A DNA stretch of 35,129 bases, taken from a virus. The notes under the pieces were generated by a model. That model had not been told where the DNA came from. It made no database searches and saw only the letters and a program-made list of their open reading frames with translations. Below are positions 1 through 35,129 of the stretch, piece by piece (positions within the stretch are counted from its first letter, which is position 1; the number at the start of each line of letters is the position of its first letter). Where the stretch lies: IMG/VR virus record IMGVR_UViG_3300048625_000130, positions 1 to 35,129 of that record, one strand, 5' to 3'. The position numbers were made by a program, and so were the translations under genes.

Positions 1-300
1 GAGCTTGATGATGGTGCCTGCGTTGATTGCCTTGCCCTTGTTGATTAGGTGTAGCTGCACTGCACGCGCGTAGTTGGTGAGGCCAGAGGCTGGGTGGTTA
101 GCTGCTACAGATGCGTAGGTGTCTCCCTCTACAGCTGTGTAGGTGCCAGCTGGGGTTGCTACAGGCTTAGGTGCCTCTACTGCTACTGGGGTCTCTACAG
201 CGTCTAGGGCTGCACACTCATCGTCTGCACAGTCACAGGTGTCACAGTCAATAGGCTCAAGCTCTACAGGGGCTGGGGTGTTGGTCTTCTTAGCAGGCAA
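1..300 (-). CDS. LysM-domain protein, 3' end beyond the window edge
   Basis: One hundred codons are visible before the frame runs off the left edge. No ATG is available in frame; I chose the TTG at 298-300 because a purine-rich AAAGAAGAAA lies just upstream. The N-terminus is short and basic, followed by a cysteine-rich acidic stretch (C19, C22, C24, C29), then an Ala-Pro-Val linker (about residues 43-52) and a LysM peptidoglycan-binding domain (about 54-100, ending GTIIKL). The linker and LysM resemble the C-terminus of the endolysin at 15940-16662, so the two probably share ancestry. LysM domains bind N-acetylglucosamine-containing glycans. No catalytic domain is visible, so it may be a wall-binding or virion protein. 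If the molecule is circular, the frame continues about 26 codons past the right edge to a TAG near 35049. Confidence 0.72.
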   Translation of the reverse strand, partial: MPAKKTNTPAPVELEPIDCDTCDCADDECAALDAVETPVAVEAPKPVATPAGTYTAVEGDTYASVAANHPASGLTNYARAVQLHLINKGKAINAGTIIKL

Positions 301-350
301 AAGGTTTCTTCTTTCATTCGGCAAGGATGGTAGCGTCTGGCCAGACGTTG

Positions 351-423
351 AGCGCCAAGTAGGTCTCGAACCCACCACCTGCTGTTTACAAGACAGCTGC
401 TCTACCAGATGAGCTATTAGCGC
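351..423 (-). tRNA. tRNA-Thr (anticodon UGU)
   Basis: The minus strand folds into a canonical 73-nt cloverleaf. The acceptor GCGCTAA pairs with TTGGCGC (one G-T). The D arm is GCTC/GAGC with a GG-containing loop. The anticodon stem GCTGT/ACAGC encloses loop CTTGTAA, giving anticodon TGT. The T arm has loop TTCGAGA. No CCA is encoded. It decodes ACA and may supplement the host tRNA pool. Confidence 0.93.
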
Positions 424-437
424 GTGTTGTTGCTGAG

Positions 438-516
438 TGGACTTGTAGGGAATCGAACCCTAGTGAGGGGCAGTCGCTATAGCGTTCTCTGCTCACCTAC
501 GTAACCTGTCAAGCCC
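438..516 (-). tRNA. tRNA-like element, anticodon arm degenerate (possible pseudo-tRNA)
   Basis: The 3' half is convincing: T stem TAGGG/CCCTA around the canonical loop TTCGATT, then CAAGTCC, which pairs with GGGCTTG at 516-510 (one G-T). The 47 nt between do not form a normal D arm plus a 5-bp, 7-nt anticodon arm. They instead allow GTGAG/CTCAC and a short CGC/GCG pairing around TATA. It could be a decayed tRNA, an unusual tRNA or another tRNA-like structure. I cannot assign an anticodon. Confidence 0.4.
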
Positions 517-551
517 TTGAGAGGGAGTGCACCCACCTGCCAACCCCTCAA

Positions 552-587
552 CACATGGCCGATGCCTCTTAGAGGGTGGCACATGTG
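552..587. other. stem-loop in non-coding spacer
   Basis: CACATG-GCC pairs with GGC-A-CATGTG, with an inner CCTC/GAGG helix. It lies in the 517-711 spacer between the tRNA-like element and the first terminator. No gene is seen in that spacer. It may be part of a structured RNA or a processing signal; the function is unknown. Confidence 0.35.
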
Positions 588-645
588 GAGCCTGCAAATC
601 TCTCTCTCATAAAGAGTAAAGGGGTTTCGATGGCCGAAAGTATAC

Positions 646-679
646 AAACAAGAAACCCCCTGCATAGTTGCAGAGGGTT
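646..679 (-). terminator. Rho-independent terminator of the leftward early operon
   Basis: On the minus strand AACCCTCTGCA pairs with TGCAGGGGGTT (one mismatch) around a 4-nt loop, followed by the T-rich tail TCTTGTTT. It sits about 30 bp past the stop codon of the gene at 712-1023 and closes that operon. Confidence 0.75.
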
Positions 680-711
680 CTGTCTCACCCCGATAGGGGG
701 AGGGGCAAGTC

Positions 712-1023
712 TTAAGCGGCTTTGCGTGCGGTGATGCGTGCAGCTTCCACGCGAATCTGCTTGTCACGGTAGTTGCCGATGCTGTTTGCCTCAACGTTAT
801 AGACGTAACCTAGTGAGTCTAGGGTCTCAAAGAAGCCTGCCTCAACGTCAGGGCTTGAGAAGTGGTCAACAACAACAGTGCCATCAGCGTCAGTGTAGAC
901 GCTAAAGCCAGAGCCCCACAGCCACACCAAGCGGTCTAGCCCTCTGTTGGCTAGGCTGCGTGATACGCCTGAAGCGGTAATGGTCTTGTAAGTGTTGCCG
1001 TCAGCTGCGATGTAGGTAGTCAT
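712..1023 (-). CDS. hypothetical protein (second gene of cassette copy 1)
   Basis: This 103-aa protein is not recognised. It is of mixed charge with a basic C-terminus (RVEAARITARKAA) and no signal peptide or membrane segment. Its ATG overlaps the previous stop as TAATG. The 25 bp around its start (1011-1035) are identical to those around the start of the gene at 5422-5670, and both proteins begin MTTY, but the rest is unrelated. It is the last gene before the terminator at 646-679. Confidence 0.75.
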   Translation of the reverse strand: MTTYIAADGNTYKTITASGVSRSLANRGLDRLVWLWGSGFSVYTDADGTVVVDHFSSPDVEAGFFETLDSLGYVYNVEANSIGNYRDKQIRVEAARITARKAA

Positions 1024-1035
1024 TATGCACCTACC
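1011..1035. repeat. 25-bp junction repeat, copy 1
   Basis: Identical to 5658-5682. It spans the end of an upstream gene (codons for VGA, stop), the TAATG overlap and the first codons of the downstream gene. Together with the repeated promoter-leader it brackets an exchangeable gene. Confidence 0.85.
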
Positions 1036-1283
1036 GATAGAGCGCGTAGCTCTTCCTCAGCAACGTCAAAGGCGTGCTCTGCGTTGTCAATGTCTGACAC
1101 GTAGCCGATAAGAACGGCCTCTAGGCGGTCTCCCAAACCTAGGTAGTTGTAGTTTGCATCCCAAAGCATCTCACGGGCTACTGAGTAGACAGCTAGCATT
1201 CCGCTGCTTGGCTCTGTGTGAATGCGTAGGTTGTTGCGCTCAGCAAGGCACTTGCCTAGCTCATCTGCGTATGTGGTGTTCAT
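1023..1283 (-). CDS. hypothetical protein (first gene of cassette copy 1)
   Basis: Protein of 86 aa, not recognised. I chose the ATG at 1283 rather than the upstream in-frame ATG because GGTAAGGGAAGACCAA gives a strong ribosome-binding site. The upstream codons belong to a leader that is shared almost base for base with the gene at 5670-5903. The C-terminal half is acidic and probably helical (VAEEELRALSVGA). It is the first gene behind the promoter at 1325-1354 and overlaps the next gene as TAATG. Confidence 0.75.
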   Translation of the reverse strand: MNTTYADELGKCLAERNNLRIHTEPSSGMLAVYSVAREMLWDANYNYLGLGDRLEAVLIGYVSDIDNAEHAFDVAEEELRALSVGA

Positions 1284-1382
1284 TTGGTCTTCCCTTACCT
1301 GCCAGCGCCTTGCTGACATGACTAACTCTAATACACATTCTTAGCTGAGTGCAACTATTTGTGAATGTTATTTATTCGTTAC
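1281..1382. repeat. promoter-leader repeat, copy 1
   Basis: About 100 bp that align with 5901-6003. The AT-rich upstream block, GTTGCA, TGTATTAG, and the leader from ATGTCAGCA to the GGGAAGACCAAATG start are conserved, while the promoter spacer differs. This pattern fits a duplicated regulatory cassette. Confidence 0.8.
1325..1354 (-). promoter_or_regulatory. putative sigma-70-type promoter, cassette copy 1
   Basis: TTGCAC as -35 and TAGAGT as -10 (18-bp spacing), or TATTAG as an alternative -10. The two hexamers are conserved in the second copy at 5945-5974 although the spacer is not, which supports a promoter. It lies between the dCMP deaminase stop and the gene at 1023-1283. Confidence 0.6.
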
Positions 1383-1834
1383 ATTCTGAGATTGATGACT
1401 GTGAGCCCACAGCTGGTCAGGTAGTCCATGACCTTGTGAGGGTCACGGTGTGCATCAGCGTCAGTGATAGGCGCATACACCTTGGCCAGCCCTGAGTTGC
1501 TGATGAGCTTGGCACAGTCCATGCAAGGAAAGTGTGTGCAATAGAGAGTGCCACCCTCTACAGCTGACCTGTCTACATACAGCAGAGCATTAGCCTCAGC
1601 GTGGATAGCTGGGCACCAGCCATAAGTGCCGGGTGTGATGACACCGTTAGCGCGCTCGCAGTAGCTGCGGCAGTTGCCTGCCTGTGGGAAGCCTGCTGCT
1701 GGGCCGTTATAGCCTGTGGCAATGATGCGCTGACGTTGGTCAACGATGACAGCCCCTACCTGTGCACGGTCACACTTGGAGCGCTGTGCAACCACATGGG
1801 CCACCTGCATCCACGTATAAGACCAATCGCTCAT
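1379..1834 (-). CDS. deoxycytidylate (dCMP) deaminase
   Basis: A 151-aa zinc-dependent cytidine/dCMP deaminase-fold enzyme that converts dCMP to dUMP for dTTP synthesis. The catalytic HAE is at 78-80 (E80 as proton shuttle), and the zinc ligands PCMDC are at 103-107. The N-terminal GYNG motif (41-44) and extra cysteines (CRSYC, 55-59) are typical of phage dCMP deaminases, which often carry a second zinc site. The ATG overlaps the upstream stop as ATGA. The last codons run into the AT-rich block of the promoter repeat. Its role could be nucleotide-pool adjustment or supply of precursor for modified DNA, given the Nmad1 and Mom-like genes in the same operon. Confidence 0.93.
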   Translation of the reverse strand: MSDWSYTWMQVAHVVAQRSKCDRAQVGAVIVDQRQRIIATGYNGPAAGFPQAGNCRSYCERANGVITPGTYGWCPAIHAEANALLYVDRSAVEGGTLYCTHFPCMDCAKLISNSGLAKVYAPITDADAHRDPHKVMDYLTSCGLTVINLRM

Positions 1835-2025
1835 GGTGTGTGCTGCCTTATCAGGTCTAAGAGCCAGTGCAGGATGTTTGCTTGGTTGGCTACCATCTGT
1901 GTGGTTGGCAGCTCTAGCTGGTCACGCATCAGCTCTGAGATGCGAGCGTAAGCGTCTTGCTGGCCGGCTAGGTAGCCCTCTTGATACCAACCACCCTCTT
2001 GAGTGTTTGGGTTGAGGTGGCTCAC
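1831..2025 (-). CDS. small hypothetical protein
   Basis: A 64-aa protein with a GTG start that overlaps the upstream stop as GTGA. It is hydrophilic, then helical. It carries an EGYLAGQQDAYARISELM segment (about residues 16-33) of the kind seen in small phage proteins that resemble the next two genes. Function unknown. Confidence 0.65.
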   Translation of the reverse strand: MSHLNPNTQEGGWYQEGYLAGQQDAYARISELMRDQLELPTTQMVANQANILHWLLDLIRQHTP

Positions 2026-2300
2026 TGCTGGTCACCTTTGATTAGAGCGATTGCAAACTCTGAGCGTCTGCACGAGCAATACGGGTAACAGAGGTCATCC
2101 CTGCAACCAATGTAGGGCTCTAGCAGCTTGATGATGCGTTCACGTTCAGCCATACGTGCGTCATAGAGCAGATTCATCATGGTCTCATACTGGCGTGCGC
2201 TTAGGCCCTTATCTTCGCCCTCTATAGTCATCCAGTATTTAGTTGCGCCTAGCTCTGTGCGCTCTGCATTTAGATGCACCCCGGTGCGGTAGTCAATCAT
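2022..2300 (-). CDS. small hypothetical protein with Cys-rich C-terminus
   Basis: Protein of 92 aa. The C-terminal half (MAERERIIKLLE ... ALIKGDQQ) is related to the 56-aa protein encoded directly upstream (ITERKRIVELLE ... ALIKGEK), so the two are probable paralogues. This copy has inserted four cysteines (CRDDLCYPYCSC) that could bind zinc. It starts at an ATG directly after the upstream stop. Confidence 0.7.
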   Translation of the reverse strand: MIDYRTGVHLNAERTELGATKYWMTIEGEDKGLSARQYETMMNLLYDARMAERERIIKLLEPYIGCRDDLCYPYCSCRRSEFAIALIKGDQQ

Positions 2301-2471
2301 CTACTTCTCCCCCTTGATAAGAGCAATCAGGTCATGGGTGACACCAAAGCCACACTCTTGACCATCATGCGCCTCTAGAAGCTCAACAATGCGTTTGCGC
2401 TCAGTGATGACACCTGCCTCAAACTTGCGGGCAAAGGTGCGCTGTAGACGCTCAGCCCAGTCAGGCTTCAT
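2301..2471 (-). CDS. 56-aa hypothetical protein
   Basis: An intact short gene (ATG at 2471, TAG at 2301). It overlaps the stop of the upstream gene as ATGA and abuts the next ATG. The protein is charged and helical: a basic N-terminus (WAERLQRTFARKFE), then ITERKRIVELLE and an ending ALIKGEK. It is a paralogue of the C-terminal half of the 92-aa neighbour. Function unknown. Confidence 0.75.
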   Translation of the reverse strand: MKPDWAERLQRTFARKFEAGVITERKRIVELLEAHDGQECGFGVTHDLIALIKGEK

Positions 2472-2644
2472 GCTGACACCTCACGGCTCAGGTGGTGCTC
2501 AATGGCCAGCTGTGTAGGTGCATGCCTGCGGTCTGTCTCAGGCCAACGGTTTACCCAAGTGCCATCGTGCAGCACTTTGATGCTCCAACCGTCATAGACC
2601 TCTCTGAGCTCAATCAGGTAGGCCACGTCATCAAGCTCACTCAT
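2468..2644 (-). CDS. small hypothetical protein
   Basis: A 58-aa protein starting at ATG 2644 (MSELDDVAYL), with GGGTGG upstream. A GTG at 2653 would add three residues. It contains WSIKVLHDGTWVNRWPETDR, which looks like a small beta-sheet segment. It is translationally coupled to both neighbours. Function unknown. Confidence 0.6.
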   Translation of the reverse strand: MSELDDVAYLIELREVYDGWSIKVLHDGTWVNRWPETDRRHAPTQLAIEHHLSREVSA

Positions 2645-2831
2645 CAGCGCCACCCATCAAGTCGGCAGCTCTGCGAGTGTCACCAACACGTTGAGCCTCA
2701 GCAATGCGGCCCTTACGGTAAGCAGTGACCTCAGCATTGTCACGGTAACGTCTAGCCTCAGCATCACGCTCAGCCTGCTCATAGCCCTGACGGTAAGCAA
2801 GGTGATAGATGGCCTTTATTGTCTTCTTCAT
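2637..2831 (-). CDS. small basic hypothetical protein
   Basis: A 64-aa, strongly charged helical protein (many Arg and Glu). The start is ATG at 2831, which overlaps the upstream TGA as ATGA; the longer start at 2843 would reach further into the upstream gene. Likely a small coiled-coil or nucleic-acid-associated phage protein. Not recognised. Confidence 0.6.
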   Translation of the reverse strand: MKKTIKAIYHLAYRQGYEQAERDAEARRYRDNAEVTAYRKGRIAEAQRVGDTRRAADLMGGADE

Positions 2832-3175
2832 TCGGCAGGCCACTCATTGTCAAGCACCATCAGCGCAATCACTGCATAGTTGGCAAGGTCAAGGAAGCTG
2901 TCACGCAGAGGCTCATTGCTTGCCTCAAGGTTGTTGTCTACAAGGTTGTTGATGCGGGCCAGCTTGTCCCACATGCGCACACGCAGACCGTTGATAGGGC
3001 CACCCGGTGAGCGGCTGATGTTGGTAGGGCCGTAGTCACGGTGCTTACGCAGCAGCAGGTCAGCCTGAATGTCAAAATACTCACGCACAAGCACATCAAA
3101 GTCATGGTCACGTGCCTCAGCAGCAGCCTCACGCTCAAGCATGGCCTTGTAAGCGGGGTGATTGGTCATTGTCAT
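2828..3175 (-). CDS. Nmad1 / DUF1599-family protein (nucleotide modification-associated)
   Basis: The 115-aa sequence resembles the DUF1599 / Nmad1 family. The recognisable core is KHRDYG (about 44-49), then GLRVRMWDKLARINNL, and SFLDLANYAVIALMVL near the C-terminus. The acidic and basic residues in these helices resemble an all-alpha pyrophosphohydrolase-like arrangement. The family is named for its association with phage base-modification loci; its exact biochemistry is not settled. It sits in one operon with the Mom-like protein, the DNA methylase and the dCMP deaminase, consistent with a role in nucleotide metabolism or DNA modification. It overlaps both neighbours by 4 bp. Confidence 0.65.
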   Translation of the reverse strand: MTMTNHPAYKAMLEREAAAEARDHDFDVLVREYFDIQADLLLRKHRDYGPTNISRSPGGPINGLRVRMWDKLARINNLVDNNLEASNEPLRDSFLDLANYAVIALMVLDNEWPAE

Positions 3176-3444
3176 AGCGGTCTTTTTCCTTTGATTAGCT
3201 TCTGCATCTTGGCGAATGAGGCGGTTGCCTCTGGGTCTGTGGCTCCAGCTGAGTAACGGCCAGCGTGAAACATGATGTTGTCTCGCTCCCTCTGAGCTGT
3301 TGCTGATGGGCGCTTAGCACGCTCATGAGACGTGTCAGGGGTGACGTGTGGTGCATAGGTGGTGCGGGGCTTTGGGTTGAGATAGGTGCGGTCATAACGC
3401 TCAGCCTCAAGAGCAAGCCACCACTCAGCAGGTGTCTGGCTCAC
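3172..3444 (-). CDS. hypothetical protein
   Basis: A 90-aa basic protein with a GTG start that overlaps the upstream stop as GTGA. It has an N-terminal Trp-rich helix (PAEWWLALEAERY), a disordered basic middle, and a C-terminal helix ending KGKRPL. No family recognised. Confidence 0.65.
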   Translation of the reverse strand: MSQTPAEWWLALEAERYDRTYLNPKPRTTYAPHVTPDTSHERAKRPSATAQRERDNIMFHAGRYSAGATDPEATASFAKMQKLIKGKRPL

Positions 3445-3641
3445 TGGGTGCCTCCCAGCAGGTAACGCTCAGCAGCTGCACGGTCAACGTCTAGGGCTGC
3501 GGCGAGCGCATCTAGGGCTTGGTGGTAGCGGCGGGTCTTGGTGGCTACTCTTTGGCCGTCATAAATCTCGCTTGAGAGCTTGTCTAAGAGTGCGTCACGA
3601 GCTGTGTTGGCTAGCTCTCTGACTTCAGGTGTCTGTGGCAT
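3441..3641 (-). CDS. hypothetical helical protein
   Basis: A 66-aa all-alpha, Ala-rich protein, probably a small helical bundle. Its ATG is preceded by GCAGGAAGCATAGCAAC, one copy of the recurring TAGCAACATG junction: the Mom-like gene stops at the TAG inside the motif. No family recognised. Confidence 0.7.
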   Translation of the reverse strand: MPQTPEVRELANTARDALLDKLSSEIYDGQRVATKTRRYHQALDALAAALDVDRAAAERYLLGGTQ

Positions 3642-3645
3642 GTTG

Positions 3646-4290
3646 CTATGCTTCCTGCAAAATCTGCGTTTTTGGGTATGGGGCTACTTTATACCTTAGC
3701 TTGCTCATCAGCACTTGCTTGCGCTTCTTAGACGCATTGAAGTAGATGTAGCGATGCTTGCGTGGGCGGTCTACCCAATAGACGTTCTCTGCACCAAACT
3801 TGTCAATGACTTGCGCATTGGTTAGGCCATTGGCGTAGGTGGCATGGTGCTGATGCTCTAGGCCTCTTACCTTTGGGTCACGAAACTTGGAGCTCAGCCC
3901 TGTGTAGATGAAATTGGTAGCTTGGTAGACAACACCCACATGGCGCTGCGAGCTGTCTGCGTAAGACACAATGATTTCACGGTCTAGCAGCTTGATGGTG
4001 TTACCAATCAGGTAGCTCTCACCGTTCTTAGGCACTGAGTCATCAATCCATAGGCGGGTGAGCTCATACACGTTCTGTGCTTCATCTGCACCACAGATAC
4101 CCTTTAGCAGTGTGCTGCTGGCGCTTACGCCATAGACAACTACACCCATGACCTGCTGGGTTTCCCTATGGATGAGCCCAAACGCATAAGAGCATGGTGC
4201 CTTGCGGTGTAGGTAGTGGTTGGCAATCACAATCTCCATTGCCATTGAGTAAGACAAGCGCTCTATTGAATAGTCATCTGACAGTGACAT
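3646..4290 (-). CDS. mom-like: Mom-like DNA adenine hypermodification protein (GNAT-related)
   Basis: A 214-aa protein resembling the phage Mu Mom family, which adds a methylcarbamoyl group to N6 of adenine and protects phage DNA from restriction. Visible family features: NHYLHRKAP near residues 24-32, SYAFGL at 34-39, a GVVVYGVS strand at 49-56, ELTRLWIDD at 76-84, and SYADSSQRHVGVVYQATNF from 109, a GNAT-like core. The C-terminus is very basic (KHRYIYFNASKKRKQ), as expected for DNA binding. I chose ATG 4290 because GGAGG precedes it; the longer start at 4320 lies inside the methylase gene. It is coupled to the adenine methylase upstream. In Mu, Dam methylation activates mom expression. Whether this protein makes the same modification is inference. 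Confidence 0.8.
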   Translation of the reverse strand: MSLSDDYSIERLSYSMAMEIVIANHYLHRKAPCSYAFGLIHRETQQVMGVVVYGVSASSTLLKGICGADEAQNVYELTRLWIDDSVPKNGESYLIGNTIKLLDREIIVSYADSSQRHVGVVYQATNFIYTGLSSKFRDPKVRGLEHQHHATYANGLTNAQVIDKFGAENVYWVDRPRKHRYIYFNASKKRKQVLMSKLRYKVAPYPKTQILQEA

Positions 4291-4297
4291 GTTGCTA
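4288..4297 (-). repeat. recurring gene-junction sequence TAGCAACATG (example copy)
   Basis: Stop codon TAG, spacer CAAC and start ATG. Other copies are at 3639-3648, 9221-9230, 13074-13083 and 14004-14013, with a TAA variant at 4964-4973 and a diverged one near 14125-14134. At 3639, 4288, 9221 and 13074 (and the 4964 variant) the TAG/TAA is the true stop of the upstream gene. Confidence 0.8.
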
Positions 4298-4966
4298 TGC
4301 CTCCAGATTCGTAAAGTCAAAGGTCATCTGGCTGAGGCGTTTAGCGATGCCCTCGCAGTAGCGTTCCTCTAGCTCTACACCGATGACCTTGCGGCCAAGG
4401 TTGCGAGCTGCAAGCAAGGTGGCACCTGAGCCGGCAAAGGGGTCAGCTATGACACCCTCTGGGCTCTTAGCAATCAGGCGCTCCATCAGGTAGACAGGCT
4501 TGGGGGTGGGGTGGCCTAGCTTGGCTACCTCACCGTAGGCACCGTCACGGCGGTCATGGGTGACAAGCACGTTCTGCTCTGGCTTGCCTGTGAAGCCTGT
4601 GCCAAGCACGTAAATCTCTTCGTCAGCGCTAAACCATGGGTTGCTGCGCATGCCGGGGATGTTGGCTGCCTTGTGCCAGATGAGGCGGTGGCGCGTGTTG
4701 GCTGGGCGGGCAATCTTCCATGAGCCGAAGACGATGGCTGGGCGGTCTCCCCAGAGGGCTAGGGCCTTGTCTCGTGCGTCTACGTCTTGGTCATTGGCAA
4801 TGGTCTCTTGGATGGCCACAGTGGCGTTGCTCATGGTGCCTGATTTCCAAGCCACACCGTAGGGCGGGTCTGTTACGAGCACGTCAGCTGCAAGCCACTC
4901 AGTGGTCTCTAGGCAGTCACCGTGATACAGCGTCACCCATTCGTCTTGGTAGTAGGGATGTGACAT
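4295..4966 (-). CDS. DNA adenine N6-methyltransferase, beta class (Dam-like)
   Basis: A 223-aa S-adenosylmethionine-dependent methyltransferase. The catalytic motif DPPY is at 33-36 and precedes the SAM-binding DPFAGSG (175-181); this order defines the beta class. HPTPKPVYLMERL, just before the SAM motif, is also typical. DPPY indicates N6-adenine methylation; the recognition site cannot be read from sequence. It is small, with little room for a target-recognition domain, as in many orphan phage methylases. No restriction enzyme is adjacent. It starts at ATG 4966 behind the TAA variant of the junction motif and is followed by the Mom-like gene, so the pair may act together in anti-restriction or in control of mom. 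Confidence 0.93.
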   Translation of the reverse strand: MSHPYYQDEWVTLYHGDCLETTEWLAADVLVTDPPYGVAWKSGTMSNATVAIQETIANDQDVDARDKALALWGDRPAIVFGSWKIARPANTRHRLIWHKAANIPGMRSNPWFSADEEIYVLGTGFTGKPEQNVLVTHDRRDGAYGEVAKLGHPTPKPVYLMERLIAKSPEGVIADPFAGSGATLLAARNLGRKVIGVELEERYCEGIAKRLSQMTFDFTNLEA

Positions 4967-4970
4967 GTTG

Positions 4971-5252
4971 TTATGCCACCTGCCAAACTTTGGCTGTGCG
5001 GCCAGAGGCCAGCTTGGTGGTGCCTACGTGCTTGACGAGACCTAGACGTGCCAGCTCGCTGCGGCGGCTACGGATGCCGCTCTCAGAGGCCCGTGGAGCG
5101 CCTTTGAGGTTGCGGTAGCGGTCTACTAGGTCAACGTCTGTGCCAGAGCGCTTGAGAGCCTTGAGGATGGCCTGCTGGGTCTCAGTGATGTTGTCTACGG
5201 ATGCTGCTGCCTCGTGTGAGGTCAGCGGGTCAGTGTTGCGTGCGTAAGCCAT
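4971..5252 (-). CDS. winged helix-turn-helix-like protein
   Basis: A 93-aa protein starting at ATG 5252, coupled to the upstream membrane-protein gene as TAATG; the longer frame upstream is a shadow of that gene. It begins with NTDPLTSHEAAASV, common in small phage HTH proteins, then ITETQQAILKAL, and SGIRSRRSELARLGLVK as the probable recognition helix, with a short wing (SGRTAKVWQV). Likely DNA-binding, perhaps a regulator of the downstream modification genes; this role is inference. Confidence 0.75.
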   Translation of the reverse strand: MAYARNTDPLTSHEAAASVDNITETQQAILKALKRSGTDVDLVDRYRNLKGAPRASESGIRSRRSELARLGLVKHVGTTKLASGRTAKVWQVA

Positions 5253-5422
5253 TAGCGGTTCACCCACTTGAGGCCTGCCTTGATGGCAAGGGTGAACATG
5301 CCGGCAAAGAAGATGATTGTTGCGATGACAGCAACGGCAGGAATCCTGCTGATGAGGTCTGCTGCGATGATGCCCAAGATGATGGCTGCAAAGAATCCAG
5401 CTGCGGTTAGTGCTGCGCGCAT
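5252..5422 (-). CDS. 56-aa membrane protein
   Basis: A short gene (ATG 5422, TAA 5252), coupled at both ends by TAATG overlaps. The protein is very hydrophobic: TM1 about residues 4-22 (LTAAGFFAAIILGIIAADL) and TM2 about 27-44 (AVAVIATIIFFAGMFTL), with a basic C-terminus (KWVNR). Its location in the early region argues against a holin. A role in superinfection exclusion is possible but unproven. Confidence 0.72.
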   Translation of the reverse strand: MRAALTAAGFFAAIILGIIAADLISRIPAVAVIATIIFFAGMFTLAIKAGLKWVNR

Positions 5423-5670
5423 TAGGCTGCCACCTCCGCTGCTGCCTTGCGCTCAGCGTCAATAGCCTGAGTCCAAGCCACCCATGCGTCTACCAACTCA
5501 AAGATGGTGACACCGTGACGTTCAGCTATGTCAGTGCCGCGGGTGTGTAGTTGGTTCATCCAGAAACGGATGCTGTCAAGGCTGTTGTTTTCCTCAATGC
5601 GGCGGTCAACAACTGAGGTGAGCTTCTGATACTCCATGACGGCTGGGGTTGCCTTGGTGTAGGTAGTCAT
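5422..5670 (-). CDS. hypothetical protein (second gene of cassette copy 2)
   Basis: An 82-aa helical protein, not recognised (SIRFWMNQLHTRGTDIAERH; acidic-Ala C-terminus). It shares its start region (5658-5682) and the initial MTTY with the gene at 712-1023, but the bodies are unrelated. It is coupled to both neighbours by TAATG. Confidence 0.72.
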   Translation of the reverse strand: MTTYTKATPAVMEYQKLTSVVDRRIEENNSLDSIRFWMNQLHTRGTDIAERHGVTIFELVDAWVAWTQAIDAERKAAAEVAA

Positions 5671-5682
5671 TATGCACCTACC
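5658..5682. repeat. 25-bp junction repeat, copy 2
   Basis: Perfect match to 1011-1035. It spans the VGA-stop end of one gene and the MTTY start of the next. Confidence 0.85.
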
Positions 5683-5903
5683 TTTGCAAGTAGCTTCTCA
5701 ACGTGGTCAGTGCACTTGTCGCATGAGCCAGCTTCCGCAATGAAAGTTGTTAGGTCAAGGTCACCCATGACGCGCTTAGCGGTGCCTGACTTGCGTGAGC
5801 CACAAAAGGTAAACATGTGATAGCGGCCTGCGATAGTTGTTTCTACGCCAACGTGAGTCTTTGAACCGTTGCCGAATCTAACTGATACATACTTCTTGTC
5901 CAT
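5670..5903 (-). CDS. hypothetical Cys-containing protein (first gene of cassette copy 2)
   Basis: A 77-aa protein starting at ATG 5903 behind the conserved GGGAAGACCAA ribosome-binding site. The N-terminal half looks beta-rich (YVSVRFGNGSKTHVGVETT). Cys at about 40 and CDKC at about 61-64 suggest a possible zinc site, although a fourth ligand is not obvious. It sits exactly where the unrelated gene 1023-1283 sits in cassette copy 1. Function unknown. Confidence 0.72.
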   Translation of the reverse strand: MDKKYVSVRFGNGSKTHVGVETTIAGRYHMFTFCGSRKSGTAKRVMGDLDLTTFIAEAGSCDKCTDHVEKLLAKVGA

Positions 5904-6003
5904 TTGGTCTTCCCTTACCTGCCAGCTATCTGCTGACATAGATAACACTAATACAGATAGTCAGGGAATTGCAACTTCTTGTGCATTGTTATTTTTTTGT
6001 TAC
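5901..6003. repeat. promoter-leader repeat, copy 2
   Basis: Aligns with 1281-1382: same promoter hexamers, leader and ribosome-binding site, different spacer. In this copy the RusA reading frame runs through the block instead of stopping in it. Confidence 0.8.
5945..5974 (-). promoter_or_regulatory. putative sigma-70-type promoter, cassette copy 2
   Basis: TTGCAA as -35 and TAGTGT as -10 (18-bp spacing), with overlapping TATTAG. It reads toward the gene at 5670-5903 and lies within the 3' end of the RusA frame. Confidence 0.6.
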
Positions 6004-6433
6004 CTTGCTCATCAGAGAACGCAACGGTTTGGATAGCGACACGCACCCCCACATCACGTGGGTTATCGGCATACAGCTTGGAGGCATGCCAGCGCACAAT
6101 CAAAGCATCATCTTCCAGCACGTGAGCATTGATGCTGAGCCCATCACCTAACGAACGGCAAAGCTTGTCCAAGTCAGGGGCCACAGTAGGCAGCAGACGC
6201 TTCACGCTCTTAGGCCGTGGCAGGTAGAACGTAGCCCAGATGACAACAGCCTCAGTAAAAGGTCTCTCGTCACCTGTAGCCACGAACGCTCTAAATACAG
6301 CGTCAGCAACAGCTGCACGGAATGGGGCAACCTTCTTGGAGGCCTCAATCATGCGGCCATTGCCAACATGGCGCTTGCTGCCCTGTGGGGCAGGCTCAAC
6401 ACCAGCAACTGTAAAGTAGAGCTCTTGCCTCAT
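5948..6433 (-). CDS. rusA-like: RusA-family Holliday junction resolvase
   Basis: A 161-aa RusA-fold endodeoxyribonuclease that cleaves Holliday junctions during phage replication and recombination. The acidic metal-binding residues are visible in PDLDKLCRSLGD (D87, D89, D97) and LEDDALI (D108, D109), followed by the usual K/D segment (SKLYAD). The N-terminus GVEPAPQGSKR is typical. It is coupled to the upstream membrane-protein gene by ATGA. Oddity: the last about 17 residues are encoded by the promoter-leader repeat. In the other copy of this repeat the upstream gene stops at GTAAC, so this tail may come from loss of the stop frame. Confidence 0.9.
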   Translation of the reverse strand: MRQELYFTVAGVEPAPQGSKRHVGNGRMIEASKKVAPFRAAVADAVFRAFVATGDERPFTEAVVIWATFYLPRPKSVKRLLPTVAPDLDKLCRSLGDGLSINAHVLEDDALIVRWHASKLYADNPRDVGVRVAIQTVAFSDEQGNKKITMHKKLQFPDYLY

Positions 6434-6585
6434 CGTCTACTTGACTGCCAACCCGCGATAGCGCCAACAATGGCAAACCACACACCAAACACAAACTGTG
6501 TCACAGACAGCACTGGGTGCTGAATCTGGGTTGAGCCGGCCACCAGCAAGAAGCTGACAACAAAGGCGTAGATTGCGCCAATCAT
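6430..6585 (-). CDS. 51-aa membrane protein
   Basis: A short gene (ATG 6585, TGA 6430). It overlaps the SSB stop as TAATG and the RusA start as ATGA. Two hydrophobic segments: residues 2-17 (IGAIYAFVVSFLLVAG) and about 30-46 (TQFVFGVWFAIVGAIAG), then a basic tail (QSSRR). Function unknown. Its place between SSB and RusA could simply reflect cargo gene insertion. Confidence 0.7.
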   Translation of the reverse strand: MIGAIYAFVVSFLLVAGSTQIQHPVLSVTQFVFGVWFAIVGAIAGWQSSRR

Positions 6586-6953
6586 TAGAACGGCACATCC
6601 TCAGCGAGCACACCAGCAGGCGCAAGCACGTCTCTGACAACATCAACAGGCCCGCGGCGGTCTACAGGCTCAATCTCAAAGGCACGCACCTTGAGCGCAA
6701 CACCAGTGGTGCCGTCACGCTTCTCAAAGGTGTCCACCTTGCTCAGGTTGCCAACTACACGGATGATGCTGCCCTCAGCAGGGGTAGGCTCACCATCAGG
6801 CAGGGTCACGTCAAAGTAATCCTTGCCAACGGTCTCCCATTCGCCTGTTGCATCGTTCTTAGCACGGCGGCTGTGAGCAACCTTGATGACGGTGCCCCAG
6901 CTAAACTGCTTGGCCTCGTTTACAAAGCCCTCAAACTTCACTTCAATAGCCAT
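6585..6953 (-). CDS. ssb-like: single-stranded DNA-binding protein
   Basis: A 122-aa OB-fold-type protein. The predicted strands FEGFVNEAKQFSWGTVIKVA and KDYFDVTLPD fit an SSB-like barrel. The last residues EDVPF match the acidic C-terminal tip (DDxPF) by which SSBs recruit replication partners. It is shorter than bacterial SSB (about 160-180 aa) because the disordered linker is brief. It lies between the replication initiator and RusA. The 73-bp gap upstream holds only its ribosome-binding site and a weak hairpin. Confidence 0.82.
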   Translation of the reverse strand: MAIEVKFEGFVNEAKQFSWGTVIKVAHSRRAKNDATGEWETVGKDYFDVTLPDGEPTPAEGSIIRVVGNLSKVDTFEKRDGTTGVALKVRAFEIEPVDRRGPVDVVRDVLAPAGVLAEDVPF

Positions 6954-7026
6954 CTATTGGCCCTCATTTCTTGTTAGGGTCTCACTCTTAGCGGTGAGCA
7001 CTTTTGATACATCTCAAGCCTAGTGA

Positions 7027-7872
7027 TTAGCTTGCGACATCTTTAGAGCAGACACGGCACATGACAGCAACACGGTCATGCTCACAGCGCTTAGGCGGAT
7101 TCAACTTTGCTTGGGCCTCTGCGGCTCGCTGCTCATCTCGCAGACGTGCTGAGGCGGCAAGCTCAACCTCACGCTTACGCGCATTGGACTCTGCTGCCAG
7201 CGCAGCCTTTTCCTCTGGGGTGCGCTCACGCTCAGGGTAAGGCTCAGACTCCCAGCCACCTGCGTTGAGCCAAGAGGCTGGGTAGGGGATGAATTGCTTG
7301 GGAGGCAGGTTAGGGTCTGCTGAGAGTCTGCGAGCGCCTGCCACGATGGTGGCTGACTCAACCTCTTTGCATGCCTTGGCGAACGCTCTCTGCGCAGCAA
7401 GCTTCTCCACCTTGCGTGGGTAGTGAATCCAAAACTCATTGAACGCAACCTCAAGCTCTGCTTGGGGGTATTTCTTAGGTTCTTGTTGTTCTTGAATAAT
7501 GTTGTTCTTAGTGATTGGATTGCCCAACGTAGGCTTATCCAACGTAGGTAAATCCAACGTAGGTGAGGTGTCAGGGTCTCTGGTGGTGTAGGTGTAGTCA
7601 GACAAGTGCCCTAGTTCATTGCGAACACGGGCCTCTGAGCGCTCCAGATAGCCTGCCTCAATTAGCTCACTGACAGATGACCTGATGGCATCAATGCCGC
7701 ACTTGTTGGCATCAGCAAGGCTTCTGAGGCTCACAGACCATCCGGGGCGGTGAGACATGAGTTGAGCAAGCAGACCAATAGAGCGCAAGCTCAGGTTTGG
7801 GTCTCGCAGCCAAGCGTTAGGCAGCTGGGTGTAGTGGTCTTCAAAAGTGTGGTGACCGCGTATTAGTGGCAT
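7027..7872 (-). CDS. replication initiator / helicase-loader-like protein with N-terminal winged helix
   Basis: A 281-aa protein. The N-terminus (about 1-90) is a winged HTH of the phage replication-protein type (WLRDPNLSLRSIGLLAQLMS; RSSVSELIEAGYLER). A low-complexity linker (about 100-135) contains TLDLPTLDKPTLGNP. The second domain (about 140-215; FNEFWIHYPRKVEKLAAQRA, PKQFIPYPASWLN) is typical of replisome organisers. The last part is a charged helix plus a possible zinc knuckle (CEHDRVAVMCRVC). The linker DNA holds three 15-bp-spaced iterons, as lambda O carries its origin in its own gene. It probably binds the origin and recruits host helicase. Confidence 0.8.
   Translation of the reverse strand: MPLIRGHHTFEDHYTQLPNAWLRDPNLSLRSIGLLAQLMSHRPGWSVSLRSLADANKCGIDAIRSSVSELIEAGYLERSEARVRNELGHLSDYTYTTRDPDTSPTLDLPTLDKPTLGNPITKNNIIQEQQEPKKYPQAELEVAFNEFWIHYPRKVEKLAAQRAFAKACKEVESATIVAGARRLSADPNLPPKQFIPYPASWLNAGGWESEPYPERERTPEEKAALAAESNARKREVELAASARLRDEQRAAEAQAKLNPPKRCEHDRVAVMCRVCSKDVAS
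7463..7563. other. candidate replication origin: three iterons plus AT-rich tract
   Basis: CCAACGTAGG occurs three times at 7524, 7539 and 7554, an exact 15-bp period, inside the initiator gene. Next to it (about 7463-7517) is a T/A-rich stretch (TTGTTGTTCTTGAATAATG). Iterons beside an AT-rich unwinding region inside the initiator gene match the lambda ori plan. The 15-bp period is also a multiple of three, so a peptide repeat alone could explain it. Confidence 0.5.
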
Positions 7873-7884
7873 AGTAAATCCTTC

Positions 7885-8220
7885 CTAGACAATCACCTTA
7901 CGGCCAAATTGATTGTCTAGCAAATACCATTCTTGCGTCTGCGTGTCATAAACAGATGTGGCCATTGGGTCTTGCCAAGAATCAAGCTTCCACCCATAGC
8001 GTTTAGCCTGTGCAGCTGCCTTGTGATTGCTCTCAATGGCACCGTTCATTGCTGAGCAGAGCACGATGATGTTAGAGGGCACATCACGTGCCTTAGACCC
8101 ACCCATGCCACGGTTGGCCCGATGGTTAGGGGATAGGGCCTCAGTCTCGCCACAGTGCAAACACCCGCCATCACGTGCCAGATACTTGCCAAACTCTTTA
8201 GGGGTCAACTGGTCTTCCAT
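7885..8220 (-). CDS. HNH-like endonuclease
   Basis: A 111-aa HNH-family protein. The zinc pair CLHC is at about 20-23, the first His is in SPNHRANRGMGG (about 30-41), and NIIVLCSAMNGAIESN supplies the central Asn and further residues. The fold would nick or cut DNA. In this position, between the initiator and recombination genes, it could be a free-standing homing-type nuclease or a recombination accessory. The start overlaps the upstream gene by 16 bp. Confidence 0.75.
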   Translation of the reverse strand: MEDQLTPKEFGKYLARDGGCLHCGETEALSPNHRANRGMGGSKARDVPSNIIVLCSAMNGAIESNHKAAAQAKRYGWKLDSWQDPMATSVYDTQTQEWYLLDNQFGRKVIV

Positions 8221-8546
8221 TGCAGCTCAATCATGCGAGCTGAAGTCTGCACAGCCATCATTGACTCTGTGAGGTGTTTGAGCTTGAGCCTGATGCGGTT
8301 GACCTCAACCTTGGCCATAGATGCCTCTTCGCGTGCGTCAGCGGCTGCCAGCTTGGCAACAGCCTGCCTGTCCACCACAGTGCCCTGTGCGTCTAAGAGC
8401 GCCAGAGCCTCCACACGGTCTGCTGCAAGCTCCAAGGCCACTAGGTTGCGCTCAGCCTCTGCTAGCAGCTCTATGCCCCTCTCAGAGGTTGCACGGATAC
8501 GGCCCAGCTCGCGCACCACATCAAGTGGGGTTTCTAACTCAGTCAA
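8205..8546 (-). CDS. coiled-coil hypothetical protein
   Basis: A 113-aa protein, almost entirely charged helix (Ala, Glu, Arg, Leu heptads from about 15 to 95) and likely coiled-coil. It lies in a tight overlapping cluster between the annealing protein and HNH genes. No enzymatic motif. It may be a structural partner in recombination or replication. Confidence 0.7.
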   Translation of the reverse strand: MTELETPLDVVRELGRIRATSERGIELLAEAERNLVALELAADRVEALALLDAQGTVVDRQAVAKLAAADAREEASMAKVEVNRIRLKLKHLTESMMAVQTSARMIELQWKTS

Positions 8547-8730
8547 TGTCTGCCTCTTCTATCTGCGCCTGCTTCATGATTAGACGCAGGTGTAGGCGCT
8601 TGACCTCAGCATCAAAGGGGCGTGGGTCACGGTCTGCGTCACGGTAAAAGTCAGCCACCTGCCTCAGCTGGTCAAAGGCCTCTGCAAGAATCTTGCGGTC
8701 TCTAACAAGCGGGTGCACATGGTCAGGCAA
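8539..8730 (-). CDS. small helical hypothetical protein
   Basis: A 63-aa helical protein. The start is TTG at 8730, overlapping the end of the upstream gene; a GTG four codons downstream is an alternative. It contains AFDQLRQVADFYRDADRDPR and an acidic C-terminus (EEADID). Function unknown. Confidence 0.6.
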   Translation of the reverse strand: MPDHVHPLVRDRKILAEAFDQLRQVADFYRDADRDPRPFDAEVKRLHLRLIMKQAQIEEADID

Positions 8731-9223
8731 GAGTGTCCACCTTGGCCTTGATGGCGTTTAGCACCTCATTGCCGGCGCGGCGGGTGCGGGCCTCGTTGTA
8801 GAGCTGACGTGCAGCATCAACGTTGGTGAGCGCTGCAATCTCTGCCTGCCAGTTGCGGGCATCAGGTGTCTTCTCTTGACGGTTGCGCACTTCCTCTTGA
8901 GAGGCAATGCCCTTGCGTGTGTCTACAGCGAGCGCTGCAACCATGGCGCGGCCCCAAGCTGCGGTCTCAGCGTTCTGCACCTCTGAGTCTCGCGTGAATT
9001 GGGTAGGGCCGGGGATTGGCTCCCAAGCGGTGCCGATGCCGGGGCGTGAGTCATCAGGTGTGCGGTAAGCGGCAGCCGTGTAGACCACCCAATCCTTGCC
9101 AGCCACGTTGACAAACTGAAGGCTCTGCTGCTGTAGCGAGCCCTCTGGGAACTTGTCCCTAAACTCAACGATGCGGGTGGCCACGTCAATGTAGTCAAGT
9201 GGCCCCTTGTAGTTTTGTGCCAT
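8723..9223 (-). CDS. probable single-strand DNA annealing protein (ERF/Rad52-like)
   Basis: A 166-aa protein. The N-terminal YIDVATRIVEFRDKFPEG and the central EVQNAETAAWGRAMVAAL (about 95-112) resemble phage Erf/Sak-type annealing proteins, where a similar ENxETxAIGRAL segment is conserved. The position directly downstream of a YqaJ exonuclease is the classical place for the annealing partner (compare Exo-Beta). Its role would be to anneal ssDNA exposed by the exonuclease. The family match is by eye and moderate. The start lies in a TAGCAACATG junction, with AAGAAGGG as ribosome-binding site. Confidence 0.6.
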   Translation of the reverse strand: MAQNYKGPLDYIDVATRIVEFRDKFPEGSLQQQSLQFVNVAGKDWVVYTAAAYRTPDDSRPGIGTAWEPIPGPTQFTRDSEVQNAETAAWGRAMVAALAVDTRKGIASQEEVRNRQEKTPDARNWQAEIAALTNVDAARQLYNEARTRRAGNEVLNAIKAKVDTLA

Positions 9224-9227
9224 GTTG

Positions 9228-10133
9228 CTATCCCTTCTTGGTTACTAGATACGGGGTGCCGCCCTTGCGAGCTTGACGAGTAAGCACCCACTGGTCATAG
9301 AGCAAGCCACGCTTGGCTGTGCCCATCGCCTCAAGCACTCTGGCCCTCAGCTCGTTCATGTCACTCTCACACTCAGCCAGCTGCTCCATCGCTTGGAAGT
9401 AGTGCAGGCCCAGCTCACCTAGCTCAACGCTGCTGTCAGAATCAATGTCTGGGTGCAGCTCGCGCACGGTGTTGTAGGTGGAGAGCATGGGGGTTGACAG
9501 CTCAGGCTTACCGTCAGCATCAACGTAAGCAGCGCGGAATGCATCAACAGTGGCAAGGTTGGTGTCATGCTCAAAGCTGTCAGCCTCAATCTCAAACTCA
9601 CGGTATTTGGAGCCACTAAACAACACCACCACATAGGCGTGCTTGAGCCCAAAGGTCTGTAGATACCACTGCACCTGAGTGCGGTAGTAGACAGGCACAC
9701 CATCAGCCCATGCGTCTTCGTAGCGGGCAGTCTTGACCTCAACGATGCCTAGCGAGCCATCAGCGGCCTGATAGAGGGCATCTGGGTTAGCTATCTGCCA
9801 ACCACGCTCACGATGCTGCCAAGTGCCACAGTCAGGCTGCACAGCCAGCTCAGGGTGGTCATCCATAAAGCGGCCCAAGATGGCCGGCTCCAAACGTGTG
9901 CCCCACTCCATCGCATCATTGCGGGGGATGTCAGACTCAATCAAACCCTTGCGCTTAGCCCACCACGTGTAAGGCGATTCCCAAGGATTGCAGCCAACAA
10001 TGGTGCCAACGTCAGAGCCACCAATGCCAGTAGCTCGCACACGATGCCACTCAGGTGACTGATTAGCAAAAGTGCCAAGGTAAACAGCGTCTGAGATGGT
10101 GTCAGGTAGAGCCTCTAAGATGTTTATTGTCAT
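9228..10133 (-). CDS. YqaJ-family (lambda Exo-like) recombination exonuclease
   Basis: A 301-aa PD-(D/E)XK exonuclease. Motifs: GIGGSD (36-41) with the family's NPWESPYTWWAKRKG next to it, EWGTRLEP (E82), NPDAL (D118) and VEVKTA (E132, K134), then YYRTQVQWYLQTFG. It degrades one strand of dsDNA ends to feed the annealing protein. I chose ATG 10133 because GGGAAGGAAACCTG precedes it; a longer frame begins at 10202 but has no such site. It is first in the leftward replication-recombination operon. Confidence 0.93.
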   Translation of the reverse strand: MTINILEALPDTISDAVYLGTFANQSPEWHRVRATGIGGSDVGTIVGCNPWESPYTWWAKRKGLIESDIPRNDAMEWGTRLEPAILGRFMDDHPELAVQPDCGTWQHRERGWQIANPDALYQAADGSLGIVEVKTARYEDAWADGVPVYYRTQVQWYLQTFGLKHAYVVVLFSGSKYREFEIEADSFEHDTNLATVDAFRAAYVDADGKPELSTPMLSTYNTVRELHPDIDSDSSVELGELGLHYFQAMEQLAECESDMNELRARVLEAMGTAKRGLLYDQWVLTRQARKGGTPYLVTKKG

Positions 10134-10217
10134 CAGGTTTCCTTCCCTTAGTCTGGTGACCGCAGGCAGGGGTTGAGCGGTTATGCTCCCCCTGTTTTGC
10201 ATTTCCAGAGATTAGTA

Positions 10218-10235
10218 ACTACTGTTAACTGTAGT
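10218..10235. promoter_or_regulatory. candidate operator palindrome between divergent genes
   Basis: ACTACTGTTAACTGTAGT is an 18-bp inverted repeat with one mismatched pair, in the 135-bp spacer between the divergent exonuclease and WhiB genes. It is the right size and place for a repressor or WhiB-linked operator. The spacer is AT-rich and must hold promoters for both directions, but I cannot fix -10/-35 boxes confidently. Confidence 0.45.
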
Positions 10236-10268
10236 AATACTCACTGACATTTAGATAAGGGACTAGAC

Positions 10269-10559
10269 ATGTTTGACGAAGGCTTTAGAGTCAACCCAGA
10301 GCTTGTTGCACTATGGCGTGCACAGGATGAGGCAGACGAGATTGTGGGCTGCACCAACTACCCAGACCTCTTTTACCCAGACGTGCGCGGGGTAGGGATG
10401 GCATCCAACACACAGATGGCAAGAGACCTCTGCGCTGCTTGCCCAATCGTGGCTATGTGTGCCGCTTACGGCATCAACCATGAAGAGCACGGCATCTGGG
10501 GTGGCCTCACTGAAGATGACCGCAAGAGCATCCGTAGATTGCGGGGGATGGCAGCATGA
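10269..10559 (+). CDS. whiB-like: WhiB-family Fe-S transcriptional regulator
   Basis: A 96-aa WhiB-like protein. The four cluster cysteines have canonical spacing: C28, C55, C58, C64. GIWGG is at 75-79, followed by a basic C-terminus (DRKSIRRLRG). WhiB proteins hold a [4Fe-4S] cluster and act with the primary sigma factor; they occur only in Actinobacteria and their phages. Phage copies can down-regulate host whiB genes and affect superinfection. It is transcribed opposite to the surrounding early genes, from the spacer with the palindrome at 10218-10235, so it may be expressed separately, for example in lysogeny (inference). Confidence 0.95.
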   Translation: MFDEGFRVNPELVALWRAQDEADEIVGCTNYPDLFYPDVRGVGMASNTQMARDLCAACPIVAMCAAYGINHEEHGIWGGLTEDDRKSIRRLRGMAA

Positions 10560-10870
10560 GCTACAAGCGCATAGAGGGAACCATGACCTTTGAGGCGCAG
10601 TGCAAACGCTGCGGCTACCTGTTCACATTCAGCGAGCGCACACTATTGCGTGGCGGCTATGACACTGAGCACTGTGGCAGTTGCAAGGCTGTGCCTGCTC
10701 TGACCATCTGGCGCAACGGGGTGCGCTGTGTGCCATGGCAGGGTGACTTTGACCTAGACAACTACTGGCCGCTCAAGGATGGGCAGCCGCACTTGGTGGG
10801 GCCACGCAGCTGCGGTAACGCTGACTGTGTAGTGCCCTCGCACGTGCAGCTACAGGCGCTCGCCTGCTAG
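10556..10870 (+). CDS. zinc-binding HNH-like protein
   Basis: A 104-aa protein coupled to whiB by ATGA. CKRC (about 16-19) and CGSC (about 40-43) form a probable zinc ribbon. The C-terminal SCGNADCVVPSHVQL matches the second half of phage HNH/HNH_3 proteins (C-x4-C-x-x-P-x-H). The usual catalytic His-Asn core is not clear, so it may be a DNA-binding remnant. Its last 21 bp overlap the end of the convergent gene 10850-11434. Confidence 0.6.
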   Translation: MSYKRIEGTMTFEAQCKRCGYLFTFSERTLLRGGYDTEHCGSCKAVPALTIWRNGVRCVPWQGDFDLDNYWPLKDGQPHLVGPRSCGNADCVVPSHVQLQALAC

Positions 10871-11434
10871 AGCATCTACCAGACGCTGCACAGCACGGTC
10901 TGAGGCCTTTTTAGCGCCATCCTTAGTGATGTTGCGTAGCTCGCCTATCTCTTCGAACGTGAGGCCGTCACGGTAACGCCAAGCAAGCACCTGCTGTAGC
11001 TCAGGGTTGAGCCCCCAGTAGGTCTGCTTGATGTCTGTGAGCAGAGTCAAGGCGTTGTCAAACGATGCCGGCACAGAGGCAGCCACGCCACTCACAGGGT
11101 TCTCTAGCACTGTGGTCTGTGGGATGTCTTCAAAGATGAACGGCAGAGCACGCTCAACCAATGGCACCGTGTAGTAGTTGTCAGCTGCGATAGGTCTACC
11201 CACGCGGGCAGCCTGCTCACGTGCACAAAACCTTGCAGCCTCACGGCGCAGAGACACATACAGCTTGCCGTTGTCACCCGGCTCATCTCGCCAACGCTCT
11301 AGGTTGCGCATGTTCTCCACCATCCACAAGAACAGGTGTGATTGCAGGTCATCAACCTCAACGGCTGACCACTTGGAGCCGATGCGCCACGCAACCTTAG
11401 AGGCAAGACGGATTTCAGATGGGTTTACGGTCAA
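10850..11434 (-). CDS. sigma-70-family-like factor
   Basis: A 194-aa protein. The N-terminal helices (VEVDDLQSHLFLWMVENM) resemble sigma region 2. The C-terminal segment (LNPELQQVLAWRYRDGLTFEEIGEL, then KDGAKKASDRAVQRLVDAL) is a region 4 HTH that would contact -35 elements. Between them is a long, poorly conserved linker. It could direct transcription of a phage gene set, or be a truncated sigma-like DNA-binding protein. It is downstream of the metallophosphoesterase in one operon. Confidence 0.7.
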   Translation of the reverse strand: MTVNPSEIRLASKVAWRIGSKWSAVEVDDLQSHLFLWMVENMRNLERWRDEPGDNGKLYVSLRREAARFCAREQAARVGRPIAADNYYTVPLVERALPFIFEDIPQTTVLENPVSGVAASVPASFDNALTLLTDIKQTYWGLNPELQQVLAWRYRDGLTFEEIGELRNITKDGAKKASDRAVQRLVDALAGERL

Positions 11435-11442
11435 GGTGTGTC

Positions 11443-12717
11443 CTAGATGTTTCGTGCTGCGACACGAGTGCGCGGCCAGCGGTAAGGTGATAGAGATTCA
11501 ATAGGTTGGTGCTTAGTGATGGTGCCCTTGACAATCAACGGGTCAGAGACCAACCCAGCAGACTGGCTAAACCAAGCTGACGCATCACACAAGGCACCAC
11601 CCATAATGAGGTAGGTGTCACCAATGAGCTGCTGCGCAATCAGGTGGTGGTAGTGGCCTACAAACAAGATGTCTGAGTCACCAATAGGGTCACGTGTGGC
11701 AGCCATGGATTTGAACCAACCAAGTAGCTTGTTAGCTGGGGAGCCGGCAGCTCGCGCAATGTGACCATGCGTCAAGCCAACAACCCAGCCCTGCACTTCA
11801 ACGGTGAGGCTTAGGCGCTCTTTGGCGGGGAAGCTGAAGGTAACGTGCTCAAACTTTTGAGACAGAGCAAACGCCTCAGCAATCTGCTCAATCACTGCCA
11901 CGTCATCGTTGTCTCCCAGCGTGGTGTAAGCCTTGCCGTTCTGACGGTTCTCACCGTGGTTGCCCGGCACTACAGCCACATGCACTGGGAGGCCCAAGGA
12001 TGCAATCTCAATCAGAATCTCTGACACAAGACGGCGCACAAGCTTTACCTGCTCACGGCGGTCAAGGGTCACAGAGAACGTCTGCATCTCATACCAGCCG
12101 CTGATGCCCTCAACAAGGTCACCAGTGATAGGCACAAAGATGCTTGATACAGGCTTGCCACCCTTGGCCAAACTAATCAAGTCTTGCTTGACAAGGCTAG
12201 GAATCTCTAACGCTCTAGCAACCATGCCGTCAAGGCCGTCACCATCTGCCTGACCTGCCTGCAAATCGGTGATTTGAATGAAGTAGGTGCGAGCATCATC
12301 AGACTCAACTACCTTGGGAGTCTTTGGCTTAGCCTTCTTTGCTGCGGCAACAATGTCATCAAGGTCAACACCAGCAGCCTCTAAGCGTCTGCGCTTGATG
12401 CGGGCCTTGAAGTAGTAGAAGCGCTTTATCTCGCCACCACCAATGTTGCCATCCCAAGCACGCACCTCAACGGTGCTGCCATCAATAGCAAACTCTGTTG
12501 CGTCAATGCCCTCTGGTAGCAGCTCGCGCAAGATAGCATCCCAGTCACTTGGTGCTTCTGCTAAAGGCTCAGTGACCAAGACACCAGTCTCAGCCCCAAG
12601 CGTTACTCCGGGTGTCCAACCTGCTGGGTGCTTATGCTTACGGCCTCGCTGCACCTCTACAGATGCGCCATCAGTGCCTATCGCTAGCAGAGCATCTAGC
12701 TTGCTACGTTCGTTCAT
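11443..12717 (-). CDS. calcineurin-like metallophosphoesterase
   Basis: A 424-aa protein. The phosphoesterase domain starts about residue 140. Metal-binding motifs in order: TDLQAG (D151), TGDLVEG (199-203), PGNHGE (251-256), THGH (316-319), GHYHH (354-358). The N-terminal 130 residues are separate and include a basic stretch. Such enzymes (Mre11/SbcD-like or general phosphodiesterases) are common in early regions of actinophages; the substrate is not known. It overlaps the upstream HTH gene by 4 bp (ATGA). Confidence 0.88.
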   Translation of the reverse strand: MNERSKLDALLAIGTDGASVEVQRGRKHKHPAGWTPGVTLGAETGVLVTEPLAEAPSDWDAILRELLPEGIDATEFAIDGSTVEVRAWDGNIGGGEIKRFYYFKARIKRRRLEAAGVDLDDIVAAAKKAKPKTPKVVESDDARTYFIQITDLQAGQADGDGLDGMVARALEIPSLVKQDLISLAKGGKPVSSIFVPITGDLVEGISGWYEMQTFSVTLDRREQVKLVRRLVSEILIEIASLGLPVHVAVVPGNHGENRQNGKAYTTLGDNDDVAVIEQIAEAFALSQKFEHVTFSFPAKERLSLTVEVQGWVVGLTHGHIARAAGSPANKLLGWFKSMAATRDPIGDSDILFVGHYHHLIAQQLIGDTYLIMGGALCDASAWFSQSAGLVSDPLIVKGTITKHQPIESLSPYRWPRTRVAARNI

Positions 12718-12971
12718 CCAACCAACAACTTTCTACATGAGCACACGCCACGGCGGTGATAATTGATTACTGTGCCACCAACGTCAATGCCAGCACTGAG
12801 CAGACGCTCACGCAGCTGGTAGTCAGAGAGACCACCCTGCTTGTAACTGGTGTCAACAAGGTTCTGCACAGCAGACTTGTAAGGCTCATCCAAACTGGTG
12901 ATGAGCTGCGCCACCTTGCAAGGGGTAGCCGCCTTAGCTGGGATAGGTTCCAGCAACACATCTAAACTCAT
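12714..12971 (-). CDS. HTH protein with C-terminal HRRG-C-C motif
   Basis: An 85-aa protein. I chose ATG 12971, with AAAGGGAATCA upstream, over the in-frame ATG at 13076, because a promoter-like sequence lies between them. It contains CKVAQLITSLDEPYKSAV, then YQLRERLLSAGIDVGGTVINYHRRGVCSC. This arrangement, with a helix-turn-helix ending in HRRGxCxC, recurs in small actinophage DNA-binding proteins. It could be a Cro- or excise-like regulator given the nearby integrase; this is unproven. Confidence 0.65.
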   Translation of the reverse strand: MSLDVLLEPIPAKAATPCKVAQLITSLDEPYKSAVQNLVDTSYKQGGLSDYQLRERLLSAGIDVGGTVINYHRRGVCSCRKLLVG

Positions 12972-13021
12972 TGATTCCCTTTCAGACAGCCCATGTTGAG
13001 CTGCTATCAACAAGCCTAGCG

Positions 13022-13046
13022 ATAATACAGACACCCACGCAGGCAA
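13022..13046 (-). promoter_or_regulatory. possible promoter
   Basis: GTTGCC and CTGTATTAT resemble the two cassette promoters (GTTGCA, TGTATTAG), but the spacing is about 2 bp shorter. It would read into the HTH gene at 12714-12971. Confidence 0.3.
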
Positions 13047-13080
13047 CATAACCTCAGCGTGTCGCGTCTGTGCCATGTTG

Positions 13081-13425
13081 CTATGGCCCATCAAAGGTAA
13101 GGCGGGTGACCCCCTGAGCTTCTAGCACTTTACGGATGTGCACCTGATGCTCAACAGCTGCATCAAGGCGAGACTGCCGGCCATAGGTGCGGTCAAACAC
13201 AATGAGGTCACGGCCATCATCAAGGTTGCAGATACCATACAGCTCGCAGGTATCTTGCTTGAGCACCCAGTCAAAGACCAAATCCTCATCAGGGGTGAAT
13301 GGGCGGGTCATCGCCACCATCATGCCTGCACCACACCACGCCTCAGAGTCACCGTAGGCAATGTGCCGTGGCCACAGGTCAGACCACTCAAGGCCCTCAA
13401 GGCCCTCAACCTCAACTGCAATCAC
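13081..13425 (-). CDS. hypothetical protein
   Basis: A 114-aa protein, not recognised. I prefer the GTG at 13425, placed 8 nt behind AGAGGGG; the GTG at 13434 overlaps that site. It is acidic, with a Trp-rich N-terminus (EWSDLWPRHIAYGDSEAW), and alternates strands and helices (DLIVFDRTYGRQSRLDAA). The stop lies in a TAGCAACATG junction. It sits between two HTH proteins. Confidence 0.7.
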   Translation of the reverse strand: MIAVEVEGLEGLEWSDLWPRHIAYGDSEAWCGAGMMVAMTRPFTPDEDLVFDWVLKQDTCELYGICNLDDGRDLIVFDRTYGRQSRLDAAVEHQVHIRKVLEAQGVTRLTFDGP

Positions 13426-13438
13426 GCTCTGCACCCCT

Positions 13439-13894
13439 CTATGTCAGCTCATCCAACTCAATGATGCGCCTACGGATTGGCACACCATTCTTGCCGTCAT
13501 GTGTCTCGTCAGCCTCCACATACAAGAAGCCGTCAGCGTCAGGTGCGTAGGCAACCACCAGACCCTTCTCAGCTAGGCCCTCAAGCCACGCATCAAGGCG
13601 GTCTGCCTCATCTTCGGTCAGCTGCCCATCAGCTCTGCGCCTGCCCAGCAACCTCAGCATCCGTGCTGGGTATTGGGTCAGATGCTCACCCTTGACACGC
13701 CAAGGCAACTCATCGCGGTAACGCATGCCATCCCTCGCTAGGCCAGCCTTAGAGAGAGCCACAGACACCGTTGACCGGGCTACTACCACGCCTGTGGTGG
13801 CGCGGATGCGGTCTGCTATCTGCTGATGAGTCAGGCCCGCCTCTACAAGTTTGGCAAGCTCTGAGGTTGGTGGGAGCAGTCTGGGCGCAGCCAC
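13439..13894 (-). CDS. helix-turn-helix DNA-binding protein (candidate repressor)
   Basis: A 151-aa protein with a GTG start at 13894 behind AGGGGGAT. HTH at about 11-50: LAKLVEAGLTHQQIADRI, then VVARSTVSVALSKAGLAR as recognition helix. The C-terminal part is unknown (ARMLRLLGRRRADG, and GFLYVEADETHDGK). It is the first intact leftward gene next to the integrase, where temperate phages often place an immunity repressor, but the domain plan is also common for other actinophage HTH proteins. No dimerisation or RecA-cleavage domain is seen. Confidence 0.65.
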   Translation of the reverse strand: MAAPRLLPPTSELAKLVEAGLTHQQIADRIRATTGVVVARSTVSVALSKAGLARDGMRYRDELPWRVKGEHLTQYPARMLRLLGRRRADGQLTEDEADRLDAWLEGLAEKGLVVAYAPDADGFLYVEADETHDGKNGVPIRRRIIELDELT

Positions 13895-13925
13895 GGCCTC
13901 ACATCCCCCTAATGGCTTCCGTGCT

Positions 13926-14006
13926 CTACCTGTTTGGCTTCATGACCACCCTCTTGGCGGTAGACGCAACGTAGCAGCACGTGACTCTGCGCTGCAACAG
14001 AGACAT
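13926..14006 (-). CDS. possible 26-aa leader peptide or gene remnant
   Basis: A small basic frame (MSLLQRRVTCCYV...) begins at a perfect TAGCAACATG junction at 14004-14013, but the frame that should end at that TAG is broken upstream. The 13895-14152 spacer therefore looks like a decayed gene block holding two relict junctions (the second near 14125). Coding status is doubtful. Confidence 0.25.
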   Translation of the reverse strand: MSLLQRRVTCCYVASTAKRVVMKPNR

Positions 14007-14152
14007 GTTGCTATGGCGTGTCCAGACAAAACAGGCATCAGGGGTGCCCGAATTGTCTCTGGTAAACTTGCAGGTCAGAGCCCCAATCGCAGTTGAAGCA
14101 AACATGGCACTAGAGTGTCTGTGTCATGTTGCCATGATGGGAGTGAGCGCAA

Positions 14153-15148
14153 GTGCCCAAGCTGAGCCAAGCGAGCAGCGAGTATTACCAGCACCTCATA
14201 GCCATGGGGCACCCTGTGTCCACGGCTAAGAACAGGCGGCAAACGTTTACAGCACTGGTGCGTGCAGTGGGTGACATAGACGCTGCTAGTGTGACCCCAC
14301 GCCACGTAGACAAGTTCTTTGGCAGCAACAGCCACTGGTCTGCTGGCACACGAAACAACAGACTCAGCCACCTGAATCTGTTTTTTGACTGGTGCCGTTT
14401 CAGGAGATACATGCCCAAGGTGAGTGACCCCACTCATGGATGGAAGACCCTTGAGTATTCCATTCCTGAGAAATTGCGCATCCCGCGTAACGAGTGGCCC
14501 CGCCTTTTCAATGCGTGTGAGACACCAATAGAGACGGCAGCTGTAGCCACTGGGCTCTACGCATTCTTGCGGGGGAGTGAGCAGCAGCGGTTGCAGCTCA
14601 AACACATCCACCTCAATGAGGCTAGGCCCCGCATGCAAGTGCATCGCATCAAGACCAAGAAGTGGGCTGTGGTGCCCATTACTGATGAGCTAGAGAGTTA
14701 TCTGAGGCCACACCTCACGTGGATGTCTGAGCAGGGATTCAATAACCCAGACCACTATGTGCTGTGCTCCAAGTTCTCAGCCGTCAACAAGGCTGGTGGT
14801 GGCTTCATCAAGGGCTCTGGTGGGTGGAATCCTGACAGGCCCTTTAGTAGGCCCTACACGGTCATACAAGGCGTGCTGAAGCGTGCCGGCTACCCCACGT
14901 TTAGAGAGGGTGAGCACACGCTCAGACGCTCAGGTGCACGTGCACTCTTTGAGGCCCGCCGCAGAGACGGCTATGACGGTGCTCTAGGTCTTGTGCAGGC
15001 GCTGCTAGGCCATGCCAAGTCTGAGGTCACTGAGGCCTACATAGGCGTGACTCTCAACGAGCTGCTGCTGCACGAAGAGTTGGCAGGTAGACCCATGTTC
15101 TCAACTGCCCAAGATGCAACAGTTGTCCCCATTCGTAGGGAGATGTGA
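14153..15148 (+). CDS. int: tyrosine recombinase / integrase
   Basis: A 331-aa tyrosine integrase. The core-binding domain spans about 5-95 (HWSAGTRNNRLSHLNLFFDW). The catalytic domain has Arg I in LYAFLRGSE (R140), the Lys hairpin in RIKTKKW (about 165-171), HTLRRSGA (H255, R258), LLGHAKSEVTEAY (H287, nucleophile Y296). All catalytic residues are present. The start is GTG 14153; the nearby ATGs are out of frame. It is transcribed opposite to both flanking operons. The phage is therefore probably temperate. The attP core should lie near this gene, perhaps in 13895-14152 or past 15594, but I cannot identify it. Confidence 0.95.
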   Translation: MPKLSQASSEYYQHLIAMGHPVSTAKNRRQTFTALVRAVGDIDAASVTPRHVDKFFGSNSHWSAGTRNNRLSHLNLFFDWCRFRRYMPKVSDPTHGWKTLEYSIPEKLRIPRNEWPRLFNACETPIETAAVATGLYAFLRGSEQQRLQLKHIHLNEARPRMQVHRIKTKKWAVVPITDELESYLRPHLTWMSEQGFNNPDHYVLCSKFSAVNKAGGGFIKGSGGWNPDRPFSRPYTVIQGVLKRAGYPTFREGEHTLRRSGARALFEARRRDGYDGALGLVQALLGHAKSEVTEAYIGVTLNELLLHEELAGRPMFSTAQDATVVPIRREM

Positions 15149-15396
15149 TGGCTAAGACCACCGTGCTTGTCTGCGATTTTGACCATGGGGGTTGCCAAGC
15201 GAACGCAACATGCTACAAAGTGTGGCGAGACGGTGACAGGCAGGCATGGAACATTGACCTGTGTGACGAGCATGCCAGTCCACTGCTGGCCATCGTTGAT
15301 GGTGCTGAGCGCACTGAGCTACCTGCAAGGCCAAGGGTCAAGCTAGAGGCCACGCAGCTACGCACCACAGACAAGACCAGACCGCTCAAGAAGTAG
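15148..15396 (+). CDS. small zinc-binding protein, Lsr2-N-terminal-like
   Basis: An 82-aa protein starting at ATG 15148, overlapping the integrase stop as TGATG. Cysteines in VCDFDHGGCQANATC and DLCDEH could form a zinc site. The following WNIDLCDEHASPLLAIVD recalls the dimerisation segment of Lsr2-like proteins (YEIDLxxxHAxxL) seen in many small actinophage proteins. The C-terminus is basic. It may be a DNA-associated regulator; the resemblance is by eye. Confidence 0.6.
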   Translation: MAKTTVLVCDFDHGGCQANATCYKVWRDGDRQAWNIDLCDEHASPLLAIVDGAERTELPARPRVKLEATQLRTTDKTRPLKK

Positions 15397-15405
15397 GAGA
15401 CCCCC

Positions 15406-15594
15406 ATGGTTCGGAGGCAGAAGGCACATGACCCCACCAAGACAACAAGACGCAAAGCAGAGCCTGTAGAGGTTCGCAACATCGCACACCCCAAGGTCTG
15501 GGCTCTCGCTCTGACCGTGGCAGGCGGCAACGCCAAGCTCATCACAGTGGAGACCCCCGGCAGAGTCTCCATCCTGCTAGAGACAACCCCATGA
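15406..15594 (+). CDS. small basic hypothetical protein
   Basis: A 62-aa protein. The N-terminus is very basic and disordered (MVRRQKAHDPTKTTRRKAEP), followed by a compact hydrophobic part (HPKVWALALTVAGG, AKLITVETPGRVSILL), possibly two strands and a helix. GGAGACCCCC precedes the ATG. It is the last gene of the integrase operon. Function unknown. Confidence 0.6.
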   Translation: MVRRQKAHDPTKTTRRKAEPVEVRNIAHPKVWALALTVAGGNAKLITVETPGRVSILLETTP

Positions 15595-15595
15595 C

Positions 15596-15635
15596 TTCCG
15601 CGGGCTGACCACCCCCCCGTTCTCAGCTCGCGGAA
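15596..15635. other. strong 13-bp hairpin with C-rich loop
   Basis: TTCCGCGGGCTGA pairs with TCAGCTCGCGGAA (one G-T) around a 14-nt loop containing seven C. It starts right after the stop at 15594 and just before a second hairpin. There is no T-tract on either side. It could be half of a compound terminator, an mRNA-protecting structure, or an integrase-related site. Confidence 0.6.
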
Positions 15636-15642
15636 CGCAGAG

Positions 15643-15678
15643 CACCCCCCAGAAGCCATCACAAGCCTCTGGGGGGTG
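15643..15678 (+). terminator. Rho-independent terminator between convergent operons
   Basis: CACCCCCCAGA pairs perfectly with TCTGGGGGGTG around a 14-nt loop. T-rich TCTCTGTTTGGTT follows on the plus strand, so it best terminates the integrase operon. It also lies 15 bp beyond the holin stop and may block leftward readthrough. Confidence 0.8.
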
Positions 15679-15693
15679 TCTCTGTTTGGTTGC

Positions 15694-15918
15694 CTAGTCT
15701 TGGTTGAACGCCTCGTCAACCTCAGTCTTGGTCAGCTTGCCGTCTCTGTAGTAGGCGCGGCCTATCGCAGCCCACACACTCAGCGCGGCTGCAATCCCTG
15801 CTATCACAGCAGCCTTCCACGCGGCCACATCCATGACAGATGAAGCAGCCATAATCAAAGCTACCTCTGTGCCTACTAGGGCAAGAGTGCGCTTGATTGC
15901 ATCCCATAGAATCTTCAT
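15694..15918 (-). CDS. holin-like membrane protein
   Basis: A 74-aa protein with a hydrophobic stretch from about residue 13 to 52, probably two transmembrane helices (LALVGTEVALIMAASSV; AVIAGIAAALSVWAAIG), a short basic N-terminus and a charged C-terminus (GRAYYRDGKLTKTEVDEAF) typical of actinophage holins. It is immediately downstream of the endolysin. It would form membrane lesions that release the lysin at the end of infection. Whether it or the protein at 16665-16871 is the true holin is open. Confidence 0.8.
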   Translation of the reverse strand: MKILWDAIKRTLALVGTEVALIMAASSVMDVAAWKAAVIAGIAAALSVWAAIGRAYYRDGKLTKTEVDEAFNQD

Positions 15919-15939
15919 TTGGTTCCTGTCTTGCGGTCA

Positions 15940-16662
15940 TTACTTGAGGGTGACTACATCACCGGGGTGCAGTGCCTTGTTGCTGTTCAGCTTCTGGAGC
16001 TGGTGTGTGCGCTCATTGGTGGTCAGCCCCTTGACAGGGTGAGCCTCTGCAATGGCCCAGTAAGAGTCACCAGCCTTGACCTTGTAGGTGGCCTTGGCAG
16101 CAGGCTTAGGCGCAGCAGCAGGGGCTGGCTTGGTAGCAGGTGCAGGCTTGGTTGCTACAGGCTTAGGTGCAGGCTTAGGGGCAGCCTCGTAAGCTGGCCG
16201 GCCAACACCAACAATGAAGTGGTAAGGGCGGGCCTTGGCATAAACACCCTGCCCAAGGTTCTGAGACCCTGTAGGGCTGGTGTTGCCCTCATACGTGTAG
16301 ACCAGCTTCTTGGCGTGGTCAACCTTGTAGCAGATGCCAACATGGTCAGCGTCACTCAGGTCACCGTCAAAGGCCATGAACACCACGTCACCCGGCTGAG
16401 CCTCACGTGCATGGAAGAACGCCTTGTGCTTGCGGAACCAGTTAGACCCAGCGGTGCAGCTGGCGAAGCCCTTAGCAGACGATGCGGCTACGAGCTTGAC
16501 AGCCCCTGCCTCGTTGAAGCAGTAGCTCACGAACATGGCGCACCACGCATTGTGGTTGAGCCCATACCAGCGGCCAAAGAGGGTGTCATCAGACTTGCCC
16601 TCAACATAGTGCTTGTCAACAAACACCTTGGCAGCAGCAATAACCTTAGCGGGGGTAGTCAT
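15940..16662 (-). CDS. endolysin: CHAP peptidase/amidase with C-terminal LysM
   Basis: A 240-aa lysin. The N-terminal CHAP domain (about 5-155) has catalytic Cys in NAWCAMF (C41) and His in DADHVGI (H107), with EGN at 125-127 as the probable third element. A Pro-Ala-Lys linker (about 160-190) leads to a LysM domain (192-239). It cleaves peptidoglycan peptide bonds or amides while LysM anchors it to glycan. There is no signal peptide, so export needs a holin. The start at ATG 16662 gives MTTPAKVIAA; a frame extending to 16737 lies inside the upstream gene. Its LysM is related to that of the left-edge protein. Confidence 0.93.
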   Translation of the reverse strand: MTTPAKVIAAAKVFVDKHYVEGKSDDTLFGRWYGLNHNAWCAMFVSYCFNEAGAVKLVAASSAKGFASCTAGSNWFRKHKAFFHAREAQPGDVVFMAFDGDLSDADHVGICYKVDHAKKLVYTYEGNTSPTGSQNLGQGVYAKARPYHFIVGVGRPAYEAAPKPAPKPVATKPAPATKPAPAAAPKPAAKATYKVKAGDSYWAIAEAHPVKGLTTNERTHQLQKLNSNKALHPGDVVTLK

Positions 16663-16664
16663 AA

Positions 16665-16871
16665 TTAGCCTCCAATAGCTTTCATGATTGCGGCACCGAT
16701 GCCGCCAGATGCGAGAGCAATGCCGGTGTAAAGCCACACCTTCTGCTCAATGATTCTGATGCGCTTCTCATGGTCTAGCAGGTTTCTCGTAGCCCACTCA
16801 ACGTGAGAGGGCAGACGCTCATTCAAGATGGTCACCTGTCTGGTGAGCTCTAAGATTTGCTCTTCCATCAT
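16665..16871 (-). CDS. small coiled-coil membrane protein (XhlA- or holin-like)
   Basis: A 68-aa protein. Residues 1-45 form a charged helix (EEQILELTRQVTILNERL, LLDHEKRIRIIEQKV). Residues 46-66 form one transmembrane segment (LYTGIALASGGIGAAIMKA). This layout recalls XhlA/DUF2746-type lysis accessories. It is directly upstream of the endolysin. Two consecutive ATGs overlap the upstream stop as TAATGATG. It is likely a second holin component or a spanin-like accessory. Confidence 0.72.
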   Translation of the reverse strand: MMEEQILELTRQVTILNERLPSHVEWATRNLLDHEKRIRIIEQKVWLYTGIALASGGIGAAIMKAIGG

Positions 16872-17107
16872 TAGGCAGTAAGGGCAGCAATCTGTGCCTC
16901 AGTGAGGCCCAGTGCAATGAGTGCAGCAATAGCGTCAGCCTTGTCAGCAGCCTTCTGCTCTTCAGCAGCTACACGCTCAGCCTCAGCCACAGCAGCCGCA
17001 GCAGCATCAGCTTCAAGCTGGGCAATTTCCTCAGCCGTCAAAGGAACAGATACCTGCTCGCCGGTAGAGCAGTCAACAATAATCTTGGTTGGTGTTTCGG
17101 TAGCCAT
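16871..17107 (-). CDS. Ala/Glu-rich hypothetical protein of the tail-lysis junction
   Basis: A 78-aa protein. The N-terminal strand (TKIIVDCSTGEQVSVPLTAEE) is followed by a long Ala-Glu helix (about 26-60) and LGLTEAQIAALTA. Small proteins with this layout follow tail-fibre genes in many siphoviruses and are of unknown function. The coiled-coil suggests oligomerisation. The start is ATG 17107, behind GGAAATCAAA. Confidence 0.7.
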   Translation of the reverse strand: MATETPTKIIVDCSTGEQVSVPLTAEEIAQLEADAAAAAVAEAERVAAEEQKAADKADAIAALIALGLTEAQIAALTA

Positions 17108-17124
17108 TTTGATTTCCTTACTTG

Positions 17125-17652
17125 TTATGCGGTTGTAACGGTTGCGCCGCCAGAGCCCTTGGTGATTGTGTAGAGCGAGATAGTTGAGCCTTCAGCCCAT
17201 GCTGCTGTCAGTGCTAAGCCTGTTATAGCCGCAGTGCCAGACCATCGGCCTGCTTGAGCGGCAAGACCATTGGCTGCTGCGTTGTTCTCTCCAACAGTCT
17301 CAATGAGAACAGACTTGATAGCGCTGCCTGCATAGTTGGCTATGAAGATGTTGCCAGAGCTAAAAGTTGATGCTGTGTAAGATGATGGATTGACCAGCTT
17401 CTGGCAGGTGATTGCTGAGACAGCAGACTCTTGGCCAGCGCTAGTTGCTGAGCCTGTGCCTAGCATCCACTTAGATGAATACGTAGTAGTAGTTACACCG
17501 TTGAATGTCAGCGTAGCAGTGGAGGCTGTGGTGGTGCCTCTGCCAGATACCTGAACAAGAAGGTCAGTGGCATCTTGAGGGATGCTGCCGAAATTGATTT
17601 GGCTGGCTCCGCCAACACCAATGGTGACAGTAGATACAAGTTTTATAGTCAT
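17125..17652 (-). CDS. minor tail/virion protein, paralogue 3
   Basis: A 175-aa beta-rich, Ser/Thr-rich protein. The core INFGSIPQDATDLLVQV ... ATLTFNGVTTTTY (about 19-58) is shared with the two genes upstream, so the three form a tandem paralogous family. They lie at the distal end of the tail operon, where receptor-binding or decoration proteins are expected. No enzymatic motif. The C-terminal WAEGSTISLYTI resembles the LYG(V/I) ends of the paralogues. Confidence 0.78.
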   Translation of the reverse strand: MTIKLVSTVTIGVGGASQINFGSIPQDATDLLVQVSGRGTTTASTATLTFNGVTTTTYSSKWMLGTGSATSAGQESAVSAITCQKLVNPSSYTASTFSSGNIFIANYAGSAIKSVLIETVGENNAAANGLAAQAGRWSGTAAITGLALTAAWAEGSTISLYTITKGSGGATVTTA

Positions 17653-17654
17653 GA

Positions 17655-18161
17655 CTAGAGCACCCCATAAAGTGTGAACGTTGACCCAGCAGCGAATCCG
17701 CTACCGTTAGCCAACCCAATCTTGAGAGTAGTAAGTGCCGTGTTGCTATTCCATCTGCCAGCAATCACATCCAATTTGGCATCTACCTCACCAACAACAT
17801 CCATTAGCACTACCTTCGCCTTATCCGTAGTTGAGTAATCCATGATTTGAGCACGGCCCATGAAGCTTCCAGAGGGGTCTGCATTTGCGTAGTAGCCACC
17901 AAAGTTCATGAATGATTGGGTGCTTGTCTGAGAGCCAGCTGTGGTGCCATTGCTGCCCATTTCAAAGTGCAAATACACAGATGTAGCCATGCCATTGAAA
18001 GTCAACCGTAGACCGGCAGCTGTGCTTGAGCCAGCAGTTAGTGTTGTTTGCGTAACCAATACAAGGTCACGATAGTTTTGGCTGATGCTGTCAAAGGTAA
18101 CTGAGGCAACGGCACCAGTTAGAGTGACGTTACCCAGCGGGATGTAAGTTGATGTTGCCAT
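17655..18161 (-). CDS. minor tail/virion protein, paralogue 2
   Basis: A 168-aa protein. It shares VTFDSISQNYRDLVLV ... LRLTFNGMATSVY with its neighbours and ends in FAAGSTFTLYGVL, much like GSRLALYGI in the paralogue at 18165. It is beta-rich with no catalytic motif. The stop and start are 2-3 bp from the adjacent genes, so it is co-translated with them. It is probably one of several alternative or combined receptor-binding subunits. Confidence 0.78.
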   Translation of the reverse strand: MATSTYIPLGNVTLTGAVASVTFDSISQNYRDLVLVTQTTLTAGSSTAAGLRLTFNGMATSVYLHFEMGSNGTTAGSQTSTQSFMNFGGYYANADPSGSFMGRAQIMDYSTTDKAKVVLMDVVGEVDAKLDVIAGRWNSNTALTTLKIGLANGSGFAAGSTFTLYGVL

Positions 18162-18164
18162 TGG

Positions 18165-18698
18165 TTACCCCTTGATTCCGTAAAGAGCCAAGCGAGAGCC
18201 TGTAGCAAACGAGCTGGCATTGGCAGATAGTGAGATGGATGAGATGGCGGCAGTGCCAATGAACAAGCCTGAGTCCATTGCGACACGGCTAGGGGTGCCA
18301 GCTAGCGCACGCACAGTCTTGTTCTTGGTGGTTGACATGTAATCTGGTAGGTCAATAATCATGGCACCGAACGAAAATGCCGCAGCAGATGCGCCAGCAA
18401 TGTCTAGCAAGACCATAGATGTGCCAACAGCGTTAGCGCCGCTAAGCGTGCTGGTGCCGTCTCCATACATGTAGTGCGAGACATACGATGACGTTGCTAC
18501 ACCATTGAATTGCAGTGTCACGTTAGTGTTAGCAGCGGACTGGGTAGAGCGGCCAACTATACGAATCTGCAAGTGCTTATACGTCTGGGGGATAGAGCTG
18601 AATGAGACTGTGGCTGTGTTAGCACTGAGCACTGTGCTACTAATCAGGTCAAAAGTGCCGGCAGCACCAGAGGCAAAGAATCCAAGCGGCCCTAGCAT
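18165..18698 (-). CDS. minor tail/virion protein, paralogue 1
   Basis: A 177-aa protein starting at ATG 18698 (MLGPLGFFASGAAG); the longer frame to 18761 would overlap the upstream gene. The conserved core is VSFSSIPQTYKHLQIRI ... VTLQFNGVATSSYVSH, with end GSRLALYGIKG. The N-terminal Gly-rich leader is a known feature of small minor tail proteins. It is the most upstream of the three tandem paralogues. Confidence 0.78.
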   Translation of the reverse strand: MLGPLGFFASGAAGTFDLISSTVLSANTATVSFSSIPQTYKHLQIRIVGRSTQSAANTNVTLQFNGVATSSYVSHYMYGDGTSTLSGANAVGTSMVLLDIAGASAAAFSFGAMIIDLPDYMSTTKNKTVRALAGTPSRVAMDSGLFIGTAAISSISLSANASSFATGSRLALYGIKG

Positions 18699-18700
18699 GA

Positions 18701-19444
18701 TTAGGCCGCCATGTTTCCGGCAAGCACATACTGACCAGACGCAATGCACACAAGCGAACAAGCCGCATACTGCTTAGCAGTCTTCAAGAAGCCATCAGCA
18801 GACATCAAAGTAGCGCCTGATGCAACAAACGTAATCTGGCCCGAACCCATCTGAATAAAGTCAATGCGGTCACCCGGACTTAGTGTGGCACCAACAGTCA
18901 CAGTCACAGCAGCACCAGACAGCACATACTTGTTCTTGTCAGCTACAGCAACCGTGTAGGTAGAGGCAGTGCTCAGGTCTTTTACGGTGGTGTCAAAGGC
19001 AACACGAGCATCAGTGACAGCAGCCGCTGAGATGGTAGTTGCTGCGGCAGCCACAGATACGGTGCCAAGCAACTGTTGCCAAATACCAGCATCAGTCTGC
19101 ACAAGAGCAGGTGCTGTAGGTGTTGACGCTGCTGTGCCTGTAACAACCTTGAGCAAGATGGTATTAGCTGTAGGGTCAAGCTCAAGCACCACGTTGTCAA
19201 TACGTGCCAGTGTTGCATGAGCTGCTGCAACAGCAAGAGTCTCAGTAGCTGTTGATGCGTAGTAGTGGCCGCGCACCATAGACTGGCCAGCATTGACCTT
19301 GACCTGCATACCAGACGAGTCACCAAAAGGCTTGAGCTTGGTGCCCAGAGTGCCAGTGACACCCTCACCAATGTTGCGAGCCCACTGAGAGAATTGCGTC
19401 TCTGTAGTGTCTACGTTCTCAAAAGGCCAACTTGTTTGTGCCAT
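18701..19444 (-). CDS. minor tail protein (receptor-binding region)
   Basis: A 247-aa protein with an N-terminal TSWPFENVDTTETQFSQWAR motif that occurs at the start of minor tail proteins of actinophages. Then come beta-rich Ala/Thr/Val repeats and a C-terminal barrel-like segment (LSPGDRIDFIQMGSGQITFV). It is likely the adaptor that docks the following small beta proteins or fibres to the baseplate. Located between the gp37-like protein and the paralogue array. Confidence 0.8.
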   Translation of the reverse strand: MAQTSWPFENVDTTETQFSQWARNIGEGVTGTLGTKLKPFGDSSGMQVKVNAGQSMVRGHYYASTATETLAVAAAHATLARIDNVVLELDPTANTILLKVVTGTAASTPTAPALVQTDAGIWQQLLGTVSVAAAATTISAAAVTDARVAFDTTVKDLSTASTYTVAVADKNKYVLSGAAVTVTVGATLSPGDRIDFIQMGSGQITFVASGATLMSADGFLKTAKQYAACSLVCIASGQYVLAGNMAA

Positions 19445-19465
19445 GTGCTTTCCTTACTGTGTTGT

Positions 19466-20986
19466 TTAGCCAGCGGCTGATGTGCTGGTCATTTGAACCG
19501 CAGACCAATAGACGGTGGTATTAGAGATGTTGGTTCGGTAGATGTAGATGAGGGCACCTGTAGCTGTAACGCTGGCAGCTGACACTTCCATCACGTTTGA
19601 GCCGGGCACTGTAGAGCTAGCAGTCACAGTCACAATCGGTGGCACAGTGAAGCGGCCAGCAGGGAATGTGATTGCGGCTGAGGTTGGAGTGTTAGCCACA
19701 GGTGTGATTGACACTGAGCCGGCAGCCATCGCATACGGCAAGCCTGTGCTCTCTTTGAATGCAGAGAGAGAGGTAGTGCCAGTGCCACCGTTAGCAACGC
19801 TTACAGGCAGAGCAAAGGCAAGAGACTCTTTGAGCTCCAAAGCGTTTACACGCGTTGCTGTCTGAGTCTGCTTGCGAGCAACCAAGGCCTCATAGTCCAC
19901 ACCAGAAGGCTCACCAACCGTGGCACCAATACGCAGACCATCAGCATCAATGCGCAACGCCACAGAGGTGACAACAGCTGAGACTTCCTGCTCACCAACC
20001 GTCACACCAACCTTGTCACCAAGGTGCCAGTCAATGCCATAGCGCATCGTCAAGTCAGATGAGGGCACAATCTCCACACTGGTCAGGGTCTTGCCAGTCT
20101 TGGCAAGCTCTTCCTGTCCACGCTGTAGCAGATTGGCAGATGCGGATTCGTTGTTGTCATCAATAAAGCGCTCAATGCGGCGGGCCCAAGCACTCTCAGC
20201 CGCCACAGAATCAGACGTGCTGACTGAGACAAGCATGCGGCTAACACCAGTGCCAGAGCCACCTACTATGGCGCGTGTAGCCTCTGGCGATGAGTAGCCG
20301 TAGCCAGACTTAGAGAGTGTGTTGTTAGCGATGTCCATGCGGATTTCCGCACTGCGGTCAGCAGGGGCACTGACTACAAACTGTAGCTGTGAGCCAATCT
20401 GCTTCACATCAAAGTTGAGGCTATCAATGCTGGCAAGGTTGTCCAGCAGCTCGCCAAGAATCTCAAAGCGTGCAGAGCCAGTAAGGGTAGAGCCCACCAT
20501 TGGGTCAACCGATGCAGCCAGCTGTGTGAGCTTGCGGCCAGCAGGGGCCAGCACACCAATGTTGCGGTCAACGTAAGCGCACATGATGGATGAGGCCACA
20601 CCAGCCCGCACATCGTTAGCAGTGGCACCAAGTGCAGGGTCTGCATTAGATGGGTCTGGGAAGGCTAGATGGTCAGCCAGAATCACTGAGTCATCAACAC
20701 CAGCAATCTGCCACTCACCCTCTGGGTCTTGGCTAGTCTTGTCCAACGTGGCGCTAGTAGTAGGGCCAGACAGGATGACACCCTGCGGGCCAGTCACAAT
20801 CAGACCAGCACCCGGCTGACGTAAAGCCTCAGCCATGTCATTGCCAGCAGGCAGTGTGATAGACCAGTTGCCCACATTGTTGAGGCGCAGCACAGACTCA
20901 AAGCCCACAAGATACTGAGCTGTAATCTGACCAACACGAGTCAGGGTGCTATCACGCACCTCAACCGTTATCTCACTGACCTTCAT
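19466..20986 (-). CDS. baseplate/tail protein, ReqiPepy6 gp37-like, with C-terminal fibre-like domain
   Basis: A 506-aa protein. Residues about 1-375 have the gp37-like (tail-associated hub, Tal-like) layout: GFESVLRLNNVGNWSITLPAG, VILSGPTT, and the IDWHLGDKVGVTVG barrel. A linker with VANGGTGTTSLSAF (about 395-410), a motif of tail-fibre proteins, joins a C-terminal beta domain (FTVPPIVTVTASST ...) that may bind carbohydrate. It should sit at the tail tip under the distal tail protein. It is coupled to the upstream gene by TAATG. Confidence 0.82.
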   Translation of the reverse strand: MKVSEITVEVRDSTLTRVGQITAQYLVGFESVLRLNNVGNWSITLPAGNDMAEALRQPGAGLIVTGPQGVILSGPTTSATLDKTSQDPEGEWQIAGVDDSVILADHLAFPDPSNADPALGATANDVRAGVASSIMCAYVDRNIGVLAPAGRKLTQLAASVDPMVGSTLTGSARFEILGELLDNLASIDSLNFDVKQIGSQLQFVVSAPADRSAEIRMDIANNTLSKSGYGYSSPEATRAIVGGSGTGVSRMLVSVSTSDSVAAESAWARRIERFIDDNNESASANLLQRGQEELAKTGKTLTSVEIVPSSDLTMRYGIDWHLGDKVGVTVGEQEVSAVVTSVALRIDADGLRIGATVGEPSGVDYEALVARKQTQTATRVNALELKESLAFALPVSVANGGTGTTSLSAFKESTGLPYAMAAGSVSITPVANTPTSAAITFPAGRFTVPPIVTVTASSTVPGSNVMEVSAASVTATGALIYIYRTNISNTTVYWSAVQMTSTSAAG

Positions 20987-21840
20987 TAGTGCATAACCTC
21001 AAACCGTGGGGAGTAGTAGCAGGTCACCTTGGTGGCAGTAGTTGCCCCAGTGCCTGCAACTTCCATGGCTGTGGTGCCGGGTGGGAGAGCAAAGAGCTTA
21101 GGTGCTGTGCCAAGTGAGCCATACATGTTAGTGCCAGCATCATCAACAACAGTGCCAGCCTCTGTGTCTATTGTAATTGTTACACCGTCAGCAATAGCTG
21201 CGACATACGAGAACGAAGAAGAACCGCTAGTGACTGTCAAGCCCTCAATAGGGCCACGGATAACCCACGTTGGATAAGTGTCTACGTCACCAACATTGTT
21301 AGCAGTGATGGAGCCAAGTGCCTGCGATGACGAGACCTTTAGCTTGCTGAGCTGGGGGAGTAGACCACGGCCTGTGACCGCTACTACGTTGAAGCTCTCG
21401 CTTGTGGTGCGCTGCCAGAACGGCTGAGGCGCTTGCAAGGTGATGGCCCAGCGGCAGTAGGTGTTGCCAGCGTCAGTCCCAAATTGGGTCTCTGCACCAG
21501 CTGTGTAGTGAGCATCCAAGTAGACGCTTGTGCCATCGCTGTAGTTGGCCTGCACACGTGTAGGGCCGTTGCTGTCTTGGAGCAGGCGTGCAAGGCGGCG
21601 CAGCTTGGTCTCAACATCTGCACGGTCTGTGCCCAGCACCATGATTGGCAGGTCAATGTCACGCACACCACGCTTGGATGAGCGCCACACGCCACCGTTG
21701 CCAGCTGACGGCTCAATGCGCACGCTGGTGGATGGGATACCAAAGCCACTAACGCCAGTGGTCAGGATGAAGTCACCATCATCAGCCAGCTCAATGGTGT
21801 CTCCATTGGAGCCGATAAGTGACAGGGTTACGTTTACCAT
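20986..21840 (-). CDS. distal tail protein (Dit-like)
   Basis: A 284-aa protein of the siphovirus tail-component family. The N-terminal barrel contains RDIDLPIMVLGTDRADVETKLRR-type sequence (about 60-82), then YCRWAITLQAPQPFWQR (about 127-143), the classic Dit segment. The C-terminal galectin-like part follows (VDTYPTWVIRGPIEG). It forms the hexameric ring joining tail tube and baseplate. Its start overlaps the tape-measure stop by 7 bp. Confidence 0.85.
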   Translation of the reverse strand: MVNVTLSLIGSNGDTIELADDGDFILTTGVSGFGIPSTSVRIEPSAGNGGVWRSSKRGVRDIDLPIMVLGTDRADVETKLRRLARLLQDSNGPTRVQANYSDGTSVYLDAHYTAGAETQFGTDAGNTYCRWAITLQAPQPFWQRTTSESFNVVAVTGRGLLPQLSKLKVSSSQALGSITANNVGDVDTYPTWVIRGPIEGLTVTSGSSSFSYVAAIADGVTITIDTEAGTVVDDAGTNMYGSLGTAPKLFALPPGTTAMEVAGTGATTATKVTCYYSPRFEVMH

Positions 21841-24701
21841 CCGGCAACTACCTTTCCGCGCTTCATAGCTGTAAACAAAGCCTGCTCAGAATCAAGAGAC
21901 TGATTTGGTGCGGCATAGTAGTTGAGGGTCTGGCCTGAGCTGCTGCCAATTCCCATCATGCGCTCAAAGTCTTTGAGTGGTGTGACAACCTCTGGGCCAG
22001 CCTCACCAATGATTGCCTGCGTTGGCCGGCTAACAAATCCACCCTTAGCCATGAGTGGGATGCCGCTGGCCTGAAGGATGCCTGCAAGTGAGGTGGTGTT
22101 GACCCGTGTGGTGGTGCCTACGCCAGCCTGACGGTGAGCATCGTTAGATGCCACGGTGCCTTGGCTACCTGTCAATCTGGTAGAGCCGCCACCCCCGCCG
22201 CCGCCGCCAGTCTTAGGTTTGACAACAGCACCCCTAGAGATGACGCTTGAGATGCGCTCAGTAAACTTGTCAGCCAGAGACTTCATCTGGTCTTCCAAAG
22301 CCTTCTTCTTAGCCTTGAGCCCATCAACAATGCCCTGTGCAACCTGAATGCCTTGGTCAAAGAGCACGCCACCAGCTGTAGTAGCTAGAGCGTTAGCAGT
22401 GGCATCAGCCTCAGCAGCAAGACTGTTGAGCTGTGTAATCGTCTCAGCACCACCAGCCTGAATAGACTTAGCAAAGTCAATGTTGCCAGACTCAAGCACC
22501 TGCTTGTAAAGGTTGTCAGACAGACCAGCAGCCTTGAGGTCAGTCAGGATGGCAAGCAGTTCCTTGTTTTTAGCAATGCGGTCTTGCAGCTGCTTCATCG
22601 CATCGCCAGCAGAGGTTGCATCTTGGATGTTTAGCGCGCTACCAAACTTGGCCTTCATTGAGTCAATGTAGTCAGACTTCTCTTTGAGCAGGTCAGTGAG
22701 TTTGGTCTGAGCCTTCTCAAGGTCAGCAACAACCTTGGCATGCTTGCGGGCAAGAGCGTTGAGGGCAACCGTGTAAGACTTGATGATTGCGTTGGCAGCT
22801 GTCTTGGCACTGGCAGTAATCTTGCCATCCTTGAAAGCTGCGGCCACCCACTCAGTGACCTTCTTCATAGATGAATTGATAGAGGCAACGTCACCAGTGA
22901 GACCCTTGTTGAGGCCCTGAATGATGTTCCTACCAAACTCTTGGAACACCTTAGATGGCGAGTGAATCCCCATCATGTTCTTGAAGCCCTCAATGGCGTT
23001 ATTGGCGATGTCACCAAAGAAGTCACCGATGCCGCCAGCAGCAGCCTTTACACCGTTGATAAGACCATCAATGATGTTCTTACCCATGGCCATAAACTTG
23101 GCAGGCAACCCACCAATGAAGGCAACGATGTTGTCCCAGTTCTTGATGATGATGCCAAGCAGAGTCCAGTTGAGGAAGACATCAACCATCCACTGAGCTG
23201 CCTGCTTGACCCATGCAACGATGGCATCCCAAGCCTTGACCGTAAACTTCTTGATGTTGTCCCAGTTGGCAATGATGATTGCAACGAGACCAACAACAGC
23301 GGCGATGACCCAGCCGATAGGGCCCATGGCGATAAGCCACGCGGCAGCCATGCGGGCAGCTTGAATCAGAGATTGCACACCCATCAGCACCCAGCCACCA
23401 ATAACGATGGCTGTCTGCACTAGGAAGATGGCAGCATTGGCTACGGCACCAGCAGCTGTGATGACCCAGCCCAGAACCACCTTGGCAGCGTTGACCGTTG
23501 CGGCGATGCCTTGAGCAACCCAGCCACCGATAACGAAGGCTGTCTGCACTAGGAAGGATGCGGCACCAGCCACAGCAGCAGCAGCTGAGACAACCCAGCC
23601 GGCCACCGTCTTGGCAGCGTTGACTGTGGCAGCAATACCCTGCATGACCCAGCCGCCAATGGTCTTGTAGCTGGCGATGAGCTGAGACGCAGATGAGGTG
23701 ATGGCAGCCCCAGAGGCTGTCAGCCAAGCACCAACAGCAGCCACCATGGAGGTGATGATTGCTGGCATAAAGATTGTGAGTAGGGCTCCAGCAACAATGC
23801 CAACAATGTAGCCATACTTTTGAAACCACTCATAGGCAGAGCCAAGTCCCGGCAGCAGGTTCTCATTGGTAAAGGTCACCAAGGTAGTCAGCACAGGCAG
23901 CAACGCTGTGCCCACCGTGATGCCAAGGTTCTCCATGTTGGCAGTCAAGATGCGCTGCTGGTTAGCAAGGCCACCAGAGGTGCGAGCAAAGTCACCCTGC
24001 TGAGTGGCTGTCTGCTCCATGATTGCTGCGTGAGCTGCAAGCACCTTCTGCTGAGGTGTCAGAGTGCCAGTGACCTTCTGACCAGTCTCATTGAAGTAGG
24101 CCTGCTTGAGAGTTGCGTCATCAAGTAGCACACCAAAACGGCGCAGAGGCTCAGCCTCACCACGTAGACCAGAGCCAATCGCTTGGATGGCCTCATCTAC
24201 AGAGGTGTTGTTGAACGATGCCAAGTCCGTAGCAAGCGACACCATGCCTGTTGAGAACAGTGCATTGTCTTCACCAGCTAGACCAGCAGCCTTGCCATAG
24301 ATACCAAAGGTCTTAGCAGCATCAAGCACCTGAGTCTTAGACTGACCCAGTGATGTGGCACCAGCAGCAGCAAACGCTTGGATGACACCAGAAGCATCAC
24401 CAAACACCTGACCCACAGCAGCACCCTGCTCAGCAAAGTCAGACGCATTGCTGATGGCATCCTTGAGGAATCCACCAACCTGAATCACACCAAAAGATGC
24501 AGCCATAGTGGCCAGAGCTGGTGCAATGAAGCCCTTGATTTTGGAGCCAAAGCCAGAGCCAACACCCTTAGCAAGACCAGCACCTGCACCCACACCAGCA
24601 TCACCAATGTCACCAGCGAGCTGGGTCTTCAGATAACGCTCAAGGTCAACGGTGCCCGGCACAATGTTTACAAAGGCGGTTGCTAAGGCTCTGTCAGCCA
24701 T
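21834..24701 (-). CDS. tape measure protein
   Basis: A 955-aa protein, the longest gene. At roughly 1.5 angstrom per residue it predicts a tail of about 140 nm. N-terminal helical scaffold; central hydrophobic region with tandem 43-aa repeats (about 348-433, degraded third copy after); several TM-like helices (VIAAVVGLVAIIIANW); MMGIHSPSKVF motif; a coiled-coil (about 640-760); a Gly-rich linker; and the C-terminal IIGEAGPEVVTPL typical of tape measures. It fixes tail length and is ejected into the host envelope with DNA. No lysozyme or peptidase motif recognised. Confidence 0.96.
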   Translation of the reverse strand: MADRALATAFVNIVPGTVDLERYLKTQLAGDIGDAGVGAGAGLAKGVGSGFGSKIKGFIAPALATMAASFGVIQVGGFLKDAISNASDFAEQGAAVGQVFGDASGVIQAFAAAGATSLGQSKTQVLDAAKTFGIYGKAAGLAGEDNALFSTGMVSLATDLASFNNTSVDEAIQAIGSGLRGEAEPLRRFGVLLDDATLKQAYFNETGQKVTGTLTPQQKVLAAHAAIMEQTATQQGDFARTSGGLANQQRILTANMENLGITVGTALLPVLTTLVTFTNENLLPGLGSAYEWFQKYGYIVGIVAGALLTIFMPAIITSMVAAVGAWLTASGAAITSSASQLIASYKTIGGWVMQGIAATVNAAKTVAGWVVSAAAAVAGAASFLVQTAFVIGGWVAQGIAATVNAAKVVLGWVITAAGAVANAAIFLVQTAIVIGGWVLMGVQSLIQAARMAAAWLIAMGPIGWVIAAVVGLVAIIIANWDNIKKFTVKAWDAIVAWVKQAAQWMVDVFLNWTLLGIIIKNWDNIVAFIGGLPAKFMAMGKNIIDGLINGVKAAAGGIGDFFGDIANNAIEGFKNMMGIHSPSKVFQEFGRNIIQGLNKGLTGDVASINSSMKKVTEWVAAAFKDGKITASAKTAANAIIKSYTVALNALARKHAKVVADLEKAQTKLTDLLKEKSDYIDSMKAKFGSALNIQDATSAGDAMKQLQDRIAKNKELLAILTDLKAAGLSDNLYKQVLESGNIDFAKSIQAGGAETITQLNSLAAEADATANALATTAGGVLFDQGIQVAQGIVDGLKAKKKALEDQMKSLADKFTERISSVISRGAVVKPKTGGGGGGGGSTRLTGSQGTVASNDAHRQAGVGTTTRVNTTSLAGILQASGIPLMAKGGFVSRPTQAIIGEAGPEVVTPLKDFERMMGIGSSSGQTLNYYAAPNQSLDSEQALFTAMKRGKVVAGW
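23402..23660. repeat. two tandem 129-bp repeats inside the tape measure gene
   Basis: Two 43-codon units starting IGGWVMQGIAATVNAAK and IGGWVAQGIAATVNAAK, each ending FLVQTA(F/I)V. A partial third unit (IGGWVLMGVQSL) follows to about 23330. In-frame duplication would lengthen the tail stepwise. Confidence 0.8.
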
Positions 24702-24703
24702 CG

Positions 24704-25108
24704 TTATTCCTTACTAGGGTTCATGCGTCTAAGCTGTGCCAAAACGTCTGCGGTAGATTTCTTAGTGCGCCCAATGCGCTTCTTGCCCTCTTCAGGCCAA
24801 GGTGCGGGGTAAGGCTTAGGCTTCTTCTTGCTGTTGACCGCGGCAAGCAACTCATACGAGTGCGCAGCCACAATCCACTCTCTGCTCACTGGGTATTGCC
24901 AGTCAGCTGAGGCAGCATGAAGCCAAGAGTTTGTGTCTCTCAGTAGCATTGCCACGAGCATGGTGGCCTCAAGCAGAGACACACCACGCTCAATGTCAAA
25001 GAGGCTTAGGCCAAACTTGGTTCTAAAGTCATAGGCCAGTTCGGCGGGGTGCTCTGCAATTAGCTCGCAGAGCTTACAGATTCCCCCACAGCTGCACCCT
25101 GAGTCCAT
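24704..25108 (-). CDS. tail assembly chaperone, frameshifted C-terminal part (gpT-like)
   Basis: This frame overlaps the end of the upstream chaperone gene and has no good start of its own. It is reached by -1 slippage at 25081-25087 and makes an about 213-aa fusion with the first chaperone. The sequence after the slip is helical (GICKLCELIAEHPAELAYD, FGLSLFDIERGVSLLEATM), with a basic Lys/Pro tail. In lambda the G and GT proteins coat the tape measure during tail assembly; this pair lies directly upstream of the tape measure gene. Confidence 0.8.
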   Translation of the reverse strand: MDSGCSCGGICKLCELIAEHPAELAYDFRTKFGLSLFDIERGVSLLEATMLVAMLLRDTNSWLHAASADWQYPVSREWIVAAHSYELLAAVNSKKKPKPYPAPWPEEGKKRIGRTKKSTADVLAQLRRMNPSKE

Positions 25109-25344
25109 CCCTCAAGGAAGACCTGAAACTGGTCAGGGGTCATAGCGTCAACAGCGGCAAGCTCAGCAGAGTCTTCACCCATGACGCTCTCAATGATGGT
25201 GAACGCTTGGTCAGCCTCATCCTTAGCCTTGCGGGCCTTACGGATAGCACCCATTGGCAGAGAGGTAAACGATGGGATAGTGAAGTCAACACCATCGTGA
25301 GTGAAGGTGTAGGTCTTGCTCTTGTGGTCTTGTGGAGCGGTCAT
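25060..25344 (-). CDS. tail assembly chaperone, N-terminal protein (gpG-like)
   Basis: A 94-aa protein. It begins with a beta strand pair (KTYTFTHDGVDFTIPSF), then charged helices (GAIRKARKAKDEADQAF) and acidic AMTPDQFQVFLEGW, matching the small chaperone layout. Its last codons contain GTG-GGG-GAA, the slip site to the next frame. It lies between the major tail protein terminator and the tape measure gene. Confidence 0.85.
   Translation of the reverse strand: MTAPQDHKSKTYTFTHDGVDFTIPSFTSLPMGAIRKARKAKDEADQAFTIIESVMGEDSAELAAVDAMTPDQFQVFLEGWTQGAAVGESVSSAS
25081..25087 (-). promoter_or_regulatory. -1 ribosomal slippage site GGGGGAA
   Basis: On the minus strand the zero frame reads GTG GGG GAA and the -1 frame reads GGG GGA ATC, which enters the downstream chaperone frame without a stop. 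The P-site codon re-pairs fully after the slip, the A-site codon only partly. The zero frame stops 7 codons later. Confidence 0.7.
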
Positions 25345-25388
25345 AGCGGTTCCTTACTTAGCGGTTAGTTAGCGGTCTTGTGGGGTGG

Positions 25389-25435
25389 AGACCTGATGGG
25401 GGCAGTGACCGCTCAACTACCCCCATCAGGGGTCT
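25389..25435 (-). terminator. strong hairpin after the major tail protein gene
   Basis: AGACC and CTGATGGGGG pair with CCCCCATCAG and GTCT around a 17-nt loop. There is no long T-tract, so it may act as an attenuator lowering expression of chaperone and tape-measure genes relative to the major tail protein, or as an mRNA stabiliser. It occupies the 25345-25443 gap. Confidence 0.7.
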
Positions 25436-25443
25436 AATGGTTT

Positions 25444-25968
25444 CTACTCAAACTCAGAGAAGAAGATGTCAGCCACGCGGCCATCAGCTGCATAAGCAGT
25501 AACAGTCACACCGTAAGCAACAGCCTCACCGTTCTGAATCTGCTGAGCCTCAACAGACAAGATTTCGCCAGATGGCACGTAGTGACGGATAGCCTTAGCA
25601 CCATCAACAACGTCAATGACGAATGACTTGCGGCCACCAGTGTTAGTAGGGTTGAGCTCAATCTTGCCGGCTACAAGGTCTCCACCGAAGTAGGCCTCAA
25701 GCACATCCTGAGTAGTCTCAAGAAGGGTGAAGGCGTAGGTTACGGTGCCCTCAGTAACAACCTCACGCACAAGGTCAGCGTTCTGCCATGCACGAATCTG
25801 GTTGGTTGACTTGTCAACGGTAAACTCAACACCGTCAGCAGAGACATAGCCAAGTTCGGTGAATCCTGTAAGAGCTGCGGTAGAGCTGGCTGGAGCGGTT
25901 GCGCTAGTTGCACCGACATAAACCTTGCCAGTGATACCTACAACCACGTTTTCGGCAGTAAGTGCCAT
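25444..25968 (-). CDS. major tail (tube) protein
   Basis: A 174-aa protein. I chose ATG 25968 behind GAAAGGAAACC; the longer frame begins at 26010. The sequence fits a tail-tube subunit: Ala/Thr-rich N-terminus (VVVGITGKVYVGAT), FTELGYVSADGVEFTVDK, RAWQNADLVREVVTEGTVTY, LLETTQDVLEAYFGG, and a C-terminal beta strand. It polymerises into the tail tube. It is flanked by a ribosome-binding site and hairpins suited to high expression. Confidence 0.92.
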   Translation of the reverse strand: MALTAENVVVGITGKVYVGATSATAPASSTAALTGFTELGYVSADGVEFTVDKSTNQIRAWQNADLVREVVTEGTVTYAFTLLETTQDVLEAYFGGDLVAGKIELNPTNTGGRKSFVIDVVDGAKAIRHYVPSGEILSVEAQQIQNGEAVAYGVTVTAYAADGRVADIFFSEFE

Positions 25969-25996
25969 GATGGTTTCCTTTCGAAAGGGATTAGTT

Positions 25997-26030
25997 GCCC
26001 AAGCGGGCATGGTTTTCTGCGGTGCAGAAA
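25997..26030. other. two small perfect hairpins upstream of the major tail protein
   Basis: GCCC-AAGC-GGGC at 25997-26008 and TTTCTGC-GGT-GCAGAAA at 26014-26030, in the 5' untranslated spacer. They may stabilise the major tail mRNA or insulate it from the upstream connector genes. Confidence 0.5.
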
Positions 26031-26033
26031 TCT

Positions 26034-26426
26034 TTAGAGAGTTGAGCCCTTGACAGTGAGCAGCACATCAAGGCTGCGCTTCTCATAAGGGCCCTCATCA
26101 GGGAGACGCACAGGGCCAACACGCAACACAGCGTTCTTGATGGTCTCGCCTGCAACATCAGGGATAAGAGCTGCGACAGTCAGTGCCAGCTCAGAGGTAG
26201 CCCCATAGTCAAGGCCATACACCTCAACAACTAGGGCAGCCTCACGGAGCACATAGTCACGTTGGCCGTTGTAAGCCACGGTGAGCACCACATCAAAGTC
26301 TGGTGCTGTCTCGTCAGGCTGAGCCTTCTTAGTAGCCACACGGATGGTGCCAGTGCCGTGGCCGGCCAGTGCATCTTGGAGATAGGCAACTAGCTCACGT
26401 TCAATGTCTGGGAAGATAACTGCCAT
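26034..26426 (-). CDS. tail terminator protein
   Basis: A 130-aa protein. FPDIERELVAYLQDALAG at the start, DFDVVLTVAYNGQRD, and LALTVAALIPDVAGETIKNAVL with a final strand LDVLLTVKG fit the tail-terminator (lambda gpU-like) fold. It caps the tail tube and joins it to the head connector. Placement between the HK97 gp10-like gene and the major tail gene is standard. Confidence 0.8.
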   Translation of the reverse strand: MAVIFPDIERELVAYLQDALAGHGTGTIRVATKKAQPDETAPDFDVVLTVAYNGQRDYVLREAALVVEVYGLDYGATSELALTVAALIPDVAGETIKNAVLRVGPVRLPDEGPYEKRSLDVLLTVKGSTL

Positions 26427-26436
26427 GTGCCTATCT

Positions 26437-26802
26437 CTATCTAGTAAACTTGCGTAATGCTGCTCTGAGGTGGTCTACACCGTCACGCTTGAGCGTGTGG
26501 AAGTAGGCAGCTAGGAATGTGTCTATGGGTGCGTTGCTGACCACGTTGACGCGCGGTCTGATGCCGCCACGTGACTGCCACTGCACTGTGAAGCCTGCAT
26601 CTGCGTAGCCATCAATGCGGCCACCAGAGCCCTCTTCAGCTGAGCTGGCTGTGGCCTGAGCCTCTTGTGCAACAGCTGACGCTGTGCCCACTAGCAGGTC
26701 TCTGACGGCCTTGTTGGTCTCCATAAACTGGCTGATGCCAGCCTCATCAATGTCTACGCGCACGCCACCACCGAAGAGGTTTGTAGACTTGCGCCTAGCC
26801 AC
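26437..26802 (-). CDS. HK97 gp10-like head-tail connector protein
   Basis: A 121-aa protein beginning at GTG 26802 with TCAGGAAG upstream. A longer frame to 26961 is a shadow of the neighbour. The basic N-terminus (ARRKSTNLFG) is followed by helix ISQFMETNKAVRDLLVGTAS, AQEAQATASS, and a strand region ending FHTLKRDGVDHLRAALRKF, as in the gp10 family. It is part of the neck. It overlaps the upstream stop by 8 bp. Confidence 0.82.
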   Translation of the reverse strand: MARRKSTNLFGGGVRVDIDEAGISQFMETNKAVRDLLVGTASAVAQEAQATASSAEEGSGGRIDGYADAGFTVQWQSRGGIRPRVNVVSNAPIDTFLAAYFHTLKRDGVDHLRAALRKFTR

Positions 26803-27130
26803 TGCGCTTCCTGACGTTGACAACCACGCCAACCTCAAAGTCAAACGGTGGCACCCAGTTCTGGGCATCGCCATCCTTGACCCACTCAGTGCCTCTGACC
26901 ACGAATCGGTCACCAGACTCAACAGCCGTGCCGTTAGGTAAGTAGAGGGTGAGCTTGGCATCTACAGCGTCACGGTTGATGTCCACAGGCTCATCACCTG
27001 TAGTAATACCAATCATGCAGCCATGCACGGTGATGGTGGTTAGAGAGTGTGTGGTGTTGCCATACTCATCTACAGCGTTAGCGCTGCGGCGCTTGATGGT
27101 GATGGTCTCATTGCCGCGGAAGAATGACAC
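26795..27130 (-). CDS. head closure / head-tail stopper protein
   Basis: A 111-aa beta-rich protein with a GTG start (27130). FFRGNETITIKRRSANAVDEYGN, GCMIGITTGDEPVD, KLTLYLPNGTAVESGDRFVVRG and NWVPPFDFEVGVVVNVRK are typical of the head-closure (gp16/FII-like) family. It forms a ring under the adaptor that retains packaged DNA. Confidence 0.85.
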   Translation of the reverse strand: MSFFRGNETITIKRRSANAVDEYGNTTHSLTTITVHGCMIGITTGDEPVDINRDAVDAKLTLYLPNGTAVESGDRFVVRGTEWVKDGDAQNWVPPFDFEVGVVVNVRKRSG

Positions 27131-27132
27131 GG

Positions 27133-27564
27133 TTAGTCTGCCTCAATGACCATAGGTCTAGGCAGAGGCAGCCACCATGTGTAGTCCACACCAGCATCAG
27201 GTGCTGTGTTGACAGAGAACGCCTTGCCACGCTTCTTAGGTGCAAGCAGAGCAACCTCATCAGCTGTAAGCCAGATGTCTTTATCTGAGCCAAAGCTGCG
27301 GCCCTGACCGAATGGGCCAGTGCTCTGCTGCCAGTAGGTCAGGTTCTCTGGGTTGCGCAACATACGGCTGACCATGCGGCACACCACAAGGGTGACAACA
27401 GGTGCAGCAAGAGTGCCGGCTGTGATGCGGTCTTGAATCAGTGGATACTGAGACAGGATGACTGCCTCAGCGTCTGCGATAAGAGCAGCAACTAGGGCCT
27501 CATCTGTTGGTGCGCCAGAGCCCACCCATCGGTCAGTGACATCAGTAAAGGTTGCCCAAGTCAT
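27133..27564 (-). CDS. head-tail adaptor (gp15/gp6-like connector)
   Basis: A 143-aa protein. N-terminal helices (TFTDVTDRWVGSG, EALVAALIADAEAVILSQYP), VVTLVVCRMVSRMLRNPENL and GPFGQGRSFG fit the adaptor family that docks on the portal. It is separated from the capsid gene by a terminator, so lower expression than capsid is expected. Confidence 0.85.
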   Translation of the reverse strand: MTWATFTDVTDRWVGSGAPTDEALVAALIADAEAVILSQYPLIQDRITAGTLAAPVVTLVVCRMVSRMLRNPENLTYWQQSTGPFGQGRSFGSDKDIWLTADEVALLAPKKRGKAFSVNTAPDAGVDYTWWLPLPRPMVIEAD

Positions 27565-27596
27565 GCGTGCCTTTCACAGGGTAAAAAGTTTAGGGA

Positions 27597-27633
27597 GAGT
27601 GGGGGCCAGAGCCACAAGGGGTGACCCCCACTC
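27597..27633 (-). terminator. terminator after the major capsid gene
   Basis: On the minus strand GAGTGGGGG pairs with CCCCCACTC around a 19-nt loop, followed by TCCCTAAACTTTTTACC. It lies in the 85-bp gap after the capsid gene and probably gives partial termination that keeps capsid transcript above connector transcript. Confidence 0.78.
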
Positions 27634-27649
27634 AAGGTGTTACTAGGGT

Positions 27650-28468
27650 TTAGCTAGCAGGCAGGAAGGTCTGCACAGCAGTAGCGCGAAGAACCTTTGC
27701 ACCGTAGACGTTCAGTGAGCGGATGTAGTCTGCAAACGCAAGCTCCATACGGCCACCCTCAGTCTTAGCAATCTGACCAACGTAACCAACAGATGGGCCG
27801 TGGTAAGCAATAGCTGCTGGGCGGTTAGAGGTGTGGGTAAGCAGTGGGTGCTCAATCACAGTGAAGCCAAGCAGGTTGCCAAGCACACCGTTGCGAAGTT
27901 CGCCAGCGTCACCAGCAGTGTTAGCAGAGGTTAGCTTTGAACCTTCAGCAAGCAACAGCGATGCAAACTCAGGCGAGACAACAAGGTAACGGTCAGATGC
28001 AGGAACAACTGCCTTGCCAAGTGCCTGACGCAGAGCAACAACAGCTGCGAATGCGTGTGCAGGGGTGGTGATAGCTGAGGTGCCAGCAGAGGTTCCGTTC
28101 GCCTTCATCTGAGCGATAACGTAAGACTCAGCGTCAGCAGCAAGAGCCGCACCAGCGTCACGAGTTACAGGCTCAAAAGACCCAGCAGACTGCACACGGT
28201 CAACATCGTCAACCTTGAACGAGATGGCCTTTTCCTGATTGATAACGAGTGACTGAGTTGAGTCAGACAGTGCATCAATGGTCAGGGTGCGGGTAGAGCT
28301 GTAGTCCTGAATAGACGGGGTGGTGATACCAGTAATCTTGACGGTGTTGCCAGTAGCAACCTCACCCTCATACTGACGGTTTAGTGTAGGGATGATGGCC
28401 TGAGATGCCTTGAAGTTCTCAAGAATCGCAGCAGACCAGATTGTAGGGATGAAGTTTGAGATAGCCAT
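27650..28468 (-). CDS. major capsid protein (HK97 fold)
   Basis: A 272-aa capsid protein. MAISNFIPTIWSAAILENFK, the strand GNTVKITGITTPSIQDY, DALSDSTQSLVINQEK with FKVDDVDRVQS (E-loop/P-domain region), and AADAESYVIAQM (spine helix) are typical of the T7/P22-like actinophage capsid group. The downstream terminator and strong AAGAAAGTGAGG ribosome-binding region suggest high expression. No N-terminal delta domain is obvious; a separate scaffold gene lies upstream. Confidence 0.93.
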   Translation of the reverse strand: MAISNFIPTIWSAAILENFKASQAIIPTLNRQYEGEVATGNTVKITGITTPSIQDYSSTRTLTIDALSDSTQSLVINQEKAISFKVDDVDRVQSAGSFEPVTRDAGAALAADAESYVIAQMKANGTSAGTSAITTPAHAFAAVVALRQALGKAVVPASDRYLVVSPEFASLLLAEGSKLTSANTAGDAGELRNGVLGNLLGFTVIEHPLLTHTSNRPAAIAYHGPSVGYVGQIAKTEGGRMELAFADYIRSLNVYGAKVLRATAVQTFLPAS

Positions 28469-28495
28469 GGGCCAGCCTCACTTTCTTGTTAGGGG

Positions 28496-28894
28496 TTAGT
28501 TGTTACCCAAAAGAGCATCAAGACGGCCCTGACGCTTTGCTTCCATAACTTGCTCAGGTGTCATAGCCTCAAGCTGCGCACGTGTTGCCTGACCAGCAGG
28601 CAGAGATAGTGCGTTCTCAGGGATGACCCACAGCTTGCAGACCGCTTCAGGCTCAATCGAACCTGTGACGATTTGACAGCCGTTACTCAGCTCATCAAAG
28701 AAGATGCAGTTGCGGCAGATAAGGCCCTCGCCAATGAATGGGTTAGCCTTTGCTGGAGCGTAGTGAGCACCATCAGCGCCTGTTGACTGGTCAAACTTGC
28801 CGTATTCCAGCGATAGCTCAGCCAGCTGCTCAGCCTGTGAGCGTTGACGCTCGTTTAGTGATGCCCATTCGGCACTCTCAGCCATGTCTGCCAT
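28496..28894 (-). CDS. four-cysteine, HiPIP-like protein with scaffold-type C-terminal helix
   Basis: A 132-aa protein. C60-x2-C63, C73 and C86 lie in CRNCIFFDELSNGCQIV and PEAVCKLWV, a spacing like high-potential iron-sulfur proteins (CxxC...C...C-x-x-W/Y), so it may bind Fe-S or zinc. The C-terminus (LEAMTPEQVMEAKRQGRLDA) closely matches the end of the scaffold protein (LDTMTAAEIVAARKSGRLDE). That shared helix is probably the capsid-docking tag, so this protein may be recruited into the prohead. N-terminal half (residues 1-40) is acidic and helical. It lies between scaffold and capsid genes. Confidence 0.75.
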   Translation of the reverse strand: MADMAESAEWASLNERQRSQAEQLAELSLEYGKFDQSTGADGAHYAPAKANPFIGEGLICRNCIFFDELSNGCQIVTGSIEPEAVCKLWVIPENALSLPAGQATRAQLEAMTPEQVMEAKRQGRLDALLGNN

Positions 28895-28907
28895 GATGTT
28901 CTTTCGG

Positions 28908-29447
28908 TTAGCGCTTGCCCATCAGTTCATCAAGGCGGCCAGACTTACGAGCTGCAACAATCTCTGCGGCAGTCATCGTGTCCAGTTGCTTAGCGTCAGT
29001 AATCTGACCCACAGCTTCTGGGGTTGGCTTGCCCTGATTCTCGTCAGGCATAGGGGTTTTGGGTTTGGACTGATTCGCAATGAGCGAGAGCAGTAGGTTT
29101 GCCTCAGACTCCAACTCTTCCTGAGTGGTGCCTTTTAGCAGTTTTGTTGCATCTCCAGTAATGCCCTTCTCAGAGGCAATCTTGTAGCGCAGCAGTTCGG
29201 CTGTTGCCTGAGAAGCCTCAGCCTTGGTTTGAGCAAGCTCAGCAGCCATACGCTCTTGGAGCGGCTTCTGTGCTTCTTCGTATTCGCGCCACTTGGCAGC
29301 CAAATCGTGGTCTGCCTTAGCGCGGGTCTCCCACTTGCGGGCCTCAGCCTTCCAATCAATCTCAGGTGTGCCCTGCGGCTCAGCTGGGGTGTTGTCAGGT
29401 TCTGGGGTTACATCGGGGATGTTTTCAGCGTTTGTGTTATCGCTCAT
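28908..29447 (-). CDS. capsid scaffolding protein
   Basis: A 179-aa protein, starting at ATG 29447 behind ATAGGAGCACCGCA; a longer frame to 29498 has no such site. The N-terminus is acidic and disordered (TPEPDNTPAEPQGTPEID), then comes a long charged coiled-coil (about 30-125), then a flexible Pro-rich part and a C-terminal helix LDTMTAAEIVAARKSGRLDE followed by LMGKR, the probable capsid-binding element. No protease domain is present. Position upstream of the capsid gene fits. Confidence 0.88.
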   Translation of the reverse strand: MSDNTNAENIPDVTPEPDNTPAEPQGTPEIDWKAEARKWETRAKADHDLAAKWREYEEAQKPLQERMAAELAQTKAEASQATAELLRYKIASEKGITGDATKLLKGTTQEELESEANLLLSLIANQSKPKTPMPDENQGKPTPEAVGQITDAKQLDTMTAAEIVAARKSGRLDELMGKR

Positions 29448-29510
29448 TGCGGTGCTCCTATGCAGGATAAAATCAGCCATGCGGCTGCTTGCTGGCAAGT
29501 GCCAGAAGTC

Positions 29511-29684
29511 TTAGATGGTGCGGTTATAGGCCAGTAGCAGGTTCTGGTAGGCCGCACGGAATGCGAGCTTGTCAGCCTCAGACCAGTAGGTGTCATCATC
29601 ATCAATGCCACGCTCTCGCGTAAAGGCATCAAAGAGTTGCACGTAAGCCTGTTGGAACGTCAAAGGGTCTTCTTTCCATGCCAT
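29511..29684 (-). CDS. 57-aa acidic hypothetical protein
   Basis: A short intact gene (ATG 29684, TAA 29511) overlapping the 3' end of the MuF gene by 25 bp. The protein is acidic in the middle (RERGIDDDDTYWSEAD) and amphipathic helical (LAFRAAYQNLLLAYNRTI), with DPLTFQQAYVQLFDAF at the N-terminus. It lies in the head gene cluster between MuF and scaffold. It may be a small head-assembly factor; unrecognised. Confidence 0.65.
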   Translation of the reverse strand: MAWKEDPLTFQQAYVQLFDAFTRERGIDDDDTYWSEADKLAFRAAYQNLLLAYNRTI

Positions 29685-31174
29685 GATGTGTGTTGCATCA
29701 GCCAGCGGCCAAACGGTAAGCCGGCGATGTCAGGGCCATCTATGTTTGCTAGCTCAAACGGTGTTGGATAGCTAGGGTCATTTATGTCTGTGGTTAGCAT
29801 TCGGAGCAGCAATGCATTGGCATGTTCAGCTGCTGCCATCTTGGCTGCCGTGTCTGCCCTTTTGGCAAGTCCATCTACACGGTTGGCCAGCTCAGCTATC
29901 AACTCAGTTGGCTTGCCTGCCCACTGATAGCCAGCCTTGGCCCAAACGTAGCCACCATCACGTAAGCCAGTAGTCAAGCGAATGGTGTTGATGCCGTTTT
30001 GCCGATACCATGCCTCAGACCACTGACTGAATTGTGTGCCGAATCCTTGGCCGCGGTAGTCAATGCCTAGCCTCAAGACTGAGTGCTCAACTGAGTTTGC
30101 ACTCAGGTTGAAGATGCGCTCTACGAATCCCGCTTCAGTGCCGTTAGCATCAAAGATGGTGCCGCTCAGATGTAGCTTGCCGTCACTTACCTCTGTTGAG
30201 AGTGGCTTGATGTTGAGGCCAGCAAAACTTTGTCTGTCGAAGATGTTTGCGAAGGCCTTGCGGCGCTCACCAGCTGACATGTTGTAGATGCTCTCTAGGC
30301 TAGGTAGCCCTGAGTCTGCCTTGCTAAGCTTGCGCCAGTTGGCAAGAATGTCTTGGCTTGAGCCGCCACTCTTAGATGCGTCTGCGTATTGCTTCTCAAA
30401 CTCATCGTAGTAATCAGGCCTTACAGGCTGGTCACCATCAAAGAGCGGTTGGATAGTGCAGTGGCAGTGTGAGTGAAACTTGACAGCATAAGTAGACGTT
30501 CTGACAGTGCCATTGGTGCTACCTAATGCCATAAGCCTACAAAACTCACAGGCCTTAGCTTGTGCGACACGCTGCACCCGATTTACAAAAGGGTCAAGGC
30601 CAGCATTGAAGAGCACAGTGTCACGGTGATACATCGCCACTTCACGTGTAAGCGCATTGTTCATGGCTGTCACGGATGGGGCATGACCACTGCTCTGACG
30701 CACACGCATCGCATAGTTGATTACAGAGTCAGCCTTGGCAGCGCGGCGGTAGTCATCGGCATACTGGGCTGCGTAGCCCTGAGAGACCGCTAGAGCGCTC
30801 TGGGTGGTTGCTACTGCGTAGCGAGAGCCCTGAGCTCTGACGTTGCCTCTACCAGCCATCTGAGAGGCTGCTGGGCCATAGGTCTCAGCCCACTGTGTGC
30901 GCTGTGCATCGTAAAACTGCAAGGCAGCTGTGGCGTTGACACGGCCATACTGGTCAAGCAGCTGCGGCACGATACTGCGCAGCAGTGCACCAAACTCAGA
31001 CTGGTCAAAGCCTGCACCAACGTTGGCAGCAGCAGCAGCCTCAGCAGTGATGAGGTCATTGACCTGACGCATAGCTGCCTCTTGGGCAACCGTCTGCTCA
31101 TACTTCCAACGCTCATAAGTGATGCGGCGGCCATCAGCAGTGGTTACATAACTAGGCTGCTGGGTTGTTGCCAC
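29660..31174 (-). CDS. MuF-like capsid maturation protein with C-terminal GNAT-like domain
   Basis: A 504-aa protein starting at GTG 31174, overlapping the portal end by 23 bp. Residues about 1-250 form the MuF-like part: long helices, then CEFC (209-212) and FHSHCHC (233-239), a probable zinc site. Residues about 320-420 look like a GNAT acyltransferase: LRLGIDYRGQGFGT (367-380, with the R-x-x-G-x-G acyl-CoA loop), then INTIRLTTGLRDGG and YVWAKAGYQWAG. MuF proteins enter the capsid and can be fused to effector domains delivered with DNA. The fusion may therefore acetylate a host target on injection. The GNAT call is by eye. Confidence 0.82.
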   Translation of the reverse strand: MATTQQPSYVTTADGRRITYERWKYEQTVAQEAAMRQVNDLITAEAAAAANVGAGFDQSEFGALLRSIVPQLLDQYGRVNATAALQFYDAQRTQWAETYGPAASQMAGRGNVRAQGSRYAVATTQSALAVSQGYAAQYADDYRRAAKADSVINYAMRVRQSSGHAPSVTAMNNALTREVAMYHRDTVLFNAGLDPFVNRVQRVAQAKACEFCRLMALGSTNGTVRTSTYAVKFHSHCHCTIQPLFDGDQPVRPDYYDEFEKQYADASKSGGSSQDILANWRKLSKADSGLPSLESIYNMSAGERRKAFANIFDRQSFAGLNIKPLSTEVSDGKLHLSGTIFDANGTEAGFVERIFNLSANSVEHSVLRLGIDYRGQGFGTQFSQWSEAWYRQNGINTIRLTTGLRDGGYVWAKAGYQWAGKPTELIAELANRVDGLAKRADTAAKMAAAEHANALLLRMLTTDINDPSYPTPFELANIDGPDIAGLPFGRWLMQHTSWHGKKTL

Positions 31175-32519
31175 TTGTAGCCGCTCTTGCTGCCGTAGCT
31201 AGGTCAGCAACAAAGTTGGTTGCAGCGCTCGCAGCCTTCTCAGCCTTGATTACCTGCTTGTCACTGTCGCTCAAGCCAATACGGTTGTAAACAATGTCAG
31301 AGTCTGGGGTCAGCACACCTGCCTGAATCAGCTTTACAGCCTCATCAGCAGCAGCTGCACGGGTAGGTGTAGATGCGTCACGCCAGATAGGGCGGATGTT
31401 GGCAGCCTCAGCCGGCACAGAGCCGTCACGGACTAGCAGAGCAAGCTTGGCAACCTCAGACCATGTGCGGCCAAACTGGCGCTGACGGCGCTCAGCACGC
31501 TTTACAAGGCGGGCCTCCATCTGACGGATAGCGTCAGCAGAAGATGGGTTGTCAGTTTGAAACCCAAGGTAAGACGATGGGATAGCAGTCTCAGCAGCGA
31601 TGAGCTGTGCATACTGGCGAATCTGCTCAAAGTAGGGTGCAGGGCTGTTGGCAGTAAACTGGCCAACCTGCGGCATCACTCCCTCAGTCTCGTTATACGG
31701 CATGCCCATCACGCGGCCCTGAATCACAGACCAAGGGTCAAGCGGGTTGCCATCAGCGTCTTGGAAGACAGACTCATCAGCACCCAGCACGTAACGCTGT
31801 GGAGCGCTGTAAAACTCACGGGCCACCTCAGCACCAAGCAGAGTGCGCATCGCAGAGTCTGTGTAGCTGCGCACAGCCTTAGTAATCTCAGAGCGGCCAT
31901 CAGGGTCACCAGAGCGTGGGTTGTTGACCAGTGGAGCCACCAGCACACGGCCAAGCTTGTGCTCATCACGGGCCACATCAACAAAGGTGCGGCGGTAAGC
32001 CTCAAAGTAGATAGTCACGTCTGGCAGATACAGAGACCCACTGAGCACACGGCCCTCTTGGTCACGGTTAGCCAACAGTGCAGCAGTCAAACGGCGTGAG
32101 CGTAAGTCATAGATTGCTGTGGCCTTCTTTGGAGACTCAATAGTGATTAGAGTCTCAGCCTCACCCTCCATGCCCTTACCAACAACAACAAAGCCCTTGC
32201 CGTAGATGAGCGCATCCTTGTGGCCAAGAGAAGCCTCAAGGTCTAGGTCATTAGAGCGGAAGATGTCATCAAGCCCAAGAGTGTCAGCACCAATGTAGCC
32301 CTCAAGGTCAAGGCGCTCTTCAAGCACGTCAACAGCAGTGCCGGCCCAGCCCACCACAGAATCAACAAGCTTGAGGCTAGGTGGGATAGAGATGCCCAAA
32401 TCCTTGAGACGGTTCTTGCCCTCGTAGTAGCGCTCTAGCTCAGAGTTCTTGTGGTCATGGTGCGCGAGCTTGGCAGCAAGGCGCTGAATAAGCATCAGCT
32501 CATCAGTGGTTAGGCTCAT
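31152..32519 (-). CDS. portal protein (SPP1 gp6-like)
   Basis: A 455-aa protein. The start is ATG 32519, overlapping the TerL stop as ATGA, with AAGGG upstream; the frame to 32600 extends into TerL. ELERYYEGKNRLKDLGISIPPSL, VVGWAGTAVDVLEERLDLEG, a TAIYD wing region, and LGFQTDNPSSADAIRQMEAR (clip/stem region) are typical of the family. It forms the dodecameric DNA channel at the capsid vertex. Confidence 0.93.
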   Translation of the reverse strand: MSLTTDELMLIQRLAAKLAHHDHKNSELERYYEGKNRLKDLGISIPPSLKLVDSVVGWAGTAVDVLEERLDLEGYIGADTLGLDDIFRSNDLDLEASLGHKDALIYGKGFVVVGKGMEGEAETLITIESPKKATAIYDLRSRRLTAALLANRDQEGRVLSGSLYLPDVTIYFEAYRRTFVDVARDEHKLGRVLVAPLVNNPRSGDPDGRSEITKAVRSYTDSAMRTLLGAEVAREFYSAPQRYVLGADESVFQDADGNPLDPWSVIQGRVMGMPYNETEGVMPQVGQFTANSPAPYFEQIRQYAQLIAAETAIPSSYLGFQTDNPSSADAIRQMEARLVKRAERRQRQFGRTWSEVAKLALLVRDGSVPAEAANIRPIWRDASTPTRAAAADEAVKLIQAGVLTPDSDIVYNRIGLSDSDKQVIKAEKAASAATNFVADLATAARAATSGNNPAA

Positions 32520-34039
32520 AGGATGGTTGCCCTTCGGGTAGGTGTAGTGCGGTCTTTGCCTTTTATGGCTTGGCGCGCGCCATTGGCTAAAACGGCACAA
32601 GCAAGAAGGTCTACCTTGCGGGGAGAGTTCTTCTTCTCTTTTCTAAAGCTGCCCGCCTCTGTGGCCACAGCGTTTAGCACGTGGCGCTCTAAGCGCGGGT
32701 CTTGGTCTCCACCGATGTCTTTAGCCACAAGGTCAGCAATAAACTGCTGGGCCATGGGTGCAATGCGGTGATTGGTAGGGGGGATGCGCTCAACACGCTT
32801 GCGCCAACGCTTAGACCACTCCAAGACATCTGGCTCATAGAACGATGGGTCACACCAGAGCATCTTGACGTTGTAATCTTCGAACATGCGCTCAATAGCG
32901 CGGTTCACATCAGCACGGTCAACAGTCCAGTCAGGGTCTGTGAAGTCTGGCTCCCAGCACGCCATCACGCTCATGGTGCCTGTGGCCACATCAATGGCTA
33001 CAAGGCCTGTAGCGTCACCAGAGACCGAACCATCAAAGCCAGCGCAGATAGTGGCACCCTTGGGGATAGACTGCTCACGCTTAGCCTCAGACCAGTGGTG
33101 AGGTGATACAAAGTCTTCACCAGCAAGACGCACCCACTGATTGAGCCTGTAACGTTGGAAGCCTGCGAAGCCAGCAGAACCTGCGGATGCAATAGCTGCT
33201 TCGAAGTCTCCAAGGTCTAGTAAGCCCTCAGCCAGATTGGGGTTAGCTTTGCGCCACGTCTCAGGGCTTGTAGGGTCATCTTCAGCATCTGCCTCCCATG
33301 ACCAAAAGCCAAAGCTCTTGTCATCAACATCGCCAGCAATCACACGTTTGCCATGCTCATAGAGCCGGCCCAGTAAAGTGTCTGTGTTGCCGCCTGCGGT
33401 GCTAATGCCCAGAACCAATGATTCGGGGCGGTCAGCGCTACCTGTGGTAAGTGCCTCCCATAGTTCATCGCCTCTGGTGTTGGAGGCTGATGAAGGCCAA
33501 CTGTGCACCTCATCTGCGATAACGAGAGACGGGCCAAGGCCGTGGGCTCTCATCGCATCGGCGCTCAATGCACGGTAGACAGACCCCTTAGAGGGCATCT
33601 CCATGGCATCGCGGTAAACCTTGATGATGCGAGACAGTGAGGGGTTGTTGAGCACCTGCTGTCTAGCCTCATTGAAAACAATCTTTGCCTGAGCACGGTC
33701 ACCAGCTGCGCTGTAGACCTGAGACCCCGGCTCACCAAATACAAGATGCTCAAGAGCGTAAGTAGTGCCCTTGATTGACTTGCCGTTCTTGCGTGGCTCC
33801 AACACCAGTGCGGTGCGATACCTCAGCAAGCCTGTAACAGGGTCAGTCTCAAAGATGCGGTCAGTCAACCAAGACTGCCAAGCAGTAAACCTAAGCGGCT
33901 CACCAACCTTGAAGCCTCTTGAAGCCTTTAGGGATGTGGCAGCAAAATCAACAATGTCTGGGCCGCGGGTAGTGCTGCTAAGACTTGGCGTATACCAGCG
34001 CGGTGCCCAGCTAGGGTCAGGCGGTGGCAGCACGCTCAT
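32516..34039 (-). CDS. terL: terminase large subunit
   Basis: A 507-aa packaging motor. Walker A-like LEPRKNGKS at 80-88 and Walker B LVIADE at 172-177 form the ATPase; the nuclease domain begins with CAGFDGSVSGDA (D336) and has a further acidic cluster (LWCDPSFYEPD). It belongs to the Terminase_1-type group (HK97/phiC31-like), many of which cut at cos. It overlaps the small terminase gene by 23 bp and the portal by 4 bp. Confidence 0.95.
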   Translation of the reverse strand: MSVLPPPDPSWAPRWYTPSLSSTTRGPDIVDFAATSLKASRGFKVGEPLRFTAWQSWLTDRIFETDPVTGLLRYRTALVLEPRKNGKSIKGTTYALEHLVFGEPGSQVYSAAGDRAQAKIVFNEARQQVLNNPSLSRIIKVYRDAMEMPSKGSVYRALSADAMRAHGLGPSLVIADEVHSWPSSASNTRGDELWEALTTGSADRPESLVLGISTAGGNTDTLLGRLYEHGKRVIAGDVDDKSFGFWSWEADAEDDPTSPETWRKANPNLAEGLLDLGDFEAAIASAGSAGFAGFQRYRLNQWVRLAGEDFVSPHHWSEAKREQSIPKGATICAGFDGSVSGDATGLVAIDVATGTMSVMACWEPDFTDPDWTVDRADVNRAIERMFEDYNVKMLWCDPSFYEPDVLEWSKRWRKRVERIPPTNHRIAPMAQQFIADLVAKDIGGDQDPRLERHVLNAVATEAGSFRKEKKNSPRKVDLLACAVLANGARQAIKGKDRTTPTRRATIL

Positions 34040-34526
34040 GGCGGCGCTTCATCAAATCGTCAAGCTCATCACGCACACGCACCTCAGCAAGGCCAAGGCG
34101 AGAGCGGTCAGCAGGGCTAAAGCCAATAGCAGCCATCCAAGCAGTCATCTGAGACCGCAAGTTAGAGAGCTGAGTGACCAAAGGATGAGTGACAAGCTGG
34201 CCGTTGCTGGTGGCGTAAAAGCGCTCAACCTCACCAGACTTCAACAGCCTGCGAATCTCCTCATGCTCATCGTGAGCCTCACACAGCATCCTGATGATGG
34301 TCTGGTCAGAGTCAGGGGAGAGCCAAGACTTACCCGCAACCCAGATGTGCTCCCACAGCAGCAAGCCATCAGGGCCAAGCACAGGGGCTGTAGGGATACC
34401 AGACGCAGCTGCAAGACCCTCACCGATAGCAGGGGCATCAGGCAACACACGCTGACCGGGATTACCCGCAGCGCGCTTCATCTCAACAGGCTTAGAGGGC
34501 CTGCCTACTGGTCTACCTGTTGCCAT
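34017..34526 (-). CDS. terS: terminase small subunit (P27-like)
   Basis: A 169-aa protein. The start GRPVGRPSKPVEMKRAAGNPG resembles the GRP-x-P-x-x-x-K-x-x-GNPG N-terminus of P27-family small terminases. The remainder is helical (PDSDQTIIRMLCEAHDEHEE, LVTQLSNLRSQMTAWMAAIG, GFSPADRSRLGLAEV). It binds the packaging site, which may be the repeat region just upstream, and brings TerL. The ATG at 34526 follows GAAACGAGATAGCC. Confidence 0.9.
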   Translation of the reverse strand: MATGRPVGRPSKPVEMKRAAGNPGQRVLPDAPAIGEGLAAASGIPTAPVLGPDGLLLWEHIWVAGKSWLSPDSDQTIIRMLCEAHDEHEEIRRLLKSGEVERFYATSNGQLVTHPLVTQLSNLRSQMTAWMAAIGFSPADRSRLGLAEVRVRDELDDLMKRRHERAATA

Positions 34527-34735
34527 GCGGCTATCTCGTTTCTACCCATGCGGGCTAAGTGCAGCCCATGCGGGCAGTAAAGGTGATGCAAAGGGTGATG
34601 CAAAGAATCAAAGACTATCGAACAAACGTTTCAAGGGGGGGTCTGGATTTCGCAGAGCTGTATGTCAGCTAATCGTGCCGAGTGAAATTCTGGGCTGGGG
34701 GGAGGGGGTTACCCCACCTGTCCGAACACTTGTTC
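34523..34735. other. non-coding repeat region; candidate cos/packaging site
   Basis: The 209-bp gap between the HNH and terS genes contains CCCATGCGGGC at 34545-34555 and 34565-34575 (20-bp period), a related CATGCGG at 34524, a 12-bp tandem repeat GGTGATGCAAAG at 34582-34593 and 34594-34605, a G-run (34637-34643) and a G-rich tract (34697-34710). No gene is seen. HNH, cos and terminase genes lie together in many HK97-type phages, so this is a likely terminase binding and cutting site, and it must also carry signals for late genes. Confidence 0.55.
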
Positions 34736-35086
34736 TCATCGTCTGCGTTTTATCCTGTTGTTGTTGGCTGCTTGTGCTCCCTCTTGGCTGCTCTTTATGC
34801 GGTGACAGTGTGGTGGTGTCTTGTCATGCACAGCTTTGAGGTTGCTGAGACTGTGGTCATCGCCTGCTATTACGTGGTCAACAGTGTCTGCACCGTCTTG
34901 TCCGCATAAATAACAAATAGATGAATCTCGCTTCAATACTATCAGTCTACGGGTAGCCCAGTCCTTGGGTAGGCGTTCCCTGCGTGTCGTTCCTTGCCAT
35001 CTTGGTCTCTGGTGGGTGGGGCATCTGCCCTCATAGGTGGCGTGCTCTCTACATCCTGCGTCTAGGCATGGGGTGGGTGCGAGCAT
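34736..35086 (-). CDS. HNH endonuclease (terminase-associated)
   Basis: A 116-aa HNH protein. Cys pairs (CLDAGCREH, RCPTH) form an N-terminal zinc knuckle. The core is CYLCG (about 58-62), DTVDHVIAGDDHSLSNLKAVH (catalytic His, central Asn) and PPHCHRIKSSQEG. HNH proteins next to terminase genes are required for cos cleavage in HK97-like phages. It is the first visible gene of the late operon and the most rightward in the window. If the molecule is circular, its start overlaps the end of the left-edge LysM gene. Confidence 0.88.
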   Translation of the reverse strand: MLAPTPCLDAGCREHATYEGRCPTHQRPRWQGTTRRERLPKDWATRRLIVLKRDSSICYLCGQDGADTVDHVIAGDDHSLSNLKAVHDKTPPHCHRIKSSQEGAQAANNNRIKRRR

Positions 35087-35129
35087 GGGCTATGTGTTGA
35101 GACCTTATAGGTGGTGGGGTGAGTGTTGC

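Follow-up and report, generated by a model that had tools for sequence, protein, structure and literature searches.

The locus examined here raises the question of whether a phage gene resembling mom of phage Mu, located directly behind a DNA methyltransferase (MTase) gene, constitutes a self-contained anti-restriction system, and how many of the surrounding genes would take part in it. An earlier note had proposed that the two share this task with two small genes, an Nmad1 protein and a dCMP deaminase. We find it quite probable that one transcript gives rise to Mom and a beta-class MTase, two adenine modifiers that would jointly mask the phage DNA from host restriction. These two are a likely anti-restriction pair, while the other genes are unlikely to be part of it.

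The DNA is the IMG/VR virus record IMGVR_UViG_3300048625_000130, which is linear and possibly incomplete, and the window is the whole stretch of 35129 bases. Its gene content is that of a tailed phage, with replication, recombination, lysis, tail and head genes. At the DNA level, the window has only short matches, all to tape-measure genes of Streptomyces phages; together with the WhiB neighbours seen at related loci, these hint at a host among the Actinobacteria. All of the genes named in the earlier note were found, on the minus strand. They are listed here from the highest coordinates downwards, with two copies of a promoter-like sequence:

5948 to 5974, minus strand: promoter-like sequence TTGCAATTCCCTGACTATCTGTATTAG, the probable start of the transcript carrying the MTase gene and mom
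4295 to 4966, minus strand: beta-class DNA methyltransferase (MTase), 223 aa, probably N6-adenine (PF01555, PHROG 67)
3646 to 4290, minus strand: mom, Mom-family (GNAT-fold) putative adenine-modification protein, 214 aa (PF25680, PHROG 1384, PDB 8bv8)
3441 to 3641, minus strand: small gene, 66 aa, without a family match (open frame, 4-bp overlap with the next gene)
3172 to 3444, minus strand: small gene, 90 aa, without a family match (open frame, 4-bp overlap with the Nmad1 gene)
2828 to 3175, minus strand: Nmad1/DUF1599 protein, 115 aa, all-alpha (PF07659, PHROG 1485)
1379 to 1834, minus strand: dCMP deaminase, 151 aa (PF00383, PHROG 174)
1328 to 1354, minus strand: the same promoter-like sequence, repeated shortly after the dCMP deaminase gene, the probable start of the next transcript

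The protein encoded at 3646-4290 matches the Pfam family PF25680 (Mom) with E=7.7e-42 and 143.7 bits (cut-off 27.1) over profile positions 2-202 of 202, and also PHROG 1384, 'Mom-like DNA modification protein' (5.2e-49). Its similarity to Mu Mom (PDB 8bv8) is detected by sequence at 1.4e-12. An AlphaFold2 model, built with an alignment of 49 proteins from the window and the related loci, has a mean pLDDT of 93. In the structural check, which had been set beforehand with a non-Mom fold as the outcome that would count against the assignment, ranks 1 and 2 in Foldseek were the two chains of Mu Mom 8bv8 (E 1.2e-13, TM 0.66-0.69), and the next matches were GNAT acetyltransferases at ~1e-5.

The conserved residues give the same picture. 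According to its description, the 8bv8 chain carries the inactivating S124A mutation of Mu Mom, and this serine (in 241-residue numbering) corresponds to S92 of the window Mom, conserved in 48/49 and in 12/12 aligned rows. R111, H58-Y59 and Y159 of the Mu protein are likewise conserved, as R79, H25-Y26 and Y122, and D149 corresponds to D112, at a position that is always D or E. The Mom-like identity originally read from motifs is thus borne out by sequence family, fold and active-site residues. Judged from sequence and predicted structure, the product is a true Mom-family protein, and its catalytic activity is a prediction. We also considered that it might be an ordinary acetyltransferase annotated as Mom by mistake, which was rejected because the fold and the conserved residues point to Mom. 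It is important to point out that a conserved C-terminal motif of the window Mom's subfamily, RxRKHRY, replaces the FNQYRY of Mu, so that the target or the added group could be another.

We now consider the MTase. It matches PF01555 (3.9e-20, 73.2 bits) and PHROG 67 (1.1e-50), and its motifs stand in the beta-class order, with DPPY VLVTDPPYGVAW near the N-terminus followed by FxGxG / DPFAGSGAT VIADPFAGSGAT near the C-terminus. DPPY is the usual form in N6-adenine methyltransferases. Solved relatives in the PDB are DpnA, CcrM and MboIIA, which share PF01555 and the same order of DPPY and FxGxG; the window enzyme is shorter than these, however, and the match lies mainly over the C-terminal motif region. 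No partner nuclease was recognised near the MTase gene. The description 'Dam-like' in the earlier note holds for an adenine methylase in general, but not for the family, which is beta-class PF01555, and the Pfam scan gave no match to any Dam family. A Dam-type enzyme (alpha-class GATC methyltransferase) was rejected on this ground and because GATC does not occur in the 35129 bases, for which dinucleotide shuffles predict 83 copies and a higher-order model 128. The closest relatives of the MTase, which are 71-81% identical (L161-L164), belong to phages without Mom in the available stretch, which means that the enzyme works without Mom.

The arrangement of the genes is tight. The stop codon of the MTase gene is separated by 4 bp from the ATG of mom, a GGAGG Shine-Dalgarno sequence precedes this ATG at 4290, and the genes after mom follow with successive 4-bp overlaps. 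The operon layout previously suggested is correct as to gene order, but the dCMP deaminase gene is separated from the Nmad1 gene by five more small ORFs. The operon also probably starts upstream of 4966, at the promoter-like sequence at 5948-5974. The pattern defined by this sequence has two matches in the window against 0.28 expected, and two were reached in 3/100 shuffles, figures that apply to a pattern picked after the fact, with both copies already in view. In a general sigma-70 scan, promoter-like sites were no commoner than chance. As the two copies flank the gene block, the transcript probably extends between ~5.95 kb and 1.38 kb.

This arrangement bears on the regulation of mom. In Mu, mom transcription depends on Dam methylation (see the works cited in PMC4461284). 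With an MTase gene adjoining mom, one could imagine a similar circuit here, in which the phage MTase takes the place of host Dam and turns mom on by methylating sites in its own promoter. We regard this scenario, in which the target motif may be one other than GATC, as very improbable. The absence of GATC leaves no site in the fragment for GATC self-methylation or for a Dam switch of the Mu type, and the Mu analogy drawn earlier is therefore inapplicable there; the MTase is of the beta class, not Dam; and with 4 bp between the two genes and one apparent transcript, the MTase cannot gate mom separately. In Mu, moreover, the com gene overlaps mom, whereas no com gene adjoins mom in the window and the gene upstream is that of the MTase.

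The pairing of mom with an MTase gene can be assessed in other phages. Mom relatives were found in at least 592 IMG/VR stretches, of which 80 loci were taken and 50 nearly non-redundant records were searched; 40 records found through Nmad1 served as the control set for MTase counts. A PF01555 MTase is present in 15/50 Mom records compared to 2/40 controls (Fisher P=0.003). Seven of the 16 MTases (6 architectures) precede mom on its own strand at a distance of no more than 1 kb, where ~1 would be expected (P=5e-6); this P value is based on random placement within each record, which allows for short contigs, and applies to records that are related, two of them sharing one architecture. On the Mom tree the adjacency is scattered, with 7 changes, at least 6 of which are forced by well-supported branches. 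This scatter fits the repeated assembly of a useful pair, gain and loss being indistinguishable. The pair is optional, as 35/50 Mom records, many of them fragments, have no PF01555 MTase.

Two other readings of the pairing have to be weighed. One is that Mom and the MTase are chance neighbours, that is, independent and exchangeable anti-restriction or accessory genes of the early region, which differs from our preferred explanation only on whether the pairing was selected. In most records that carry either gene the other is missing, and early regions have a mosaic make-up of small genes, as this reading would have it. It fails, on the other hand, to account for an adjacency above random placement that recurs in several Mom lineages, and for the enrichment of MTases in Mom records, and we consider it unlikely. 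The other reading goes further than ours, and we judge it rather unlikely: Mom and the beta-class MTase would be a unit of two enzymes for adenine modification that has been put together repeatedly in environmental phages. In it, the RxRKHRY-type Mom would add a group or recognise a sequence unlike that of Mu Mom, and the MTase would shape where Mom acts.

As to the remaining genes of the block, the Nmad1 and dCMP deaminase identities hold up in the profile matches. The Nmad1 protein matches PF07659/DUF1599 with 3.7e-7 and 30.8 bits (cut-off 25). Its predicted model is all-helical and has no significant fold match, nor was a PDB sequence match found, and a recognised enzyme fold was rejected for it on this ground. 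A MazG-like all-alpha NTP pyrophosphatase was also considered; MazG and PRA-PH entries are among the fold matches, all with E above 2. The dCMP deaminase matches PF00383 (7.9e-23, 80.7 bits) and PHROG 174 (3.2e-47), and has both zinc motifs, HAE (HAEANALL) and PCxxC (PCMDC). Neither small gene has a Pfam or PHROG family or a relative in the IMG/VR scan, with one weak 36% match, in L009, for that at 3172-3444.

The proposal in the earlier note was that these genes act together with Mom and the MTase, the small genes at 3172-3641 possibly providing precursor steps. In such a system, with at least five genes, the precursor of the adduct would be made or delivered by Nmad1 and the small genes. The gene order and the overlaps agree with this, and in the records other than the window that contain both Nmad1 and Mom, the two are at most ~1 kb apart in 3/4 cases (P ~0.006 by random placement, from a tiny sample). 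Furthermore, both Nmad1 control records with an MTase have it within ~1 kb of Nmad1. The wider survey, however, speaks against it: DUF1599 and dCMP deaminase are each found in only 2/50 Mom records, and among 79 other Nmad1 loci, Mom occurs in 2/79 and dCMP deaminase in 0/79. Mom-MTase pairs elsewhere manage without Nmad1, dCMP deaminase and the small genes. Around mom, 44 loci have genes for replication initiators, primase-polymerases, regulators and MTases, and no biosynthetic or precursor family keeps recurring there. There is thus no sign of a precursor pathway; most simply, Mom would stand alone and draw on a host metabolite. We consequently hold the larger system to be improbable. Of the self-contained system first suggested, only Mom with its adjacent MTase is retained. 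Nmad1 and dCMP deaminase are probably co-resident nucleotide-metabolism genes, and, with the small genes, most likely neighbours in an early/nucleotide-metabolism region rather than modification steps.

Next, restriction pressure was assessed by a site-avoidance test on 22.9 kb of coding sequence, in which codons were shuffled among synonymous positions. The coding sequence of the window is entirely free of at least eight motifs that are palindromic or nearly so: GATC (~75 expected), GTAC (67), TTAA (51), ATAT (33), CCWGG (~65), CGWCG (57), GGWCC (25) and CTGCAG (17). GGCC, GCGC, AGCT, ACGT, CATG and CTAG, on the other hand, are at or above expectation. In related and control phages, other sets of motifs are purged. 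This complete purge of restriction-type motifs suggests strong restriction pressure, and that the phage combines modification with site avoidance. It also suggests that modification shields the purged sites too poorly for them to be kept, but it is no proof of what Mom or the MTase protects.

We also examined whether the purge could be connected to Mom. That Mom phages would avoid fewer sites than Mom-less ones was rejected, since the extent of avoidance does not differ clearly between the two groups. The target motif of Mu-type Mom is SASNY, and a second option was that sites fitting this motif could be kept under the protection of Mom, while the phage would be forced to purge the others. This was rejected too: CTAG and CATG cannot fit the motif and yet are kept, CCWGG, GGWCC and CTGCAG can fit in half of the contexts and yet are purged, and AGCT and ACGT are purged by relatives that carry Mom. 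In Mu, Mom does not block the cutting of Dam-methylated DNA by DpnI (PMC8281217).

The mechanism we favour can be outlined as follows. Mom and the MTase would be made from one shared transcript. Mom, with its GNAT fold and the active site of Mu Mom, would add a small group to N6 of a subset of the adenines, most likely the methylcarbamoyl (glycinamide) group of Mu, drawn from a host metabolite. The adjacent MTase would methylate adenines in its own short motif, and together the two modifications would mask the phage DNA from host restriction enzymes. The many purged sites imply that this does not protect everything.

The locus is a fresh example of a known anti-restriction strategy. Mu Mom (241 aa, NC_000929 35877-36602; 8bv8) has in common with the window Mom the Pfam family, the best fold match, the conserved residues and the stand-alone character of the enzyme. 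The two are, however, only 27% identical, and the substrate or the adduct could differ; in addition, Mu mom is on a late regulated transcript, while mom in the window lies in an operon with the MTase gene. Jumbo phages have Mom domains as well, including Mom-REase fusions (PMC7824862), but the window Mom carries no fused nuclease domain.

Members of the same subfamily, with the same conserved residues, are found in the Roseobacter phage CRP-902 (55% identical to the window Mom), in the Microbacterium phages Lupine and Lifes (45-50%) and among the environmental phages (IMG/VR L002-L081), where identity reaches 77%. The MTase gene is directly upstream of mom, as in the window, in L022/L023, L029, L032/L033, L042, L051 and L078. 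The paired MTases of the environmental loci differ in length and identity, and most of these loci have neither Nmad1 nor dCMP deaminase.

In annotated phages, relatives of mom are labelled as hypothetical or as acetyltransferase. Few enzymes are known to hypermodify DNA bases once these have been replicated; Mom belongs to them, and how it works chemically is still a matter of debate. Its numerous environmental relatives, some paired with an MTase and some in tandem copies, offer material on whether one or several groups are added.

The motif counts show that GATC, GTAC, ATAT, CCWGG, GGWCC and CTGCAG are all absent from the entire window (1-35129). TTAA occurs twice in these 35,129 nucleotides and not once in the 22.9 kb of coding sequence, from which CGWCG is also missing; for these two motifs the zero counts refer to that coding sequence. 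Measured against the codon-preserving expectation, that is, the counts after codon shuffling among synonymous positions, all of these motifs lie far below what is expected. TCGA is strongly depleted in the window.

Among the phage loci L002-L160, many related environmental phages have likewise had palindromes purged to zero, the set differing by locus, as in the following two:

L053: GATC, AGCT, GGCC, CCWGG, CTGCAG
L143: GATC, CATG, AGCT, GGCC

Two Mom-family genes each are found in L005, L062, L064 and L071, with the second copy being divergent:

L005, 2909-5415: Mom-family gene pair
L062, 5609-6775: adjacent Mom-family gene pair
L064, 4786-6004: adjacent Mom-family gene pair

Besides the window, three records have Mom and the DUF1599 protein Nmad1 about 1 kb or less apart, in varying gene order:

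L011, 7068-8012: Nmad1 and Mom
L012: Nmad1 and Mom
L094, 8495-10309: Nmad1 and Mom

Mom homologues are also present in named phages. In Roseobacter phage CRP-902 (stretch 5636-6645), a homologue that is 55% identical comes after a helicase gene and shares 4 bp with a VRR-nuclease gene. In Microbacterium phage Lupine (stretch 4995-7963), the homologue is annotated as hypothetical and immediately precedes polynucleotide kinase and RNA ligase genes.

Close to the fragment end, the window carries a tRNA-Thr gene (350-423, anticodon TGT).
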